DNA of 64,000 bases from Methanococcoides orientis (GTDB lineage Archaea; Halobacteriota; Methanosarcinia; Methanosarcinales; Methanosarcinaceae), in contig NZ_CP073710.1 of the NCBI RefSeq assembly GCF_021184045.1, positions 1,684,685 through 1,748,684 on the forward strand, given 5' to 3'. Each line of letters begins with the position of its first letter. The stretch's first letter is position 1. A model generated the notes under the pieces. That model ran no database searches, was not told the origin of the DNA, and saw only the letters and a list, made by a program, of their open reading frames with translations. A program made the position numbers and the translations under genes. Below are positions 1 to 64,000 of this stretch, piece after piece.

Positions 1-662
1 TCGTTGGTACTGGTATCCCCATCCACCACAACCATATTGAAGCTCTTGTCCACAGCTTTTTTCAGGCAACTATCAAGGACATCGGTAGCAACTTCAGCGT
101 CCGTGTAGACAAAACCGAGCATAGTACCCATGTTCGGTTCGATCATTCCTGAACCTTTGCCAATACCACCAATACAAATGCCAGAATTAAGTTCAACAGC
201 AGCCATCTTCGGAACGGTATCCGTCGTCATAATAGCACGTGCAGCCTGGCTGTTTCCCTGAGGAGATGATGTAAGCGAACCCACAACTTCATCGATGTTG
301 TCCTTTATCCAGCCAACATCAAGTTTTCTTCCGATCACACCTGTGGATGCCACGCCAACAAGCTCACTGTCAACCCCAAGTTTCGTCGAAAGGACAGATG
401 CCATCTCCCTGGCATCGGCCAGACCTTCCTCACCGGTAAAAGCATTTGCGTTGCCACTGTTAGCGATTATAGCAACCAGTTTTCCATTCTTCTGAAGTGC
501 TTCGCGGGTCACGACCAGAGGAGCAGCTATCACTTTATTTCTGGTAAAAACACCTGCTGCATTCCCTTCACCTACGATCACCGCAAGCCCCATCTTTCCC
601 GGCTTGATACCGTAAGAACGTACACCTTTTACTGAACATATCCCGCCATCTATAATTTTCAT
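1..662 (-). CDS. argJ: Glutamate N-acetyltransferase / amino-acid acetyltransferase ArgJ, 3' end outside window
   Basis: ArgJ moves the acetyl group from N-acetylornithine to glutamate, the recycling step of arginine synthesis. About 220 residues are visible, from MKIIDGGICSVKGV at ATG 662. Family signatures are present: ANSGNANAFTG, ASTGVIGRKL and MTTDTVPKMAAVE. GMIEPNMGTML near the end contains the conserved Thr (GTML) that is both the self-cleavage site and the nucleophile of the beta subunit, so the window holds the alpha chain and the start of beta. It lies downstream of argC and a CBS gene on the same strand, as in an arg operon. Whether it is the mono- or bifunctional form cannot be told from this part. 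Confidence 0.95.
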   Translation of the reverse strand, partial: MKIIDGGICSVKGVRSYGIKPGKMGLAVIVGEGNAAGVFTRNKVIAAPLVVTREALQKNGKLVAIIANSGNANAFTGEEGLADAREMASVLSTKLGVDSELVGVASTGVIGRKLDVGWIKDNIDEVVGSLTSSPQGNSQAARAIMTTDTVPKMAAVELNSGICIGGIGKGSGMIEPNMGTMLGFVYTDAEVATDVLDSCLKKAVDKSFNMVVVDGDTSTN

Positions 663-672
663 TTAAACCACA

Positions 673-1137
673 TTAAATACCTGCAAGACCGCGAATTATA
701 TCCCCACGTGTGATTATACCCACAAGCTTATCGCCATCGAGAACCGGAAGCCTGTTGATTTTATGTTTTGTCATCAATTTGGAAGCATCTTCAACGGAAC
801 TTTCAAGGCTCACCGTGAAAATATCTTTCTCCATGATATCGCTGACCGGTTTTGAACCCACATCTGAAAGCATCTTCTTGGTATCCTCCCAGCTGATGAG
901 TTCACGTATGGGTATCTCAATAACCTCAAATGGACTGGGAAGCCACAGACCGCCATGTTCAGGGATCTCCAGAAGTTTTAGAAGGTCGCCTTCTGAGACA
1001 ATACCCATGACATTACTGCCAGAAACAACAGGAACGCCACTTATGTCCTCTTTCTTCAGCAACTGTGCGACACTACTGATGGAATCTTCAGGACTGCATA
1101 CAATAACACTGCTGCTCATAATATCCTTTACTTTCAT
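673..1137 (-). CDS. CBS-domain pair protein
   Basis: A 154-residue protein made almost only of two CBS motifs (MKVKDIMSSSVIVC at the start; VSDIMEKDIFTV and GIITRGDIIRGL near the end). CBS pairs bind adenine nucleotides or SAM and act as sensors or dimer platforms. The start is taken at ATG 1137, six bases after AAGGAGAT; the ATG at 1143 abuts that Shine-Dalgarno and is too close. It lies between argC and argJ with gaps of about 10-22 bases, so it is probably co-transcribed with arginine genes. A link to arginine metabolism is inference from position only. Confidence 0.9.
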   Translation of the reverse strand: MKVKDIMSSSVIVCSPEDSISSVAQLLKKEDISGVPVVSGSNVMGIVSEGDLLKLLEIPEHGGLWLPSPFEVIEIPIRELISWEDTKKMLSDVGSKPVSDIMEKDIFTVSLESSVEDASKLMTKHKINRLPVLDGDKLVGIITRGDIIRGLAGI

Positions 1138-1159
1138 GATCATATCTCCTTTTCGTTAT

Positions 1160-2182
1160 TTATGGTGAAGTTGCCGGAGTCCAGATACCTGTGGTCTCAT
1201 CAAATCCACACATCACGTTCATATTCTGGATCGCCTGCCCTGAAGCACCTTTTACAAGATTGTCTATCGCTGAGATCACAACAATGCGACCATTATTAGC
1301 GTCCACTTCAAATCCGATGTCACAGAAATTAGAACCCCTTACAGCACCAAGGGATGGGATGTCATCCAGTACCCTGACAAAGGGTTTGTCCTTGTAGAAA
1401 TCAGTATAAATATCTCTGACATCTTCCACTGACAAGCTGTCATTTACGAACAGGTGGGCTGTTGTCAGAATTCCACGAATGGATGGAATAACATGTGGAG
1501 TAAAACTAACGTCAGTAAGTTTACTGTCCAGACGATTCAGTTCCTGGAAGATCTCCGCCCTGTGTCTGTGTGTCGTCAACTTATATGCCTGCACATTCTC
1601 TGCCATGTTAGGATAATGGGATGCTGGTGTTGGATTGATACCCGCACCTGTAATTCCTGATTTGGAATCGAATATAGCCATTTTGAGAAGCCCGCCAGCA
1701 GCAAGTGGAGCTGCAGATAGAGTTGCCCCTGTGGGATAGCATCCCGGATTTGCAATGAATGACTGTTCCTTTATCTCAGGATGAAGCTCGACAAGCCCAA
1801 ACACCGCATCTCTGGGATCAGCATGTTCCATTCCATAGACCTCTTCGAAAATATCGGTCTTCAAACGATAATCTGCACTCAGGTCAATGACCTTCACATC
1901 GTTGTCGATAAGCTCAGGGACTATGTTCATTGCGGTTCCATGAGGAACGGCCACAAAAACAACATCACACCGCTCTTTGATCTCTTCCGGACCAAGATCT
2001 TCGAACTTAAGGTCAGAAAAACCACGCAGGTGTTTGTGAGTATCACTTACAGCATCCCCGGACAATCTGCGGGACGTTGCTGCTTCAATGTTAACTTTAG
2101 GATGGTTCAAAAGCAGGCGCATCAGTTCGCCACCTGTGTAACCGGAGGCACCGACTATTCCTGCATTGATCATATCGGTCAT
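1160..2182 (-). CDS. argC: N-acetyl-gamma-glutamyl-phosphate reductase
   Basis: Catalyses the NADPH-dependent reduction of N-acetylglutamyl phosphate to the semialdehyde in arginine synthesis. The 340-residue product has the N-terminal Rossmann motif GIVGASGYTGGELMRLL and the catalytic-cysteine motif FIANPGCYPTGATL, with the C-terminal substrate-binding part (HRHRAEIFQEL). Length is normal for the family. The start may be ATG 2182 or ATG 2173; neither has a strong Shine-Dalgarno. First gene of a same-strand run argC, CBS protein, argJ. Confidence 0.96.
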   Translation of the reverse strand: MTDMINAGIVGASGYTGGELMRLLLNHPKVNIEAATSRRLSGDAVSDTHKHLRGFSDLKFEDLGPEEIKERCDVVFVAVPHGTAMNIVPELIDNDVKVIDLSADYRLKTDIFEEVYGMEHADPRDAVFGLVELHPEIKEQSFIANPGCYPTGATLSAAPLAAGGLLKMAIFDSKSGITGAGINPTPASHYPNMAENVQAYKLTTHRHRAEIFQELNRLDSKLTDVSFTPHVIPSIRGILTTAHLFVNDSLSVEDVRDIYTDFYKDKPFVRVLDDIPSLGAVRGSNFCDIGFEVDANNGRIVVISAIDNLVKGASGQAIQNMNVMCGFDETTGIWTPATSP

Positions 2183-2212
2183 GCATTTATGTATAGTTCC
2201 AAGATTAATTAA

Positions 2213-2581
2213 GGTTGTTATTTTTACAGTACTTTTATCCAGTTGTGCTTAATCTCTAATCTGGAAATTTATGTCACACATACAACCATGAAAGCAACTG
2301 AAAACTTTTGTGACTTGCTTCTTTGAACCAGATAATCAAACCACTTTTCTTTACTTCAACCTACACACGAATATGTAATCTGCTTTTGACTTTATTTCAA
2401 TTATACAATAATTATAGATAATGTAGTCAAAATGTTTATAATGTAGAGATTCAAATGTACTAGTACCTTTTTGCATTTGAACTGCAAACGCTAAATGCTG
2501 TCCAAAACTTTTCAACCATATTTATAAGGCATGACACATAAATTAGGTATGTAGCAAAATACAATCCATTGAGAAGTAACA
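2213..2581. other. AT-rich intergenic region with a promoter for the DUF1616 gene
   Basis: About 370 bases between argC and the DUF1616 gene, which are transcribed divergently. It is rich in A and T and has no convincing open frame on either strand. TTTATAAGG near 2520-2528 is a plausible TATA element for the rightward gene at 2582. I see no RNA gene in it. Confidence 0.4.
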
Positions 2582-3466
2582 ATGAAATATCGAAATAATA
2601 TACCCTCTGATATACAGGTTGTCATAGCACTTGTTCTACTTACCTGCATATTCATAATGGTCCCCACTTTGAGCAACACGCCCATACGAACTGCCCTTGG
2701 GCTTCCAATAGTGCTGTTCTTACCAGGTTATGCATTGATAGCAGCACTTTTCCCAGCCAAGGATGACCTGGATGGGATCGAGAGATTCGCACTTAGTTTT
2801 GGCCTGAGTATTGCAGTAGTTCCCCTTATTGGCCTTGCACTCAACTATACAACATGGGGAATCAGGCTTTACCCCATACTAATATCACTTTCTGCATTCA
2901 CCATCATAATGTGTATAGTAGCAATGTTCAGGAGAAATTCCTTGCCTGAGGAAGATCAGTTCAATGTACCTTTTTCCTCAGCATATATTTCATTGAAAGA
3001 TGAGATCTCAAAAAAGCCGGAGAACAAACTTGACCAGATACTGACAATCCTTCTGGTGTTATCAATAGTAGCCTCAATATTAACTCTTGCATACGTGGTT
3101 GTCACACCAAAGGAAGGAGAAAAATTTACTGAATTCTATATCCTTGGACCTGATGGAATGGCTGATGGATATCCCACAGACCTACAGCTTGGTCAAAATG
3201 GTACCGTAATCATTGGAATTGTAAACCACGAATATGCAGATACTGAATATTCCATAAAGCTAATGCTTGATAATAAGTCACAACAAATTGATCAGGAATT
3301 GTTTCACATAACCATTCCGCACAACGAAACGTGGGAGAAAGAAGTAACTTTTACACCACCATCTGTAGGTAAAGACATGAAACTGCAATTCCTGCTCTAC
3401 AAAGATAAGAACATGGCAGAGTCATATAGAGACCTCCATTTATGGATCGATGTAAGCGAGGTTTGA
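2582..3466 (+). CDS. DUF1616-family membrane protein
   Basis: A 294-residue protein. The first ~120 residues carry four hydrophobic segments (around residues 10-30, 38-60, 68-90 and 98-120), followed by a charged cytoplasmic stretch and another membrane segment near residue 160. The last ~120 residues look like an extracellular beta-rich domain (FYILGPDGMADGYPTDLQLGQ). This arrangement, including the FYxLGxxGxAxxYP motif, fits DUF1616, an archaeal family of unknown function often found near cell-surface genes. The following CPBP protease gene starts 1 base after the stop, so the two are probably translated together. Confidence 0.8.
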   Translation: MKYRNNIPSDIQVVIALVLLTCIFIMVPTLSNTPIRTALGLPIVLFLPGYALIAALFPAKDDLDGIERFALSFGLSIAVVPLIGLALNYTTWGIRLYPILISLSAFTIIMCIVAMFRRNSLPEEDQFNVPFSSAYISLKDEISKKPENKLDQILTILLVLSIVASILTLAYVVVTPKEGEKFTEFYILGPDGMADGYPTDLQLGQNGTVIIGIVNHEYADTEYSIKLMLDNKSQQIDQELFHITIPHNETWEKEVTFTPPSVGKDMKLQFLLYKDKNMAESYRDLHLWIDVSEV

Positions 3467-3467
3467 A

Positions 3468-4304
3468 ATGGAAATTGAAACTGAAGTTGAAGCTATTGTT
3501 GTAGAGAACAAACTCCTTAACAAAATAAGGAGAATGGACCAATTACAGATTGATCTTCTTGTTATAGCAATCCCTTCATTGATGATAATAATCGCGGAAA
3601 TGTCATTGTTTTCTGGCATGACAAAAATCACGATATGGACACATTTGATCCTGCTGATAATGTTAACGTTGTCCACAATGATATTTAACGATAAGAACAG
3701 ACAGCATATAGCATATGCATTTATTCTTCTGTCCTTACTGAGGATACTCAATCTATCAATGCCAGTGTTCTTTGAGATGACACTTCATTCCTATGCATTC
3801 ATCTATGCAACTCTAGCAATACCGATATATATTCTTGTAAAGGATCAGGACATCTCACTTTCACAACTTGGCATTAACAAGAATATAAGGTACTATGACC
3901 TCCCTCTTGTCCTGATAGCAAGTATTGTGATTGCAGCAGGAGAATTCGTTATCATCAAACCCGGTTACCTCATACCGGATATATCATTATTGAACTTGCT
4001 TAAAATATCCATCATCATGATATTTTTTGTAGGTCTTATCGAAGAGCTTGTATTCAGATCAATACTGCAAACGAAGCTTGAAGAAATGATAGGCAAGTAC
4101 CAGGGACTTATCCTTGCAACTATACTTTTCGCAGTTATGCATTCCGGATATGGTACGCCATATGAAATAGCATTTTCCGGGTTTGCAGGTTTTGTGCTTG
4201 GAACCATGTATTTAATAAGAAGAAATCTATTCCTTGTGACGATGACACAGGGATTTGTGAACATACTACTCTTTGGACTGCTCCCTCACATCGTAACTCC
4301 CTAA
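3468..4304 (+). CDS. CPBP-family (CAAX/Abi-like) intramembrane metalloprotease
   Basis: A 278-residue integral membrane protein with about eight hydrophobic segments. It has the glutamic motif EELVFRSIL (EExxxR) near residue 193 and a second conserved-His motif AVMHSGYGTPYEI near residue 222. Both belong to the CPBP family related to Rce1 and Abi. Such proteins cleave prenylated or other membrane substrates; the substrate here is unknown. It follows the DUF1616 gene by 1 base. The reading frame continues past its TAA as 39 more open codons with a membrane segment (see 4305-4424). Confidence 0.85.
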   Translation: MEIETEVEAIVVENKLLNKIRRMDQLQIDLLVIAIPSLMIIIAEMSLFSGMTKITIWTHLILLIMLTLSTMIFNDKNRQHIAYAFILLSLLRILNLSMPVFFEMTLHSYAFIYATLAIPIYILVKDQDISLSQLGINKNIRYYDLPLVLIASIVIAAGEFVIIKPGYLIPDISLLNLLKISIIMIFFVGLIEELVFRSILQTKLEEMIGKYQGLILATILFAVMHSGYGTPYEIAFSGFAGFVLGTMYLIRRNLFLVTMTQGFVNILLFGLLPHIVTP

Positions 4305-4424
4305 TTGAATACTCCAGAGTTAGCTACAGAAAATACCAAGTTGATAGTTGAGCTAGTATTTTTGATCATATCAATTGCTTCAATCGGATTTATTGAATTA
4401 AGAAGAAATATATCAATCAAATAA
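4305..4424 (+). CDS. Possible 39-residue membrane peptide or former C-terminus of the CPBP protein
   Basis: Directly after the CPBP stop codon, and in the same frame, TTG 4305 opens a 39-codon frame. It encodes a polar N-terminus, one hydrophobic segment (VELVFLIISIASIGFIEL) and a basic end (RRNISIK), then TAA. It could be a separate small gene from TTG, or a C-terminal membrane anchor cut off by a stop mutation. There is no clear Shine-Dalgarno. Low certainty that it is expressed. Confidence 0.3.
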   Translation: MNTPELATENTKLIVELVFLIISIASIGFIELRRNISIK

Positions 4425-4538
4425 GAACATTCTTTTGACATATCATAGATATATTTTAATTAATGATAAGACATATAATAACAAATATAATTTCATAAAA
4501 TCCTTATAGTATACTACCAATGATTTAATTAGGAGATA

Positions 4539-4799
4539 ATGTACCAAATGCTAACGAGCATAATTTCAACTACTAGTGTTGTATCATCTACTGTGGTATC
4601 AATGATAACAGATATAGGATTAACTGAATATGATATACCAACATTCATTGTTTTTATATTTCTAGTGTCCGCAAAAGAGATCTTATCTGCTTCAAAGTAC
4701 TGGAAAAAAGCGTTAGCTACATCTCTTAATATGAGCATATTCACACTTCTCGTAGTCTTTACAAGCATTGTGATCTTCAAGATCACAGAAATAATTTAA
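4539..4799 (+). CDS. Small hydrophobic membrane protein, function unknown
   Basis: An 86-residue protein starting at ATG 4539 behind TTAGGAGATA, a good Shine-Dalgarno. It has three hydrophobic stretches: an N-terminal one rich in Ile, Ser, Thr and Val, a central one (IPTFIVFIFLVSAKEIL), and a C-terminal one (MSIFTLLVVFTSIVIFKI). I do not recognise a family. It is monocistronic in an AT-rich stretch; the nearest genes are the CPBP protease upstream and a deoxyribosyltransferase downstream. Confidence 0.6.
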   Translation: MYQMLTSIISTTSVVSSTVVSMITDIGLTEYDIPTFIVFIFLVSAKEILSASKYWKKALATSLNMSIFTLLVVFTSIVIFKITEII

Positions 4800-4812
4800 A
4801 ATTGGTATCAAA

Positions 4813-4950
4813 TTAGCAGGAAAGTTTTCGCCCCAACTTTTCGACTTTCTTTGCTATTTCTTGCACATGAGCATCTTGAGAAATAGTCCCTACAGGTACA
4901 TCTTCAAAGGAATTTTTAAAAATAAATTTAACCCTATTTTTAACTACATT
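4813..4950 (-). pseudogene. Short open remnant without a start codon
   Basis: Forty-five open codons on the minus strand end in TAA at 4813 and read like real protein (for example SFEDVPVGTISQDAHVQEIA and KKVEKLGRKL). An in-frame TGA lies just upstream and there is no ATG, GTG or TTG in frame, so it looks like the tail of a decayed gene. I cannot assign it to a family. The rest of the 4800-5130 gap is AT-rich with nothing else recognisable except the Shine-Dalgarno AAGGAGATAAA before 5131. Confidence 0.3.
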
Positions 4951-5130
4951 TCAAAAATTTGAACGCTCGCCTTGCAAAAGAGATTCAGATCAATAACATC
5001 AGTAATCAACTAAAACTAACGATCGGAAATTGAGTTTATCAACAAAAGTTCAACTACAGTTAAAGTCTCCAGAATGATTATGAATCTTAACTTACATTAT
5101 TAGAGGGCAGAATTAAGACAAGGAGATAAA

Positions 5131-5559
5131 ATGAGCATAACTAAAAAAATATATCTTGCAGCACCCCTGTTCTCTGAAGCTGAACAGGAATTCAACAAAA
5201 AGCTGGAAACTGCACTGGAAGAGATTGGATTCTCGGTATTTGTACCACAGGAGGATTCGAACGACACAGAAGCAGCAAGAGAGGACATGGATTCCAGTAA
5301 TATCTTCCAGTTAAATGTTGAAGCCATCGATGCCTGTGACATAGTGGTCGCTGTTCTTGATGGTGGTACTGATGTCGATTCCGGGACAGCATGGGAGATC
5401 GGATATGCCTATGCAAAGAACAAGACGGTAATAGGTATTAAAACAGATTTCAGGACACTGGGGCCAGAAGGTCTTGTAAACCTCATGATCGGAGAATCTG
5501 CCAATGAGCTTGAGACCAGTGTCAAAGCTCTTCTGAAAAAGATGGAAAAATACAGTTAA
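5131..5559 (+). CDS. Nucleoside 2-deoxyribosyltransferase family protein
   Basis: A 142-residue protein of the NDT/RCL (COG3613) family, which transfers or hydrolyses the deoxyribose-base bond in nucleoside or nucleotide salvage. KIYLAAPLFSEAEQEF is the N-terminal strand-loop, IDACDIVVAVLDG the second strand, and DVDSGTAWEIGYAYA holds the catalytic Glu and neighbouring Asp typical of the family. The start at 5131 follows AAGGAGATAAA. It converges with the AMMECR1 gene. The exact substrate cannot be read from sequence. Confidence 0.88.
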   Translation: MSITKKIYLAAPLFSEAEQEFNKKLETALEEIGFSVFVPQEDSNDTEAAREDMDSSNIFQLNVEAIDACDIVVAVLDGGTDVDSGTAWEIGYAYAKNKTVIGIKTDFRTLGPEGLVNLMIGESANELETSVKALLKKMEKYS

Positions 5560-5577
5560 GAGGAATCCACACCCTCT

Positions 5578-6180
5578 TCACTTACAACATGAATTGAACT
5601 TTTCTTCTTCAACGTCGCCCCGCGGGCGCATCTCTTTGAAGATCTGACCCTCGAACCAGTACATCTGTGCACCTGTAAGCCAGGCATCGTGTGCCAAACC
5701 AGCCTTTAAGCAGGTGTGGCTCAGGAACTCGATTGCATCAAAATCGTTCTCAGGTGCCACCTGTGGAAGCAGTAAACCCTGGTATGGACCGTCCTTAGCA
5801 ATAAGACCGTGTCGGCCGACTTCTATAACTTCCGGTAGCTTTTGAGGAGGCACATCGATAAGCTCAGGTTGTGTCAGTATAGTGACCTCCACAACAATGT
5901 CACCCATCTCTGAGATACCCACTGCAGGGAAACGAGGGTCCCTTGTTGCTGCCGAGATAGCAGAATCAATGATAGCATCACTCAAAGGAGAATCCGGATA
6001 CGGATGACCGATACATCCTCTCAGATCACCTTCGATGGTCAAGGTCACAAAGACCCCGCGCAATTCATTGAAAACTTCCGGCAAATCGGATACCTGCATT
6101 TTTTTTCCATTCTCAAGGAACAGTTCAATAGTATCCCTTGCAAGACTTACAGCCTTTCTACCTTCGGAATCACTGAGCAT
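5578..6180 (-). CDS. AMMECR1-domain protein (TIGR00296 family)
   Basis: A 200-residue protein with the AMMECR1 core: [20 protein letters not shown] (the LRGCIG hallmark), [11 protein letters not shown] and LLLPQVAPE. The biochemical role of the family is not settled; it is sometimes linked to radical-SAM or redox chemistry. ATG 6180 is preferred because GGGGGTTGA lies just upstream; an in-frame TTG at 6198 is possible. It follows pgk on the same strand with a short gap, so the two probably form one transcript. Confidence 0.9.
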
Positions 6181-6201
6181 ACTCAACCCCCATGCCAATA
6201 T

Positions 6202-7443
6202 TCATTCAGTTTCAAGATATCTCTTTGCAGCCACCTTTAAGGCCTCTATACCGGGTAGTGCATCCCCGGCAAGGAAATCGATACATGCACCGCCGCCAGT
6301 ACTTATATGGGAGAACTTGTCCTCATAACCCATATTGCGCACTTCAGCAGTAATATGGCCGCCGCCTGCGATCGAATATTCAGCATTCGCCGCAGCCTTT
6401 ATTATCTCAAAGGTCCCGATCTCAAAACCATCGATCTCCGAAACACCTGCGGGACCGTTCAGGACAACGGTCTTTGCGTTCTCGATCTCACTGGAATATG
6501 CAACGATCGTTTCAAGACCAATATCGTTTATCGGAAGGGTCGTTGAAGCTACCTTTTCAATGCTTACATCGATCCGGTTGCCACCGTCATTCAATGCAGC
6601 ATCCCGAGGCAGACCGATCCTCCCTTCGAACCTGTCAAGGACCTGTTTTGCCTTATCGATCTGATCAAGGTATCCCTGGGATTCTATGAACTTCATATTG
6701 GGTTCGCCAATATCAACACCTGATGCAGCAAGCATGACGTTTGCCACAACACCTGTGACAAGAACCCTGTCAGCACCACCACTGGAGAGAACGTTCTCTG
6801 CAACTTTGATGGAATCATCCGCTTTAGCACCCCCAAGTACGAATATGCAAGGGCACTCATTCCCTTTCAGGCTCTTGTCAAGAGCTGTGATCTCACGCTC
6901 CATCAAACGCCCGGCACCACATGGAAGCAGTCCGGTAAAGCCAACGATGGACAATTGTGACCTATGAGATACTGCAAAAGCATCATTGAGGAAAATATCA
7001 AATAGCGGAGCCAGTTGTCGTACCATGTGAGTGCCCTGTTGTTCGCTTACAGGTCTTTTCAGGGATTCTTCCGAATAGAAACGCACATTCTCAAGAAGTA
7101 TAACATCCCCATTCTCCATCGTAGATATACTTGTCCTTGCATACGTGCCAAAGATATCATCAACATAGGTCACCTTGCGACCAAGTAGTCTGGACATTAT
7201 CCGTGCATGTGCCTCCATAGTTGAAAAATCGTTCTTCCCGGGCCGGCTCTGGTGGGCGAGAAGTACGACCTTAGCGTTCTCAAGGGCCCTCAGAGTAGGA
7301 ATATGGCTATTGATCCTCATATCATCAAGAATGCCACCCTCCGGATCCATTGGGGAGTTCAGGTCAACCCTCACAAGAATTGTTCTATCCTCAATGTCAA
7401 AATCGTCGATCGTGAGAAAATCTTTAGCAGTCAAGGTATTCAT
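6202..7443 (-). CDS. pgk: Phosphoglycerate kinase
   Basis: Interconverts 3-phosphoglycerate plus ATP and 1,3-bisphosphoglycerate, here mostly gluconeogenic. The 413-residue product has the substrate motif RTILVRVDLNSPM, ALLAHQSRPG-type sequence (VVLLAHQSRPG), ENVRFYSEES, the VLGGAKADDSI nucleotide region and the C-terminal SIAGGGHITAEV and HISTGGGACIDFLAG motifs. The start is ATG 7443 (MNTLTAKDFLTIDD); the 23 open codons further upstream do not look like protein. Upstream is an AT-rich promoter region of about 120 bases shared with no other gene. Confidence 0.97.
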   Translation of the reverse strand: MNTLTAKDFLTIDDFDIEDRTILVRVDLNSPMDPEGGILDDMRINSHIPTLRALENAKVVLLAHQSRPGKNDFSTMEAHARIMSRLLGRKVTYVDDIFGTYARTSISTMENGDVILLENVRFYSEESLKRPVSEQQGTHMVRQLAPLFDIFLNDAFAVSHRSQLSIVGFTGLLPCGAGRLMEREITALDKSLKGNECPCIFVLGGAKADDSIKVAENVLSSGGADRVLVTGVVANVMLAASGVDIGEPNMKFIESQGYLDQIDKAKQVLDRFEGRIGLPRDAALNDGGNRIDVSIEKVASTTLPINDIGLETIVAYSSEIENAKTVVLNGPAGVSEIDGFEIGTFEIIKAAANAEYSIAGGGHITAEVRNMGYEDKFSHISTGGGACIDFLAGDALPGIEALKVAAKRYLETE

Positions 7444-7561
7444 CACCAGTATAAATATTTGGATTCGTAAGATAATATTGTTTTTTATCGAAATGAATGC
7501 GATGCACGACACTATATACCAATTTTATATTTATCTATATCTATCTGAAATTTACCAGATA

Positions 7562-8629
7562 TCATAGACCTATAATTGATAACAAGTTATTAATGTCCAC
7601 ATTGTTCTCGATAAGCTCGACCATTCGATCAAGTTTATGCTCTTGTCTGAACCTTGCATGTCCGATCAGACCTTCCATCCTGCCTATGGTTGACATGGTA
7701 TCACCACGAACAAGCACCACAGGAATTCCTGCTTCATCCGCACTTCCCAGCACCGCACCACTCGGCTGGAGATTACCAGTAAGTACAAGGCATTTCACAC
7801 GCGCTTCAATGGCAGCCATCTGAATATCTGCCCTGTCACCTCCGGTGATGACAACTGAGCCGGGGTTGCGTCGGAAATACTTGATAGCCGAGTTAACCTC
7901 CATTGCACCTACAAGATAATGCTCAACAAGCTCTTCAAGGTGCTCTGAACCAGCAAGGACCTCAGCATGTAGATCCTCCACGATCTCGGAGATAGGAACT
8001 GAGCGAAGTGTTGAGTCCTTTGGTAAAACACCAACGACCTTGATACCCTTGCTCTCCAGGAAAGGGACCACCAGTTCGCAAACATACGTCATCTGGCCCT
8101 CATCGACCTCGTTGAGTATAATGCCTGCAAGCATATCAGGATCATTTATCAACTTAATGTCACAGAGAATGCGATCCACAGCATAGACAGAATCATAACG
8201 CGTCACCAGAAGCATCTTTGTTCCAAGTATAGAACTGACCTGAGGATCAGAAAGACCATACATCGCGCCTCCCCCAATGCCACCCGTACCTTCAATGAGA
8301 ACGACATCTTTGTCTTTCGAAACTTCAGCGAATGCATTGCTAAGGGTCCTGTCAAAATGTTTCTCAACACCTGCAAGAGCATCTTCTGCAAGATTGTCGG
8401 TCAGCAATATAGGAGTGATACTATTGATATCGTCCTTCAGATCGAAGACCTTTCGCATCTGTTCTGCATCCTCATCGGAGAGAACACCATTAACATCCAC
8501 CAGCATGTTACCTATCGGTTTCATGTAACCGACAGAATGACCCTTGTTCCGGAGGATGATACCAATTCCCGTACAAAGGGAGCTTTTACCCGAGTATTTT
8601 TCAGAGGAACTTATCAATATAGATGCCAC
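7562..8629 (-). CDS. BioD-like / DRTGG-domain protein (phosphotransacetylase-associated family, COG0857)
   Basis: About 355 residues. The N-terminal half is a BioD-like P-loop domain (SILISSSEKYSGKSSLC as Walker A; VVLIEGTGGIGGG as the switch region). The C-terminal half is a DRTGG domain (VVITGGDRADIQMAAIEA). The architecture equals the regulatory N-terminal part of large bacterial phosphotransacetylases but lacks the catalytic part. GTG 8629 is preferred to GTG 8638 because AAAGGTGG lies directly upstream and the family N-terminus aligns there. It follows the acetyl-CoA synthetase gene by about 50 bases on the same strand, which suggests a role in acetyl-CoA/acetate balance (inference). Confidence 0.87.
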   Translation of the reverse strand: MASILISSSEKYSGKSSLCTGIGIILRNKGHSVGYMKPIGNMLVDVNGVLSDEDAEQMRKVFDLKDDINSITPILLTDNLAEDALAGVEKHFDRTLSNAFAEVSKDKDVVLIEGTGGIGGGAMYGLSDPQVSSILGTKMLLVTRYDSVYAVDRILCDIKLINDPDMLAGIILNEVDEGQMTYVCELVVPFLESKGIKVVGVLPKDSTLRSVPISEIVEDLHAEVLAGSEHLEELVEHYLVGAMEVNSAIKYFRRNPGSVVITGGDRADIQMAAIEARVKCLVLTGNLQPSGAVLGSADEAGIPVVLVRGDTMSTIGRMEGLIGHARFRQEHKLDRMVELIENNVDINNLLSIIGL

Positions 8630-8678
8630 AATAACCACCTTTGTCGTTCAATTATCTCAAATGTCAATGCCAGCATGT

Positions 8679-10769
8679 TCATTCACTCCCGAGGGTCAGC
8701 CTGATGTCCATTGCAACGCAACCCTGACCTTCAGATAACACCATCAGCGGGTTGATCTCAAATTCAAGGATCTCCGGGAAATCCATTACAAGCTGTGATA
8801 CCTTACAAAGAGTATCAACTATTGAATTAATATCAGAAGAACTTTCACCACGCACACCCGTCAGGATAGGATAGGTCTTGATCGAAGAGACCATCTTTCG
8901 AGAGATATCCTTCCCTATGGGAGCAACACTGAAGGATACGTCCTTAAGAACTTCCACATAGGTACCCCCAAGACCGAACATTAGCAGAGGACCAAACTGT
9001 ACATCCCTGTTCATGCCAATGATAACTTCTTTTCCACCTGTGACCATCTTCTGTATCTGCACACCCGATATAACGGCGTTTGGCATATATCGCCTTACAT
9101 CCGACATCATGGTATGGTATGCTCTTTCAACATCATCCCGATTCTCCAGGCCAATACGAACACCTCCGACATCGGTCTTGTGGGAAATGTCAGCAGACAG
9201 TACTTTCATTACCACAGGATATCCCATATCCTCACAGGCATCGATCGCCTCCTGCAAGGTCTTCACGTTGGAAGTTCCCACAATAGGTATGCCATATGCT
9301 TTCAGGATATCAAAGGATTCCAGTCCAAGAGTATGCCTGTTCTCAGAAAGTGCTTTTTTCAATATGGAAGATACCGCGTCCTTATCCGCAGCGACCTTCT
9401 CGGGTTCCAGATGAACACGTTTTTTTATCACACCATAGTTGCATAGCGCTTCCATGCTTGAAACTGCCCTTTCCGGAAAAGCAAAGTTAGGGATGTGATT
9501 CTGATCAAGTATATCCTCGCCTTCCTCGATCCTGGTACCACCGACAAAGCTGCACAGGATGGGCTTTTTGGAAGCAACAGCCTTCTCTGCAACCACTTCA
9601 GCGATGTTCTTAACATCCGTCATTGCCTGTGGTGATGTCAGTACGATTATGCCATCAACATTTGGATCATCAAGGATCGTTTCAAGTGCATATCCGTAGA
9701 TATCCGAAGGTGCATCACCAAGCACATCCACCGGATTGTAGAGATTCGCCGCAGGAGATAGTTTCTCTCGAAGGCGATCTATCGTAGATTCATCAAAGGA
9801 AGAAAGTGAAAGACCTGCATAATGACAGGCATCTGCTGTCAGTATGCCCAGGCCGCCAGCATTGGTAACTATGGCAATGTTCTTACCATCCGGAACTGGC
9901 TGGCTGGAGAATGCACGTATGTAGTCGAGCATCTGCTCAACGGAATCTGCCCGCATCACACCGCTCTGCGCAAATGCTGCATTGTAAGCCTCATCTGAAC
10001 CCGCCAGCGTACCGGTGTGAGAAGATACTGCCCTTGAACCCACAGCAGTCCTTCCGGATTTTACCACAATTATAGGCTTCTTGTGTGATACCGCGCGGGC
10101 GATTTCCATGAACTTTGGTCCGTCCTTCACACCTTCAAGATAAGCTGCTATTACCGATGTGTTATCATCATCAGCCATCTCCAGAAGGAAATCGTTCTCA
10201 GAAAGGTCTGCCTTGTTCCCAAGACTGATGAATTTTGAAAAGCCGACACCTCTGGAATCGGCCCAGTCAAGCGTAGAAGTGCATATCGCACCGGACTGGG
10301 ACATCATTGCAATATTACCTTTCTTTGCCATGGATGCAGCAAAGGAAGCATTCAGACCGGAACCTGTGTCAATGATACCAAGACAGTTGGGACCGACCAT
10401 TCGCATGCCATGTTCCCTGACGATATCAGCACACCTTCGTTCCAGCTTCGCTCCTTCGATACCCGACTCCTTGAAACCTGCAGAGATCACAACAACATTA
10501 CTTACACCTGCAAGGCCACATTTTTCCAGTGCATCAGGAACCATTGATGCAGGCAAAACAACTACTGCAAGCTCTGCTGCATTGGGAGCATCCAGAATTG
10601 TCGGATAGCAGCGCAGGCCAAGGATCTCATCAGCCTTCGGATTTATAGGAATTATCTCGCCGTTATAGCTCTCGATAAGATTATCAAGTACCGCCCGCCC
10701 CACTTTGCCCTTAGTACGGGAGGCACCAATTACCGCCACAGAAGTTGGTTCAAATAATTTTTCAAGCAT
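8679..10769 (-). CDS. acd: Acetate-CoA ligase (ADP-forming), fused alpha and beta subunits
   Basis: A 696-residue acyl-CoA synthetase (NDP-forming) that makes ATP while releasing acetate or another acid from its CoA ester. The order is a CoA-binding Rossmann domain (SVAVIGASRTKGKVGRAV), a succinyl-CoA-ligase-like domain with the phospho-His loop (KSGRTAVGSRAVSSHTGTLA) and MSQSGAICTSTLDWA, then a C-terminal ATP-grasp (GYPVVMKVLSADISHKTDVG). Length suits the fused archaeal form. It is upstream of the DRTGG protein. In a methylotroph it could serve acetate excretion or amino-acid-derived acyl-CoA use; substrate preference is not visible. Confidence 0.93.
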   Translation of the reverse strand: MLEKLFEPTSVAVIGASRTKGKVGRAVLDNLIESYNGEIIPINPKADEILGLRCYPTILDAPNAAELAVVVLPASMVPDALEKCGLAGVSNVVVISAGFKESGIEGAKLERRCADIVREHGMRMVGPNCLGIIDTGSGLNASFAASMAKKGNIAMMSQSGAICTSTLDWADSRGVGFSKFISLGNKADLSENDFLLEMADDDNTSVIAAYLEGVKDGPKFMEIARAVSHKKPIIVVKSGRTAVGSRAVSSHTGTLAGSDEAYNAAFAQSGVMRADSVEQMLDYIRAFSSQPVPDGKNIAIVTNAGGLGILTADACHYAGLSLSSFDESTIDRLREKLSPAANLYNPVDVLGDAPSDIYGYALETILDDPNVDGIIVLTSPQAMTDVKNIAEVVAEKAVASKKPILCSFVGGTRIEEGEDILDQNHIPNFAFPERAVSSMEALCNYGVIKKRVHLEPEKVAADKDAVSSILKKALSENRHTLGLESFDILKAYGIPIVGTSNVKTLQEAIDACEDMGYPVVMKVLSADISHKTDVGGVRIGLENRDDVERAYHTMMSDVRRYMPNAVISGVQIQKMVTGGKEVIIGMNRDVQFGPLLMFGLGGTYVEVLKDVSFSVAPIGKDISRKMVSSIKTYPILTGVRGESSSDINSIVDTLCKVSQLVMDFPEILEFEINPLMVLSEGQGCVAMDIRLTLGSE

Positions 10770-10855
10770 TGTTATACCTGTAATTTTCTAACTAATATTG
10801 ACGATAAAGGTAGATAATGGTTTTTATTAGGTCTTGCTCAAAATATTATGGACGA

Positions 10856-10909
10856 ATGATGAGACATTCAGCAAAGAAGAAGAAGAAGAACTTCTGTAAA
10901 AACTGTTAA
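10856..10909 (+). CDS. Possible 17-residue Lys-rich CxxC peptide
   Basis: A tiny frame, MMRHSAKKKKKNFCKNC, lies between acd and the iron-sulfur flavoprotein gene. The run of five AAG codons is one of several AAG/GAA repeats in the window. There is no clear Shine-Dalgarno. The CKNC end and basic centre make it eye-catching, but a frame this short can occur by chance. Confidence 0.2.
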   Translation: MMRHSAKKKKKNFCKNC

Positions 10910-10991
10910 TCAAAAGGTTTAAGAAGTTACAGCCCGGAAACGATACCAAAATGCTAGTAATAAAGCACTACCTATGCATATCGGTGATCAT

Positions 10992-11555
10992 ATGAAGATA
11001 CTAGGAATATCCGGAAGCCCTACAAAAGAAGGCAACAATGAGAAGATCATAAGCGTAGTTCTTGAGATCGCAGGAACAAAAGGTTTTGAAACAGAAAGCA
11101 TACTGCTCTCCGAAAATAAGGTCAACCCATGTATCGCATGCGGGACCTGTGCACGCGGAGAGAAATGTCCTATCAATGATGACATGCAGGACATATACAC
11201 CAAGCTCGCAGAAGCAGATGCTATCGTGTTCTCATCCCCGGTCTACTTTGGTGGAATGACAGCACAGCTCAAAGCACTGTTCGACAGAAGTGTCCTTCTC
11301 AGAAGGCAGGGATTCCAGCTCAAAGGCAAGTTCGGTGCAGTCATGGCAGTCGGAGGATCACGTAACGGCGGACAGGAAAAGACCATCCAGGGCATTCATG
11401 ACAGCATGCTTGTTCACGGCATGATGCCTGTGGGAGACGGTGCTCACTTTGGAGGCATTGCGCAGAAACCAGTGGAAGATGATGAGATCGGAATGAAAAC
11501 GGTCATTGATACCATCGAGAACCTTTGCGAGACACTGGGAAGACTGGAAGCCTGA
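10992..11555 (+). CDS. Iron-sulfur flavoprotein (Isf family, NADPH-dependent FMN reductase fold)
   Basis: About 187 residues. KILGISGSPTKEGNNEKI is the FMN-phosphate loop of a flavodoxin-like fold. The compact cluster motif CIACGTCARGEKC (C-x2-C-x2-C-x5-C) is the 4Fe-4S signature of methanogen Isf proteins, which pass electrons from ferredoxin to acceptors such as oxygen or peroxide. FSSPVYFGGMTAQLKALFDR is the second flavin loop. ATG 10992 is preferred because GGTGATC, an exact anti-Shine-Dalgarno match, lies just upstream. It appears monocistronic, with a terminator at 11590. Confidence 0.9.
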   Translation: MKILGISGSPTKEGNNEKIISVVLEIAGTKGFETESILLSENKVNPCIACGTCARGEKCPINDDMQDIYTKLAEADAIVFSSPVYFGGMTAQLKALFDRSVLLRRQGFQLKGKFGAVMAVGGSRNGGQEKTIQGIHDSMLVHGMMPVGDGAHFGGIAQKPVEDDEIGMKTVIDTIENLCETLGRLEA

Positions 11556-11589
11556 ACAGGCGTTGTCCACATATATTAATTGTACAAAA

Positions 11590-11612
11590 GAGCAGGGATT
11601 CCTGTTCTTTTT
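11590..11612 (+). terminator. Hairpin plus T-run after the Isf gene
   Basis: GAGCAGG pairs with CCTGTTC (one G-T wobble) around a 4-base loop and is followed by TTTTT. It lies 35 bases after the isf stop. Confidence 0.65.
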
Positions 11613-11668
11613 AATTCATTCTTGATGGCTCTTCCAAAGAACCATTTAGTGTTTCTAAGAGGCGCTTC

Positions 11669-13408
11669 TTGAACAACAGGTTCTCAAAATCGAACATAAA
11701 GGATGCAGTATTCAAAAGATTGCATTCAGAACCAGGGATCTCAAATAATCTGGCAGTACTGATAGGTATCTTCACAGGCCTTACTATCGTTGCCTATGAC
11801 CTTTGCTTGAAATATGTAGAAGGAGTGTTCTGGAATGGAGGAATTTCAGGCCAATATTATGTGATATTTATCCCTGCAATCGGAGGATTGTTCGTAGGGA
11901 TTGTTACCCACCTCTACAAAGATCTGAAACGATGCAATGTAGCTGAAGTTATCGAAGGTACTGCATTACACGGAGGAAGGATCCGGATACGTGAAGCTTT
12001 CCGGGAAGTCCTTTTGTCCATTGTCTCGATCGCAACAGGCGGTTCCGTAGGAAAGGAAGCACCAGGGATCCTTGCCGGAGCAGGTATCGGAACCATTTTT
12101 GCAAAAGCGATCAATGCACCTGACAACCGTTACAGGATATTTCTTGGCTGTGGTGCTTCCGGAGGCATAGCTGCGGCATTCAACGCCCCTCTTGCAGGAG
12201 TTGTCTTTGTCGTAGAAGTGATATTTGGAGAACTTGAAACGAGGACATTCATACCCATCGTACTTTCCTCGGTCTTTGCGACACTTGTTGCAAACCTAAT
12301 TTTCGAAGTACACCCAATCGAAGTTTCCTATTACGGGCTTGTAGACCCCATCAGGGAATCCGGTCTGTATCTTGTATTGGGCATCCTTTGCGGCATCGCA
12401 TCTGTTATACTGATACGAACCCTCTACATAACTCATGATACATTCCAGAAAATCCCGGTACACCCTGCATTCAAACCTGCTATTGGCGGACTTTTTGTGG
12501 GTATCATTGGATATTCCTACCCACAGGTAAGAGGCATAGGATATGATGTTATCACAGAAGTTTTGGCTAACAACTTCACCCTTCAATTGCTTCTGATACT
12601 TCTTGTCCTTAAGATCCTGGCTTTTTCGTTCACCATAGGATCAGGAAATGCAGGAGGTTCCATAGTCCCTTCAATGTTCGTAGGTGCCATGCTGGGTGGT
12701 GCATACGGAACCATCGTACATGAACTATTTCCCGCAAGTACAGCTGTTTCCGGAGCCTATGCACTGGTCGGAATGGCAGCAACCCTTGCCGGTACCGCCA
12801 GAGCTCCCCTTACATCCATGCTGATCCTTTTTGAGCTCACAAAGGACTATAATCTAATACTTCCGCTGATGTTTGCCTGCGTTGTTAGTAATACGATCGC
12901 AAACGGTCTTCATGAGGAATCCATATTCACAGAAGTACTCAAAAGACGTGGGTTCACAATTCGCCGGGGAAAGGAGATCAACGTAATGGAATCAATGCTT
13001 GTAAGAGGAAACATGAGAACCGATGTCCATACGATCTCAATGAACGATACTGCAAAAGACCTGCTTGACCTTATGCAGTCAAGCCGTCATGCAGGATTCC
13101 CGGTCCTTGATGATGATAAAAAGCTACGCGGCATTGTGACCCTGGAAGATATGCGTGAAAAAGTGAATTATGGAGAACTTGACACAAAGATCAGTGACAT
13201 TGCAACCCTTGATCCTGTGGTAGCATATCCAGATGAATCCCTGGATATTGTACTCAAAAGACTTGCAATGAAGGACATTGGAAGACTGCCGGTGGTTTCC
13301 AGAACTGATGAAACTAAACTGCTTGGAATAATCACAAGAAGTGATGTTGTCAAATCCTATAACAAGGAAATAGTCAAGAGCGTTCACGAGAAAGATGTTA
13401 TAAAATAA
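11669..13408 (+). CDS. ClC-type chloride channel/transporter with C-terminal CBS pair
   Basis: A 579-residue membrane protein. The selectivity motifs are GGSVGKEAPG (the G-x-x-G-x-E-x-P region with the gating Glu), GCGASGGIAAAFNAPLAGVVF and GSGNAGGSIVPSMFVG. Two CBS domains fill residues ~450-570 (MRTDVHTISMND; IATLDPVVAYPDES). It may be a Cl-/H+ antiporter or a channel; sequence alone does not decide. No ATG precedes the conserved part, so the start is probably TTG 11669 behind AAGAGGCG. An upstream in-frame stop rules out a longer form. It converges with the methylthiotransferase gene. Confidence 0.9.
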   Translation: MNNRFSKSNIKDAVFKRLHSEPGISNNLAVLIGIFTGLTIVAYDLCLKYVEGVFWNGGISGQYYVIFIPAIGGLFVGIVTHLYKDLKRCNVAEVIEGTALHGGRIRIREAFREVLLSIVSIATGGSVGKEAPGILAGAGIGTIFAKAINAPDNRYRIFLGCGASGGIAAAFNAPLAGVVFVVEVIFGELETRTFIPIVLSSVFATLVANLIFEVHPIEVSYYGLVDPIRESGLYLVLGILCGIASVILIRTLYITHDTFQKIPVHPAFKPAIGGLFVGIIGYSYPQVRGIGYDVITEVLANNFTLQLLLILLVLKILAFSFTIGSGNAGGSIVPSMFVGAMLGGAYGTIVHELFPASTAVSGAYALVGMAATLAGTARAPLTSMLILFELTKDYNLILPLMFACVVSNTIANGLHEESIFTEVLKRRGFTIRRGKEINVMESMLVRGNMRTDVHTISMNDTAKDLLDLMQSSRHAGFPVLDDDKKLRGIVTLEDMREKVNYGELDTKISDIATLDPVVAYPDESLDIVLKRLAMKDIGRLPVVSRTDETKLLGIITRSDVVKSYNKEIVKSVHEKDVIK

Positions 13409-13416
13409 AGGAACAT

Positions 13417-13430
13417 CGACCAATTGGTCG
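13417..13430. other. 14-base palindrome between convergent genes
   Basis: CGACCAATTGGTCG is perfectly self-complementary and lies 8 bases after the ClC stop, followed by AAAAATAATT. It can form a 5-bp hairpin with an AATT loop. It may help end transcription of either convergent gene, but no strong T-run follows on either strand. Confidence 0.35.
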
Positions 13431-13448
13431 AAAAATAATTCAACAAAG

Positions 13449-14779
<1,331 letters not shown>

Positions 14780-14789
14780 TTTTTAAAAA

Positions 14790-15878
14790 TTACAGACGCA
14801 GTGGAGTATCCTCTTTGTCCCCTATGTAGATAGAATCGGTGAACTTTACAACACCGGAACTTCCCATGGAAATACTGTTCACTCTTGCATCGCCGCCACC
14901 AAAGAGGTTGACCTGATGCAGGAACTGACCTGGAGTAATACCTGATGCTGCAAAGATAACATCTTTACCGGGCACAAGTTTGTCCGTGTCAAGTACATCA
15001 TTTATGTTCTCTTCGGTGATTCCCATGGTCTTAAGCCTTGGCATCTTCTCTGCCTTTTCCTTTTCGATCTCTTCATCAGACATTCCATTAGCAACTGATG
15101 GAAGGACAAGCCTTGCAAGGACCTTGCCGCCGAGTATCTTTATAGCAGAGGCCGTAAGGACTGCCTCACCTGAGCCGCCTGAACCCATGACAACATGCAC
15201 ACCTGAACCCCTGATCGCCGTTGAAACACCAGGCATCAGGTCTCCATCAGTAACAAGACTCACACGTGCACCGGTTGCACGGATCTCTTTGATCTTGCTC
15301 TCGTGGCGTTCCCTGTCAAGGATGACTACGACCAGTTCCTCGATGTCCCTGTTAAGTGCCTTTGCAACAATCTCTAGATTCTGCTTAACAGGAGCATCAA
15401 GATCGATCTTCTCATCAGGGTGTTCCTTCTCGTACTTTACGACCTGGGAACCTACCACGATCTTGTCCATATAGACATCCGGACCGTGGAACAATCCACC
15501 TGGTTCTGCCATTGTCATGACCGAGATGGAACCAGGTGTTCCGTCAGCAGTAAGGTTCGTTCCCTCAAGAGGGTCCACTGCAATATCTACTGCAATGTCA
15601 CCTTCACCGGTACCGACTTCCTCACCTATGTACAGCATAGGAGCCTCATCGCGCTCACCCTCACCGATCTTGATAACACCTTTGAAATCAAGACAGTTCA
15701 GCATCCTGCGCATGGCTTCCACAGAAACGTGATCGGCATAGTTCTTGTTTCCTCTTCCCATTTGATAGGAAGCGGCAATCGCTGCAGCCTCTGTAACGTG
15801 AACGAGGCTGGGTAACAAGGCAGTCTCAATAGGACCTGCACTTTTCATCATGTTTTCTGCTGTCTTTGGGTGAGGCAA
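14790..15878 (-). CDS. glpX: Fructose-1,6-bisphosphatase class II (GlpX)
   Basis: A 362-residue Li+-sensitive-type phosphatase that removes the 1-phosphate of fructose 1,6-bisphosphate in gluconeogenesis. Metal-site motifs are IKIGEGERDEAPML and AVDPLEGTNLTADG; VVMGSGGSGEAVLTA is also conserved. The start is TTG 15878, with GGAGATGAT just 3 bases upstream; the next Met (residue 10) has no such site. The family is mainly bacterial, and most archaea use the bifunctional FBP aldolase/phosphatase, so its presence may reflect old transfer (inference). Confidence 0.93.
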   Translation of the reverse strand: MPHPKTAENMMKSAGPIETALLPSLVHVTEAAAIAASYQMGRGNKNYADHVSVEAMRRMLNCLDFKGVIKIGEGERDEAPMLYIGEEVGTGEGDIAVDIAVDPLEGTNLTADGTPGSISVMTMAEPGGLFHGPDVYMDKIVVGSQVVKYEKEHPDEKIDLDAPVKQNLEIVAKALNRDIEELVVVILDRERHESKIKEIRATGARVSLVTDGDLMPGVSTAIRGSGVHVVMGSGGSGEAVLTASAIKILGGKVLARLVLPSVANGMSDEEIEKEKAEKMPRLKTMGITEENINDVLDTDKLVPGKDVIFAASGITPGQFLHQVNLFGGGDARVNSISMGSSGVVKFTDSIYIGDKEDTPLRL

Positions 15879-15966
15879 AATATCATCTCCAATAAATGTA
15901 TGTAGCGACTAATGTTCCAAAGTTATTAATATTTTCCACCGGCCCCACTTTTCTGCCGGAGTATAC

Positions 15967-16500
15967 TTATTTCAGGACATCCACAAGAGCAACGCGTTCC
16001 AGTACCAGCTCAGGGATCTTTTCATCCCCCACAGCATCAAGCTCATCCCTGGTTATGCAGAACTGTGAAACGATAGCATCCTTTTTGGAATCGGAATAAT
16101 CCAGTACCGATGCGGACTCCATTGAACCAGAGAGACTTTCCACAGCACATTCTACTGAAAACGTTTCCCCGATGACGATAAATAGCACATTCATCTGGCC
16201 TTCCGTAAGACCAATTGAAAAGGCTTCACCGATCTGTCGTTTTCCGGAAGCATAGCGCATGATCTCAACACCAATGTCCTTGGCGACATTTGTACCGTTG
16301 TCCATAGAACGCATGGCTTTTTTGATGGCACTATCCACATGTTCCTTGCCTGCGATCCTGTCTGCATTGATCCCCTGTATGACAACATCATGTTCTGATG
16401 CCATTGCGGAGAGACTCCCTAGATATGAGCGCAGATCATCAATGAAAAGTGAACCTTCTACAAGCCGGATATCCATAGGTGTAAAGGATGATATTTTCAT
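15967..16500 (-). CDS. cgi121: KEOPS complex subunit Cgi121
   Basis: A 177-residue Cgi121-like protein. Cgi121 binds the tRNA 3' end and delivers tRNA to the KEOPS complex (Kae1, Bud32, Pcc1) for N6-threonylcarbamoyladenosine formation at position 37. The central segment IQGINADRIAGKEHVDSAIKKAM and RYASGKRQIGEAFSIGL match the family core. It is the first gene of a leftward run with glpX and the MtaB-like methylthiotransferase. The start ATG 16500 has only weak Shine-Dalgarno support. Confidence 0.85.
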   Translation of the reverse strand: MKISSFTPMDIRLVEGSLFIDDLRSYLGSLSAMASEHDVVIQGINADRIAGKEHVDSAIKKAMRSMDNGTNVAKDIGVEIMRYASGKRQIGEAFSIGLTEGQMNVLFIVIGETFSVECAVESLSGSMESASVLDYSDSKKDAIVSQFCITRDELDAVGDEKIPELVLERVALVDVLK

Positions 16501-16657
16501 ACAATAAGTATAACGGTCGGGACCGCGAAATGAAAAGAGCAGACCTTAAAGCAAAACGTTTATTCCGCTTCTTTTATTTAGGTTGTCATTTATTAAACAC
16601 ATTATAATTAGACACTATAATGAGACCATTGATGCTCTTATTTTGAGGAGACCTTTG

Positions 16658-17866
16658 ATGTACCATCTGGAATGCATAGAATGCGGTCAAAAGTATACAA
16701 AGTCAGAAATTATCTATACCTGCAAATGTGGCGGGTTGCTCGATGTTATCTATGACTATTCTGCTATTGAGATCGATATGCAAAAGCTCCGGACTGAAGC
16801 ACCATCTGTATGGAAATACAGGGTATTATTGCCGACTGGGGCAAACCCTGTAAGCATCCAGGAAGGTGGCACACCACTCTACCGTTGCGATCGGCTTGCT
16901 GAAAAGATCGGAATCAAAGAGCTGTACGTCAAACATGAAGGCTTGAATCCAAGCGGTTCTTTCAAGGACAGGGGAATGACTGTCGGAGTCTCAAAGGGAA
17001 TAGAGCTTGGTATGAAGACGCTGGCATGTGCATCCACAGGGAACACATCTGCATCCCTTTCCACCTACGGTGCTAAAGCAGGACTGCCTGTTATCGTATT
17101 ACTTCCGGAAGGGAAGGTAGCCCTTGGAAAAGTAGCACAGGCATTGATACACGGCGCGAAGGTCTTGAGCATCAGGGGAAATTTCGACGAGGCAGTTGTC
17201 CTTGTGCGTCAGCTTTGTGATGAAGAGAAGATCTACCTGCTCAATTCTATTAATCCATACAGACTTGAAGGCCAGAAGACCATTGGTCATGAGATCGTTG
17301 ACCAGCTTGGTTTCAATGTTCCTGACAGGGTCGTTGTTCCTGTAGGTAATGCAGGAAATGTTGCTGCTATCTACAAAGGCTTCAAAGAGTTCATGACACT
17401 TGGGATTACAGACCGTGTCCCGAAAATGACGGGTATCCAGACCGAAGGAGCATGTCCGGTCACAAAAGCATTCAAAAAAGGTACTGAAGAAATAATCCCT
17501 GAAAAGAACCCGGAGACCATTGCAACGGCAATACGCATAGGCAACCCGGTCAATGCAAAAAAGGCCTTAAGGGCGATCTATGAGTCAGGTGGAAATTCTG
17601 AAGCAGTGTCAGACGAAGAGCTTGTAGAGGCACAAAAGGACCTTGCGCAACTTGAAGGGATAGGTGTCGAACCTGCAAGTGCAACTTCCGTGGCAGGACT
17701 TAAAAAACTTGTAGATGCAGGCGTCATTGGTCGTGATGAAACGGTCGTATGTGTTACAACGGGTCACCTGCTAAAGGACCCTGAAGAAGTCATTAATATA
17801 TCTGCAGAACCAATTACAGTAGATGCTAATATTGAAGCTGTCCGCAAGGCGGTTTTCTCCAAGTAA
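16658..17866 (+). CDS. thrC: Threonine synthase
   Basis: A PLP enzyme that converts O-phosphohomoserine to threonine. The 402-residue product begins with a zinc-ribbon-like segment (LECIECGQKY and YTCKCGGLL), typical of archaeal ThrC. The PLP lysine lies in GLNPSGSFKDRGMTVGV and the phosphate-binding loop in VVPVGNAGNVAA. ATG 16658 is preceded by TTGAGGAGA; the ~25 open codons upstream are not coding-like. leuS follows about 40 bases downstream on the same strand. Confidence 0.95.
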   Translation: MYHLECIECGQKYTKSEIIYTCKCGGLLDVIYDYSAIEIDMQKLRTEAPSVWKYRVLLPTGANPVSIQEGGTPLYRCDRLAEKIGIKELYVKHEGLNPSGSFKDRGMTVGVSKGIELGMKTLACASTGNTSASLSTYGAKAGLPVIVLLPEGKVALGKVAQALIHGAKVLSIRGNFDEAVVLVRQLCDEEKIYLLNSINPYRLEGQKTIGHEIVDQLGFNVPDRVVVPVGNAGNVAAIYKGFKEFMTLGITDRVPKMTGIQTEGACPVTKAFKKGTEEIIPEKNPETIATAIRIGNPVNAKKALRAIYESGGNSEAVSDEELVEAQKDLAQLEGIGVEPASATSVAGLKKLVDAGVIGRDETVVCVTTGHLLKDPEEVINISAEPITVDANIEAVRKAVFSK

Positions 17867-17908
17867 CAAAATCTCCGGATTACAAAAATTGTTGGAACGG
17901 TGTTATTC

Positions 17909-20791
17909 ATGCAACAAGATTATATTTCACGTGATATCGAACAGAAATGGCAGCAAAAATGGAATGAAAGCGGCGTATTTGAAGCTGAACCTGATGAACG
18001 CGAAAAGTTCTTCATCACAATTCCATACCCCTATCTGAACGGGAACCTGCATGCCGGACACACAAGAACATTCACCATTGGTGATGTTGTTGCAAGGCAC
18101 AAGAGGATGCATGGATATAATGTCCTGTACCCAATGGGATTCCACGTAACAGGAACACCTATAGTCGGACTTGCCGAACTAATCCAGAACAAGGATCCTG
18201 AGACCATGAAGGTCTATTCCCAGTTCCACGGCATACCAATGGAAACATTGACGGGACTTGACACACCTGAGAAGATCGTGGAATACTTCAGTGTGGAAGC
18301 TGAGAGATCCATGCGTTCCATAGGTTATTCTGTTGACTGGAGACGCAAGTTCACGACAACCGATCCAACTTACAAGAAGTTCATTGAATGGCAATTCAAC
18401 CTCTTATATGAAAAAGACCTCATTGTAAAGGGTTCCCACCCTGTAAAATGGTGTCCTAATGACAACAACCCTGTGGAAGACCATGACATTCTCCACGGTG
18501 AAGAGGCAACTATTGTCGATTATACCCTTATCAAGTTCAAGTTCGATAATATTGTACTGCCCTGTGCCACCCTAAGGCCTGAAACTACCTTCGGTGTAAC
18601 GAACCTCTGGATAAATCCTGACCTGGAACACGTTAAGATCAAGGTCACATTCGAAGGAAGGGAAGAGTTCTGGGTCGTCAGCAAGGAAGCATACCACAAG
18701 CTCACTTTTACTGACAGGGAAGTCGAGTTCATCGAAGACGTGGATGCAAAGTCACTTATCGGTATCAAAGTGAAGAACCCGCTTACAGGAGCAGAGGTCA
18801 TCACACTTCCGGCATCCTTTGTAAAAGGAGAGAACGGAAGCGGTATCGTCATGAGCGTACCATCACATGCACCTTATGATTATCTCGCTGTACGTGACCT
18901 TTACGACAAGGACCTCACCGAGTATGGCATTACAGAAGACCTTCGAGACATTAAGTTCATTTCACTTATCAAGGTCCCGGAGTTCGGGGAGCTTCCAGCT
19001 ATAGAAGCTGTGGAACAGTTCAACGTTAAGGACCAGAAAGACCCCAAGGCAGAGGAAGCAACAAAGATAGTCTATCGCCGTGAGTTCCACGGCGGTGTGC
19101 TTAAAGAGAACACCGGAAAGTATGCAGGAATGCCAGTCTCCAAGATCAAGGATGTGCTAACAAGAGACCTCATCGAGCAGGGACTTGGAGAAGTTTTCTA
19201 TGAGTTCAGTGAACCTGTTGTCTGCCGCTGCGGAACTCCATGTGTTGTCAATATGGTCAAGGGACAGTGGTTCCTGAACTACTCCAGCCCGGAGTGGAAG
19301 GATAAGGTCTACCGTTGCATCGAGAACATGGACATCATCCCCGAGGAACTAAGGGTCGAGTTCAATAATAAGGTCGACTGGCTCAAGGACAAAGCATGCG
19401 CCAGGAAGAAAGGACTTGGTACACTTTTGCCTTTTGACAAGGACTGGCTTATCGAATCCCTTGGAGATTCCACCATCTATATGTCCTACTATATCGTTGC
19501 CAAGTTCATAGCACAAGGCATTGGAACGGAACAGTTGGTTCCTGAACTATTCGACTATGTCCTTCTCGGAAAAGGAACTATTGAGGATGCCGAAGCAAAG
19601 AGTGGTGTCAGTTCAGATATCCTTGAGCAGATCCGCAGTGATTTCGAATACTGGTACCCTGTTGACCTGAGATCATCAGGAAAGGACCTGATACCAAACC
19701 ACCTTCTGTTCTTCCTGTTCCACCATGTTGCGATCTTCGATGAGGATAAATGGCCCCGTGCAATAGCCATCAACGGCTTTGTATCGCTGGAAGGAAAGAA
19801 GATGAGCAAGTCCAAGGGACCTTTGCTTACCCTCAATGATGCAATAAGTAACTACGGCGCAGACATATCCAGAATGTACATCCTATCCAGTGCTGAACAG
19901 ATGCAGGATGCAGACTGGAAGAACAGCGGCATCGAGTCTGCAAGAAAGCAGATAGACAGGTATTACAAGCTTGCAAAAGACATCATAGAGTCCGGTGCCG
20001 CATCAGGCACTGGTAGTGACATGAAAGGCATCGACAGGTGGATGCTGAGCCGGCTCCAGCAGCGCATCCATGAGACAAATGAAGCCCTGGATACCATAAA
20101 GACAAGGAATGCTTTGCAGAACTCTTTCTTCCTGCTGCTCAATGATCTGAAATGGTATCAGAAGCGTGGCGGAAGCATACTTCTCTACGATGTACTTGAG
20201 ACATGGGTACGCCTTATGGCACCGTTCACCCCTCACGTCTGTGAAGAGATATGGGAAGCAATGGGCAAAGGATCAATGGTTTCTCTTGAAGCATATCCGG
20301 TATATGATGAAACGCTTGTCGACAACCGTGCTGAGTTTGCAGAAGAACTCATCAGCAGCACAATATCAGATATTGACGAGATCATCAGGGTTACAAAGCT
20401 CACACCACAGAAAGCTATCCTTTACACAGCACCGGAATGGAAAACAAAAGCCTTCAAGACAGCACTCTCAATGCAGAAGGAAGGCTCTCTTAACCCCGGT
20501 GTACTGATAAAAGGATTAATGAGCGATCCGGAAATGAGACGCTATGGAAAAGAAGTGTCCAAGTTTGCACAGAAACTTGTTACAGATATCACATCCATGA
20601 GTGAGGATACATTCAACACACTGGCAAACTTTGATCTTGATGAGAAGGTCGCCCTTGAAGAGAACATAGAGTTCTTTGAAAAGGAGATAGGATGCCCGGT
20701 AGACGTATATTCAGCTGACAATGCAGAATATGATCCCGAGAACAAAGCAAGATTTGCTTTCCCATTAAGGCCAGCGATCTATCTGGAATAA
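17909..20791 (+). CDS. leuS: Leucyl-tRNA synthetase
   Basis: A 960-residue class I synthetase that charges tRNA-Leu. The HIGH-type motif is GNLHAGHTRTF and the KMSKS motif is GKKMSKSKGPLL. The inserted editing domain lies roughly at residues 220-420 (LRPETTFGVTNLW is its Thr-rich motif). WFLNYSSPEWK and the C-terminal anticodon-binding region are archaeal/eukaryal in style. ATG 17909 is chosen; a GTG at 17900 is in frame. A hairpin terminator follows directly after the stop. Confidence 0.97.
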   Translation: MQQDYISRDIEQKWQQKWNESGVFEAEPDEREKFFITIPYPYLNGNLHAGHTRTFTIGDVVARHKRMHGYNVLYPMGFHVTGTPIVGLAELIQNKDPETMKVYSQFHGIPMETLTGLDTPEKIVEYFSVEAERSMRSIGYSVDWRRKFTTTDPTYKKFIEWQFNLLYEKDLIVKGSHPVKWCPNDNNPVEDHDILHGEEATIVDYTLIKFKFDNIVLPCATLRPETTFGVTNLWINPDLEHVKIKVTFEGREEFWVVSKEAYHKLTFTDREVEFIEDVDAKSLIGIKVKNPLTGAEVITLPASFVKGENGSGIVMSVPSHAPYDYLAVRDLYDKDLTEYGITEDLRDIKFISLIKVPEFGELPAIEAVEQFNVKDQKDPKAEEATKIVYRREFHGGVLKENTGKYAGMPVSKIKDVLTRDLIEQGLGEVFYEFSEPVVCRCGTPCVVNMVKGQWFLNYSSPEWKDKVYRCIENMDIIPEELRVEFNNKVDWLKDKACARKKGLGTLLPFDKDWLIESLGDSTIYMSYYIVAKFIAQGIGTEQLVPELFDYVLLGKGTIEDAEAKSGVSSDILEQIRSDFEYWYPVDLRSSGKDLIPNHLLFFLFHHVAIFDEDKWPRAIAINGFVSLEGKKMSKSKGPLLTLNDAISNYGADISRMYILSSAEQMQDADWKNSGIESARKQIDRYYKLAKDIIESGAASGTGSDMKGIDRWMLSRLQQRIHETNEALDTIKTRNALQNSFFLLLNDLKWYQKRGGSILLYDVLETWVRLMAPFTPHVCEEIWEAMGKGSMVSLEAYPVYDETLVDNRAEFAEELISSTISDIDEIIRVTKLTPQKAILYTAPEWKTKAFKTALSMQKEGSLNPGVLIKGLMSDPEMRRYGKEVSKFAQKLVTDITSMSEDTFNTLANFDLDEKVALEENIEFFEKEIGCPVDVYSADNAEYDPENKARFAFPLRPAIYLE

Positions 20792-20827
20792 GGTGAAAGG
20801 GGCATCCCTTCACCACTATTTATTTTT
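20792..20827 (+). terminator. Terminator of leuS
   Basis: GGTGAA-GGG pairs with CCCTTCACC across a short loop with one bulged A (20792-20814), followed by TATTTATTTTTG. Confidence 0.7.
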
Positions 20828-20959
20828 GCAGAACGTATTCTTACAGAAAGTATTTTTACAGGATAAGCTACAGAGAAGATCGACCTGTCAATTGGATCGA
20901 CTTAGAGAAGTTATTTTGGCAAGCTCTATTTAGATAATAGTTGCTTAAATAAAACATAT

Positions 20960-21568
20960 TTAAATGAGAGTTACCTGTTTGGTCTTAGGTATAAGGCCGC
21001 TCAGATCGGACATGTCCTTTGCCAGTGCAATGAGAACAGAACCTTTCAGTGAAATGAACTCTTCAGTGGCTGAATATTTGTCCGCTTCATATGCAGGATC
21101 ATGATCAGGAACCGCTATCCGTGTAATAGACCTTCGAAGATCACGAATGTCCTTCCCGGTCGTTTCTTTGACAGTTAACAGAGAACGGCGATAATTCCTT
21201 ACATGCGAATCGTTTATCCCCATCATCTTTAGCTCTTCCTTAAAAACAGGTCTCTCAAATATGGAAGATAAGATACAAACGGCTGTCGGAAAACGAACAT
21301 CCGGATCAAGTGTATGAAGATGTTTAGTCATCAGGGAATAAATATCATTATTCAACGATTCAGAACCTTCTACACACACATAGATCTTTGATGGAGGTAT
21401 TTCCACCTCATTGAGCTTGTGCATATCCCTCAGTGCACGAAGATAACCTGTCAGGATAAGGCGATGCTCATCAAACCCCTCTGCTTTCAGCTCCCTGCTA
21501 ATCCCACTGATGGACAATTGCTTCTTTTCAAGTATCCTGCATATCTTCGTGTAGAGGTCTTCAGACAT
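20960..21568 (-). CDS. Predicted winged-helix-type archaeal protein, function unknown
   Basis: A 202-residue protein. The N-terminus (MSEDLYTKICRILEKKQLSI, then ISRELKAEGF and LRALRDMHKLNEVEI) has the look of a winged helix ending in a basic wing. The rest is helical with LTVKETTGKDIRDLRRSITRI. There are no catalytic motifs or membrane segments. I do not recognise a named family. Start ATG 21568 fits the sequence; the 16 codons upstream do not. It converges with leuS and diverges from the regulator pair at 21805. Confidence 0.75.
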   Translation of the reverse strand: MSEDLYTKICRILEKKQLSISGISRELKAEGFDEHRLILTGYLRALRDMHKLNEVEIPPSKIYVCVEGSESLNNDIYSLMTKHLHTLDPDVRFPTAVCILSSIFERPVFKEELKMMGINDSHVRNYRRSLLTVKETTGKDIRDLRRSITRIAVPDHDPAYEADKYSATEEFISLKGSVLIALAKDMSDLSGLIPKTKQVTLI

Positions 21569-21804
21569 AATATCTAACCAATATTGGTAACAAAATTGGA
21601 TAAATGTATCGGTCAATTAAAATGATGTAGAATTTCTAACAAAACCACTCCACAACAACAAAAGATCCGTCCTGTAAACACCCTTGCCACAACACATTTA
21701 TTTAGTTAGAGTTGCATATGTACCAAAGCTAAGTTAACAATCGAACTGGATTCATATCTATCATATTGTATTATCCCCCCTAAGTACCCTAATAAGAGGT
21801 ATTA

Positions 21805-22317
21805 ATGATGCCCAAAAGGACTCGAATTATAAATGATCCCTCAGAACTAGTTCCCCTTCTCCAAACCTTTCAGTCAGGACAACATAAACAGGTCTTCAAC
21901 CTTCTTTTGGTTGAATGGATGACAAAAGGAGACCTGGAAGATAAAATGGGTTGTGATGTTTCTGAAAGTATCACAATATTGAAAGAATGTGGCTTGGTCG
22001 AAAGCCAGTGGCATATGCCAGAACCAGGTAAAAAACCTGAAAAGGAGTACCATTCATCCTATTCCAAAGTGCAGACAAATTTCCAGTGTTCTTTTGAAGA
22101 TCTAAGTGAAATTATTATGCTAACATTCCACCCTTATGAAGAAATAAAAGACGTAATAGAGGAACTGGAAGAACTTGTGGAAAAGGGCAATCACTCAATG
22201 AGCAGCTTGACACGTGCAATGAACAAGAGTCCAATATATGTTCGTTCTCTGGCAAGAAGGTCACCCAAACTCACTGTAATGGGACAAAGACTCAAGATCA
22301 ATGAGGAAACTGAATGA
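21805..22317 (+). CDS. ArsR-like transcriptional regulator
   Basis: A 170-residue protein beginning MMPKRTRIINDPSELVPLL. The segment QVFNLLLVEWMTKGDLEDKM, with VSESITILKECGLVES, reads as a winged-helix domain at residues ~30-70 (helix, turn, recognition helix, wing). The second half (HPYEEIKDVIEELEELVEKG and NKSPIYVRSLARRS) resembles a second small helical or winged-helix unit. AAGAGGTATTA precedes the start. Its TGA overlaps the ATG of the next regulator by 4 bases (ATGA), so the two are translationally coupled. The signal sensed is unknown. Confidence 0.7.
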   Translation: MMPKRTRIINDPSELVPLLQTFQSGQHKQVFNLLLVEWMTKGDLEDKMGCDVSESITILKECGLVESQWHMPEPGKKPEKEYHSSYSKVQTNFQCSFEDLSEIIMLTFHPYEEIKDVIEELEELVEKGNHSMSSLTRAMNKSPIYVRSLARRSPKLTVMGQRLKINEETE

Positions 22318-23102
22318 TAGATATTCTCCAAAGCAAAAGCGGCATTACTAAATTTCAAATCCTGACAGAAGTTGCTGCCCATCAGCCTAACGTTCGTCAA
22401 AAAGAAATTGCTGAAAAGATCGGTGTGACACCACAAGCAGTATCCGAATACATCAAGGAACTTACAGCGGAAGGTTTCATTTATTCAGATGGAAGGGTGA
22501 GATATCGGATCACGAAAAAGGGCGTGGAATGGGTACTGGAAAATGCTGCTGATATGAAACGCTATGCTAATTTTGTCATGAGTGATATCATCAGCCATGT
22601 TTCTACGTGGACGGCTATCGCAGATGAAGATATTGAAAAGGGAGAAAATGTATATCTTCAGATGAGAAACGGATTGCTTTATGTGAGCAAAAGTATTGAG
22701 ACCGGTGCAACGGGAATGACCATATCTGCTGCTGAGAAAGGCGATGATGTCGGCGTTACCAACCTTTTAGGCATGATCGATCTTGAAAATGCCAGTATTA
22801 CTGTCTGCAAGGTACCACGTAGCGAACGTGGTGGATCACGCAATGTCGACCTGGAGAGGTTACAAAAACTTGCCAGTTCAAAATCCTATATAGCAGCCAT
22901 AGGTGTCGAATCCCTCGTTGCGTTGAAGAAGATCGACATTACCCCGGATGTCATGTACGGAGCAAAAGAATCCGTTGTAGAAGCAGCTTTCCATGGATTA
23001 TCATCCCTTGTGCTTGCCATTGATGAAGAAGTGCCCCAGATCATGAGCAGATTGGAAATGGAAAATCTGGATTACGAACTAGTTGACCTTAACCTGCAAT
23101 GA
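22314..23102 (+). CDS. MarR-type winged-helix regulator with a C-terminal sensor-like domain
   Basis: A 262-residue protein. Residues ~15-75 form a clear winged helix (NVRQKEIAEKIGVTPQAVSE, then YIKELTAEGFIYSDGRVRYR). The C-terminal ~180 residues, rich in alternating strands and helices (ATGMTISAAEKGDDVGVTNL; IAAIGVESLVALKKIDITPD), look like a ligand-binding domain related to archaeal DUF7839-type regulators. It overlaps the upstream ArsR-like gene. A pair of unlike regulators in one transcript is unusual; a common target is inferred, not shown. Confidence 0.75.
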   Translation: MIDILQSKSGITKFQILTEVAAHQPNVRQKEIAEKIGVTPQAVSEYIKELTAEGFIYSDGRVRYRITKKGVEWVLENAADMKRYANFVMSDIISHVSTWTAIADEDIEKGENVYLQMRNGLLYVSKSIETGATGMTISAAEKGDDVGVTNLLGMIDLENASITVCKVPRSERGGSRNVDLERLQKLASSKSYIAAIGVESLVALKKIDITPDVMYGAKESVVEAAFHGLSSLVLAIDEEVPQIMSRLEMENLDYELVDLNLQ

Positions 23103-23140
23103 AATAGCAACAGCAGGTTATGGATAGATAAGGAATCGAT

Positions 23141-23671
23141 ATGAAGATAATTGCTCTTTCTGATACTCACCTTACAAGAGGGACCATCCCTCCTGCATTC
23201 AAACACCTTCTTGATGACTGTGACATAATAGCCCATGCAGGCGATTTTACAACCATGGAATGTTATCAGGCCTTTGCCGACACTGGCAAGCTCAAAGCGG
23301 TCCATGGGAATTCCGATGATAGTGAACTAAAAGAACTATTGCCTGAAAGATTGATCTTTAATGCTGATGGTGTTAAAATAGGTCTTGTACATGAAGGAGC
23401 CCTGTCAATTATGGATACCACCGCATTACGCTATCTTGCACTTGAGATGGGAGTGGATGTTTTGATATTTGGCCATATCCACAGACCACTGGTGGAAACT
23501 AGCGATGTGATACTTATCTGCCCAGGATCTCCTACAAGCCCCCGTATGTCAGACCCTTCCATAGTGAAGATAAATATTGATAATGGAAAAGTCTCTGCAG
23601 ATATAGTAGAAATCGAGGGACATGCATGCGGTTTTATTGATTTTTCCCGTAAGCTCGAAGGCACAAACTAA
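23141..23671 (+). CDS. YfcE/MJ0936-type metallophosphoesterase
   Basis: A 176-residue calcineurin-like phosphodiesterase. Metal ligands are visible as ALSDTHL, HAGDFT, HGNSDD, LVHE and FGHIHRP, spaced as in the YfcE/MJ0936 group. These enzymes hydrolyse small phosphodiesters; the physiological substrate is uncertain. It lies 38 bases after the regulator gene on the same strand. The stop codon is followed at once by an (AAG)9 repeat. Confidence 0.9.
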   Translation: MKIIALSDTHLTRGTIPPAFKHLLDDCDIIAHAGDFTTMECYQAFADTGKLKAVHGNSDDSELKELLPERLIFNADGVKIGLVHEGALSIMDTTALRYLALEMGVDVLIFGHIHRPLVETSDVILICPGSPTSPRMSDPSIVKINIDNGKVSADIVEIEGHACGFIDFSRKLEGTN

Positions 23672-23672
23672 A

Positions 23673-23699
23673 AAGAAGAAGAAGAAGAAGAAGAAGAAG
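23673..23699. repeat. Trinucleotide repeat (AAG)9
   Basis: Nine AAG units between the convergent phosphodiesterase gene and the small gene at 23713. It is non-coding here and gives a purine-only tract on the plus strand. Confidence 0.95.
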
Positions 23700-23712
23700 A
23701 CAAATCTTATTT

Positions 23713-23949
23713 TTATTCATTCGCCCCGTTGATAGTCTCGATCTTGAACATTGTGCCGGTATCATGAAGACTTAAGTGAACCTTGTCACCAAACCTCAAG
23801 ATCTCATCAAGATCAACATTGTTACCCCAATCATAGACATAATCATATGCTCCCTGAATTGGTTTGAAACCCATTGACATCAATCTTCTATTGACATCTG
23901 AAGGACTGGTACCATTACTACTGAACCATATCAATAGGTATGTCTTCAT
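23713..23949 (-). CDS. Small conserved-looking protein, function unknown
   Basis: A 78-residue protein (MKTYLLIWFSSNGTSPSDVN, with GFKPIQGAYDYVYDWGNNVD in the middle). The pattern of a beta strand, a helix, and then strands around FGDKVHLSLHDTGTMFKIET suggests a small ferredoxin-like or ACT-like fold (inference). ATG 23949 follows GGGTGATAAC closely, a good Shine-Dalgarno. I do not recognise a family name. Confidence 0.75.
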   Translation of the reverse strand: MKTYLLIWFSSNGTSPSDVNRRLMSMGFKPIQGAYDYVYDWGNNVDLDEILRFGDKVHLSLHDTGTMFKIETINGANE

Positions 23950-24003
23950 GTTATCACCCAATTAATAACAAAGAGAGACCACCTTATTATTTTTGTGGTT
24001 AAA

Positions 24004-24034
24004 AAAAGATAGCTACTGCACGTAATGTGCAGTA
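24004..24034 (-). terminator. Terminator of the first RPA operon
   Basis: On the minus strand TACTGCAC pairs perfectly with GTGCAGTA around a 5-base loop (24014-24034) and is followed by GCTATC and seven T residues. It lies 20 bases past the RPA-partner stop. Confidence 0.8.
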
Positions 24035-24053
24035 TTAAATATCAGAACATATA

Positions 24054-24620
24054 TCAAATATCTTCCTTTAATGACTTTAGTGCTTCCTTTACCATTGAAG
24101 CATATTGAGTATTGTCAGCACCATAGTGCTCTTTTGCCTTGATGACATTTGGATCCATGCTGTCAAGGTCTTTAATGCGTTCAAGTGTTCTTTTTGCAGT
24201 GTCTGCAACCCATAGATCACGTGTAGTACCATCCACCAGAGAAATTGATTCAGGTCTGACAGATGTTAGTACAGTACCTTCTGCTGTTGTGTAGGTACTT
24301 GGTTTCCCTACAATGGCTACAAAGGCAGGTGTTTCACATTCCGCAAGGAACTGGGCTGCTTCGGGTTGATACTGTCCGGCATATATCATGAAGGAACCTG
24401 TAGGATCAGACACCCGCCCTCTCCAATATTCAGAATCTGTGCCAATATCTTCCTTTTCAATAAGTGTTCCCACAATAAAGAGACGATTTACTTTTGCACC
24501 GGTAGGCGTTAACAGGTACTGTGGAGAATATTGATCATCCCCGTCCTTGAAGGTTAAATTGGATTCCCTGAACTCCTGTGCAAAAATACGGCGTGAAACT
24601 TCTCTTACATATCCGGCCAT
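24054..24620 (-). CDS. RPA-associated OB-fold protein (COG3390 family)
   Basis: A 188-residue single-OB-fold partner of archaeal RPA (VREVSRRIFAQEFRESNL; YLLTPTGAKVNRLFIVGTLI; VSDPTGSFMIYAGQYQPEAA; TPAFVAIVGK). Partners of this type co-occur with RPA in euryarchaea and are thought to bind single-stranded DNA as part of the RPA complex. The ATG directly follows the TAA of the rpa gene, with GGAGGTGTTG as Shine-Dalgarno, so synthesis is coupled. A second, longer member lies at 38049. Confidence 0.88.
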   Translation of the reverse strand: MAGYVREVSRRIFAQEFRESNLTFKDGDDQYSPQYLLTPTGAKVNRLFIVGTLIEKEDIGTDSEYWRGRVSDPTGSFMIYAGQYQPEAAQFLAECETPAFVAIVGKPSTYTTAEGTVLTSVRPESISLVDGTTRDLWVADTAKRTLERIKDLDSMDPNVIKAKEHYGADNTQYASMVKEALKSLKEDI

Positions 24621-25883
24621 TTACAACACCTCCGCCTCTGAAATAAGTTCATCAATTGTTTCCGGACTCAATTCTGCCTGCTCTTCGATAGAATCTACAA
24701 GGATATTGCGATCCATCTTGGAACCAGTGACAGTAAAATATTTTCCAAGAAGCTTAAGCTTCATCTGGTCAAGAACAACACCCTGATCAAGAGCATCTGC
24801 TGCCATGGAAATTGCATCGTCAAGAGTCATATTGGAGACCTGCTGTGCAAGTTCTCTCCTAAGGAGAGATTCCTGGGCAATGTTCCCGTCATCAAGAACT
24901 GCTTTGATGCGCAGGTCATAAACACCATCCACCTTCCCATGTTCCATGCATGCCCCCTTGGTCAGCGCCCTGTTACATTCAGGACAGCGTTTTATCAGAC
25001 CTGATCCGGACTGAATATCCACCATCACTCCACTAAAGGTAACAGAAGATGTGCCGATATCCACGTCCTCATCAAGCTCCTCTATTGTACTGTTCTTATT
25101 AAGAGTAACTTCAAATCGGTCATTCCATTCCTGAGCGACCACATTGTTGAACAGATAGCTTTTCTCTTCTTCGATATCCGGAAGACCGGCACTTGTCCAC
25201 TTTATGAATTTGATAGTACCCGTTCCATCCCCTATCAGGCCGACCTGAGATATGGATTCATGAGTATTGTCCCAGAGCTGTGATACCCTTACTTTAAGGG
25301 AAATCCACTTACCATCCTCAGTAATGTCAGCAACACTTACCATAGGTGCAGGCTGACCATCTGTCGGAGAAGACAGTGCAGTGGATACTACATCGATATC
25401 CTCAGAGACCTCTTCGATAACAGTGTTCTTGTTAAGTGTTATCTCGAACCTTCCGTTCCACTCATTGATGACAACATTGTTGAACTGGTAGCTTTTACCT
25501 TCCTGAACATCAGGGATATCATCGCGTGCCCACTTAATGAATTTGGTCGTTCCGGTATCATCGCCTAAAAGACCTACCTGAGACACGGATTCATGAGTGC
25601 TGTCCCAGAGTTGCACGACCTTTCCCCTGATATTTACCCATTTACCACCCTCGTTGACCTCATTGATCTTTACAAGAGGAGTTGACCCCTGCCCTGTGAA
25701 AAAATCATTCCTGTCAATATTGTATTCTTTCAGGAAATATGCTATAACACTCCTGCGGGCTTCATCCAAAGGAACCTTGAACTTTGTGACAAGTTTGTCA
25801 AGCCTTTCGGTAATGTTCTCAATGGGTATATCTACACCAAGTTCCAAAAATCTGTTCTTGATATTCTCTGCTGTCTTATCCAT
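24621..25883 (-). CDS. Replication protein A with repeated OB folds and a zinc finger
   Basis: A 420-residue single-stranded-DNA-binding protein for replication and repair. After a helical N-terminus there are two very similar OB folds at about residues 68-158 and 178-270; both contain QLWDxTHES, QVGLxGD, TGTxKFIKW, and NNVVxxEWNxRFExTLNKN. A third OB region follows with a zinc finger C300-x2-C303-x8-C312-x2-H315. The near identity of the first two folds points to recent internal duplication or gene conversion. It is followed without a gap by its COG3390 partner. Confidence 0.92.
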   Translation of the reverse strand: MDKTAENIKNRFLELGVDIPIENITERLDKLVTKFKVPLDEARRSVIAYFLKEYNIDRNDFFTGQGSTPLVKINEVNEGGKWVNIRGKVVQLWDSTHESVSQVGLLGDDTGTTKFIKWARDDIPDVQEGKSYQFNNVVINEWNGRFEITLNKNTVIEEVSEDIDVVSTALSSPTDGQPAPMVSVADITEDGKWISLKVRVSQLWDNTHESISQVGLIGDGTGTIKFIKWTSAGLPDIEEEKSYLFNNVVAQEWNDRFEVTLNKNSTIEELDEDVDIGTSSVTFSGVMVDIQSGSGLIKRCPECNRALTKGACMEHGKVDGVYDLRIKAVLDDGNIAQESLLRRELAQQVSNMTLDDAISMAADALDQGVVLDQMKLKLLGKYFTVTGSKMDRNILVDSIEEQAELSPETIDELISEAEVL

Positions 25884-25989
25884 ATTAATTCCTCAAGCCT
25901 CTTGTTTGTATCTGATTTGAGAGGCAAATCAAGTTATACATCATAACTATATAAAAGTAAAGTTAGCAAGGTGAAAGTATTCACCTTAC

Positions 25990-27828
25990 TTATCTGCCTA
26001 AAAGGTCCGCAACGATCTTTGCAGCATCCCCTTCGCCTATGACCGTTACCATATCATCGAACTCAAGCACAAGGTTTCCGTTTGCAATGAACGACTCATC
26101 GCCTCTTCTTACCATCAACAACAGGCTATCCTCAGGAAGTGATAGCTCTTTGATGGCCTTGCCGGAAACCTTTGGGTTTGTGACCTTGACCTCAAGGATG
26201 TCACCGCCTTCGCCTACCTCGCACATAGAGAACATATGAGGCCTTCCCACCATATTGTCAAGGAAAAGTGCAGTACTCATGGCCGGGCTCATGGCACGGA
26301 TCTCAAGGTCCCAGAACGCATGAAGGTTCTCCATGTTGTTTACCCTTGCAATTATCTGGTCTTCCTTGAAACCAAACTTGGTCTTGGCTATCTGGCAGAC
26401 CAGCAAGTTGGTATTATCCTGATCGGTACTTGCAATGAAATACTTTGCATTTTCGATGCCTGCTTTCTTAAGCACATTGACATCTTCGGCATCACCATGA
26501 ACCACGCGTATTCCGGATTTCATCAAACGCTGGCAGTTCTCTTCAGAGGATTCAATAACAACAACATTTTCACCCCTTTTTTCAAACCTTTCAGAGAGGA
26601 TCCTTCCGACTTCCCCTCCGCCTACTACAAGAATTTCCATAGGTATCACTCCTAAAAATCTAGCTACAGGTTTTGACAGGAAACCTGTCATGAACACAGT
26701 AATAATTACAGTTAAGAATACCAGACCAACAAGTTCCTGACCACCGGTTATATTCAGGCCATTGAGCTTAATTGCAAAATAAGTTGCAATTGATGCAGGA
26801 ACAACACCACGTGGTCCTACAAATGAGATGAACAACTTTTCTTTTGTCCTGAAAGTTGTCCTTGCAGTGCTGGCGAACACGGAAAGCGGTCTGACAAAGA
26901 ATATCAGCAGCAATACAACAATGATACCGACAGCTCCGATCCTGAATATATCCTCGAACTTTAGCATTGCCGCCAGTAGAATGAAGATCAATGATAGCAT
27001 CATGACCACAAGGTCTGATTTGAATTCCTTCAGCGCGGCTTTGTAAGGAACATTAGAAGTTCCTACAATAATACCGAAAAGCGCTACTGCAAGAATTCCT
27101 GATTCTGCACCCAAGGACTCAGATATGACAAAAGTTGCTATCACTGAGGTAAATGTCACAAAACGAACCACCTGCTCAGAATGGACTGAGCGTGACAAAA
27201 ATCGAGTTAGTAAAAAACCACTCGCTAAACCCATAACAAGACCGATCATCGCCCTGTAAAGCAAAAATCCCACAACTTCAAATCCTGAAAGTTCGGAAAT
27301 AATTACCTCGAACACAAGTGCAGCCAGGATAACACTCACGGCATCATTGAGCACTCCTTCAAGTTCAAGCGCTTTGCTTACCCTGTGATTTACACGCACC
27401 TGCCTTACAACAGGAGTGATCACCGTTGGCCCCGTTGCAGTAACCAATGCTCCGAATACGGCAGAGATATCAAGCGGAAGACCAACTATGTAGTAAGTGA
27501 AAAATGTTGCACAGATGAATGTGATCATCACACCCACCGTAACAAGACTGAGCACACCCTGCTGGATAGACCTAATAGACTTTACATCAATGTGAAGACC
27601 ACCATCAAATACGATCACTGCCACAGATAATGAAACGATCGCCGTCAGGCCTTCCCCAAGAAGTGTCGGGTCCAGTATACCAAGAACTTCAGGTCCTATG
27701 ATGATACCTTCAACCAGGAGGAAGATAAGAACAGGCATCTTGAACAATTTGCTCAGACTTTGGGCCAGCAGACTCATTATCAGAACAGCAAGTGCGATCT
27801 GCAACAAATATATTGATTCCACGATCAT
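25990..27828 (-). CDS. NhaP-type cation:proton antiporter with TrkA-N/TrkA-C regulatory domains
   Basis: A 612-residue protein. The first ~390 residues form a CPA1-type antiporter with about a dozen membrane segments. LEGVLNDAVSVILAALVFE contains the ND ion-binding pair and GALVTATGPTVITPVVRQ is the unwound-helix motif. Then come a Rossmann TrkA-N domain (ILVVGGGEVGRILSERF; VVHGDAEDVNVLKKAGI) and a TrkA-C domain. Such fusions regulate Na+ or K+ exchange by NAD(H) or c-di-AMP; which one applies here is not visible. ATG 27828 or GTG 27822 are both possible after CTGGAG. Confidence 0.9.
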   Translation of the reverse strand: MIVESIYLLQIALAVLIMSLLAQSLSKLFKMPVLIFLLVEGIIIGPEVLGILDPTLLGEGLTAIVSLSVAVIVFDGGLHIDVKSIRSIQQGVLSLVTVGVMITFICATFFTYYIVGLPLDISAVFGALVTATGPTVITPVVRQVRVNHRVSKALELEGVLNDAVSVILAALVFEVIISELSGFEVVGFLLYRAMIGLVMGLASGFLLTRFLSRSVHSEQVVRFVTFTSVIATFVISESLGAESGILAVALFGIIVGTSNVPYKAALKEFKSDLVVMMLSLIFILLAAMLKFEDIFRIGAVGIIVVLLLIFFVRPLSVFASTARTTFRTKEKLFISFVGPRGVVPASIATYFAIKLNGLNITGGQELVGLVFLTVIITVFMTGFLSKPVARFLGVIPMEILVVGGGEVGRILSERFEKRGENVVVIESSEENCQRLMKSGIRVVHGDAEDVNVLKKAGIENAKYFIASTDQDNTNLLVCQIAKTKFGFKEDQIIARVNNMENLHAFWDLEIRAMSPAMSTALFLDNMVGRPHMFSMCEVGEGGDILEVKVTNPKVSGKAIKELSLPEDSLLLMVRRGDESFIANGNLVLEFDDMVTVIGEGDAAKIVADLLGR

Positions 27829-27976
27829 TCTCCAGAGTGTATGTAATTTAAGGATTACCAAATAACGTCATGAAGATAACGCAATTAAAATATAAATTGT
27901 TTTTGAAAAACTGACCCTGATTGAGGTCATATTATAAAATTGACAGACCTTTGAAATGGTCTTAATAGACTTATAA

Positions 27977-28012
27977 AAAAAGAAAAGTACAGACCGGGTA
28001 AACCCGGGTCTG
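27977..28012 (-). terminator. Terminator of the methylamine operon
   Basis: Reading leftward, CAGACC-GGGT and ACCC-GGTCTG pair (27990-28012, one bulged base) and the hairpin is followed by TACTTTTCTTTTTTTATAAG. It lies 10 bases past the mtbB stop. Confidence 0.8.
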
Positions 28013-28022
28013 TTTATTGAAA

Positions 28023-29426
28023 TTATGCGATGGTTTCCCTGAACTTGTCACAGCAGTTGATGTTGATACCGAGGAGTTTCTCGATGTTCATCTTAGCTGC
28101 AATACCCTTTGCACAGCCAGGAACTGATGTGATTACACCAATGTCGAGCTCTTCTCTGATCTCTCTCATGACGTACTCGTCGGAAAGGTCTGCGTTCTCG
28201 ACACCGAGTTTCTTTGATACGAAGTCCTTTGCTTCGTTGATCCTCATGTTCTTTGTGAACTGCATCCTTGCAACAAGGTCACCAGCTGCTCTCATTCCAG
28301 TCATACCTGATGCCATGATGTGTGCAATTGGCATACCGAGTGGGTCGCCCACACCGATCTATATACCGTCGACGCCTGCGATCTCGACCATTGCCTTGCT
28401 TGCCCTGGTTACTGCATCTATTGGTGGTGTCTCAAGCATTGGGATACCGCCGACACCCATACCCATATCTACGTGACATGGTATTGGAGATGCCTCAACA
28501 GCTGCCTTCATGAAGGTAACTGAGCGACCAAGGTTCCATGCGGAGGTCTTGCTGGTGTTGGTGTTACATACAGGACCGAAGGTGTTTGCTCCTGCCTTTG
28601 CTGCAAGTAAAACCTGCTCGTGTGGCCAGAGACCTGCAAGTACTGTACCATCGTACTCAAGCTCTCCGTGCATACCGAGAACGAGTTCTCCTGCCATACC
28701 TGCATTGATGTACATGTTAGGGAATTCTTTCCTGAGTGCTTCAATAGCATTGAAGGATGCATATGCATCACCATCACCAGCTGCACCGATGGTATCGAAG
28801 TTGACACCGTCGCAACCGACGTGCTGAAGTCTCTGCATGATCCAGACCATGTCACGGATTCCGTGGTCACCAGCTTTCTGGATGGATTCCTGAGCTTCAG
28901 AGATCTTGAATGCTTTCATGAGGTCACCAGGGTTCTCGAATGGACCATCAGGAGTGTAGTACAGACCCATGTTTGGCATTGCACCGTAGAGCATAGGGAT
29001 GACCATGTTCTGCTGGCAAACTTCCATTGTCTGCTGTTCCTGGGAGATAACTGGCTTGACAGGCTTGTAACTGTAGTCGATGTGACCGAGTTCCATTGTG
29101 TCTGCACCGAATGCGCGCTCGTGGATCATGGAACCGACGAGTCTGCTTGCAGGAATACCTACACCGCTGTTACCCTGGTCACCATCGATCCTGATTGCAC
29201 CGATGTCGTGTGTTACCGGAACTTCCATTCCTGGCTCTACACCGACGATCCTGTCAGGTGATGTGATGATATCGAGCATTTTCTCCATTTCATCTTCTGA
29301 GAGGGATGCAATGCTACCAAGGTCTGCTGCGTCAGCACAACCTGCTTCGATGTCAGCTCTGATATCTTCCTTTGTCATGAAGATCTTTGCGCCGTCACCC
29401 ATTCTTAAGAAATATTCTGTTGCCAT
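28023..29426 (-). CDS. mtbB: Dimethylamine:corrinoid methyltransferase with in-frame pyrrolysine codon
   Basis: MtbB transfers a methyl group from dimethylamine to the Co(I) corrinoid of MtbC. Reading through an amber codon at 28359-28361 (codon 356) gives 467 residues, the normal MtbB length. The context [18 protein letters not shown] is the known pyrrolysine site, so this is one gene and not a frameshifted pair. N-terminal [20 protein letters not shown] and [20 protein letters not shown] are strongly family-like. AAGGTGTAAAC precedes the ATG. It is the last gene of the operon, 25 bases after mtbC. Translation needs pylT/pylS from elsewhere in the genome. Confidence 0.97.
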
Positions 29427-29451
29427 GTTTACACCTTAGTATTAGGGGAAC

Positions 29452-30096
29452 TTATAAGAGGAGTTCTTTTGCTTTTACTACAGCTTCACTTGCGTTTTCT
29501 GCATAGCAGTCTGCGCCGATCTTCTTTGCCCATGCGTCTGTTGCTGGAGCGCCGCCGACCATTACCTTGATACCATCTCTCATGCCGTTCTCCTTGAGAA
29601 GCTCAATGACTTCTTTCTGGCCCTGGAGGGTGGTTGTCATAAGTGCGGAGAGACCGACCATGTCAGCGTTGGTTTCCTTGATCTTGTCGATGAAGTTCTG
29701 GAGTGGAACATCCCTGCCAATATCGTGGACTTCAAAGCCTGCTGCCTGGAGCATGGTTGATACGATTGCCTTACCGATGTCGTGAACGTCACCCTCGACG
29801 GTACCGTTTACAATTACACCGAGCTTGTTGCCTGCGCCTTCACCGGATGCAAGTTCGTCCTGGAGTAACTCTACACCAGCGGACATTGCGTCAGCTGCCA
29901 TCATAACGTGTGGAAGGAAGAGTTTTCCTCTCTCGAAGAGTACACCGACTTCGTTCATACCTGCTGCGAGACCGTTGTCGATAAGTTCTACTGCTGGAGC
30001 CTGGCCCTTTGCCTTCTCTACTGCAGCGATTACACCATCTTTCTTGCAACTTACTACCGCATCGGATAGTTCTTTGAATAATTCTTCTGTTGTCGT
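29452..30096 (-). CDS. mtbC: Dimethylamine corrinoid protein, apparently started at ACG
   Basis: MtbC carries the methyl group on its cobamide from MtbB to the CoM methyltransferase. The full frame gives 214 residues: a helical cap (residues 1-90) and a B12 domain with EGDVHDIGKAIV (DxHxxG, axial His), GLSALMTTT and VMVGGAPAT. The family N-terminus, (M)TTEELFKELSDAVVSCKKD, begins exactly where the codon is ACG (30094-30096), 7 bases after AAGGAGG. No ATG, GTG or TTG is in frame between an upstream stop at 30187-30189 and Met47, and starting at Met47 would remove half of the cap. See findings. Confidence 0.9.
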   Translation of the reverse strand, partial: TTTEELFKELSDAVVSCKKDGVIAAVEKAKGQAPAVELIDNGLAAGMNEVGVLFERGKLFLPHVMMAADAMSAGVELLQDELASGEGAGNKLGVIVNGTVEGDVHDIGKAIVSTMLQAAGFEVHDIGRDVPLQNFIDKIKETNADMVGLSALMTTTLQGQKEVIELLKENGMRDGIKVMVGGAPATDAWAKKIGADCYAENASEAVVKAKELLL

Positions 30097-30120
30097 TTTA
30101 AAACCTCCTTTGAAAACAAT

Positions 30121-30218
30121 TCTATGACGATCCCAGAGGGATCTTATAGAAAATGTAAATGTAGTTGGCGGATATGCCCGGGAATACTACCCGGTGCTTA
30201 CCCAAAAGCCCAACTACA
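30121..30218 (-). promoter_or_regulatory. Structured leader in front of mtbC
   Basis: The 147-base gap before mtbC holds nested hairpins. TGTAGTTGG/CCAACTACA (30160-30168 with 30210-30218) closes a loop containing CCGGG/CCCGG. Nearer the start, TCTAT/ATAGA encloses GATCCC/GGGATC (30121-30150), ending about 9 bases from the Shine-Dalgarno AAGGAGG. They could act as processing, stability or translation-control elements. Confidence 0.6.
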
Positions 30219-30243
30219 TATATATATTTTGTGTTTCGCGTCC

Positions 30244-30402
30244 TTAGAATTGGGACACAAATGTCCTTGCCTGCCACAATGCGATCAAACCGATCACAAT
30301 GACTGCAATCATCCAGGTGTATTCTGCTGCTGGCATAGGGGCGGTGGTCATATCAAAACCAGGGCCATAGTAAGCAACTGTTAAATCGTTCATTACTCCC
30401 AT
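30244..30402 (-). CDS. 52-residue single-span membrane peptide in the methylamine operon
   Basis: A small gene behind an excellent Shine-Dalgarno (AAGGAGGTTTGATT, then ATG 30402). The product starts MGVMNDLTVAYYGPGFDMTT, has one membrane helix (YTWMIAVIVIGLIALW) and ends QARTFVSQF. It lies 12 bases after the 98-residue gene and before mtbC. A tiny one-pass protein two genes after the permease MttP may be a transporter accessory subunit; that is inference. No named family is recognised. Confidence 0.8.
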   Translation of the reverse strand: MGVMNDLTVAYYGPGFDMTTAPMPAAEYTWMIAVIVIGLIALWQARTFVSQF

Positions 30403-30414
30403 AATCAAACCTCC

Positions 30415-30711
30415 TTATACATACTCCAGACATGCATCTGATGAACGAACCTTTCCGAAGTCAGTGATCACATACTTGTGCAAGAGGAAGCCTTTCTTGT
30501 ATACGCCATCCTCATCCACTTTTGACTCCACAGATTTAAGCATACCACCTGAAGCGAGCTCGAGGATATCGAAGTTGATCGAATCCCTGCCGAAATTGCT
30601 GTTCATGTTGTATTCTTTCTGGATCTGTGTTACGATCTCATTGTTCCAGTGCTCCTTCTCATCAGTGAAAAGCTCAAGCAACCTAAATTTTATTGGGCGT
30701 AATCCTGCCAT
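30415..30711 (-). CDS. 98-residue winged-helix-like protein in the methylamine operon
   Basis: The product (MAGLRPIKFRLLELFTDEKE start; HWNNEIVTQIQKEY; INFDILELASGGMLKSVESK; LLHKYVITDFGK end) has the order helix, helix, recognition-like helix and wing of a small DNA-binding domain. The start is ATG 30711, one base after the mttP stop; AGGTGA overlaps the end of mttP. It may feed back on methylamine gene expression, or bind a protein or RNA partner instead. I know no characterised homologue. Confidence 0.75.
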   Translation of the reverse strand: MAGLRPIKFRLLELFTDEKEHWNNEIVTQIQKEYNMNSNFGRDSINFDILELASGGMLKSVESKVDEDGVYKKGFLLHKYVITDFGKVRSSDACLEYV

Positions 30712-30712
30712 T

Positions 30713-31759
30713 TTACTCACCTCTCAGAGATTCTGCATCACCTGTTTCTTCGGAAATCATTACAAAGCTACCGAGGACACAAAGTGCACCACCGACAAGT
30801 ACAGTCCATGCTGGCACCTGTGCCATGAACAGGTACATGAAAATTACAGCACAAAGACCGTAAAGGTTTCCGATACCCTGACCTCTTCCGACACCAATGA
30901 GTGGGAATGACTTATACCAGGAAACGTAGCAGTAACCGAATGTGATACCTGCGAATCCAAGTACAATGAGTGACAGTGGGTTGAATGCAGCAAGTGCATA
31001 CTCAAACATTGGATAACCAATGAGTGCGAAAATTGGTATGAGAATTATCCAGTAGATAGAAGCCTCTCCGAGGAACCTGATAGTGATACCAACATCAGGC
31101 TCTGCGATGTCAAGACCTTTACCAGCAATTGCACCTTCAATACCCCATCCGAGTGCTGCCATAAGACCACCAATGTATCCAATGTAATTGATACTACCGG
31201 ATGTGATCTCAGTGATTGCTCCACCGACGAAGATAGTAAGACCACCAACAATGATGACAAGGATACCCATCCAGGCCCTCTTGGAGATATTTTCACCATA
31301 CCATTGCCTTGCAAGGACGGAACCGATCACAGGATACAACAAAGCTGCGACTGCTGCGAATCCTGCTCCAATAAATCCAATTGCGATGAATGAACCAAGG
31401 ATAGCAATAGGTCCACCAAAGATAGATGCAAGGAAGAACCATTTACTGCATGGGTGGAACTCTTTAAGTGTTCTCTTCATCTCACCAAACTTACCAAGCA
31501 CACCGTTCCATACCAACAATGCGGCTATAACAGTTAATGCATTAAATCCGGATATCAAAAGAGCTACAGCAATGGTTGCCATTGAACCACCGTGTGTTGC
31601 ATCAATAGCTACCCACATTGAATCAAATGGAGGTACTGCCCAGATAATAGTACCTGGAATATACCATATACCCCATAAGATTGCACAGAATAGGGCCCAC
31701 ATATAACCCTTGTTCATTTTCCTTTTATTTTCTAACTTCTTCAATTCTCTTATATCCAA
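30713..31759 (-). CDS. mttP: MttP, putative methylamine permease
   Basis: A 348-residue protein with about ten membrane segments and the EamA/DMT-like two-fold repeat, matching the MttP family found in trimethylamine operons of Methanosarcina. Motifs include MWALFCAILWGIWYIPGTII and GRGQGIGNLYGLCAVIFMYL. It is presumed to import methylamines, though direct proof for the family is limited. The start is TTG 31759, seven bases after GGAGGAGGAG; an internal ATG (31714, MNKGYMW) is less well placed. It lies between mttC and the 98-residue gene. Confidence 0.9.
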   Translation of the reverse strand: MDIRELKKLENKRKMNKGYMWALFCAILWGIWYIPGTIIWAVPPFDSMWVAIDATHGGSMATIAVALLISGFNALTVIAALLVWNGVLGKFGEMKRTLKEFHPCSKWFFLASIFGGPIAILGSFIAIGFIGAGFAAVAALLYPVIGSVLARQWYGENISKRAWMGILVIIVGGLTIFVGGAITEITSGSINYIGYIGGLMAALGWGIEGAIAGKGLDIAEPDVGITIRFLGEASIYWIILIPIFALIGYPMFEYALAAFNPLSLIVLGFAGITFGYCYVSWYKSFPLIGVGRGQGIGNLYGLCAVIFMYLFMAQVPAWTVLVGGALCVLGSFVMISEETGDAESLRGE

Positions 31760-31843
31760 AAGGACTCCTCCTCCAACTCTTTTTATAATGATAATAATTG
31801 ATACAAGTTATAATATATACAGATAAATCAGCTTAAAGAATTA

Positions 31844-31873
31844 CAGTGAAGAGTTCTTACGAACACTCCACTG
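31844..31873 (-). other. Intercistronic hairpin between mttC and mttP
   Basis: Just after mttC, CAGTGGAGTGTTC and GAACTCTTCACTG pair with few wobbles around a 4-base loop. Only a modest T-rich stretch follows. It is more likely a partial terminator or mRNA-stabilising element that keeps mttBC transcripts more abundant than mttP. Confidence 0.6.
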
Positions 31874-31889
31874 CTCTTCCAAAGCAGAT

Positions 31890-32540
31890 TTACTCAGCTG
31901 CTGCGTTACATTTAACGACTGCGTCTGTTGCGTTCTCTGCGTAGATGTCTGAGCCGATCTTGTCTGCCCAGTCCTGTGTGACAGGTGCGCCACCGACCAT
32001 GGTCTTGACTGTGTCACGGATTCCAGCTTCCTTGAGCTGCTCTTCGATCTGCATCTGAAGGACCATTGTTGTGGTCATGAGTGCGGAAGAACCGATTACA
32101 AGTGGCTTGTGTTCCTTGACTGCATCGACGTATGTAGCGATTGCAACATCTCTACCAAGGTCAACTACCTTGAATCCAGCGATCTTGAGCATTGTTGCGA
32201 CAATGTCCTTACCGATGGAGTGGATGTCACCCTCGATTGTACCGATGACGATTGTTCCCTTAGATGCTGCTGCGCCACCCTGTGCCTCAAGGACAGGTGT
32301 GAGGACTGCTACACCAGCGCTCATTGCTTCAGATGCTGCAATGACGTGTGGAAGGAAAAGAGTACCCTGTTCGAACTGGTCTCCTACTTCGTTCATACCT
32401 GCGGTAAGACCATCCTCAATAAGGGATACTACATCGACACCTGCGTCGATTGCTTCTTCACATATCTCTTCAACAAGCTCGTCATCGAATTCCATGACTG
32501 CAGCTTTTGCTTTTGCGTTAATTTCATCCTGTGATACCAT
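31890..32540 (-). CDS. mttC: Trimethylamine corrinoid protein
   Basis: A 216-residue cobamide protein that accepts the methyl group from MttB. It has a helical cap (residues 1-90, with QFEQGTLFLPHVIAASEAMS) and a B12-binding Rossmann domain with EGDIHSIGKDIVATMLK (DxHxxG), IGSSALMTTTMV and TMVGGAPVTQDW. AAAGGAGTTTTAAAA precedes ATG 32540. It lies 43 bases after mttB. The normal ATG here contrasts with its relative mtbC, where the leader is almost the same but the start triplet is ACG. Confidence 0.97.
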   Translation of the reverse strand: MVSQDEINAKAKAAVMEFDDELVEEICEEAIDAGVDVVSLIEDGLTAGMNEVGDQFEQGTLFLPHVIAASEAMSAGVAVLTPVLEAQGGAAASKGTIVIGTIEGDIHSIGKDIVATMLKIAGFKVVDLGRDVAIATYVDAVKEHKPLVIGSSALMTTTMVLQMQIEEQLKEAGIRDTVKTMVGGAPVTQDWADKIGSDIYAENATDAVVKCNAAAE

Positions 32541-32583
32541 TTTTAAAACTCCTTTATTTATTTAGATAATTTATAGAGCCAAT

Positions 32584-34080
32584 TTACATGCTAGCTCTGA
32601 AAGCCTCATCTGCCTTGTCAACTACAGCCTGCATGTCCTTTAAGAGGTCAGCGTCGATTGCCTTGACAGTGTGGTTCTTCATGATGTCGACATACTTCTC
32701 GTGTGCGACGGTTGCGATGTCCTTGGATCCTGCTGCTTCCCAGTCACCGAACATGTCTCTGTCGAAGAGTTCTGGGTCAGATACGATGCCGATGTTGTTC
32801 CTGGTTTCCTTGTGTGCAAGGAAGTTGTTACCGATTCCTACCTTCTGGATAGATGGTACAGCAAGTGTTGCGTCTGATACTGGGACACCACGCATTGCGG
32901 ACTTTGTCATCCTGATGATGTCGTTGTCGATGATCAACTGCTCCATGGAGAGTGTCATACCGAGCTCGAGCATACCTGCACCGTAGATGGTGTTACATCC
33001 TGCGAATGCTGGAAGGAGGGTGGTCATTGTCTTTTCGTGGCCTGCCTGCTGATCTGGGACCTTAGCATCTGCCTAGGTACCTGCAACCCATGTTGGGAGG
33101 CCATAGAACTGACCCATCTTACCTACTGCTGCGCTGATAAGACCGAGTTCTGGTGCACCGACTGGAGCTGTTCCTCTCTTAAGGTCGAAGGTTGTGGTTG
33201 AGCTACCGTAGTATACTGCTGCGCCTGGCTGGACGAGCTCTGCGAGTACGATACCTGCAAGGATCTCTGCGTTGTGTGTAACGAGTGTACCTGCTCTGAA
33301 TACTGGGGATGATCCACCAGACATAGCCATACTGAGTACGTTTACTGGCATACCGAAGCGTGCACCTTTGATGATGACCTGGCATGCATTGACACTGAGC
33401 TCGAGTGGGCTGGTTGGGCAGAGAAGCATAGAGAAGATAGGTTTCTTGCGTGCTTCCTCGGAGTCGCCACCGTAGTATGCGTCGACGATTCCCTTGTAGT
33501 ACTCTACGTTCTCACCGACAGGGTCGATGTGGTGGTAGTGTTTTGAGGTGTTAGCGATAGGTGTGAGTGTCTCGTGGACATCCTGTGCTCCCTTACCTGC
33601 CCAGTCCCTTGCGGAAACGGAGAGTGTGAAGTAGCTGATATCATCGAGGTAGTCAACGACCTTTGCGGAATCTGCAATGTCCTGCTCAACGGAGTCAACT
33701 GTCTCGTACTTGCCTGGTGAGACGTAGTTGCACATCTTGACACCGGTACCGAAGTTAACCCAGTGGACCTTACCCTTGTGCTCCATTGCAAGGTTGTTCT
33801 TCTTGTCGCGACCGTAAAGCATGAACCTTGATGGTGCGTCCATAAGTGCCCTGTTTACAAGGAACTCTGGGATCTTTACTACCTGGGTCTTCTCGTCGAC
33901 TTCACAGCCAGCTTCCTTGAAGATTGCCCTTGCTTCTGGGTCAGATACCTGGACACCAGGGTTAAGGAATACTTCCATTGAAGCGTAGTGGATTGCTCTC
34001 ATATCATCATCAGAGAACAACTCTAACTGTACACCCTGAAGTGGGGATCTAGCTGGATAAAATGTTTCTGCAATTACCAT
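32584..34080 (-). CDS. mttB: Trimethylamine:corrinoid methyltransferase with in-frame pyrrolysine codon
   Basis: MttB demethylates trimethylamine onto MttC. Readthrough of amber 33073-33075 (codon 336) yields 498 residues, matching MttB. The site context [22 protein letters not shown] is the conserved pyrrolysine position. ATG 34080 ([20 protein letters not shown]) is chosen; AAAGGAGTTG lies about 10 bases upstream, and the 30 open codons before it are leader. It is the first gene of the mttB-mttC-mttP-mtbC-mtbB operon. A long untranslated leader precedes it. Confidence 0.97.
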
Positions 34081-34470
34081 TTTCTTTACAACTCCTTTAT
34101 TTGTCTTTTTTAGTAAGGTCAGGTCACACCCAGATCGAATGATACTGACCATAATACTGACAGTTCGCATCCAAAAGCGATGAATGCAGTCATGCCAACA
34201 TTAAATGTTTCGAAATGAAAACCTGCAAAATGTTTCATGCATGCAGTGCATAAATGCCAATCCCGAAGGAACACATACAGATCCATCATACAGCATTTCA
34301 GATGGTGCATTACAACATCCAATGGAAGCCCAATGTCGCACCCCAGGCAAATACCTACAGGAGATACATGCCAAAGGATGTCTGTTTGAGTTGTTCCACC
34401 ATCCGTTGTCAGACACACTTTCGATTTAACTGATACTACCCTGTTTTCAACACGAATATATATATTTGCT
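34081..34470 (-). promoter_or_regulatory. Promoter and long leader of the methylamine operon
   Basis: AAATATATATATT at about 34455-34467 is the best TATA box upstream of mttB. Transcription would then start near 34435-34440, giving a leader of about 355 bases. The leader is visibly less AT-rich than the DNA beyond the TATA box. It contains GGTCAG/CTGACC arms (near 34117 and 34150) and other short inverted repeats. Open frames here (for example 34119-34418) look non-coding. Long leaders are known for methyltransferase operons of Methanosarcina. Confidence 0.55.
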
Positions 34471-34824
34471 GGTTAAGTTATCGAAAAATATATGATATAA
34501 AATGTCCTTATGCGGACAGATTTTAGGGTTTTGGACCTGATCTTTTTTTTACAATAATAACAAATCAAGAAGATTTGCTCATCAAATATATACCATACAA
34601 ATAGCCCGATTGAACCAAAAAACAACATCAGTCGAACCATATAGAGAATATATGAGGAATATAGGCAAAATAACACAAGAAAAGTTGCTCCTATATATCG
34701 AATATACACATGTGCCAATTGACAGTTATGATTTATTTATAAATAAAGATTGAATGAAACATCTTACTCTCAAAAGACATATAATAAGCAAAAAAGAAAC
34801 ACATATTTGCAAAAGGCTTAAATA
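34471..34824. other. AT-rich intergenic DNA between mttB promoter and ramA
   Basis: Very AT-rich. A leftward open frame at 34473-34718 is hydrophobic but low in complexity and has no Shine-Dalgarno, so I do not call it a gene. ATATCGAATATAC at 34696-34708 recurs at 37445-37457 in the next divergent promoter region. Confidence 0.4.
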
Positions 34825-34857
34825 GCAAAAAGAAACGTCGCCCTGACTCAGGGCGAC
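34825..34857 (-). terminator. Strong terminator of ramA
   Basis: GTCGCCCTG and CAGGGCGAC pair perfectly over 9 bases with a 3-base loop (34837-34857). On the minus strand it is followed by TTTCTTTTTGC. It lies 35 bases past the ramA stop. Confidence 0.9.
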
Positions 34858-34892
34858 AGACAACAATACCATAACATGTGGCAAAATGCCGA

Positions 34893-36515
34893 TCATTCCT
34901 TAATAGAAATGGTCTTATAATGGATCGCAGACACCGGACAGATCGAAACACACCGCCTACAGCTGGTACCAAGACACCTTTCACTGTTATAGTTTGCAAA
35001 CAGCTCCCCATCACGTTCGATCATGGTGATAGCATCTTCAGGGCATTCTTCCTCACACTTATGGCAGAGGATACATTCCGGAGCTTCCTCTTCAATGATG
35101 ATTCCAAGATCACTGACGATCTTCAACCCTTCCTTTCCAACCTCGTCAATGTCCTTTGCAACCCTCTTCTCGATACCAGGATTCTCGAATGTCTCTGGAA
35201 GGGGTGGAAGCTTGTACATACCGAGCATCTGATTGTACATATCTATAGGCATACCCTGGGTCCAGTAGGAAAGCTCACAAACATAGATGTTGGAGAATGT
35301 GTCGCTTGTAGCCATCATCAGGTGATCTGCCTTGATCTTCTTTGCGACCTCAATAACCTCATCCAGTTTGGACTCATCCATTACAAGATCTCTTGCAAGA
35401 GCAACTGAAGTATTACCAAATTGTACAATATTGTGTGCGAAGTTCGGACATGAGCCCAGCTTTCTTGCCTTGTCTGCATTCACATACGCACCTGTAGCAC
35501 CAGCCATGTACATATTCTCAAGGTCCTTGTACTCAACACCGGATGCCAACAGAAGAGTAAGCTGTGCAGCCCTGATAGCACCAATTGCTTTTCCTGCTTC
35601 CTCAATATCCTTCTCAGTAATTTCAATCCTATCCCCAAGTACAAGTTTACCATTTGGAATCTCGGGGATCTTTGTAATGATGCCAGTCTCAATAGCCAGA
35701 GAAAGTGCAGCGATAGCACCTGTACCAGTCACACCTTTTGCAACAATTTCTGAAGGCTCCTTGATCACACCGGTAACCGGATCTATCAAATGACCTTTGC
35801 GTTCGGTCATAAGCCCATCGAGGATCGTGACCCTCCAATAGTCACCTTCTAAATTCACATCAGAGATAGCCCCGGGGCTTGCCAGCATACCACAGCTCAT
35901 ACCCTGACCTTCTATTGCCGGTCCTGCTGCAGCACTTCCGGTTATGATCTTGTCACCTACTTTAATGGCCATTTCTGCATTTGTACCATAATCAGTTACC
36001 ATCGAAGGGACTTTCATATCCATGAAGTCTGTCTTGATCATCATAGCCAGTGCATCTGCACCGATCTCGTGTTTGATAGCAGGAGGAACGATCAATGTAC
36101 AATTGGGAAGGTCCACGATACCCTCGAACAATTCGCTTGCAGGAAATACCCTTGCATCACGAGAAACATTCTCAACACCAAGTTTCTTTTGTTTGTTCTC
36201 ACCAGCATAGGCAAGGTCCCTGATCTCTATATTCTGGAATAAGGATAACTGTATAGGATTACCACACACAGCGAGCCTCTTGATAAGAGTAGTATCAACA
36301 TCCAGTTCTTCAAATATCCTGCTAACAGTGTCCAGTATGATCTCGTGTGCAAGATCAGCACCCACCTGAATAGCAAAGTCCAGATGATCCATTACATTCC
36401 CACCAGGAAGCGGGTGCCTCATGGTAATAGCAGTCTTTAAGACTTCCTTAGCTTCCAGATCGATCAATTGAGCACGAAAACCACTTGTTCCCAGATCCAA
36501 TGCAATACCATACAT
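34893..36515 (-). CDS. ramA: RamA, ATP-dependent reductive activase of methylamine corrinoid proteins
   Basis: A 540-residue protein that reduces inactive Co(II) corrinoid to Co(I) in MtmC/MtbC/MttC-type proteins using ATP. The N-terminal part has an actin/ASKHA-like phosphate loop (YGIALDLGTSGFRAQLIDLE) and the central part MVTDYGTNAEMAIKVGDK. The C-terminus has two 4Fe-4S motifs, CILCHKCEEECP and CLGTSCRRCVSICP. It is separate from the methyltransferase operon, with its own promoter and a strong terminator, as expected for a protein serving several methylamine systems. Confidence 0.95.
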   Translation of the reverse strand: MYGIALDLGTSGFRAQLIDLEAKEVLKTAITMRHPLPGGNVMDHLDFAIQVGADLAHEIILDTVSRIFEELDVDTTLIKRLAVCGNPIQLSLFQNIEIRDLAYAGENKQKKLGVENVSRDARVFPASELFEGIVDLPNCTLIVPPAIKHEIGADALAMMIKTDFMDMKVPSMVTDYGTNAEMAIKVGDKIITGSAAAGPAIEGQGMSCGMLASPGAISDVNLEGDYWRVTILDGLMTERKGHLIDPVTGVIKEPSEIVAKGVTGTGAIAALSLAIETGIITKIPEIPNGKLVLGDRIEITEKDIEEAGKAIGAIRAAQLTLLLASGVEYKDLENMYMAGATGAYVNADKARKLGSCPNFAHNIVQFGNTSVALARDLVMDESKLDEVIEVAKKIKADHLMMATSDTFSNIYVCELSYWTQGMPIDMYNQMLGMYKLPPLPETFENPGIEKRVAKDIDEVGKEGLKIVSDLGIIIEEEAPECILCHKCEEECPEDAITMIERDGELFANYNSERCLGTSCRRCVSICPVSAIHYKTISIKE

Positions 36516-36588
36516 TTTGATTACCTCTGACTTGTAATATTTAATTTCAGTAATAGATAGACATATGCATTAAAAAAAACAAGTTAAT

Positions 36589-36650
36589 GATATATAAGGG
36601 CTTTGTATAAACCATACAAAACCCCTTGGAATGCGTTAACATGCGTTAAC
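36589..36650 (-). promoter_or_regulatory. ramA promoter with operator-like palindrome and tandem repeat
   Basis: CTTATATATC at 36589-36598 is a TATA box about 75-85 bases before the ramA ATG. Immediately upstream is TTTGTAT-N5-ATACAAA (36602-36620), a perfect 7-base inverted repeat. Further upstream ATGCGTTAAC occurs twice in tandem (36631-36650). Their positions suit binding sites of a regulator. Confidence 0.6.
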
Positions 36651-36736
36651 ATTCGATAGCAAGAGAGAAAGAATATTGCACTAAAGAAAATAAAAAAGTT
36701 AAAAGTCAGAAAACTTTTAAAAATACAAAAATTAAA

Positions 36737-37342
36737 TCACTCACAATTACAGTTACAATTGCAACCACACTCAAAGTCAAAACCCAGAAGGAAACTTCCG
36801 GTACCATGTTCACTTTCAAGACCCATCCTTTCCTTCAGATACTCATCTGTTGGTGGAGAAGGTGATGCAAGGGTCGCATTACAAATATGAGGCAGTTCCT
36901 CGATCTCATCACAGGGCTTTGGAGGTAATACCACAACAAGAGGCTCGGATTTACAGTTCAGAGATGTCAGTACAGATTTATCATATATTACAATGTTACC
37001 GATCACAAGGGAATCATTACTTTGTTCAAGTGATTTTATTTTGTCCTCATCAGCAATGTCCTCACCAACAACCTTGTCATCATGCATAAGGATAACATTC
37101 GGACCACATGGCCACTTATACTCCATTGTTGTCTGGAAAGGTATAATGACATCACGCTGAAGAACGGCCTTTACGCCTTTATTGTCACCCCTGCCAAGTC
37201 CCATCAAGGTCATTTGGTCTGCTTTTTCCTCAAGTTGAGCTATGGTCTTACGGTCCTCCTCATTAAGTACCAGTGTTTTACCAACACCGACCATACATTC
37301 TAATCCTTCTCGTACCGTTTTGATAATCTCATCTTTTTCCAT
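36737..37342 (-). CDS. 201-residue protein with a CxCxCxCxC tail, upstream of ramA
   Basis: The product starts MEKDEIIKTVREGLECMVGV. It has a central alpha/beta domain (TLMGLGRGDNKGVKAVLQRD; EYKWPCGPNVILMHDDKVVG; NDSLVIGNIVIYDKSVLTSL) and a Pro-rich stretch (VVLPPKPCDEIEELPHICN). It ends FECGCNCNCNCE, five cysteines at alternate positions. Such a tail probably binds metal or an iron-sulfur cluster. It lies 220 bases upstream of ramA on the same strand, but ramA has its own promoter. The palindromic TATA at 37432 may serve it. No family name is recognised. Confidence 0.75.
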   Translation of the reverse strand: MEKDEIIKTVREGLECMVGVGKTLVLNEEDRKTIAQLEEKADQMTLMGLGRGDNKGVKAVLQRDVIIPFQTTMEYKWPCGPNVILMHDDKVVGEDIADEDKIKSLEQSNDSLVIGNIVIYDKSVLTSLNCKSEPLVVVLPPKPCDEIEELPHICNATLASPSPPTDEYLKERMGLESEHGTGSFLLGFDFECGCNCNCNCE

Positions 37343-37431
37343 GACAATCCCTATACCTGCTTGTAGGTTCAAATTAACATGATCACAGAGGCAATTTGAA
37401 GAGATACAATAGCGAATTACCTATTCCACTT

Positions 37432-37595
37432 TGCTTATATAAGCATATCGAATATACTTCAAAAAAAATCAAAGTAATTGATTAGTAACTATCAAGTGGA
37501 AAAAAGAAACAAAGAACAGGCCTTAAATATACTTCAAATTGATCAGGACATGACGGTTTTGCACCTGATTCACAAAACCCTTATATACAAAGTTT
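37432..37595. promoter_or_regulatory. Divergent promoter region with palindrome and 13-base direct repeat
   Basis: TGCTTATATAAGCA (37432-37445) is a palindrome containing a TATA box for the leftward 201-residue gene. CCTTATATAC near 37579 is a TATA box for the rightward DUF6951 gene. AATATACTTCAAA occurs at 37451-37463 and 37526-37538 in the same orientation. ATATCGAATATAC (37445-37457) is shared with 34696-34708. Confidence 0.5.
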
Positions 37596-37678
37596 ACTAT
37601 AATAGATAGTACAGGATCATCAGAATAACGATAAATATTGCTTCTAATTGACTTTCATTACCCATATAGAGGATCAAC

Positions 37679-37993
37679 ATGACAGACATCACAGTGAATT
37701 CAAGAATTTGCGGTTTTACACACAAGATACACGGAACCAAGGACGGAAAGAACGTTAAGATAAAGATCGAAACCCAATGTCCAAAGGTCAAGAATATTTC
37801 CGAGCTTGAAGTGCCAATGATGCAGCTCTTTGGGATCAAAGAGAATATAGTCACCGCTAAAGCACAAGAAGGAAACTGTTGCGCAACATGCCTGGTACCA
37901 TGCGGAATCCTTCATGCATGCAATCTTGAACTGGGACTTATCTCTCAAAAACTTGCAAAAGATGTAGGCAACCTTAGTATCGAGTTCGAGTGA
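37679..37993 (+). CDS. DUF6951-family Cys-rich small protein
   Basis: A 104-residue protein (MTDITVNSRICGFTHKIHGT start). It has Cys11, a CPKVKNISELEVPMMQLFGI segment, and a cluster GNCCATCLVPCGILHACN with five closely spaced cysteines. The pattern suits metal or cluster binding. It matches the methanogen family DUF6951 by memory of its motif; function is unknown. GAGGATCAAC precedes the ATG. It is divergent from the 201-residue Cys-tail gene, and both may belong to the methylamine regulon (inference). Confidence 0.78.
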   Translation: MTDITVNSRICGFTHKIHGTKDGKNVKIKIETQCPKVKNISELEVPMMQLFGIKENIVTAKAQEGNCCATCLVPCGILHACNLELGLISQKLAKDVGNLSIEFE

Positions 37994-38048
37994 ACCGGAA
38001 CAGATAGAAATGATATGATCTGACTGAAATGATCAGATCAAAAATGAT

Positions 38049-38912
38049 TTATGAGATCGGCCTGATGATGCCGATCTTTGGTTCATAACATTGCCCCTTT
38101 GCAAGCAAAGACCTGACTGCTGAGTCCACTGCCTTTTCATTTATGTTGCGGGAATTCGCAACTGAAAGAAGATCCATATACTCCACACCTTTTCCTTCAT
38201 CAAGCTCTTCCAGCAATTCCATTACGACAACATCTAGATCTTTATCGCCATCTGCAGAAGATGCAAGATCAATAGAAATAATACACCTTTTAACTACGGA
38301 CCTCAGTTCATTCAGATAATCAGCGCCAGTACCATAATTATCAATGGCCAGACAGATGCCCTCTGATAAATTCGAGGGAATTTCCATATTTTCCGTGCAA
38401 TTGAACGAATCAGGATCATTTTCGCATAAGGACAACATTTTTGAAAAGGCATCGATCCTGTCAAGAGTCAGTTCTGCAGTATCAATTACCCAGCAATTGC
38501 GCATAGCTTCATCGGCCAGATGGATCTCTTCAGGCCGCAGGGATATGATCGGGCTTCCGGCGTCCGGCTTATATACACGCACCTTCCCAACTACAGAAAC
38601 AAATGCAGGAGTTTCTACGGAAGAGAGGAATATAGCTGCCTGTGGTTGATACTGACCGGCATATACTGTAAAGGCACCTGAAGGATCAACCACACGGGCT
38701 TTCCATGTGTCCGTGTCAGTGCCTACATTATCAACCTCCGTGATAACACCAACAATGAAAACACGATTTACCATTGTTCCCACCGGAGTGAGAAGGTAAT
38801 TTGGAGTATGACCCTCTGAATTTATCGCTTCTTCGATAGTAGAATGTATTGTAGAGCTTGAATCGTTCAACTCTTTTGCAAATATCCTGTGTGCAATTTC
38901 ACGCTCAACCAT
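38049..38912 (-). CDS. Second RPA-associated OB-fold protein (COG3390 family), extended form
   Basis: A 287-residue partner of the RPA gene just upstream. Residues 1-165 match the shorter partner at 24054 (IAHRIFAKELND; YLLTPVGTMVNRVFIVGVIT; VVDPSGAFTVYAGQYQPQAA; TPAFVSVVGKVRVY). The last ~120 residues add a helical and winged-helix-like domain (VEYMDLLSVANSRNINEKAV). ATG 38912 follows GGAGTGATC, which includes the stop of the rpa gene, so the two are coupled. Confidence 0.88.
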   Translation of the reverse strand: MVEREIAHRIFAKELNDSSSTIHSTIEEAINSEGHTPNYLLTPVGTMVNRVFIVGVITEVDNVGTDTDTWKARVVDPSGAFTVYAGQYQPQAAIFLSSVETPAFVSVVGKVRVYKPDAGSPIISLRPEEIHLADEAMRNCWVIDTAELTLDRIDAFSKMLSLCENDPDSFNCTENMEIPSNLSEGICLAIDNYGTGADYLNELRSVVKRCIISIDLASSADGDKDLDVVVMELLEELDEGKGVEYMDLLSVANSRNINEKAVDSAVRSLLAKGQCYEPKIGIIRPIS

Positions 38913-38917
38913 AAAGA

Positions 38918-40219
38918 TCACTCCACCCCTTCAAGTCGCTCCAGAAGAGCCGATACACGCATATCAAGATCTTCAGACGGAACCCATACTGATTTTGCTA
39001 CGAATGTTACACCATACTCGACCTTCGAAGTATTCCCACGCACACCGAGATAATGTCCTGTAAGAATATTTTTCATATCATCATAAACAACATTTGCAGA
39101 CATTTCCTTACCCATAAGAGACTCAGACTCCTGAAGTGTCTTACCATAAACTATCTCGGAAAGTTCCCGGTTCAGCATAACAAGAAGAGAACCCGTCCCA
39201 TCATCGAGGATTAGCTTGATACGCATATCCTGGATCCCCTCTACCACACCATGTGAGCGACACGTGTTCTTCATAATAACACGATTACATTCAGGACAGC
39301 GGGCGATCACGCCGGAACCCGGACGTACGGAAACAATGTTCCCTTGCACTGACACATCGAACATACCCTCATTTTGTAAAACATCGCCTATAGGCAATGG
39401 TTTTGGCGGCAGGTTCACTGATGCGAAAGTGAAAGGCAGGTGTTCTTCAGGCCCGACAATATGAACCGAGGTTGATTCATTCAGGTGTATGGAAGGTACA
39501 CCCCGATACATGCTAACCGATGCATCCTCAAACCGCACAATGGTACCGATGTCCACACCATCAAGAAGAGACCATGAAACAAAAGGCAATCGACTGGTCT
39601 CATCAGCCATAACACCTTCTATAATTGTAAGGTCCTTTCCTTTTACATTAACATCCCTGTGATATAGCTCAATGACTGCTGCCACTGAACTTATGAACAT
39701 GTCCGAATAGCCAACCTCACCCAGTTTTTTAACAGGAGTTACTGAAAGTTCTGAGATATCAGGAAGATATGTTTCCTCAAGAAGTTCTACTTCCGATCGA
39801 TCCCCTATACTAACTTCTGCCCTATTATGCCAGGCCCTTACGCTGGCATTCCGGACCCTTACAGCATCCCCGGGATTTAGTGAAATAGGCTTCCACGATG
39901 TGAAAGAGCACAATCCGGATTCATCAGCAAGTGCACCGGAAAAGATAGTTACACTATTACCGCGTAAATTGACATTCTTTTCATTGATATTAAGAATGCG
40001 AACCTCAAGCGCTATTCCTTTGTCACCGATGGCAAGCTCGTGTACCTTTTTTAATATCGGAGAATCGTTTTGGAATTTCTTAAGAATTGATCTTTTTGCT
40101 TCATCTATAGGTACACGGTACTTTAACAACAGCTCCAGTTCATCTTCAATAGTTGATCTGCTTATATTTCCTAGCGCCTTTGTTAGCTCTTCAATATGAG
40201 GCGCAAATTTCTTGTCCAT
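38918..40219 (-). CDS. Second replication protein A (zinc-finger type)
   Basis: A 433-residue RPA with a helical N-terminus (residues 1-55) and OB folds at about 65-155 and 175-255. A third OB region contains the zinc finger CPECNRVIMKNTCRSH (C-x2-C-x8-C-x2-H), the same spacing as in the RPA at 24621. Unlike that protein, its OB folds are divergent from each other. ATG 40219 follows GAGGGAAGACAGT; the upstream codons are not protein-like. It forms an operon with the COG3390 partner at 38049. Several RPAs per genome are usual in Methanosarcinales. Confidence 0.9.
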   Translation of the reverse strand: MDKKFAPHIEELTKALGNISRSTIEDELELLLKYRVPIDEAKRSILKKFQNDSPILKKVHELAIGDKGIALEVRILNINEKNVNLRGNSVTIFSGALADESGLCSFTSWKPISLNPGDAVRVRNASVRAWHNRAEVSIGDRSEVELLEETYLPDISELSVTPVKKLGEVGYSDMFISSVAAVIELYHRDVNVKGKDLTIIEGVMADETSRLPFVSWSLLDGVDIGTIVRFEDASVSMYRGVPSIHLNESTSVHIVGPEEHLPFTFASVNLPPKPLPIGDVLQNEGMFDVSVQGNIVSVRPGSGVIARCPECNRVIMKNTCRSHGVVEGIQDMRIKLILDDGTGSLLVMLNRELSEIVYGKTLQESESLMGKEMSANVVYDDMKNILTGHYLGVRGNTSKVEYGVTFVAKSVWVPSEDLDMRVSALLERLEGVE

Positions 40220-40440
40220 ACTGTCTTCCCTCACGTGTGAGATGTTTACATAATCTAAGCTATACACACATAAATAAGGCATACCTAAATTATTAAAAGG
40301 AAAATAAAGGACTAAATTCCAAAAAACATAGTATTATGGCTTTTTCAGATAATAGAAACATATTTATAGATTTTTAACTAAATTAAGGATACAAATCCAG
40401 TCAATTAGACATAATATATGTATAAAGAGGTTATAAAAAA

Positions 40441-40662
40441 ATGCCCATATTACCATTGGCTTCTGTAGAACGTTTAATTCGCAGTGCAGACTCAGAAAGG
40501 GTCAGTGAATCTGCAGCATCTGCCCTTTTAGATATACTGGAAGATTACGGTGTGAAAATATCAAAAGAAGCTATAATCTATGCAAACCATGCCGGAAGAA
40601 AAACTGTAAAAGCTGAAGATATAAAACTGGCATATGACATGCTCACAAAGCCTCGTGATTAA
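40441..40662 (+). CDS. Archaeal histone
   Basis: A 73-residue HMf-like histone: LPLASVERLIRSADSERVSE, then SAASALLDILEDYGVKI and AGRKTVKAEDIKLAYDM form the three helices and two loops of the histone fold. It forms dimers and longer arrays that wrap DNA. It has no tails, and length is close to the minimal histone fold. AAAGAGGTTATAAAAAA gives the Shine-Dalgarno. It is monocistronic, with a TATA-like TTTATAGATT upstream, which fits high expression. Confidence 0.96.
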   Translation: MPILPLASVERLIRSADSERVSESAASALLDILEDYGVKISKEAIIYANHAGRKTVKAEDIKLAYDMLTKPRD

Positions 40663-40678
40663 TGCCATATTCCTTTTT

Positions 40679-41185
40679 TTAATTTAACAGGTCGATAGCA
40701 CCCATTCCTGCAAGGGTCACCAACGTTACTACAATACCTGAGATCATAACACCTGCTGCTATCGCCATCATTGCATGCCTGAACTTAATGCCAAACACAA
40801 AAGCAGCTGCACAGCCAGTCCATGCGCCTGTAACTGGCAATGGAACTGCCACGAACAAAGTAAGTGCGAGTGTGCCATACCGTTCCATATTCTGAGAATG
40901 TTTTTGACGGGTCCTTGTAAAAAGCCAGTTGAAGAAAGAGTCACCTATCCGAAACTTTCTGAGAAAAGAAGACACAGGATCCAAAAAAAGCAAAAGAGGG
41001 ATCACAGGTAGCATATTTCCCACAATTGCAAGCAAATAGGCATCTATTGGATCAATTCCATAGACCCCGATAGCAATAGGGATCGCACCACGAAGCTCTG
41101 AGACCGGCAATGCACTGAGAACTACTGTAGCCAGCCACGAGGGAACACTTGCGAGTGCATCCAGTAATTGCTCTTCGAAAGGCAT
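40679..41185 (-). CDS. Small multidrug-export-like membrane protein (COG2426)
   Basis: A 168-residue membrane protein with about four segments. LSALPVSELRGAIPIAIGVY is the family signature, followed by AIVGNMLPVIPLLLFL, FVAVPLPVTGAWTGCAAAFV and IAAGVMISGIVVTLVTLAGM. The COG2426 annotation as a drug exporter is weakly supported; the true substrate is unknown. It lies 7 bases downstream of the RFC gene on the same strand. Confidence 0.82.
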   Translation of the reverse strand: MPFEEQLLDALASVPSWLATVVLSALPVSELRGAIPIAIGVYGIDPIDAYLLAIVGNMLPVIPLLLFLDPVSSFLRKFRIGDSFFNWLFTRTRQKHSQNMERYGTLALTLFVAVPLPVTGAWTGCAAAFVFGIKFRHAMMAIAAGVMISGIVVTLVTLAGMGAIDLLN

Positions 41186-41192
41186 TGCCTTA

Positions 41193-42164
41193 TTACTCCT
41201 TTGTCAACGCAAAATGTGCCAGCAAAGCATCAAGCTGTATTCTTTCGTTGGCACCTTCAGTAAGCCTGAAATCAACTTCTCCGATCATATCCATAAGATC
41301 AACCATACGCTGACCGGACACATCCATATCAAAGATAGCGCGATATATCTGCCCGACGACATCTTCTCCTGAAAGACCTTTTTCCAGCATCAAAACATCA
41401 AGTTTTTTGCGTGCCAGTACAAAATTACCGGATAGTGCAGTCTTGAGCAGTTCCATGATCTCTTCCGGATGAGCTGTTGCAGTTATCCTGTATATAGCAT
41501 CCTTGTGGATCGTTTTATCAAAAAGAGCTGCTGCCTGAAGAGCATTTATTGCTTTTCTCATGTCACCCTGGGCAACATACTTCAATGCATCCATACCATC
41601 TTCAGCAATTGAGAGACCTTCCTTTTCTGCAATATGCCTGCACCTTTCAGCTACAGAATCTTCAGTAAGGTGACGGAATCGGTAAACAGCACATCTTGAC
41701 TGGATAGGTTCGATTATCTTTGAAGAATAATTGCAAGACAGGATAAAACGACAGTTACTGGTATAGCGCTCCATCGTACGACGCAGTGCAGACTGTGCAT
41801 CGGATGTCAAAGCATCTGCTTCATCAAGGAAAATGATCTTGAAGTCGGCACCACCAATAGGAGAGGTCTTCGCGAAGTTCTTTATCTTCGTCCTTACGAC
41901 ATCGATACCGCGCTCATCTGACGCATTGAGTTCCGTGAAGTTCTCGCGCCAGCCATCCCCGAACAGTTCCCTTGCAATGGACACAGCCGTTGCGGTCTTT
42001 CCAACCCCGGGAGGACCTGAGAACAACAAGTGAGGAAGATTTCCGCTCTTTACATATGATATCAGCCTTTCCGTAGTTTCCTTTTGACCTACAATGTCTT
42101 CAAGCTTAAAAGGCCTGTATTTCTCGATCCATATCTCTTCTTTTATTTCGAACCCTCCAGTCAT
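41193..42164 (-). CDS. rfcS: Replication factor C small subunit
   Basis: A 323-residue AAA+ clamp-loader subunit that helps load PCNA. Walker A is FSGPPGVGKTATAV, Walker B is IIFLDEADALT, and the arginine-finger motif SRC lies in EPIQSRCAVYRF. ERGIDVVRTKIKNFA and SDAQSALRRTMERY are RFC boxes. The C-terminal collar domain is present. Length matches archaeal RfcS. The window also carries GINS, PriS, two RPAs and EndoQ, so several replisome genes are near each other. Confidence 0.96.
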   Translation of the reverse strand: MTGGFEIKEEIWIEKYRPFKLEDIVGQKETTERLISYVKSGNLPHLLFSGPPGVGKTATAVSIARELFGDGWRENFTELNASDERGIDVVRTKIKNFAKTSPIGGADFKIIFLDEADALTSDAQSALRRTMERYTSNCRFILSCNYSSKIIEPIQSRCAVYRFRHLTEDSVAERCRHIAEKEGLSIAEDGMDALKYVAQGDMRKAINALQAAALFDKTIHKDAIYRITATAHPEEIMELLKTALSGNFVLARKKLDVLMLEKGLSGEDVVGQIYRAIFDMDVSGQRMVDLMDMIGEVDFRLTEGANERIQLDALLAHFALTKE

Positions 42165-42240
42165 AACTGATAATCTATGATATCGATGCAGGAAGAATAA
42201 GGTTGATGTTACTTTTTAATCTTTCGTGACGTGACAGGAA

Positions 42241-42284
42241 AAAGAAAATAGAATATAAGGATCATGCTTCCTGAATACATGACC
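42241..42284 (-). terminator. Terminator of the Rnf operon
   Basis: On the minus strand GGTCATG pairs with CATGATCC (one bulge), followed by TTATATTCTATTTTCTTTTTCC. It lies about 30 bases past the last gene of the cluster. Confidence 0.65.
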
Positions 42285-42313
42285 CTTAACAATGAGAACG
42301 GAATGAACCGTAC

Positions 42314-42646
42314 TCACTTATATACATAGTTGTAAGCGATCTTGCCGATAACCGGAACCTTGACCTTTGAACCTCTCCAGGCAATGAACATGAGAGAAAG
42401 CCAGACGAAGAGGGAAAAGAATCCTCCAAAATCAGCAAGCAGCCAACCGACGTATGGTATCCATGCGACCAGGAAGACGATTGCTGTCAGGATCATAAAG
42501 ACCATTGCTGACTGGATCGCGTGGAAACGGACAAACTTATTCTCCTTCTCAATGAAGAGGAAAAGCACACCAGTCATCCAGAATCCCAGATAGCACAGTA
42601 TACCTACAATGTTCTCGTTAAGTCCGATGGAAGTCTTGTATGTCAT
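42314..42646 (-). CDS. Small membrane protein at the end of the Rnf operon (MA0665-like, DUF4870 type)
   Basis: A 110-residue protein with three membrane segments: NIVGILCYLGFWMTGVLFLF, a central FMILTAIVFLVAWIPYVGWL and FFSLFVWLSLMFIAW. VRFHAIQSA is the DUF4870/Tic20-like motif. The Methanosarcina acetivorans rnf operon ends with a gene in the same position (MA0665), so a role in the Rnf complex is likely but unproven. GGAGTGATTAT precedes the start, 16 bases after rnfB. Confidence 0.85.
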   Translation of the reverse strand: MTYKTSIGLNENIVGILCYLGFWMTGVLFLFIEKENKFVRFHAIQSAMVFMILTAIVFLVAWIPYVGWLLADFGGFFSLFVWLSLMFIAWRGSKVKVPVIGKIAYNYVYK

Positions 42647-42662
42647 ATAATCACTCCACTCC

Positions 42663-43460
42663 TTATCTCATTTCAATACATTTCTGCGGGCATTTCTCAA
42701 CACAGATGCCGCAGGCTGTACATTTGTCCTGATCGATCTCTGCAAGGAACTTCGTTACTGTAATAGCATCTTCCGGACAGTTCTTTTCGCAGATCTTACA
42801 GCCGATACATCCAACTTCACAGACTGCCTTTACAGTCTTACCTTTGTCATGTGAATTACACTCCACGTGGACCTTCTCGGAATCCTTTGCAAACATGAGC
42901 ACATCGTTAGGGCATGCCTCGATACAAAGCCCACAGCTCTTACAGAGGTTCTTGTTCACAATAGGAAGACGGTCCTCGCCAATCGTAATAGCATCGAATG
43001 GGCATGAACGCACACATGTTCCGCGACCCATACATCCGTAATTACAGCCCTTCTCACCGTCAGAGAGCATGATCACAGCAGTACAATCCTGGATACCTAC
43101 GTAATCGAACCTGTCAACGCATTTGCTACCACCATTACACCTGAGGAATGGGTACTCCTTCTCTGCTTCTGAAACATCCTGACCGAGAATTCCACCGATC
43201 TCCCTTGCAGTCTCAAAACCACCCACAGGACAGCCATCAAGAGGAGCATTCTCCTCCACGACACGCTCTGCAAAGTCTGCACATCCTGCAAACCCGCAGG
43301 CACCACAATTAGCACCTGGAAGGACCTCTACGACCTCTTCAACAAGAGGATTGGTTTCCACCTTGAACAACCTTGAAGCTGCGATCAGCATGATACCGAT
43401 CACAAGACCAAGACCACCGAGGGTTGCCATTGCCTGGATAAGTAAAGTAGTGAGGCTCAT
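42663..43460 (-). CDS. rnfB: Rnf complex subunit RnfB (ferredoxin-interacting iron-sulfur subunit)
   Basis: A 265-residue subunit that takes electrons from reduced ferredoxin. One N-terminal membrane helix is followed by the RnfB Fe-S motif GANCGACGFAGCADFAERVV with CPVGG. Further 4Fe-4S pairs are GRGTCVRSCPF, CKSCGLCIEACPN, VGCIGCKICEKNCPE and CTACGICVEKCPQ. It overlaps rnfA by 4 bases. The gene order C-D-G-E-A-B, with B last, is the Methanosarcina order. Confidence 0.96.
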   Translation of the reverse strand: MSLTTLLIQAMATLGGLGLVIGIMLIAASRLFKVETNPLVEEVVEVLPGANCGACGFAGCADFAERVVEENAPLDGCPVGGFETAREIGGILGQDVSEAEKEYPFLRCNGGSKCVDRFDYVGIQDCTAVIMLSDGEKGCNYGCMGRGTCVRSCPFDAITIGEDRLPIVNKNLCKSCGLCIEACPNDVLMFAKDSEKVHVECNSHDKGKTVKAVCEVGCIGCKICEKNCPEDAITVTKFLAEIDQDKCTACGICVEKCPQKCIEMR

Positions 43461-44047
43461 ATTGGGATCACTCCGAAATAGTTAACAAATGCCATTGAGA
43501 GCATTGTTGCGATGAAGAAAGCCTGAGGGAGACCGCGAATAGAAGACGGAACACTAACAAGAGTGCTACGCTCCCTGATACCGGACATCATCAACATGAC
43601 AATAGTGTAACCAAGACCTGCTGCAACTCCGAACACAACACTCTGTATGAAAGAGTATTCGTTCAATACATTGAGCAACACAACACCAAGAACCGCACAG
43701 TTGGTTGTGATAAGCGGGAGGTAGATACCAAGTGAACGGTATAGTGAAGGAATGTTCTTCCTTACAACGAACTCCACAAGCTGTACAAGAGCTGCGATCA
43801 CCACAATGAAACTGATCAAACTAAGGAACTCAAGCTTTAACGGTATCAATACGTAAGAGAATATAAGATACGATACCGTTGCTGCCATTGCCATTACAAA
43901 AATAACAGCACCTGACATTCCTGCAGCACTCTTTGTATCCTTAGTAACACCCACGAATGAACACAGGCCAAGGAACTGGATGACGAGGAAGTTCTTTATG
44001 AACACACCATCCATGAAAATCTGGAAAAGACTTGCATCAGCTGCCAT
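43457..44047 (-). CDS. rnfA: Rnf complex membrane subunit RnfA
   Basis: A 196-residue membrane protein with six segments, homologous to RnfE/NqrD/NqrE. The half-helix motif QFLGLCSFVGVTKD and LITTNCAVLGVVLLNV with a membrane Cys are characteristic; in the family these cysteines ligate the membrane 2Fe-2S centre with RnfE. ATG 44047 lies 1 base after the rnfE stop, with GAGGTGG as Shine-Dalgarno. The GTG at 44056 is less likely. Confidence 0.94.
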   Translation of the reverse strand: MAADASLFQIFMDGVFIKNFLVIQFLGLCSFVGVTKDTKSAAGMSGAVIFVMAMAATVSYLIFSYVLIPLKLEFLSLISFIVVIAALVQLVEFVVRKNIPSLYRSLGIYLPLITTNCAVLGVVLLNVLNEYSFIQSVVFGVAAGLGYTIVMLMMSGIRERSTLVSVPSSIRGLPQAFFIATMLSMAFVNYFGVIPI

Positions 44048-44048
44048 T

Positions 44049-44660
44049 TTAGCCACCTCTTGCGAGCTTTTTTGCTCTTCTATAATTGACTATTGCCATC
44101 AAAACACCTATTGTAAGGAAAGCTCCTGGTGAAAGGATCATGTAAGTGATAGGGTTAATTGGGATCTGGATGACTTCCAGACCAAAGATCACTATCTGAC
44201 CGGTTCCGAGAAGTTCCCTGATACCTCCGATGAGCACAAGGACAAGAAGGAAACCAGTTGATATTCCCAGTGCATCAATGAACGAATAGAACATGTTGTT
44301 CTTATTAGCATATGCCTCCGCACGCCCGATGATGATACAGTTGACAACAATAAGGGGAATAAAAACACCCAGTGCCGCATACATCGGTGGGAAATAAGCC
44401 TTCATTACCATCTCTACGATCGAAACGAACGTTGCTATTATCAAAATAAATATTGGCAACCTCACAGAAGCAGGGATCTGCTTCCTCAGGCCGGAGACCA
44501 GCAGGTTGGAACAGATAAGTACGAAAGCCGTTCCGGCTGACATACCAATTGCATTTTCAATAGACGTGGTAACCGCCAATGTAGGACAAAGACCCAATAC
44601 CAAAGCAAATATAGGGTTATCTTTTGTAATTCCACGAATAAATTCACTTAAAGCATTCAT
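44049..44660 (-). CDS. rnfE: Rnf complex membrane subunit RnfE
   Basis: A 203-residue membrane protein, pseudo-symmetric to RnfA. ALVLGLCPTLAVTTSIENAI carries the conserved membrane Cys motif and FIPLIVVNCIIIGRAEAYA the second one. AGGTGAT directly abuts ATG 44663, so the adjoining ATG 44660 is the better start. It lies 11 bases after rnfG and is coupled to rnfA. Confidence 0.94.
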   Translation of the reverse strand: MNALSEFIRGITKDNPIFALVLGLCPTLAVTTSIENAIGMSAGTAFVLICSNLLVSGLRKQIPASVRLPIFILIIATFVSIVEMVMKAYFPPMYAALGVFIPLIVVNCIIIGRAEAYANKNNMFYSFIDALGISTGFLLVLVLIGGIRELLGTGQIVIFGLEVIQIPINPITYMILSPGAFLTIGVLMAIVNYRRAKKLARGG

Positions 44661-44671
44661 CATATCACCTA

Positions 44672-45244
44672 TTAAGCCTCTGCTCCCTGTATAACTTCAA
44701 CCTGGGCATTCAGGGCATCTACTACTGCCTGAGATGATATCGTGGCACCGGTAATTGAATCAATTGCACCACCAGACTTTGACAAACTCAGGTCTGCTAC
44801 TTTTACGTTTTTGAACTGATCCTTAAAAGCGGGTTCAGTTATCTTTGAACCTAATCCAGGAGTTTCTGTGTGGGACATGACACTCATACCACTCATCTCA
44901 TTGAATGAAGCATCAACACCACCGGCAATTTCCAATAGACCTTGTGCACCGGGATGTTGCCTGAAGAAAGCATACCCGATAAGATTTCCGGAACCGTCTT
45001 TAGCACGATAGTAAAGTATTTCCCGGTCGCCCTCATCATTAATGACCTCATCACCGTATACTGCCTCAAATTCTGCTGCCTGAGGCATTAGCTCAGCAAG
45101 TGTTGCAGTCCTTGCTTCTTCATAGTTCTTCTTTAATTGTTCACTTGTAGGCACATATGTTACAGCCAGAAGCGCTGAAGCGATCACTGATATCAGAACC
45201 AGCTTACCTATGATAACTACTACATCCTTGTTTGAATCAGTCAT
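44672..45244 (-). CDS. rnfG: Rnf complex subunit RnfG (covalent FMN)
   Basis: A 190-residue subunit with one N-terminal membrane helix (VVVIIGKLVLISVIASALLA) and an exported FMN-binding domain. DSITGATISSQAVVDAL holds the S/T-G-A-T site whose Thr carries phosphoester-linked FMN. GLGSKITEPAFKDQFKN is also conserved. FMN attachment needs ApbE, encoded at 49554. In Methanosarcina RnfG faces outside and exchanges electrons with MmcA. It overlaps rnfD by 8 bases. Confidence 0.95.
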   Translation of the reverse strand: MTDSNKDVVVIIGKLVLISVIASALLAVTYVPTSEQLKKNYEEARTATLAELMPQAAEFEAVYGDEVINDEGDREILYYRAKDGSGNLIGYAFFRQHPGAQGLLEIAGGVDASFNEMSGMSVMSHTETPGLGSKITEPAFKDQFKNVKVADLSLSKSGGAIDSITGATISSQAVVDALNAQVEVIQGAEA

Positions 45245-46166
45245 CTAATAACACCTCCAGACGGTCCTTGAAAGGAACCTTTGAAAGAATACTCTTGTAC
45301 TTGCGCTGCAAGAAAGTCTCTGAACCATAAGATCCTGGAAGTGTGTTGTTATCGATCAATGCTGAAACACAATTTGCAAGGAACAGACCATAGAAGGTCG
45401 CATCGACATAATTTGCAAAGTGACCATATATTACTACCAGAACACCACAAACGACCCCATAGATCACACGCCCGTTCTTTGTAACAGGTGAACTTGAAGT
45501 GTCCGTTGCCAGGAACAATACCCCAAACAGAACAACACCAAGAACAACGTATGATAAACTGTCTCCCAGAAGAACTGCGAGCAATACAGTGGTCACGAAG
45601 AAGGAAACTGGAATCCTCCATTCAACATAACGAAGTAATATTAGTATGCCACCTGCAAGCAACAATGCAAGTGGAGACACGCCTGCCATTACACCTGCAC
45701 CATGCTCAAGTACAAGATCTGATAAAGCCGTTGTCTGCGGATAAGATGCAGGGTTCATTAGTGACCACCATGCAAGACTCAGGAATACCCATGCAGCGAG
45801 TACAGGGTTGAACACATATGATCCGATACCACCAAACGCATGCTTGCCTATTCCGACCGCAAAGACAGAACCTATCATCGGGATCCAAACTGGAACTTCC
45901 GGTGGGACCACCATGGCGACCATTAGACCAATAAGAATGGCATGCCCATCTGCAATCGTTATCTTCTGGCCAAATGCTTTCTGTATTGCAACCTCTGTCA
46001 CAACTGCTGCCAGAATACCTGCAATGACCAATCCTATTGCAGGAAGGCCAAATAGATACACGGATAGCAGGACAACAGGTACAAGAGCAATAATCTTGGC
46101 CCACATGATCTTATTAAAAGTAATATCCTCTTTTTTATGAGGAGGAGCTGAAATCGTAAATGTCAT
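45237..46166 (-). CDS. rnfD: Rnf complex membrane subunit RnfD
   Basis: A 309-residue membrane protein with nine or ten segments, homologous to NqrB and thought to carry FMN and the ion path. VGIGKHAFGGIGSYVFNPVL is the family motif and LATDTSSSPVTKNGRVIYGV includes the flavin-attachment region near the C-terminus. The start is ATG 46166, 1 base past the rnfC stop; GGTGGAGGCG lies just upstream. Confidence 0.94.
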   Translation of the reverse strand: MTFTISAPPHKKEDITFNKIMWAKIIALVPVVLLSVYLFGLPAIGLVIAGILAAVVTEVAIQKAFGQKITIADGHAILIGLMVAMVVPPEVPVWIPMIGSVFAVGIGKHAFGGIGSYVFNPVLAAWVFLSLAWWSLMNPASYPQTTALSDLVLEHGAGVMAGVSPLALLLAGGILILLRYVEWRIPVSFFVTTVLLAVLLGDSLSYVVLGVVLFGVLFLATDTSSSPVTKNGRVIYGVVCGVLVVIYGHFANYVDATFYGLFLANCVSALIDNNTLPGSYGSETFLQRKYKSILSKVPFKDRLEVLLDD

Positions 46167-46167
46167 C

Positions 46168-47526
46168 TTATTCGCCTCCACCGCAGCCACACCCTAACTT
46201 AAGGTTAGTAGATGATTCTTTTGGAGCAAAGTCTTCATACGCCTTTTCGATAGAATTCTTTGCATATTTTATAAGCTGAAGAACATGTATCTTTGAAGGG
46301 CATACAGCTGCACATCTGCCACATTCAACACAATTCATAATATGCATCTGACGACATTCATCAAAACGTCCCTGGTCAGATAGTGCTGCGATCCTGCTAG
46401 GTATGAGGTTCACAGGACATACATCAACACATCTTGCGCAGTGAGTACAATCTACGAATTCACCCCTCACCACATCATCGGCTGACTGGACAAATATGGA
46501 TGTCGTTGTCTTGCTAACAGGTACTTCATCAGTATACTGTGCTACACCTGTGATCGAACCATTTGCGATCAGTTTACCAGGTTCACCAATGTAGCCACCA
46601 CATGCATCAATTACATCTTTGAAAGTGGTGCCGATCCTTACAAGGATCTTCTGTGGATTCTTCACCTTTCCAGAAACTGAAACCACGGTTTCGATATATG
46701 GTTTTCCGGCATTCACTGCATCATAAAGTGCTTTTGCAGATTTTACACTGCATATAGCAATACCGACATCAGTAGGATCACAACCAAAAGAAACTTTCCT
46801 ACCCGTTACATTATAAGTGAAAAGATCAAGGATCTTCTTTCCATATATGTGGTCCTGTGATGCGACCACAATATCCGAAGACATCTCTTTAAAGTAATAT
46901 TTGATCTTCCTCTTGCCGATAAGCGGAGCAACAGTAATGTTCTTTCCATCGAATTTCAATCCGTTAAAAGCACTGATGGATTCAAGATCATCATTCCTGA
47001 GGACGATCGCACCTTTTGAAGCTCCTGCAGCCTTCATCAGTAATTTCAATGCATCAAGCATCTGTGATGAATACTGTGAAGGAGTGTCGTAGTGTCCGCC
47101 GATCCATTCTGAAGACGTAGCATTTACCAGGACGAGATCTATCTTCTTACCTTCAGGTTTCAGGACCATATGTGTCGGGCATCCATAATGCTCAACAATA
47201 CCAGCGTCCTTTATCAGATCTGCAAGTTCAGAAGCCTGAACATCCTTTGACTTAAGATCAGCACATTCTGCTTCTTCAGATGGCTGGATCACAACACTGT
47301 TCACCTTGTTACCGTTGGGGTGGGGAGCTTCCTCGATGGAAATAACTTCCCCAGATACACTTGAATGAACAGATGCGGAATTATATGCTCCGCATTCACC
47401 TATCTTCTGCCCTTCACAAACCATATCCCCTTTCTTCACAAGTGGTTCACATGCTGTACCATCATGCTGCTTTAAAGGAATAATGACCTTCTCAGGCATA
47501 TTTTTCATAATATTGACCTTTGTCAC
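46168..47526 (-). CDS. rnfC: Rnf complex subunit RnfC
   Basis: A 452-residue peripheral subunit. It has an N-terminal barrel-sandwich domain (PEKVIIPLKQHDGTACEPLV), a Rossmann-like middle, an SLBB-like segment and two 4Fe-4S motifs, CTHCARCVDVCPVNL and CVECGRCAAVCPS. In bacterial Rnf this subunit oxidises or reduces NADH; in methanogens that do not use NADH its role differs. The start is GTG 47526, 9 bases after AAGGAG; the open frame upstream overlaps mmcA and is not real. The C-terminus is Cys/Gly-rich (KLGCGCGGGE). Confidence 0.95.
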   Translation of the reverse strand: MTKVNIMKNMPEKVIIPLKQHDGTACEPLVKKGDMVCEGQKIGECGAYNSASVHSSVSGEVISIEEAPHPNGNKVNSVVIQPSEEAECADLKSKDVQASELADLIKDAGIVEHYGCPTHMVLKPEGKKIDLVLVNATSSEWIGGHYDTPSQYSSQMLDALKLLMKAAGASKGAIVLRNDDLESISAFNGLKFDGKNITVAPLIGKRKIKYYFKEMSSDIVVASQDHIYGKKILDLFTYNVTGRKVSFGCDPTDVGIAICSVKSAKALYDAVNAGKPYIETVVSVSGKVKNPQKILVRIGTTFKDVIDACGGYIGEPGKLIANGSITGVAQYTDEVPVSKTTTSIFVQSADDVVRGEFVDCTHCARCVDVCPVNLIPSRIAALSDQGRFDECRQMHIMNCVECGRCAAVCPSKIHVLQLIKYAKNSIEKAYEDFAPKESSTNLKLGCGCGGGE

Positions 47527-47539
47527 AAACACCAACTCC

Positions 47540-49015
47540 TTAGAACGCAGGCTCCCTTTCAACTTCAGGAGGTTTTGCTCCTGGTATGGTCGCATCGATC
47601 GTCTTTAATGTGAAATCTGTCGGAGGATCCGTCTGTGCAGGATCGGAATCATAGCCGATCAGCTCCCAGTCAATTGCTGTAGCAGTTGAACCATGGCAAT
47701 CAGCACATTCTAATGGATCTGCCATTCCTACCTCTGAGCCTGCGATGTTGTGGCTCAACCTGTAGTGAAGATCAACGGTCCTGAGCACAGCATTCGGATA
47801 ATCAGCTTCACCATCAGCATCACCGTCATAATTCCTCATCTCATCGACTGTCACCATACCATCCTGATCTGCATCAGCAGCTTCCACATATGCTACAGCT
47901 ATCGGGTCACCGATCTCCTTGCTTGTGTCAGGTGACTCTGCAACCTCAGGATTCACACCCTCATCCCACCAGATACCGGTTACGATATTGAAAGGTGCAA
48001 GTTTCACATCAGCATCATCCTTCCCATCAGGAATGTTCAGTTCATCCTCACCGACGCCATTGGACCATGCAAGCACAGGAATTATTGTTTCCGTCTTGAA
48101 GGAATCAACACGTTCACCGTTCGACCAGTCAAATGACTCAAGTGTCGTTCCACCTGGAAGTTCTCCTCCCGGAAGTGCAGGAATATGACAGGACTCACAC
48201 TCTACGGTCTCAAGGTGAGCATCAGCGATAGGTCCATGTGAGATACCTGCATGACAATCTGCATCATCACAGCTGCGAGTCTCAGCTTCCAATTCATGGA
48301 TATTTTCAACATCCGCCTTTACCAGAAGGCTTGAATGTGAAATCTCATGACATTCAGCACATTCTACCTCAGCATGTACGTCAAATTCCTCATAATCAGG
48401 TGCAGACCACATTACTGCTGTAGTAGGGATATTTGCCTCATGGCAATTCTCCGCACATGATTCTTTTGCAGGAGCACCATTGACGGTGTCGTGGAACAAC
48501 AATAACAGTGGAAGTGGAGTAACAGCATTTGAGAAATAGGTGAACTTTCTGATATTATCTTTCTGCACTGCGGTATTTGCATCCACCATAGCTGCTGCAT
48601 TTGCATTTTCAAAGTCCCCTTCAGCGAACTTCATAGCACGTGCTTCAAAATCATACATACCATACTGTTCATGGCAGACCATGCAGTCCACATCTACGCC
48701 ATACTCTTCCAGTGCCCCACCGCCAGGATGATAAGCACCATAGCGCTCGACCCATTCGTCTTCGCCCTCTACCTCAATATCAAAGTTTGTCAGTGGATCC
48801 CATTCATCGATATCTCTTTGAATATGGGTGTTGGTCTCCACATGATCCGATACCGTGAAGTGACAACCTCCACAACTTGAGTCCGACCATTCTCCTTCAG
48901 TCATATAGTGATGAGCGATCGCTTCATTGCCACTATAACCCATGCTTGCGAAAACGCCTGCAAATGCGAAGATGAAAATGGCGGCTGCCAATAGTATTAC
49001 CTCTAATTTTGCCAT
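47540..49015 (-). CDS. mmcA: MmcA, multihaem cytochrome c of the Rnf operon
   Basis: A 491-residue secreted or membrane-anchored cytochrome with an N-terminal hydrophobic helix (VILLAAAIFIFAFAGVFA). Seven haem sites are seen: CGGCH (48), CMVCH (111), CAENCH (187, CX3CH), CAECH (219), CDDADCH (249, CX4CH), CESCH (273) and CADCH (437). Between the sixth and seventh lies a perfect EF-hand loop (D381-x-D383-x-D385-G ... D391-E392). MmcA connects membrane electron flow to Rnf and can pass electrons to outside acceptors in Methanosarcina. It lies 13 bases before rnfC. Confidence 0.95.
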   Translation of the reverse strand: MAKLEVILLAAAIFIFAFAGVFASMGYSGNEAIAHHYMTEGEWSDSSCGGCHFTVSDHVETNTHIQRDIDEWDPLTNFDIEVEGEDEWVERYGAYHPGGGALEEYGVDVDCMVCHEQYGMYDFEARAMKFAEGDFENANAAAMVDANTAVQKDNIRKFTYFSNAVTPLPLLLLFHDTVNGAPAKESCAENCHEANIPTTAVMWSAPDYEEFDVHAEVECAECHEISHSSLLVKADVENIHELEAETRSCDDADCHAGISHGPIADAHLETVECESCHIPALPGGELPGGTTLESFDWSNGERVDSFKTETIIPVLAWSNGVGEDELNIPDGKDDADVKLAPFNIVTGIWWDEGVNPEVAESPDTSKEIGDPIAVAYVEAADADQDGMVTVDEMRNYDGDADGEADYPNAVLRTVDLHYRLSHNIAGSEVGMADPLECADCHGSTATAIDWELIGYDSDPAQTDPPTDFTLKTIDATIPGAKPPEVEREPAF

Positions 49016-49026
49016 ATTATCCCCTC

Positions 49027-49428
49027 TTAATCCTCTGCCACGTCCTCCAATTCCTTGAGGACAACACCGATAATCGTAGTCAGATGCTGCTCTTCCAGAA
49101 CAGTCATATCATCAGAAACGTATTTGTGCAGCTCAAAGCTCTTGGGGATCTCTCTTACATTAAAATCAAAGACCTTATCCAAAATACCTTTCTTTGGCGT
49201 TATGCCTAAAAAGTTTACATCAAGACGATTTCCAACCTTGTGTGCCTTCACTTCTACCTTGTCCAATGGAGAACCGGACTTCACGTAGATCATGTGATGA
49301 TCGCCACCAAAGTGTTTTTCGATCCCCTTCCAACCATATTCTTCTATGATCTGATGAATTGCAACAGCGAGATACTTGTCTTTACCAGTATTCCCACCCG
49401 ATGCAACTCCTGCACTAGAATTACTCAT
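49027..49428 (-). CDS. 133-residue protein at the head of the mmcA-rnf operon, function unknown
   Basis: A soluble protein starting MSNSSAGVASGGNTGKDKYL at ATG 49428; ATG 49446 is an alternative. The rest (VAIHQIIEEYGWKGIEKHFG; HMIYVKSGSPLDKVEVKAHK; VGNRLDVNFLGITPKKGILD; LTTIIGVVLKELEDVA) alternates helices and strands and has no Cys beyond the extreme alternative N-terminus, no haem site and no export signal. It lies 11 bases before mmcA, so it is the first gene of the operon. I do not recognise it; a regulator, chaperone or assembly factor are all possible. Confidence 0.75.
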   Translation of the reverse strand: MSNSSAGVASGGNTGKDKYLAVAIHQIIEEYGWKGIEKHFGGDHHMIYVKSGSPLDKVEVKAHKVGNRLDVNFLGITPKKGILDKVFDFNVREIPKSFELHKYVSDDMTVLEEQHLTTIIGVVLKELEDVAED

Positions 49429-49553
49429 ACAAACACATCCTATCATGAATAATAATTAACATCTGTCGATTAATATAATTGCCAGAATCATTGATTGCGA
49501 ATATTTATAGGTTTCGAAATAAGCTTAATATTAAGCATATCTATCCCTACAGC

Positions 49554-50582
49554 ATGGACAAAAAAACAGTTCTATTGCTAGTATTAATCGTTATAGTTTC
49601 CATTTCATTCACAGTATTATATGAGGGGCAGGAGAACAGTTTACCCATTGAAAATAAAATATTTTATACTGACTCCCGCAGTATAATGGACACAACAGTT
49701 ACAATCGCCATCTACGATCTTAATGAAGAACATGCGGTACAGACTATTGACAAAGCTTTTGTAAGAGTTGGCGATGTCGATGACGTAATGAGCAGTTACA
49801 AAAACGATAGCCAGACAAGTATCCTGAATGAAAGATCAAGACTTGAAGGCGCCTCATCAGACCTAATTTATGTTATTGAACGGTCCATGTATTATTCTAC
49901 TATAAGCAACGGTGCATTTGACATAACAATAATGCCAGTACTTGACCTCTGGGCAAGCAAGTTCAGTCCCGGCGGAACATACCAGCCACCTACCCAGGAA
50001 GAAATTAATACCACTCTCGAGCTTATTGATTACAGAATGATAAACATCGAGGATGGAAATATCTCCATGGAACCAGGCATGAAGATCGCCCTTGGAGGAA
50101 TAGCAAAAGGATATGCTGTTGACCAGGCCATAGAAACGTTAACATCACAAGGCATAACAAGCTGTTTTGTTGATGCCGGTGGAGACGGACGATACATTGG
50201 CACAAAGCCCGATGGAACTATGTGGACAGTAGGACTCCAGAACCCCGACAAACAGGGAGATTTCATCACAGTAATGCAGCTTGAAGATCTGGCTGTTGCA
50301 ACAAGTGGTAACTACGAGCGTTACTTCAGTGATGCTGCAAAGGTATCCCATATATCCGATCCAAGAACCGGATACTCAGTTAACGAATTGATCAGCGCAA
50401 CCGTCATTGCAGAAACAGCCATGGATGCCGATGCCCTGGCAACCACTGCGTTCGTACTTGGAGAAGATGAAGGAATGGAGCTCATCGAAACCCTTGAAGG
50501 AGTCGAATGCCTGATAATCACGTCAGATAAAAGGATACTTCGATCAACTGGCTTTGCAGAATATGAAACAACACTGGAATAA
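49554..50582 (+). CDS. apbE: FAD:protein FMN transferase ApbE
   Basis: A 342-residue exported flavin transferase. It has one N-terminal membrane helix (VLLLVLIVIVSISFTVLYEG), then YTDSRSIMDTTVTIAIYD, FVDAGGDGRYIGTKPDG, and the metal/FAD motif ATVIAETAMDADALATTAFV. It attaches FMN from FAD to Thr of RnfG and RnfD-like subunits. It is divergent from the rnf operon with about 125 bases between, so both may share regulation. A long hairpin follows its stop. Confidence 0.95.
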   Translation: MDKKTVLLLVLIVIVSISFTVLYEGQENSLPIENKIFYTDSRSIMDTTVTIAIYDLNEEHAVQTIDKAFVRVGDVDDVMSSYKNDSQTSILNERSRLEGASSDLIYVIERSMYYSTISNGAFDITIMPVLDLWASKFSPGGTYQPPTQEEINTTLELIDYRMINIEDGNISMEPGMKIALGGIAKGYAVDQAIETLTSQGITSCFVDAGGDGRYIGTKPDGTMWTVGLQNPDKQGDFITVMQLEDLAVATSGNYERYFSDAAKVSHISDPRTGYSVNELISATVIAETAMDADALATTAFVLGEDEGMELIETLEGVECLIITSDKRILRSTGFAEYETTLE

Positions 50583-50598
50583 TTGAAAAATCAGGAAG

Positions 50599-50634
50599 TA
50601 ACAGGAACAGTGGCCAAACGCCACATTCCTGTTA
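50599..50634. terminator. Long hairpin between convergent apbE and thpR
   Basis: TAACAGGAA and TTCCTGTTA form a perfect 9-base outer stem and GTGGC/GCCAC an inner stem, around a 5-base loop. ATCATTAATATCAG follows rightward. It can act as a terminator for apbE and perhaps for thpR. Confidence 0.65.
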
Positions 50635-50718
50635 TCATTAATATCAGATCAAATTCGATCAAATTATAGCATATTTTGCCATAGCTATATTATTACTCTA
50701 GCATTATCATTACTAGTA

Positions 50719-51264
50719 TTACCCTAACATGACCTCATGAAGTGTCTCATATATAGGACCTTGTGGCGTCAGAGTACTTTTCTTTAGACTTATCCTGTCA
50801 ACTACCATCTTGCCAACTTCTATATCATCAAGCTCATCAAGTAATCCCAGAAATTCATCCATCTGCCCTGCAGGCATAAATTTCACCCTTGCAAGAGTGG
50901 CATGTGCGGTGAACTTCTTCTTATCCTTCTTGAACCTGAACTTTGAAAGCTTTGATTCCACCTCATCATGGAGAAGCTCAAAGTTCCCCTCTGCACCCAA
51001 CCAAACAACCCTTGGAGCTTTAGGCTTTGGGAAAACCCCAACACCACCGATAAGGGCACCAAAAGGTTTGCATTCAATAGACTCCAGAGCTTCTGCAACC
51101 TCCGGGATCATTGATTCCTTTACCTCACCAATGAACTTCATGGTAATATGTACAAGATCAGGGTCGACCAATTTCAACTTAAGCCCGGAAAAACGTGTTT
51201 GTATGACCCGGACCTCATCACGGAACTCCTCTGGCAGATCAACTGCAACAAATATTCTGGCCAT
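50719..51264 (-). CDS. thpR: RNA 2',3'-cyclic phosphodiesterase (LigT/ThpR family)
   Basis: A 181-residue 2H phosphoesterase. The two catalytic motifs are HITMKFIGE and HATLARVKF (HxTx), with MARIFVAVDLPEEFRDEVRV at the N-terminus and GGVGVFPKPKAPRVVWLG between them. It opens 2',3'-cyclic phosphates, and family members can also ligate tRNA halves in vitro. ATG 51264 is the correct start; the ~135 open codons upstream lie antisense to dacZ and are not coding. Confidence 0.93.
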   Translation of the reverse strand: MARIFVAVDLPEEFRDEVRVIQTRFSGLKLKLVDPDLVHITMKFIGEVKESMIPEVAEALESIECKPFGALIGGVGVFPKPKAPRVVWLGAEGNFELLHDEVESKLSKFRFKKDKKKFTAHATLARVKFMPAGQMDEFLGLLDELDDIEVGKMVVDRISLKKSTLTPQGPIYETLHEVMLG

Positions 51265-51387
51265 ATAAACAAAATAGACGATATGCCTGTTAAATAGTGC
51301 CGTTGAACACAGGTGGAAATGTTTTATAGATAATATATATAATCGATAATTGCCATAATTAATAATACAGAATATCTGAGGGAATGG

Positions 51388-52281
51388 ATGGATACTATCA
51401 ACACACCAAACATACTGGCAGGACATGCAGTTCAGATCGCTAAAGAACTGGGAGCTCCAGCCATAATAGTATCCGGAGATATTGATCTTGAGAATATTGA
51501 AACAGAGATTCCCATTTATTATGTGACCCGACGCCAGAAAAGCATAATTGATAACCTGATCTCGGACACCACTGATGAAGGCGAAAAGCTGAAAAAGATC
51601 ATTGAGCCCATTAACAGGGAAACTTCCGGAAATGTCCGCTATATAGAAGAAGCAGCTGCTATCGAACATATAATCGGCGAACTAGAGGAAGGTACTATCG
51701 TCGGAGTTATCCAGACAAAGGAATCCAGCGCAATAGTCATCCACGAGATATCACAAAGCCCCCTTATCAGAACACTTCAGGAATGTGAAGAAAGAATAGA
51801 ACCTGAGGTCATGCGTGCAGCACTCACCATAGCATTTGACATTGCTGCAAGCGGAAGAGAAGGACACAAAATAGGAACCGCTTTTATCCTGGGCGATACT
51901 GAAGAGGTCATGCAGCGTTCCCATCAAATGATACTAAACCCTTATGCAGGCCATAAGGACGAACATCGGAACATACTGGACAGGATGAACTGGGAATCGG
52001 TCAAGGAATTTGCCCTTCTTGACGGCATTTTTGTGATATCAGAGGAAGGCATAGTCAATGCTGCAGGCAGATATCTCGATGTTGATGCAAAGGACATCGG
52101 TATTGAGAAGGGACTTGGGGGAAGACATGTATCAGCAGCCGCGATCACAAGGGACACTTTTGCAATAGCTGTGACAATATCCGAATCCGGAGGAACTGTC
52201 AGGGTATATATGGATGGAAAGGAGCTGCTTTGCCTTGATTACATCGAAAGACCTGCATTACGCGGCAAATCACAGTATTGA
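51388..52281 (+). CDS. dacZ: Archaeal diadenylate cyclase DacZ
   Basis: A 297-residue c-di-AMP synthase. The N-terminal ~130 residues are the archaeal-specific pyruvate-kinase-like domain (AVQIAKELGAPAIIVSGDID). The C-terminal DAC/DisA_N domain has FALLDGIFVISEEGIVNAAG (the DGA-type motif) and GLGGRHVSAAAITRDTFAIA (the RHR-type motif, here RHVSAA). c-di-AMP controls potassium and osmolyte balance in archaea studied so far. It is divergent from thpR and converges on pelota with 20 bases between. Confidence 0.92.
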   Translation: MDTINTPNILAGHAVQIAKELGAPAIIVSGDIDLENIETEIPIYYVTRRQKSIIDNLISDTTDEGEKLKKIIEPINRETSGNVRYIEEAAAIEHIIGELEEGTIVGVIQTKESSAIVIHEISQSPLIRTLQECEERIEPEVMRAALTIAFDIAASGREGHKIGTAFILGDTEEVMQRSHQMILNPYAGHKDEHRNILDRMNWESVKEFALLDGIFVISEEGIVNAAGRYLDVDAKDIGIEKGLGGRHVSAAAITRDTFAIAVTISESGGTVRVYMDGKELLCLDYIERPALRGKSQY

Positions 52282-52301
52282 GGACCTACCTTGATCGCAT
52301 C

Positions 52302-53345
52302 TTAAATCTTAAATCTCAACAAGGCTGCTATACCACCAAGAGAGTGCAATTTCTGCCCGGGCTCGAACTCTGTACTGAACACAACCATAGAACCCTGCGC
52401 ATGCTCGACTTCCTGTATCATAGCATCAATATTACCCTCTTCCCGTTCCAGGCGAAGCAATTCATCAGCCACCAGAAGTTTTTCTACAGCACCATAATCT
52501 ATTGCTGTTTTCACCTCATCCATACCATATGCGACCTTGCCGCCAAGAGCCATTTCCTTCAGGAACTCATCCATAAGTGAAGATTCCCTGGCGATCCTGG
52601 ACTCTTCCATGATCCTGTCAACAGCACCCCTTCTGAGCACTTCCTGAAAACCGGACATGCCTATGGAAGATGTATCCTCAACAAGGATACCTGCTGCCAG
52701 CTCGGAATTGTTTGAAGAGATGTACTTCATAAGATCATCCTTGGTAAACCCCGGGCCTGCAACAACAACCGACTCGGTTCCGCACATGGCATGATTTAAC
52801 TGCTCCAGGATAGTGCTGAAGAACACTTCACGAAGCGTCCCTTCACCTTTTCCGGATGACTGCCGGATGTGGGAATAGATCTCTATACCATAATGACGCA
52901 CAAAACCAATATCTGCATCCCCTTCTTCAATGGCAACAATAATGACCTTGGGTCTTTTGGATGTAGCTTCTGCTTCGTTCACACGCTCTACCTGATCTTT
53001 TTTCCAGTGCTTTATTATAGAGAGGGCAGTTCCCTCCTCAAGATTGAGAGTATGGTGATAACCAGCATCCATCCCATGCTCAATAAGACCATGGACCCTG
53101 AGACGATTGGAGAACTTATGGAACTCAAGATCATCTACCCTGATACCAAGCCTCACATTCTTTTTCTCGACCTTCTCCGGCCTGAGCTTATCACTGGCAG
53201 CCTCAGCTTTCCTTTTAGTAAGAGCAAATACAAGGTCGCCTTTCTCGATGATGTATTTCAAATGCCATAGATCATCCAGCGTCTCCGGAGTAAGGGCTAT
53301 CTCACCCTCCTTATTTCCCCTCAGGTCTCTTTTTGTTACCCTCAT
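52302..53345 (-). CDS. pelA: Pelota (Dom34) mRNA surveillance protein
   Basis: A 347-residue relative of eRF1 that, with aEF1A, enters stalled ribosomes and splits them with ABCE1. The three domains are an Sm-like N-terminal domain (MRVTKRDLRGNKEGEIALTP), a central eRF1-like domain (VVVAGPGFTKDDLMKYI) and a C-terminal L30e-like domain (MDEVKTAIDYGAVEKLLVAD). There is no GGQ, as expected for pelota. ATG 53345 fits the family start. rqcH follows upstream on the same strand, about 50 bases away. Confidence 0.96.
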   Translation of the reverse strand: MRVTKRDLRGNKEGEIALTPETLDDLWHLKYIIEKGDLVFALTKRKAEAASDKLRPEKVEKKNVRLGIRVDDLEFHKFSNRLRVHGLIEHGMDAGYHHTLNLEEGTALSIIKHWKKDQVERVNEAEATSKRPKVIIVAIEEGDADIGFVRHYGIEIYSHIRQSSGKGEGTLREVFFSTILEQLNHAMCGTESVVVAGPGFTKDDLMKYISSNNSELAAGILVEDTSSIGMSGFQEVLRRGAVDRIMEESRIARESSLMDEFLKEMALGGKVAYGMDEVKTAIDYGAVEKLLVADELLRLEREEGNIDAMIQEVEHAQGSMVVFSTEFEPGQKLHSLGGIAALLRFKI

Positions 53346-53394
53346 GATAATACCCAGCAATTTAGACAGTCATATACCCATACTCATCAAAAGT

Positions 53395-55392
53395 TCACTT
53401 TTTGATATCAGATTCCCCTGGCGGAAGCATCCTTGCAATGCTATCAGGAGATGCTATCTGTTTGACAAAGGAAGGGTCCTTTAGTTCATCCACATAAATG
53501 CGATAGACCTTCTTTGCAATATCGTTCTGGTTGAACTTACCGGGAAGTAGTTCGACCACATATTTACCAGAGCGTGCGATAGCCGACACCGGTCCTCCTA
53601 TGACACGGGTTTCCGCACCAAGCTCCAGGCCAACAGCAACACCCACAGGAACATCCTTGTAGTAATTGCGTTCACCACGGATAACAAAGGAACCTTTCTT
53701 CAGGTATTCACCGGATTCCGGGGTCTTGGAGACCTGTTCAGGTTTTATCCAGTAACAATCACCGCTGAACTGGCCTGCTTTCCAGATACTGGAATAGGAA
53801 ACCACGAACCGTGCAGCTTCCTCAAGGGTCGTTTCCGGAACATCCTTACCTTCGGTCTTGATAATTGTGATAGGAGCACCGGGCACTTGTGTATGGAACA
53901 CGATGTCTCGCTTTTCCATATACTTTTTCACAAGTTCCTCATTGGTATCGGCATCCTTCCCACCAACAACAAGGAAACCATCGGATGAAAAGAACCACCT
54001 GAACCGGTCGTACCAGTGTTTCTTGAAGAAAGCCTTCCTTCTTTTGGATACTTTTTTCTCCCTTTTCTGCATCGCAACCTTTGTATCCTCGATCGCACGC
54101 AAGGCACCATCACGTTTTTTGGTTAACTTTTTAGCTTTATCATAATAGATCTGAGCATTTTGCGGAACGGTCTTACGAATGTTGATACTCGCATTGACAC
54201 CGTCAAGGTCAACTACGACAAATCCTTCCGCTGAATCGATACTTACGATAGAACGTGCTGCAGGCAGGTCATCTTTTGCCTTTTTTAGTATGGAACGGAT
54301 CTCTGCCCATGAATAACCTTTATCTCTTGCATTCTCCAGAACTGCAAGCACCTGCTCGATGTTCTGATAGTGCTCATAGATCTTCTCTGCAATGGTGGTG
54401 TATTTTTCGGAGTCCTTCTCGAATTTTTTGATAGCTTCCTGCTGTTTGCGAAGCCTTCGTTCAAATACATCGACCTTTTCCTTCTTTTTAGAAATTACTT
54501 CCTCAATAACTTCCTCAGATGCTTTTTTGCCGAAGAACTCATCAAGGGCCTGATTGAAGGACGGGAAATATTCCTTCTCCGATTCAGAATACTGTTCAAG
54601 CTCCAGAGGGACGACATCAATTGCCCCTAGTTCGCCTTTAATTTCCTTTTTGACTATACATGGTTTCAGCTTATGTTCCACAATTGGTGAGAACACGGTC
54701 TTTACAGATTCACAAAGTGCCTTTATATTATCTGGCGTAGCATCCTTTGCTGCTGTTTTCTTATCAACGCCTGCTCTCAGACAGACCTCTTCTGCAAGAA
54801 CACCACCAAGATTGTAACTGGTTGCTATGGTCCTGACAACATCCGCAGTGGAAGCTGCAAACAGATCTGCCATCCCAGCCTCTTCAACATCAAGCGGACT
54901 TAGCTGTGCTTCAGGGTATTCATATATCTCACCACTGCGAACTCTGCGCCCCCTGAAGGTCACGGGATTCATCGGTAGAATGATCTTACGATCACTGTCA
55001 AGAAGAACGATATTACCTCTTGAGAACAGTTCACATACAAGTATTGTCTCAATACCACCACGGATCACACCGATTTCAATGATCCTGTCAAAGTCATACT
55101 GATTAACAGAAGTTATCCTGCCACCCGTAATATGCTTCCTCAATAACATCGGGAATGCATGGGGTAGTTTTGGGCTTGGGCGCAAATACTTGCTCATATG
55201 TGCCCTCTTGCCGGCCTGTATAACCAGATTGTCACGTCCTTTTCCGAATATGAAAAGATTTATCCTGATCTCACCCGGAACTGGCTGGTACACCTTAGCG
55301 ATTTTTGCATCGATGAGAGAACCTTCAACATCGACGTTACCAAGTTCGGATACAAGAGCAGCAACATCTGCACTCGTCATCTCCTGCTTCAT
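53395..55392 (-). CDS. rqcH: RqcH/NEMF ribosome quality-control protein (NFACT family)
   Basis: A 665-residue NFACT protein. Order: NFACT-N (MTSADVAALVSELGNVDVEG; LVIQAGKRAHMSKYLRPSPK), a helix-hairpin-helix-like middle, a long charged coiled coil (residues ~290-360 and ~420-455), and NFACT-R (RWFFSSDGFLVVGGKDADTN; GAPITIIKTEG). Homologues bind 60S/50S-type subunits holding peptidyl-tRNA and add C-terminal tails. ATG 55392 is used; ATG 55380 (MTSADV) fits the family but lies against its Shine-Dalgarno. It sits upstream of pelota, a ribosome-rescue pairing. Confidence 0.95.
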   Translation of the reverse strand: MKQEMTSADVAALVSELGNVDVEGSLIDAKIAKVYQPVPGEIRINLFIFGKGRDNLVIQAGKRAHMSKYLRPSPKLPHAFPMLLRKHITGGRITSVNQYDFDRIIEIGVIRGGIETILVCELFSRGNIVLLDSDRKIILPMNPVTFRGRRVRSGEIYEYPEAQLSPLDVEEAGMADLFAASTADVVRTIATSYNLGGVLAEEVCLRAGVDKKTAAKDATPDNIKALCESVKTVFSPIVEHKLKPCIVKKEIKGELGAIDVVPLELEQYSESEKEYFPSFNQALDEFFGKKASEEVIEEVISKKKEKVDVFERRLRKQQEAIKKFEKDSEKYTTIAEKIYEHYQNIEQVLAVLENARDKGYSWAEIRSILKKAKDDLPAARSIVSIDSAEGFVVVDLDGVNASINIRKTVPQNAQIYYDKAKKLTKKRDGALRAIEDTKVAMQKREKKVSKRRKAFFKKHWYDRFRWFFSSDGFLVVGGKDADTNEELVKKYMEKRDIVFHTQVPGAPITIIKTEGKDVPETTLEEAARFVVSYSSIWKAGQFSGDCYWIKPEQVSKTPESGEYLKKGSFVIRGERNYYKDVPVGVAVGLELGAETRVIGGPVSAIARSGKYVVELLPGKFNQNDIAKKVYRIYVDELKDPSFVKQIASPDSIARMLPPGESDIKK

Positions 55393-55534
55393 AGATGCTT
55401 ATAGAGTTCGACCGGACTTAAGGTTTATCCATATTGACAGCACCTGACAACAACAGATTGAAGTAATAAAGAAATAGGATTAACACATCAATTGGTTGGA
55501 GTCTTAAGCAGACAATATTATCAGGAAACAAGCA

Positions 55535-56707
55535 ATGAACTTTAAGACAAAGTATTTCCTCAAGTCGAAATTCCAGGAATACTACAAGACAGCGGAAATA
55601 CATATCCCGTCCAGGCTGGAAGCTCGCGAATGGGGATTCATCTCTTTTGACGAGATGCCGGAAACCGTGATGAGAAGACACAAGTCATTTGGATCACGAG
55701 GAGAGGTTGAGGAATACCTTGCAGGCATGGCACCTGCACATGCATACCATTCTGTTGCATACTATACATACCCCAGTGCACCTACCATGAAAGAGAAGCA
55801 ATGGCAGGAAGCAGACCTTATCTTTGACCTTGATGCGGACCACATACCCGGTGCACCCAACTCATATTCAGAAATGCTTGATCACGTCAAAAAGGAGACA
55901 TTAAAGCTATATGACCTTCTGATAAATGATTTCGGCTTTAATGAAGATGATATCAGGGCGGTATTTTCGGGTGGAAGAGGTTACCATTTCCATATAAGTG
56001 ACCCGCGTGTTCGCTCCCTTGGAAGCGCAGAAAGAAGGGAGATCGTGGATTATATCAGTGGAAGGGGACTCAATATTGAGAAGATATTCTACAAGAAAGC
56101 GGTCAGCGGTGATGCAGGTAGTGAGAATGCCAGGATGAACATGCTTTCCCCGGAAAGCGAGGGAGGCTGGGGAGGAAGGATCAACAGATATCTTGTATCC
56201 TACCTCACCGATCTTGCGAGTAAGGAAGATGCAGAAGAGCTCTTCAGCGGTTTCAAGGGCATCGGCAAAAAGACCGCACAAAAGATGATAGATATATTAA
56301 GGGATGAAGCACAGGTCGAGTTGCTACGCAGAGGGAACATGGAAGCCCTTTCAAAGGTCAATAAGGATATTATACAGACCCTCGCATTGCAGGCAGTAAA
56401 TGACATGTCTGCAAGTGTGGATGAACCTGTGACCGGTGACATAAAAAGACTGATACGCCTGGGAGGTTCCCTTCATGGTAAATCAGGAATGCGTGTTACC
56501 ACACTGTCCATTTCAGAGCTTGAGAAGTTCGAACCATTGACCGATGCTGTCGTGTTCTCGGACAAGCCGGTAAAATTAAAAGTGATAAGACCTTTTGCAG
56601 TACAAATGAAGGGTAATGACCTCTACGTAGAGGAAGGTACACAGGAATTACCTGAATATGCAGCCGTGTATCTTATGTGCAGAGGTGCAGCAGAATATGG
56701 ATCGTAA
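55535..56707 (+). CDS. priS: DNA primase small (catalytic) subunit PriS
   Basis: A 390-residue archaeo-eukaryotic primase. ADLIFDLDADHIPGA holds the catalytic DxD, FSGGRGYHFHISDPRVRSL the SGxxGxH motif, and the C-terminal DEPVTGDIKRLIRLGGSLHG the third conserved region with the nucleotide-binding RLxxSLHGK. Length is typical. CAGGAAACAAGCA lies before ATG 55535. It overlaps the GINS gene by 11 bases. Confidence 0.96.
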   Translation: MNFKTKYFLKSKFQEYYKTAEIHIPSRLEAREWGFISFDEMPETVMRRHKSFGSRGEVEEYLAGMAPAHAYHSVAYYTYPSAPTMKEKQWQEADLIFDLDADHIPGAPNSYSEMLDHVKKETLKLYDLLINDFGFNEDDIRAVFSGGRGYHFHISDPRVRSLGSAERREIVDYISGRGLNIEKIFYKKAVSGDAGSENARMNMLSPESEGGWGGRINRYLVSYLTDLASKEDAEELFSGFKGIGKKTAQKMIDILRDEAQVELLRRGNMEALSKVNKDIIQTLALQAVNDMSASVDEPVTGDIKRLIRLGGSLHGKSGMRVTTLSISELEKFEPLTDAVVFSDKPVKLKVIRPFAVQMKGNDLYVEEGTQELPEYAAVYLMCRGAAEYGS

Positions 56708-57407
56708 TGAGCTCAAAAGCATACTCCGGGAAGAAAATAGTTCGGCTTTAAGGTCGTTGCCGAACGGGTTCTACCGTCTTGTGGATGATTATATCCATGA
56801 GCTTGAGGAAGAGATCCGAAAGATCAACAATCCACGCTCTGCTGAATCGAAGATACTCGAGGATGAGCTCCAGAGTGCCATCAATGATGTGGAGACCATA
56901 TTCATCCGCAGGGTTCGAAAGGTCACTTCAAGGGCCACTTCCAATGCATTCTCAAGCAGCTCACCAAGACAGGACCTTGACAAGCTTCTTCCTGCAGAAC
57001 AGGCGGTATACGAAGCAACGCTTTCGGCAATACAGGTAGCAAGGAACGGATTACTCGAACCGATACTTGATCCTTCGTCTTCAATATCCCCTGCAGAAGA
57101 GCGGGAAGCTACAGAACAGGAAGAATCCTCACAAGGAGTCACAGATGAACCAGCTGGCACGGGAACAGCACAAGAAGCATCAGCATCTGCAATTGACACC
57201 GGTGACGATGTCAGGGACAAGGCAGAAATAGCCAAAAGGAATATAAATGAAGAATACTTTGTTGTCCGAATATTGAAAGACCTACCGACATTCAATGCCG
57301 TAGATAATCGAAATTATACTACCCATGCAGAAGATGTCGTTGTTTTACCCGCAATGAACGCAAATGTTCTGGTAAAACGAGGTGCTGCTCATCTTATCAC
57401 AAAATAA
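56697..57407 (+). CDS. GINS complex subunit (Gins51/Gins15 type)
   Basis: A 236-residue protein. MDRNELKSILREENSSALRS and FYRLVDDYIHELEEEIRKIN form the helical A domain. A low-complexity acidic linker (EEREATEQEESSQGV) leads to the C-terminal B domain (VVRILKDLPTFNAVDNRNYT; DVVVLPAMNANVLVKRGAAH). The A-then-B order is that of Gins51. GINS joins MCM and a Cdc45/RecJ-like protein in the replicative helicase. ATG 56697 overlaps the end of priS; L44e follows. Confidence 0.9.
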   Translation: MDRNELKSILREENSSALRSLPNGFYRLVDDYIHELEEEIRKINNPRSAESKILEDELQSAINDVETIFIRRVRKVTSRATSNAFSSSSPRQDLDKLLPAEQAVYEATLSAIQVARNGLLEPILDPSSSISPAEEREATEQEESSQGVTDEPAGTGTAQEASASAIDTGDDVRDKAEIAKRNINEEYFVVRILKDLPTFNAVDNRNYTTHAEDVVVLPAMNANVLVKRGAAHLITK

Positions 57408-57436
57408 AACATTCAACTTGATAAAAGGTGTAAATA

Positions 57437-57715
57437 ATGAAAATTCCAAAGAGGTTCAGAACATATTGCCCATCCTGCAAAAAACATACTGAACACATTG
57501 CAGAGAGAGTAAAGAAAGGCAAGGCATCAGCTATGACACACATTGCCAGACAGAAGAAGAGGCAATCAGGCATCGGAAACAGTGGTAAATTCTCAAAGGT
57601 TCCTGGAGGAGACAAACCAACCAAGAGAGTACAGCTCAAATACCGCTGCGCCGAGTGCAACAAGTCACACCAGAGGCCATGCTTCAGAGCAAAGAAATTC
57701 GAGTTTAAGGAATGA
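57437..57715 (+). CDS. rpl44e: Ribosomal protein eL42 (L44e)
   Basis: A 92-residue large-subunit protein with a zinc ribbon: [18 protein letters not shown] near the N-terminus and [13 protein letters not shown] near the C-terminus. The basic middle with [20 protein letters not shown] is the rRNA-binding part. AAAAGGTGTAAATA precedes the start. It is directly followed by rps27e, the usual archaeal order. Confidence 0.98.
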
Positions 57716-57720
57716 TAACA

Positions 57721-57897
57721 ATGACACAACCAAAAAGCAGATTCTTACGTGTAAAATGCAACGACTGCTCCAACGAGCAGGTTATCTTCGGTAGTGCAAG
57801 CCGCAAGGTCACATGCCTCGTATGCGGAAGAACACTCGCAGAATCCACCGGCGGAAAGTCAACAATTACAACACATATCCTGGAAGTCCTTGAATAA
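57721..57897 (+). CDS. rps27e: Ribosomal protein eS27 (S27e)
   Basis: A 58-residue small-subunit zinc-ribbon protein: [20 protein letters not shown] and [18 protein letters not shown] supply four cysteines as two C-x2-C pairs. ATG 57721 follows AAGGAATGAT; the ATG at 57712 overlaps the L44e stop and is less well placed. Confidence 0.97.
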
Positions 57898-57908
57898 AGT
57901 GGTGTAGA

Positions 57909-58709
57909 ATGGATAATAATAACTGGCCAGAAAGCGGCGACTTTGTAGTTTGTACTGTAAAGAACGTAGTCGACTTTGGGGCCTATACAACCCTTGAGGA
58001 ATACGGGGGTAAAGAAGGGTTTATCCATATCTCCGAGATCAAGGCCGGATGGGTCAAGTATGTACGTGATTACGTAAGGGAAGGTCAGAAGATCGTCTGC
58101 AAAGTGCTGGACGTAGACCCTAACCGACGTCACATTGACCTGTCTTTAAAGGATGTCAACGAACACCAGAAACGTGCGAAGATCCAGGACTGGAAGAACG
58201 AACAGAAAGCTGAGAAGTGGCTCCAGTTCGTTGCTGAGGACACCAAGACAAGCGCGGAAAAGATGGGCGAAATAAGGTCCATTTTTATGGAAGAGTTCGG
58301 AAGCTGCTATACTGGCTTTGAAGAAGCTGCCATCAACGGCAAAGAAGCTTTTGAAGGCATGGCCATCAGCAAGAAGCTGGCCGCAAAGATAGCAGACATC
58401 GCTCAGGAAAATATTAAACTTCCATTCGTAGACATCGCAGGATACGTGGATCTTACCTCCAATAGCCCTGATGGGATCGATATTATCAAGAAATCCCTCA
58501 AATCAGCTACCAAGATCAAGAAAGATGATGATGTCAGGATAGACGTCACATACACAGGCGCACCAAGATACCGAATAAAGGTTATCGCACCTGACTACAA
58601 GACCGCGGAAGCTGTTTTGAAGAAAGCTGCTGAGAAAGCTATTGACTATATCGAAAAGAAGGAAGGAAAGGGAATTTTCCACCGACATATCGAATCAACA
58701 AAGGCGTGA
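57909..58709 (+). CDS. eif2a: Translation initiation factor aIF2 alpha
   Basis: A 266-residue subunit of the factor that delivers initiator tRNA. Domain 1 is an S1/OB fold (GDFVVCTVKNVVDFGAYTTL; GFIHISEIKAGWVKYVRDYV; VCKVLDVDPNRRHIDLSLKD). A helical domain 2 and an alpha/beta domain 3 (DVRIDVTYTGAPRYRIKVIA) follow. It is in the usual archaeal cluster L44e, S27e, aIF2-alpha, Nop10. Its TGA ends 7 bases before the TTG start of nop10. Confidence 0.97.
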   Translation: MDNNNWPESGDFVVCTVKNVVDFGAYTTLEEYGGKEGFIHISEIKAGWVKYVRDYVREGQKIVCKVLDVDPNRRHIDLSLKDVNEHQKRAKIQDWKNEQKAEKWLQFVAEDTKTSAEKMGEIRSIFMEEFGSCYTGFEEAAINGKEAFEGMAISKKLAAKIADIAQENIKLPFVDIAGYVDLTSNSPDGIDIIKKSLKSATKIKKDDDVRIDVTYTGAPRYRIKVIAPDYKTAEAVLKKAAEKAIDYIEKKEGKGIFHRHIESTKA

Positions 58710-58716
58710 TGTTCCA

Positions 58717-58887
58717 TTGGGAAACAAGATCCGAAAATGTGTTCAATGCAATGTTTACACATTGAAAGAGAACTGTCCGGAGTGTGGAGAACCTTCAGGG
58801 AATCCACTCCCGGCACGATTTTCCCCGCTTGATCCCTATGGCAAATACCGCCGAATCTCCAAAAGGAGGGAAACGGAACATGCGTGA
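58717..58887 (+). CDS. nop10: H/ACA ribonucleoprotein subunit Nop10, TTG start
   Basis: A 56-residue zinc-containing protein of the RNA-guided pseudouridylation complex (with Cbf5, Gar1 and L7Ae). Cysteines CVQC and CPEC form the zinc ribbon, and FSPLDPYGKYRRISKRR is the conserved Cbf5-binding tail. The start is TTG 58717 (MGNKIRKC) behind AGGCGTGAT; no ATG lies at the family N-terminus. It overlaps the next gene by 8 bases. Confidence 0.95.
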   Translation: MGNKIRKCVQCNVYTLKENCPECGEPSGNPLPARFSPLDPYGKYRRISKRRETEHA

Positions 58888-59653
58888 AACAACTGTGATC
58901 CGCCTTAAAGATGAGATCCAGCTAAACGACCCCATACTACTTGTTGGCCTTCCGGGAGTCGGGCATGTTGGAAAGCTTGTTGTCGATCACCTGATCGAGA
59001 AACTGGAAGCAGAAAAAATATTTGAGATTTATTCCCCTCATTTTCCACCACAGGTAATGGTAAGCGAGGAAAGTACGGTCAAACTTGTCAATAACGAAGT
59101 GTACATTTGCAAGACTGACGATAGGGACCTTGTACTCCTTGGAGGAGACCATCAGAGCACAACTACAGATGGTCATTATGAACTTGGAGGCATCTATATC
59201 GATCTTGCCGCCGAACTGGGCGTATCTAAGATATTCACCCTTGGAGGATACCCAACAGGCAAGCTGGAGCACACCGATGAAGTAATGGGTGCTGCCAATG
59301 ATCTAGAGCTTATCGAGGAACTGAAGGAATTAGGCGTTACTTTCAAACCTAACGAACCCGGAGGAGGTATCGTAGGTGCATCAGGTCTCTTACTTGGACT
59401 CAGTAAGTTCAAGGATATGAAAGCTGCATGTTTAATGGGATTGACATCAGGATATCTGGTTGACCCGAAAAGTGCACAATCACTCCTAGCTATCTTAAGC
59501 AAGCTCCTGAACATAGAGGTCGAGGTGGATGAACTCGAAGAGCGTGCAAAGGACATGGAGAAGATCGTTGCTAACCTCATGGAAGCAAAGCAACAGCAAC
59601 AGGGCGTATTGAGAGATACGGCCGTTGAAGAAGACCTAAGATACATCGGCTAA
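58880..59653 (+). CDS. PAC2-family protein (proteasome assembly chaperone-like)
   Basis: A 257-residue ATP-grasp-like PAC2 protein (COG2047). LNDPILLVGLPGVGHVGKLV, ILGGYPTGKLEH-type sequence (FTLGGYPTGKLEHTDEVMGA) and GGGIVGASGLLLGLSKFKDM mark the family. Homologues assist proteasome assembly in eukaryotes; the archaeal role is less certain. A helical C-terminus ends in a Gln-rich stretch (EAKQQQQGVL). ATG 58880 overlaps nop10; AAAAGGAGGG lies 10 bases upstream. Confidence 0.9.
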   Translation: MRETTVIRLKDEIQLNDPILLVGLPGVGHVGKLVVDHLIEKLEAEKIFEIYSPHFPPQVMVSEESTVKLVNNEVYICKTDDRDLVLLGGDHQSTTTDGHYELGGIYIDLAAELGVSKIFTLGGYPTGKLEHTDEVMGAANDLELIEELKELGVTFKPNEPGGGIVGASGLLLGLSKFKDMKAACLMGLTSGYLVDPKSAQSLLAILSKLLNIEVEVDELEERAKDMEKIVANLMEAKQQQQGVLRDTAVEEDLRYIG

Positions 59654-59662
59654 GGTGGGAAC

Positions 59663-60886
59663 ATGCAGATCAATGCTGATCTCCACCTCCATTCTAAATA
59701 TTCCATGGCGTGCTCCAATAAGATGGAGCTGCCAACAATTGCCGTAGAGGCTAAGAAAAAAGGCATCGACCTTGTGGCAACAGGCGACTGTATCCACCCG
59801 AAATGGCTCGATGACATTAAAACAGCAGCTACGGATGATGAGACAATTCTCATCAATGGTACTTATTTTATTCCAACTACAGAGATAGAGGACAAGAACC
59901 GCGTCCACCACCTTCTGATCCTACCTTCCATCTCAAAGGCCGAAGAGCTGGCAGAAACCATGTCAAAATATGCCGACCTGGCAGTTGATGGCAGACCCAC
60001 GGTAAAACTCGACGGCAGCGAGATAGCACAGATCGCAAAGGACATCGGTGCAATGATCGGACCCTGCCATGCATTCACACCATGGACAGCCCTGTATGCA
60101 TATCATGACTCCCTCGATAGCTGCTACGGTGACCTCACCGACTACGTCTCCTTCGTGGAGCTGGGACTAAGCGCCGATACCGATTACGCAGACCGCATCA
60201 GTGAACTTCACAGACTTACCTTCCTGACCAACTCGGATGCACACTCCCCCTGGTCCAACAAGCTGGCACGAGAGTTCACCAGATTTGAGGTTCCATCCAT
60301 CGATTTCGAGGGACTGGAAAAAGCCATCCTCCGCAAGGAAGGCTACAAAGCCACCCTGAACGTAGGGTTCTTCCCGGAAGAGGGAAAGTACAACGAATCC
60401 GCGTGCATCAAGTGCTTCACCCACTACACCCTTGAGGAAGCCGTCCAGAATAACTGGCGCTGCCCCCAGTGCAGGGGACAGGTCAAAAAAGGCGTATACG
60501 ACAGGGTGAACGAACTTGCCGACCTGGAAACCCCGGTACACCCCGACCACCGTCCTGACTACCTCCACCTGGCACCCCTTGCAGAGATCATCATGATGGC
60601 ACTGGGACATGCCAGCATCACCACCAAAGGCGTGAGAACAGCCTGGGAATCCCTTGTGGAAAAGTTCGGCAACGAGGTCACGGTCCTCCTGGATACAAAC
60701 CCCGACCAGCTTGGCATCGTAGACAGGAGAATAGTGGATGCCATACTTGCATTCCGCAACGGCGAGGTCATCATCCACCCCGGAGGCGGAGGCCAGTACG
60801 GATGGATAGGACTGCCGGACTCCGAAAACAAGCCAAAGGAAGACCCGACAAAACCAAAGAACCAGAGTTCCCTTTTCGACTTCTGA
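59663..60886 (+). CDS. Endonuclease Q (PHP domain) with PCNA-interacting tail
   Basis: A 407-residue EndoQ-type nuclease, which cuts 5' of deaminated bases such as uracil and hypoxanthine. The PHP metal site is seen in INADLHLHSKYSMACSNKME, VATGDCIHPKW, EIEDKNRVHHLLI, GPCHAFTPWTALY and LTNSDAHSPWSNKLARE. A zinc finger (CIKCFTHYT ... WRCPQC) follows, then an HhH-like C-terminal part. The last residues, QSSLFDF, fit a PIP box (QxxLxxF) for PCNA. It lies 10 bases after the PAC2 gene. Confidence 0.92.
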   Translation: MQINADLHLHSKYSMACSNKMELPTIAVEAKKKGIDLVATGDCIHPKWLDDIKTAATDDETILINGTYFIPTTEIEDKNRVHHLLILPSISKAEELAETMSKYADLAVDGRPTVKLDGSEIAQIAKDIGAMIGPCHAFTPWTALYAYHDSLDSCYGDLTDYVSFVELGLSADTDYADRISELHRLTFLTNSDAHSPWSNKLAREFTRFEVPSIDFEGLEKAILRKEGYKATLNVGFFPEEGKYNESACIKCFTHYTLEEAVQNNWRCPQCRGQVKKGVYDRVNELADLETPVHPDHRPDYLHLAPLAEIIMMALGHASITTKGVRTAWESLVEKFGNEVTVLLDTNPDQLGIVDRRIVDAILAFRNGEVIIHPGGGGQYGWIGLPDSENKPKEDPTKPKNQSSLFDF

Positions 60887-60901
60887 CCCACTTTTTCGAC
60901 A

Positions 60902-60910
60902 CCTATATAA
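60902..60910 (+). promoter_or_regulatory. TATA box of the tRNA-Ser gene
   Basis: CCTATATAAG lies about 30 bases upstream of the mature tRNA 5' end, a standard archaeal spacing. Confidence 0.7.
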
Positions 60911-60937
60911 GCCATAAACGCTTTCAGAAACAACAAT

Positions 60938-61056
60938 GCCGGGGTGGCAGAGCGGACTAATCCAACGGTGAATTAACAGCCGCGGAGTCTATACGCGGCA
61001 GGCTCGAGACCTGTTTCTCCTAACGGAGTGCTTGGGTTCAAATCCCAACCCCGGCG
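60938..61056 (+). tRNA. tRNA-Ser(CGA), apparently interrupted by an intron in the D-arm
   Basis: The acceptor stem GCCGGGG/CCCCGGC, T-arm TTGGG-TTCAAAT-CCCAA, long variable arm CTCC-TAAC-GGAG and anticodon arm GCAGG-CTCGAGA-CCTGT give a class II tRNA with anticodon CGA. Between acceptor and anticodon arms there are 53 bases instead of about 20. Removing 60962-60994 (33 bases) restores a normal D-arm, GCA-GAGCGGACTAA-TGC, with G26. Near the ends GACT/AGTC pair with flanking AAT and TAT, like a bulge-helix-bulge; exact cut sites are ambiguous by a few bases. A T-rich stretch follows the gene. Confidence 0.85.
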
Positions 61057-61101
61057 TCTTGTTTTAATGTGTTTTTTGAGAGGACAAACTTCCACTGAGA
61101 T

Positions 61102-61443
61102 TCAATCCAGCTTCCCATAATGATTCTTCCACCTGTCAGCTCTTTTAATGAACTCCCCATACCCTTCCTTTCGGATGAACTCGAGGGATTGCCTGCACTT
61201 CCCGCGTGAATAGCCTTTCTTGTACCACTCCTGAACGATCTCACAGGACTCCCATTCCGGGCAATCGGCACAGGTCCCATACCCCTTATCCCTGAAACAG
61301 CACAGCTTCATCTTGCACTTAGCCCTGTTGATGTCCCTTTCCCCACCTTCATAACCCAGCCTGCATCCGCGGCAGTTCTTGTTCTTTAATTCGCGACAGG
61401 TCTTGCAATAAGCTCCACAGCAACCGATCTCAATTTTAGACAT
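61102..61443 (-). CDS. DUF3795-family Cys-rich protein
   Basis: A 113-residue protein. GCCGAYCKTCRELKNKNCRG carries the DUF3795 motif (CGxYCxxC), followed by GCRLGYEGG, KCKMKLCCFRDKGYGTCADC and CEIVQEWYKKGY. The many cysteines suggest a metal or iron-sulfur site; the function is unknown. ATG 61443 fits the family start. It is divergent from the RimK-like gene and lies just past the tRNA on the opposite strand. Confidence 0.87.
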   Translation of the reverse strand: MSKIEIGCCGAYCKTCRELKNKNCRGCRLGYEGGERDINRAKCKMKLCCFRDKGYGTCADCPEWESCEIVQEWYKKGYSRGKCRQSLEFIRKEGYGEFIKRADRWKNHYGKLD

Positions 61444-61579
61444 TGACCTTAACTTCCCAGATTCCCGAATTAATATACAAATCATTAAGAAACACGATTA
61501 TTAATAGATAACCAACCACGATCCAGCCAAATTCCTTATATCTACAAAAGCTATTCCCGCATAAAAACGAGGGAAAAAC

Positions 61580-62542
61580 GTGAAAGGATGGATCTTATAC
61601 AAACATTCCGAATTGGAATTAAAACCTGAAACATACGAGATCAATCGTCTTCTTGAAGTTGCTGAAAAGAACAATATTGAAATGAAGGTGTTAACGCCGG
61701 AACAGTTCGAACTCATTGTCACAAGAGATGATCGCAAAGGTGTCCTTTTAGACGGGGAAACGGTCTCACTGCCTGATTTCATTCTTCCCCGAATGGGAGC
61801 AGAAACATCATATTTTGCACTGGCCATCATAAGACATCTGGAAAGACTTGGAGTACATACTTTCAATTCATCCCACAGTATTGAAACAGTAAAGGACAAA
61901 CTGTACTCCCAGCAGATACTTGCAGAGGCGGATATCGCATTCCCAAAGACCATGCTTGCAAAGCATCCCATTGATGTGAACCTTGTTGAAGAACAATTTG
62001 GATTCCCGTTAATTGTAAAAACACTTTCAGGGTCAATGGGAAGTGGCGTATTCCTTTCCGAGAACAAATCCAACTTCATAGACCTGATGGAACTCATACG
62101 TTCAACAAGGAGCAACGTTAATTTCATCATTCAGGAATTTGTCAAATCCAGTATGGGACGTGACCTTCGTGTAATCATCATTGGAGGACGTGCCGTTGCC
62201 TGTATGGAAAGAGTCGCCCAGGAAGGAGATTTCAAAGCTAACTTCTCAAGAGGAGGAATGGTCAGATCCTTTGAGATGACACCAGAAATTGAATGGTTAG
62301 CTACCGAAACTGCAAAGGTCTTTGGTCTTGAGATATCAGGGATAGACCTTCTCTTTGACGGAGAACACTTCAAGGTATGTGAAGCGAACTCATCACCGGG
62401 CTTCGAAGGAGTGGAAAGCTGCTGTGATACGGACATAGCACAGGAAATGTACGACTTTATCAGGGTAAGGCTCGGAATGTTCCCGGAAGAAGAAGAAGAA
62501 GAAGAAGAAGAAGAACTCAAAAGAAAGAAGAAGAGTCTCTGA
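61580..62542 (+). CDS. RimK-family ATP-grasp ligase with a poly-glutamate C-terminal tail
   Basis: A 320-residue ATP-grasp ligase aligned along its length with RimK: LPDFILPRMGAETSYFALAI, DKLYSQQILAEADIAFPKTM, PLIVKTLSGSMGSGVFLSEN, RDLRVIIIGGRAVACMERVA, GDFKANFSRGGM and VCEANSSPGFEGVE. RimK adds Glu to ribosomal protein S6; methanogen relatives (MptN, CofF) add Glu to tetrahydromethanopterin or F420. Which substrate applies here is open. GTG 61580 follows GAGGGAAAAAC. The C-terminus is ten Glu coded by (GAA)10, then LKRKKKSL. Confidence 0.88.
   Translation: MKGWILYKHSELELKPETYEINRLLEVAEKNNIEMKVLTPEQFELIVTRDDRKGVLLDGETVSLPDFILPRMGAETSYFALAIIRHLERLGVHTFNSSHSIETVKDKLYSQQILAEADIAFPKTMLAKHPIDVNLVEEQFGFPLIVKTLSGSMGSGVFLSENKSNFIDLMELIRSTRSNVNFIIQEFVKSSMGRDLRVIIIGGRAVACMERVAQEGDFKANFSRGGMVRSFEMTPEIEWLATETAKVFGLEISGIDLLFDGEHFKVCEANSSPGFEGVESCCDTDIAQEMYDFIRVRLGMFPEEEEEEEEEELKRKKKSL
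62486..62515 (+). repeat. Coding trinucleotide repeat (GAA)10
   Basis: Ten identical GAA codons encode the glutamate run near the C-terminus of the RimK-like protein. Copy-number changes would alter only tail length. Confidence 0.95.
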
Positions 62543-62549
62543 AAAAGAA

Positions 62550-62570
62550 TGAGGTTTCCTTAAAACCTCA
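62550..62570. terminator. Shared hairpin between convergent genes
   Basis: TGAGGTTT pairs perfectly with AAACCTCA around a 5-base loop. It lies after the RimK-like stop, and its right arm contains the stop codon of the leftward chagasin-like gene. It could serve both transcripts. Confidence 0.5.
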
Positions 62571-63416
62571 CTCCATCACGTTGTCCATAGTGAACTCGAA
62601 GGTATCCGTCACACCGTTCACATCCACCGTATAGACACCTGCTTCAAGACCATACACTTCCAGAGGGATGTTCACCTCAAAGGGCACAAGTGCCTGTGTG
62701 CACATGGCATCTGTCGGCCTCTTGGTCTTCAGGGCCACATTGAAGGTGTTCCCATCCCTTGTGACCTCGATGTTTTCCTCATCGATCACAGTGCATCCAT
62801 CAGGAAGGTATCCTGTGGCACTCACACTTACCTGCAGTGGGAATGACTCCATCATGAAGATTTCGATGTCATCGACCATAGCATCACGAATGATGTATTC
62901 AGTGTCATCAACGTCGGTGATCATATCATCTCCATCAGCATCATCCTCGCCGTCATGTTCACCTGAAGCAAGGACAGTTACGGTCATGCCGAATGTATCT
63001 TCATCACCGGTTGTGTTTTCCCAGGATCTCTTGTAGATCGCAGAGATCTCGTAGGTCCCTTCGTTTTCTGCCTGGAACTTCCACTCATGGATGCCACCTG
63101 CTCCCACCAGATCTTCATCCTCCTGAGCAATTACAAAATCGTCTTCCACCAGTGTCAGACCTTCAGGGACCGTGACCTCCCAGGAATAACCTGTTGTCGG
63201 GTTCTCTTTAAGCTTCAGCACAATGAGATCATTTTGTTCCATTGTGACCTCACTTGCATTTGCATCCTCAGTTAACACCGCCCCCGATTCAACGATCTCT
63301 ACATCATCAGTAAGATCAATAGTTCCATTTTCTGTGCAGCCCATGGAAAAAGCAGCCATTGTAACCGCCACGATGGTTATCAGGACCAGAATGCCCATAC
63401 CTGTATATTTTGACAT
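62568..63416 (-). CDS. Lipoprotein with chagasin-type (I42) protease-inhibitor domain
   Basis: A 282-residue exported protein. The signal peptide GILVLITIVAVTMAAFSMGC ends in a lipobox-like MGC. The inhibitor domain (residues ~45-150) has the loop motifs KENPTTGYSWEVTV (NPTTGY), GAGGIHEWKFQ and IYKRSW of the I42 family, which blocks papain-like cysteine proteases. An acidic linker (HDGEDDADGDDMITDVDD) leads to a second beta-rich domain of ~110 residues with two cysteines (DGCTVIDEENIEV; DAMCTQALVPFEV) that I do not recognise. The acidity suits an extracellular protein of a salt-tolerant organism. Confidence 0.85.
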   Translation of the reverse strand: MSKYTGMGILVLITIVAVTMAAFSMGCTENGTIDLTDDVEIVESGAVLTEDANASEVTMEQNDLIVLKLKENPTTGYSWEVTVPEGLTLVEDDFVIAQEDEDLVGAGGIHEWKFQAENEGTYEISAIYKRSWENTTGDEDTFGMTVTVLASGEHDGEDDADGDDMITDVDDTEYIIRDAMVDDIEIFMMESFPLQVSVSATGYLPDGCTVIDEENIEVTRDGNTFNVALKTKRPTDAMCTQALVPFEVNIPLEVYGLEAGVYTVDVNGVTDTFEFTMDNVME

Positions 63417-63536
63417 GATAATTTATCTCCTGTATCTATGCAAATGAATAACTCGTAGCTATATAGCCATTACTTAAGCTACGAATCGATTTGAAGTCAT
63501 CCAATAACGATTATACAGTAAGTAGAACACAAAACC

Positions 63537-64000
<464 letters not shown>

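Follow-up and report, generated by a model that had tools for sequence, protein, structure and literature searches.

The mtbC gene of Methanococcoides orientis begins at an ACG codon, and all regular orthologues examined from Methanococcoides and Methanohalophilus retain this near-cognate start. MtbC is a corrinoid (vitamin-B12-type) protein that serves dimethylamine use by methane-making archaea. We put at about 0.88 the probability that mtbC is translated from ACG by a 30S subunit placed by the Shine-Dalgarno (SD) sequence and the ordinary initiator Met-tRNA, the weak codon being selected as a brake. The window analyzed here (the whole stretch of 64,000 nucleotides) is part of a complete genome of 2,494,162 bases.

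The start site of mtbC

Read directly from the window, the minus strand at the mtbC start is TTTTCAAAGGAGGTTTTAAAACGACAACAGAAGAATTA. This is exactly what the preliminary description had given, i.e. an ACG placed 7 bases after AAGGAGG (spacer TTTTAAA; Table 1). The in-frame stop that it had located upstream is also present, and the frame between this TAG (30189-30187) and Met47 contains no ATG, GTG or TTG. In some species (L121, L002 and L118), an in-frame stop lies just 7-11 codons upstream of the start, and again no ATG, GTG or TTG follows until Met47. The sister corrinoid gene mttC has a near-identical leader with an ATG, as previously stated (AAAGGAG-TTTTAAAA-ATG). In mtbC, the SD stands at normal spacing from the odd codon; the ACG-SD distance equals the ATG-SD distance in ATG-started relatives.

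Table 1. Features of the mtbC region, all on the minus strand; positions are those of the window.
Feature	Position	Evidence or remark
mtbC, dimethylamine corrinoid protein, 214 codons counted from ACG	29452..30096	Pfam domains and codon-position pattern
ACG start codon of mtbC	30094..30096	Window sequence; ACG in 28/28 distinct orthologues, two genera
Shine-Dalgarno AAGGAGG of mtbC	30104..30110	7 nt 5' of ACG
Upstream in-frame stop TAG of mtbC	30187..30189	Window sequence
Met47 of MtbC, first in-frame ATG/GTG/TTG	29956..29958	Rejected as start; domain and codon evidence
mtbB, dimethylamine methyltransferase, in-frame UAG at 28361-28359	28023..29426	Downstream of mtbC and adjacent to it
ATG-started sister corrinoid gene mttC, for comparison	31890..32540	Window sequence
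TATA-like box AAAATATATATATG, putative mtbC promoter	30217..30230	Sequence, kept in 10 Methanococcoides and Methanohalophilus leaders; role inferred
Leader stem I (ATGTAGTTGG / CCAACTACAT) and inner hairpin	30159..30219	Helix 1 paired in 8/8 distinct leaders
Leader stem II (TTCTAT..GATCCC-tct-GGGATC..ATAGAA)	30120..30151	One pair G-C to A-U in 4/8

Translation could instead begin elsewhere, either at Met47, a conserved residue encoded by the earliest in-frame ATG, or by other means at an upstream codon, but both are very unlikely. Two Pfam domains were found in MtbC, B12-binding_2 (PF02607, residues 7-78, E 2.7e-21) and B12-binding (PF02310, residues 94-206, E 7.6e-31). Initiation at Met47 would cut the former, with the loss of 40 of its 72 matched residues (more than half of the N-terminal domain), which bears out the earlier remark that half of the cap would be deleted. 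Moreover, codons 2-46 evolve as coding sequence: differences are about 4-6 times as frequent at their third positions as at the first and second ones, a pattern similar to the remainder of the gene and typical of translated sequence. As for an upstream codon, the frame is closed within 7-11 codons in the species mentioned above, and small between-species indels disrupt it 5' of the ACG. The gene is without a canonical in-frame start able to give the full domain.

ACG throughout Methanococcoides and Methanohalophilus

We searched for mtbC in 60 related genomes as well as in the genome collection and compared the start regions. When 112 genomes of the family were screened by pattern search, two ACG-started copies appeared in each of 11 Methanococcoides genomes and ACG-started mtbC in all eight Methanohalophilus genomes, the genera being assigned from loci in the genome collection. 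All distinct full-length sequences of the regular orthologues in the two genera (28 of 28) start with ACG, so that the leader alignment of related strains, proposed as a check in the preliminary description, finds the codon conserved. In Methanococcoides, the start of copy 1 reads AAGGAGG-TTTTAAA-ACG or AAGGAGG-TTGTAAA-ACG, and that of copy 2 reads GGAGG-TTGTAAC-ACG, with an additional A in one case; the bases directly upstream of the ACG vary between copies and genera, but the codon is constant. Its presence in both copies of one genus and in a second genus is far beyond chance or error. Retention over whole genera marks the ACG as a real feature, probably a built-in brake on protein amount. 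In one Methanococcoides genome, a third, divergent copy (86% identical; G004:C4:372924, L123) was observed to have an ordinary ATG; AUG is therefore tolerated in the genus.

In sequence sets selected by carrying ACG or ATT, the start codon is conserved beyond neutral expectation: among the 28 ACG sequences it changed 0 times, with a mean of 2.9 changes on the tree at 4-fold sites and about 2.5 at C/T sites, and among 23 ATT sequences 0 times versus 5.6 and 3.7, respectively. In addition, all six other invariant Thr columns of the ACG set vary in codon. Since the start codon itself served to select these sets, the argument is carried by the uniformity of whole clades or gene positions rather than by the count alone. 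It has also been reported that mtbC copies undergo concerted evolution (PMC6053082), and two copies within one genome are thus not independent witnesses.

ATT starts in related genera and the strength of the SD

ACG and ATT are each one base away from ATG. Using a tree of 99 MtbC proteins along with gene order to group the start codons, we found three groups with near-cognate starts. The first comprises the ACG-started copies of Methanococcoides and Methanohalophilus, for which a single, weakly supported origin is possible. The second consists of Methanosarcina-type copies heading mtbC-mttB-mttC operons, with ATT in 17 of the 18 members of the set and ATG in the remaining one (L103); in these genera, the mtbC-mtbB copies that stand alone start with ATG. 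The third is a second, stand-alone Methanolobus copy, which has ATT in several species.

All 51 near-cognate mtbC copies carry GGAGG 7-8 nt upstream of the start, versus 20 of the 64 ATG-started copies (4-10 nt upstream), a difference with a Fisher p of 1.6e-16 among rows that are related by descent. In a 400-kb sample of the M. orientis genome, the background is only 6 of 129 ATG-started genes. Such SD strength at near-cognate starts is the pattern to be expected if the SD makes up for a weak codon.

The leader of mtbC and its neighborhood

The leader of copy 1 (about 100 nt) contains two stem-loops before the SD, and folding of the last 135 nt gave -46 kcal/mol. This structured leader (30120-30219, minus strand) is strongly conserved in Methanococcoides; Methanohalophilus leaders also have two stem-loops, of different sequence. 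The outer stem (stem I) shows one pair with two-sided change among eight distinct leaders, although the structure was hand-drawn and is partly out of register, which makes stem covariation weak evidence. An Rfam search of positions 29000-31000 gave no family match. The structured leader may take part in controlling mtbC, and the start-codon result stands without it.

Between mttP and mtbC, two small conserved ORFs were observed on the minus strand, one encoding a 52-aa membrane peptide (30244-30402) and the other a regulator-like protein of about 100 aa (30415-30711). Their order is the same in Methanococcoides, Methanolobus, and Methanomethylovorans.

Other near-cognate starts in the genome

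Combinations of an SD with ACG are few in the M. orientis genome: AAGGAGG stands 6-8 nt before ACG at four places, and GGAGGT with ACG gave 25 matches. Besides mtbC, these matches are convincing only for the gene of an unrelated 104-aa membrane protein (G000:C1:2156675-2156364, minus strand; L178/L180), which has ACG 7 nt after AAGGAGG and no Pfam family. The codon is ACG in all 10 Methanococcoides with a readable start (proteins 66-100% identical), an in-frame stop is present immediately upstream in four species, and in other genera, ATG stands at this position or close to it in some relatives. The gene of an MMPL-type transporter (G000:C1:36571, plus strand; L229/L314) starts with ATA behind AGGAGG, and the ATA is present in 10 of 10 Methanococcoides; a paralogue group of this transporter was seen to have CTG.

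A survey of 400 kb in this genome against one relative covered 255 conserved genes, three of which keep a near-cognate codon at SD distance and lack a better canonical start, so that such starts make up about 1% of the sample and ACG is rarer. Besides mtbC, these are a candidate ATT start behind TGAGGTGA in a protein that we call CGGC-type after our own reading of a CGGC motif (G000:C1:1860771, plus strand), and a candidate ATA start behind GAGG, directly after an in-frame TAA (G000:C1:1925044, plus strand). Two further candidates were set aside. The ATA of a CbiG-like gene (G000:C1:106859, minus strand; L234/L304) lies behind AGGAGGT and is conserved in 10 of 10 genomes, but the end of the upstream gene probably overlaps it, so that its conservation is not clean evidence; a second ATT-looking gene in Methanosarcina (L168-L170, L173) has an ATG a few codons downstream that is the likelier start. 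The preliminary description had expected natural ACG initiation to be rare. This view has to be broadened, given ATT in the same gene of other Methanosarcinaceae and, within Methanococcoides, a conserved ACG start in at least one gene besides mtbC and several conserved ATA/ATT starts.

Alternative explanations

A base-call or assembly error at a true ATG had been named as the main alternative, with some reason, as ACG is one transition from ATG and an error is the commonest cause of a single odd start. The related genomes refute it: 28 distinct sequences, which come from different assemblies of two genera and include both gene copies, share this C, leaving error with practically no chance. Natural ACG initiation, which the preliminary description had offered, is supported instead. 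We also consider it highly improbable that the mRNA is edited from C to U in chloroplast style, so that ribosomes would see AUG. ACG is the sole codon that such editing would cure, and the 104-aa gene has it too. However, the orthologues with ATT and the other Methanococcoides genes with ATA could not be cured in this manner, and no obvious common motif besides the SD surrounds the ACGs. We know of no mRNA C-to-U editing system in these archaea. A precedent for ACG editing in chloroplasts is cited in PMC9845219.

Another explanation concerns the purpose of the ACG rather than its reality and is compatible with the start assignment: the weak start may have no role, drift and gene conversion having fixed it and the strong SD making it tolerable. 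The documented concerted evolution of mtbC (PMC6053082) would fit this, as would the coexisting ATG copy in one Methanococcoides genome, and near-cognate starts in unrelated genes suggest that the translation machinery may simply tolerate them. On the other hand, ACG is a single transition from ATG and the start never changed where comparable C/T sites changed about 2.5 times, and near-cognate starts recur in separate groups of the mtbC tree. We regard a roleless start as possible but unlikely, with an appreciable share of the probability.

Proposed mechanism of initiation

In the reading that we prefer, initiation at ACG under selection, the near-perfect SD (AAGGAGG, 7 nt away) would position the 30S subunit on mtbC, and the ordinary initiator Met-tRNA (anticodon CAU) would take ACG despite one mismatch, so that MtbC would start with Met. 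This residue is probably removed, since Thr, Ala or Ser follows it. The genome carries two tRNA-Met (cat) genes of the initiator type. No initiator-like tRNA with anticodon CGT was found there, and the other initiator-arm matches that were checked are ordinary tRNAs or no tRNA; the SD-anchored ordinary initiator with one mismatch is thus the simplest reading. Selection would keep the weak ACG for a lower, possibly aIF1-dependent, initiation of MtbC from the highly transcribed methylamine locus. Beyond the observed start site, its conservation and its strong SD, decoding by Met-tRNAi, the lowered rate and the reason for selection are what we infer.

By analogy with bacterial systems, the ACG or ATT of mtbC would most likely keep the synthesis of MtbC low for the amount of transcript. 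The limit on MtbC dosage suggested earlier, or a regulation of it, would be consistent with a weak codon that is kept and an SD that is maximized. Counting against a brake, MtbC is expected to be abundant on di- and trimethylamine, so that a weak start looks paradoxical. In Sulfolobus, aIF1 is reported to disfavor non-canonical starts (PMC6237735). A wider proposal, in which ACG is equally a genuine start, is that the Methanosarcinaceae genes with near-cognate starts and strong SDs form an archaeal start-fidelity regulon whose translation follows the level or state of aIF1, with mtbC (ACG/ATT), the 104-aa membrane protein (ACG), the MMPL-type transporter (ATA) and others as members; we hold this to be rather doubtful.

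Relation to known systems and significance

The mtbC start is a conserved near-cognate start, which is a known kind, and ACG in archaea is the new part. To our knowledge, an ACG start has no archaeal precedent, and a search of mainly open-access literature gave no description of a non-AUG start for mtbC. Among the closest cases are the orthologues of Methanosarcina and Methanolobus, whose operon or second copies have a near-cognate codon at the same place behind the same strong SD; there, however, the codon is ATT, and other copies in the same genomes have ATG with a usually weaker SD. In bacteria, infC (IF3) starts with AUU as a controlled brake (Butler 1987, as cited in PMC9845219). Both starts are near-cognate, conserved and one base from AUG yet kept, but infC encodes a start-reading factor under autocontrol, whereas mtbC encodes an archaeal catabolic corrinoid protein and uses ACG or AUU. 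The GTC start of Streptomyces sigR is repressed by IF3 and required for the correct partner ratio (PMC5472188). It is a conserved non-canonical start like that of mtbC and lowers one member of a partner pair; sigR is a bacterial regulator for which the role of the fidelity factor has been shown, whereas a role of aIF1 at mtbC is a proposal. Chloroplast ndhD, psbL, and rpl2 likewise have ACG at the start position in DNA, which C-to-U editing turns into AUG (PMC9845219); here, the ATT of mtbC orthologues and the ATA starts of relatives favor initiation directly at the near-cognate codon over editing of this type.

ACG is not among the start codons of table 11, which is used for archaeal annotation, and annotation will therefore probably truncate such genes or give them no start. 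With ACG across two genera and ATT elsewhere in a central catabolic gene, mtbC offers an archaeal counterpart to infC and sigR; mtbC and like genes are natural substrates for the study of start choice by archaeal ribosomes.
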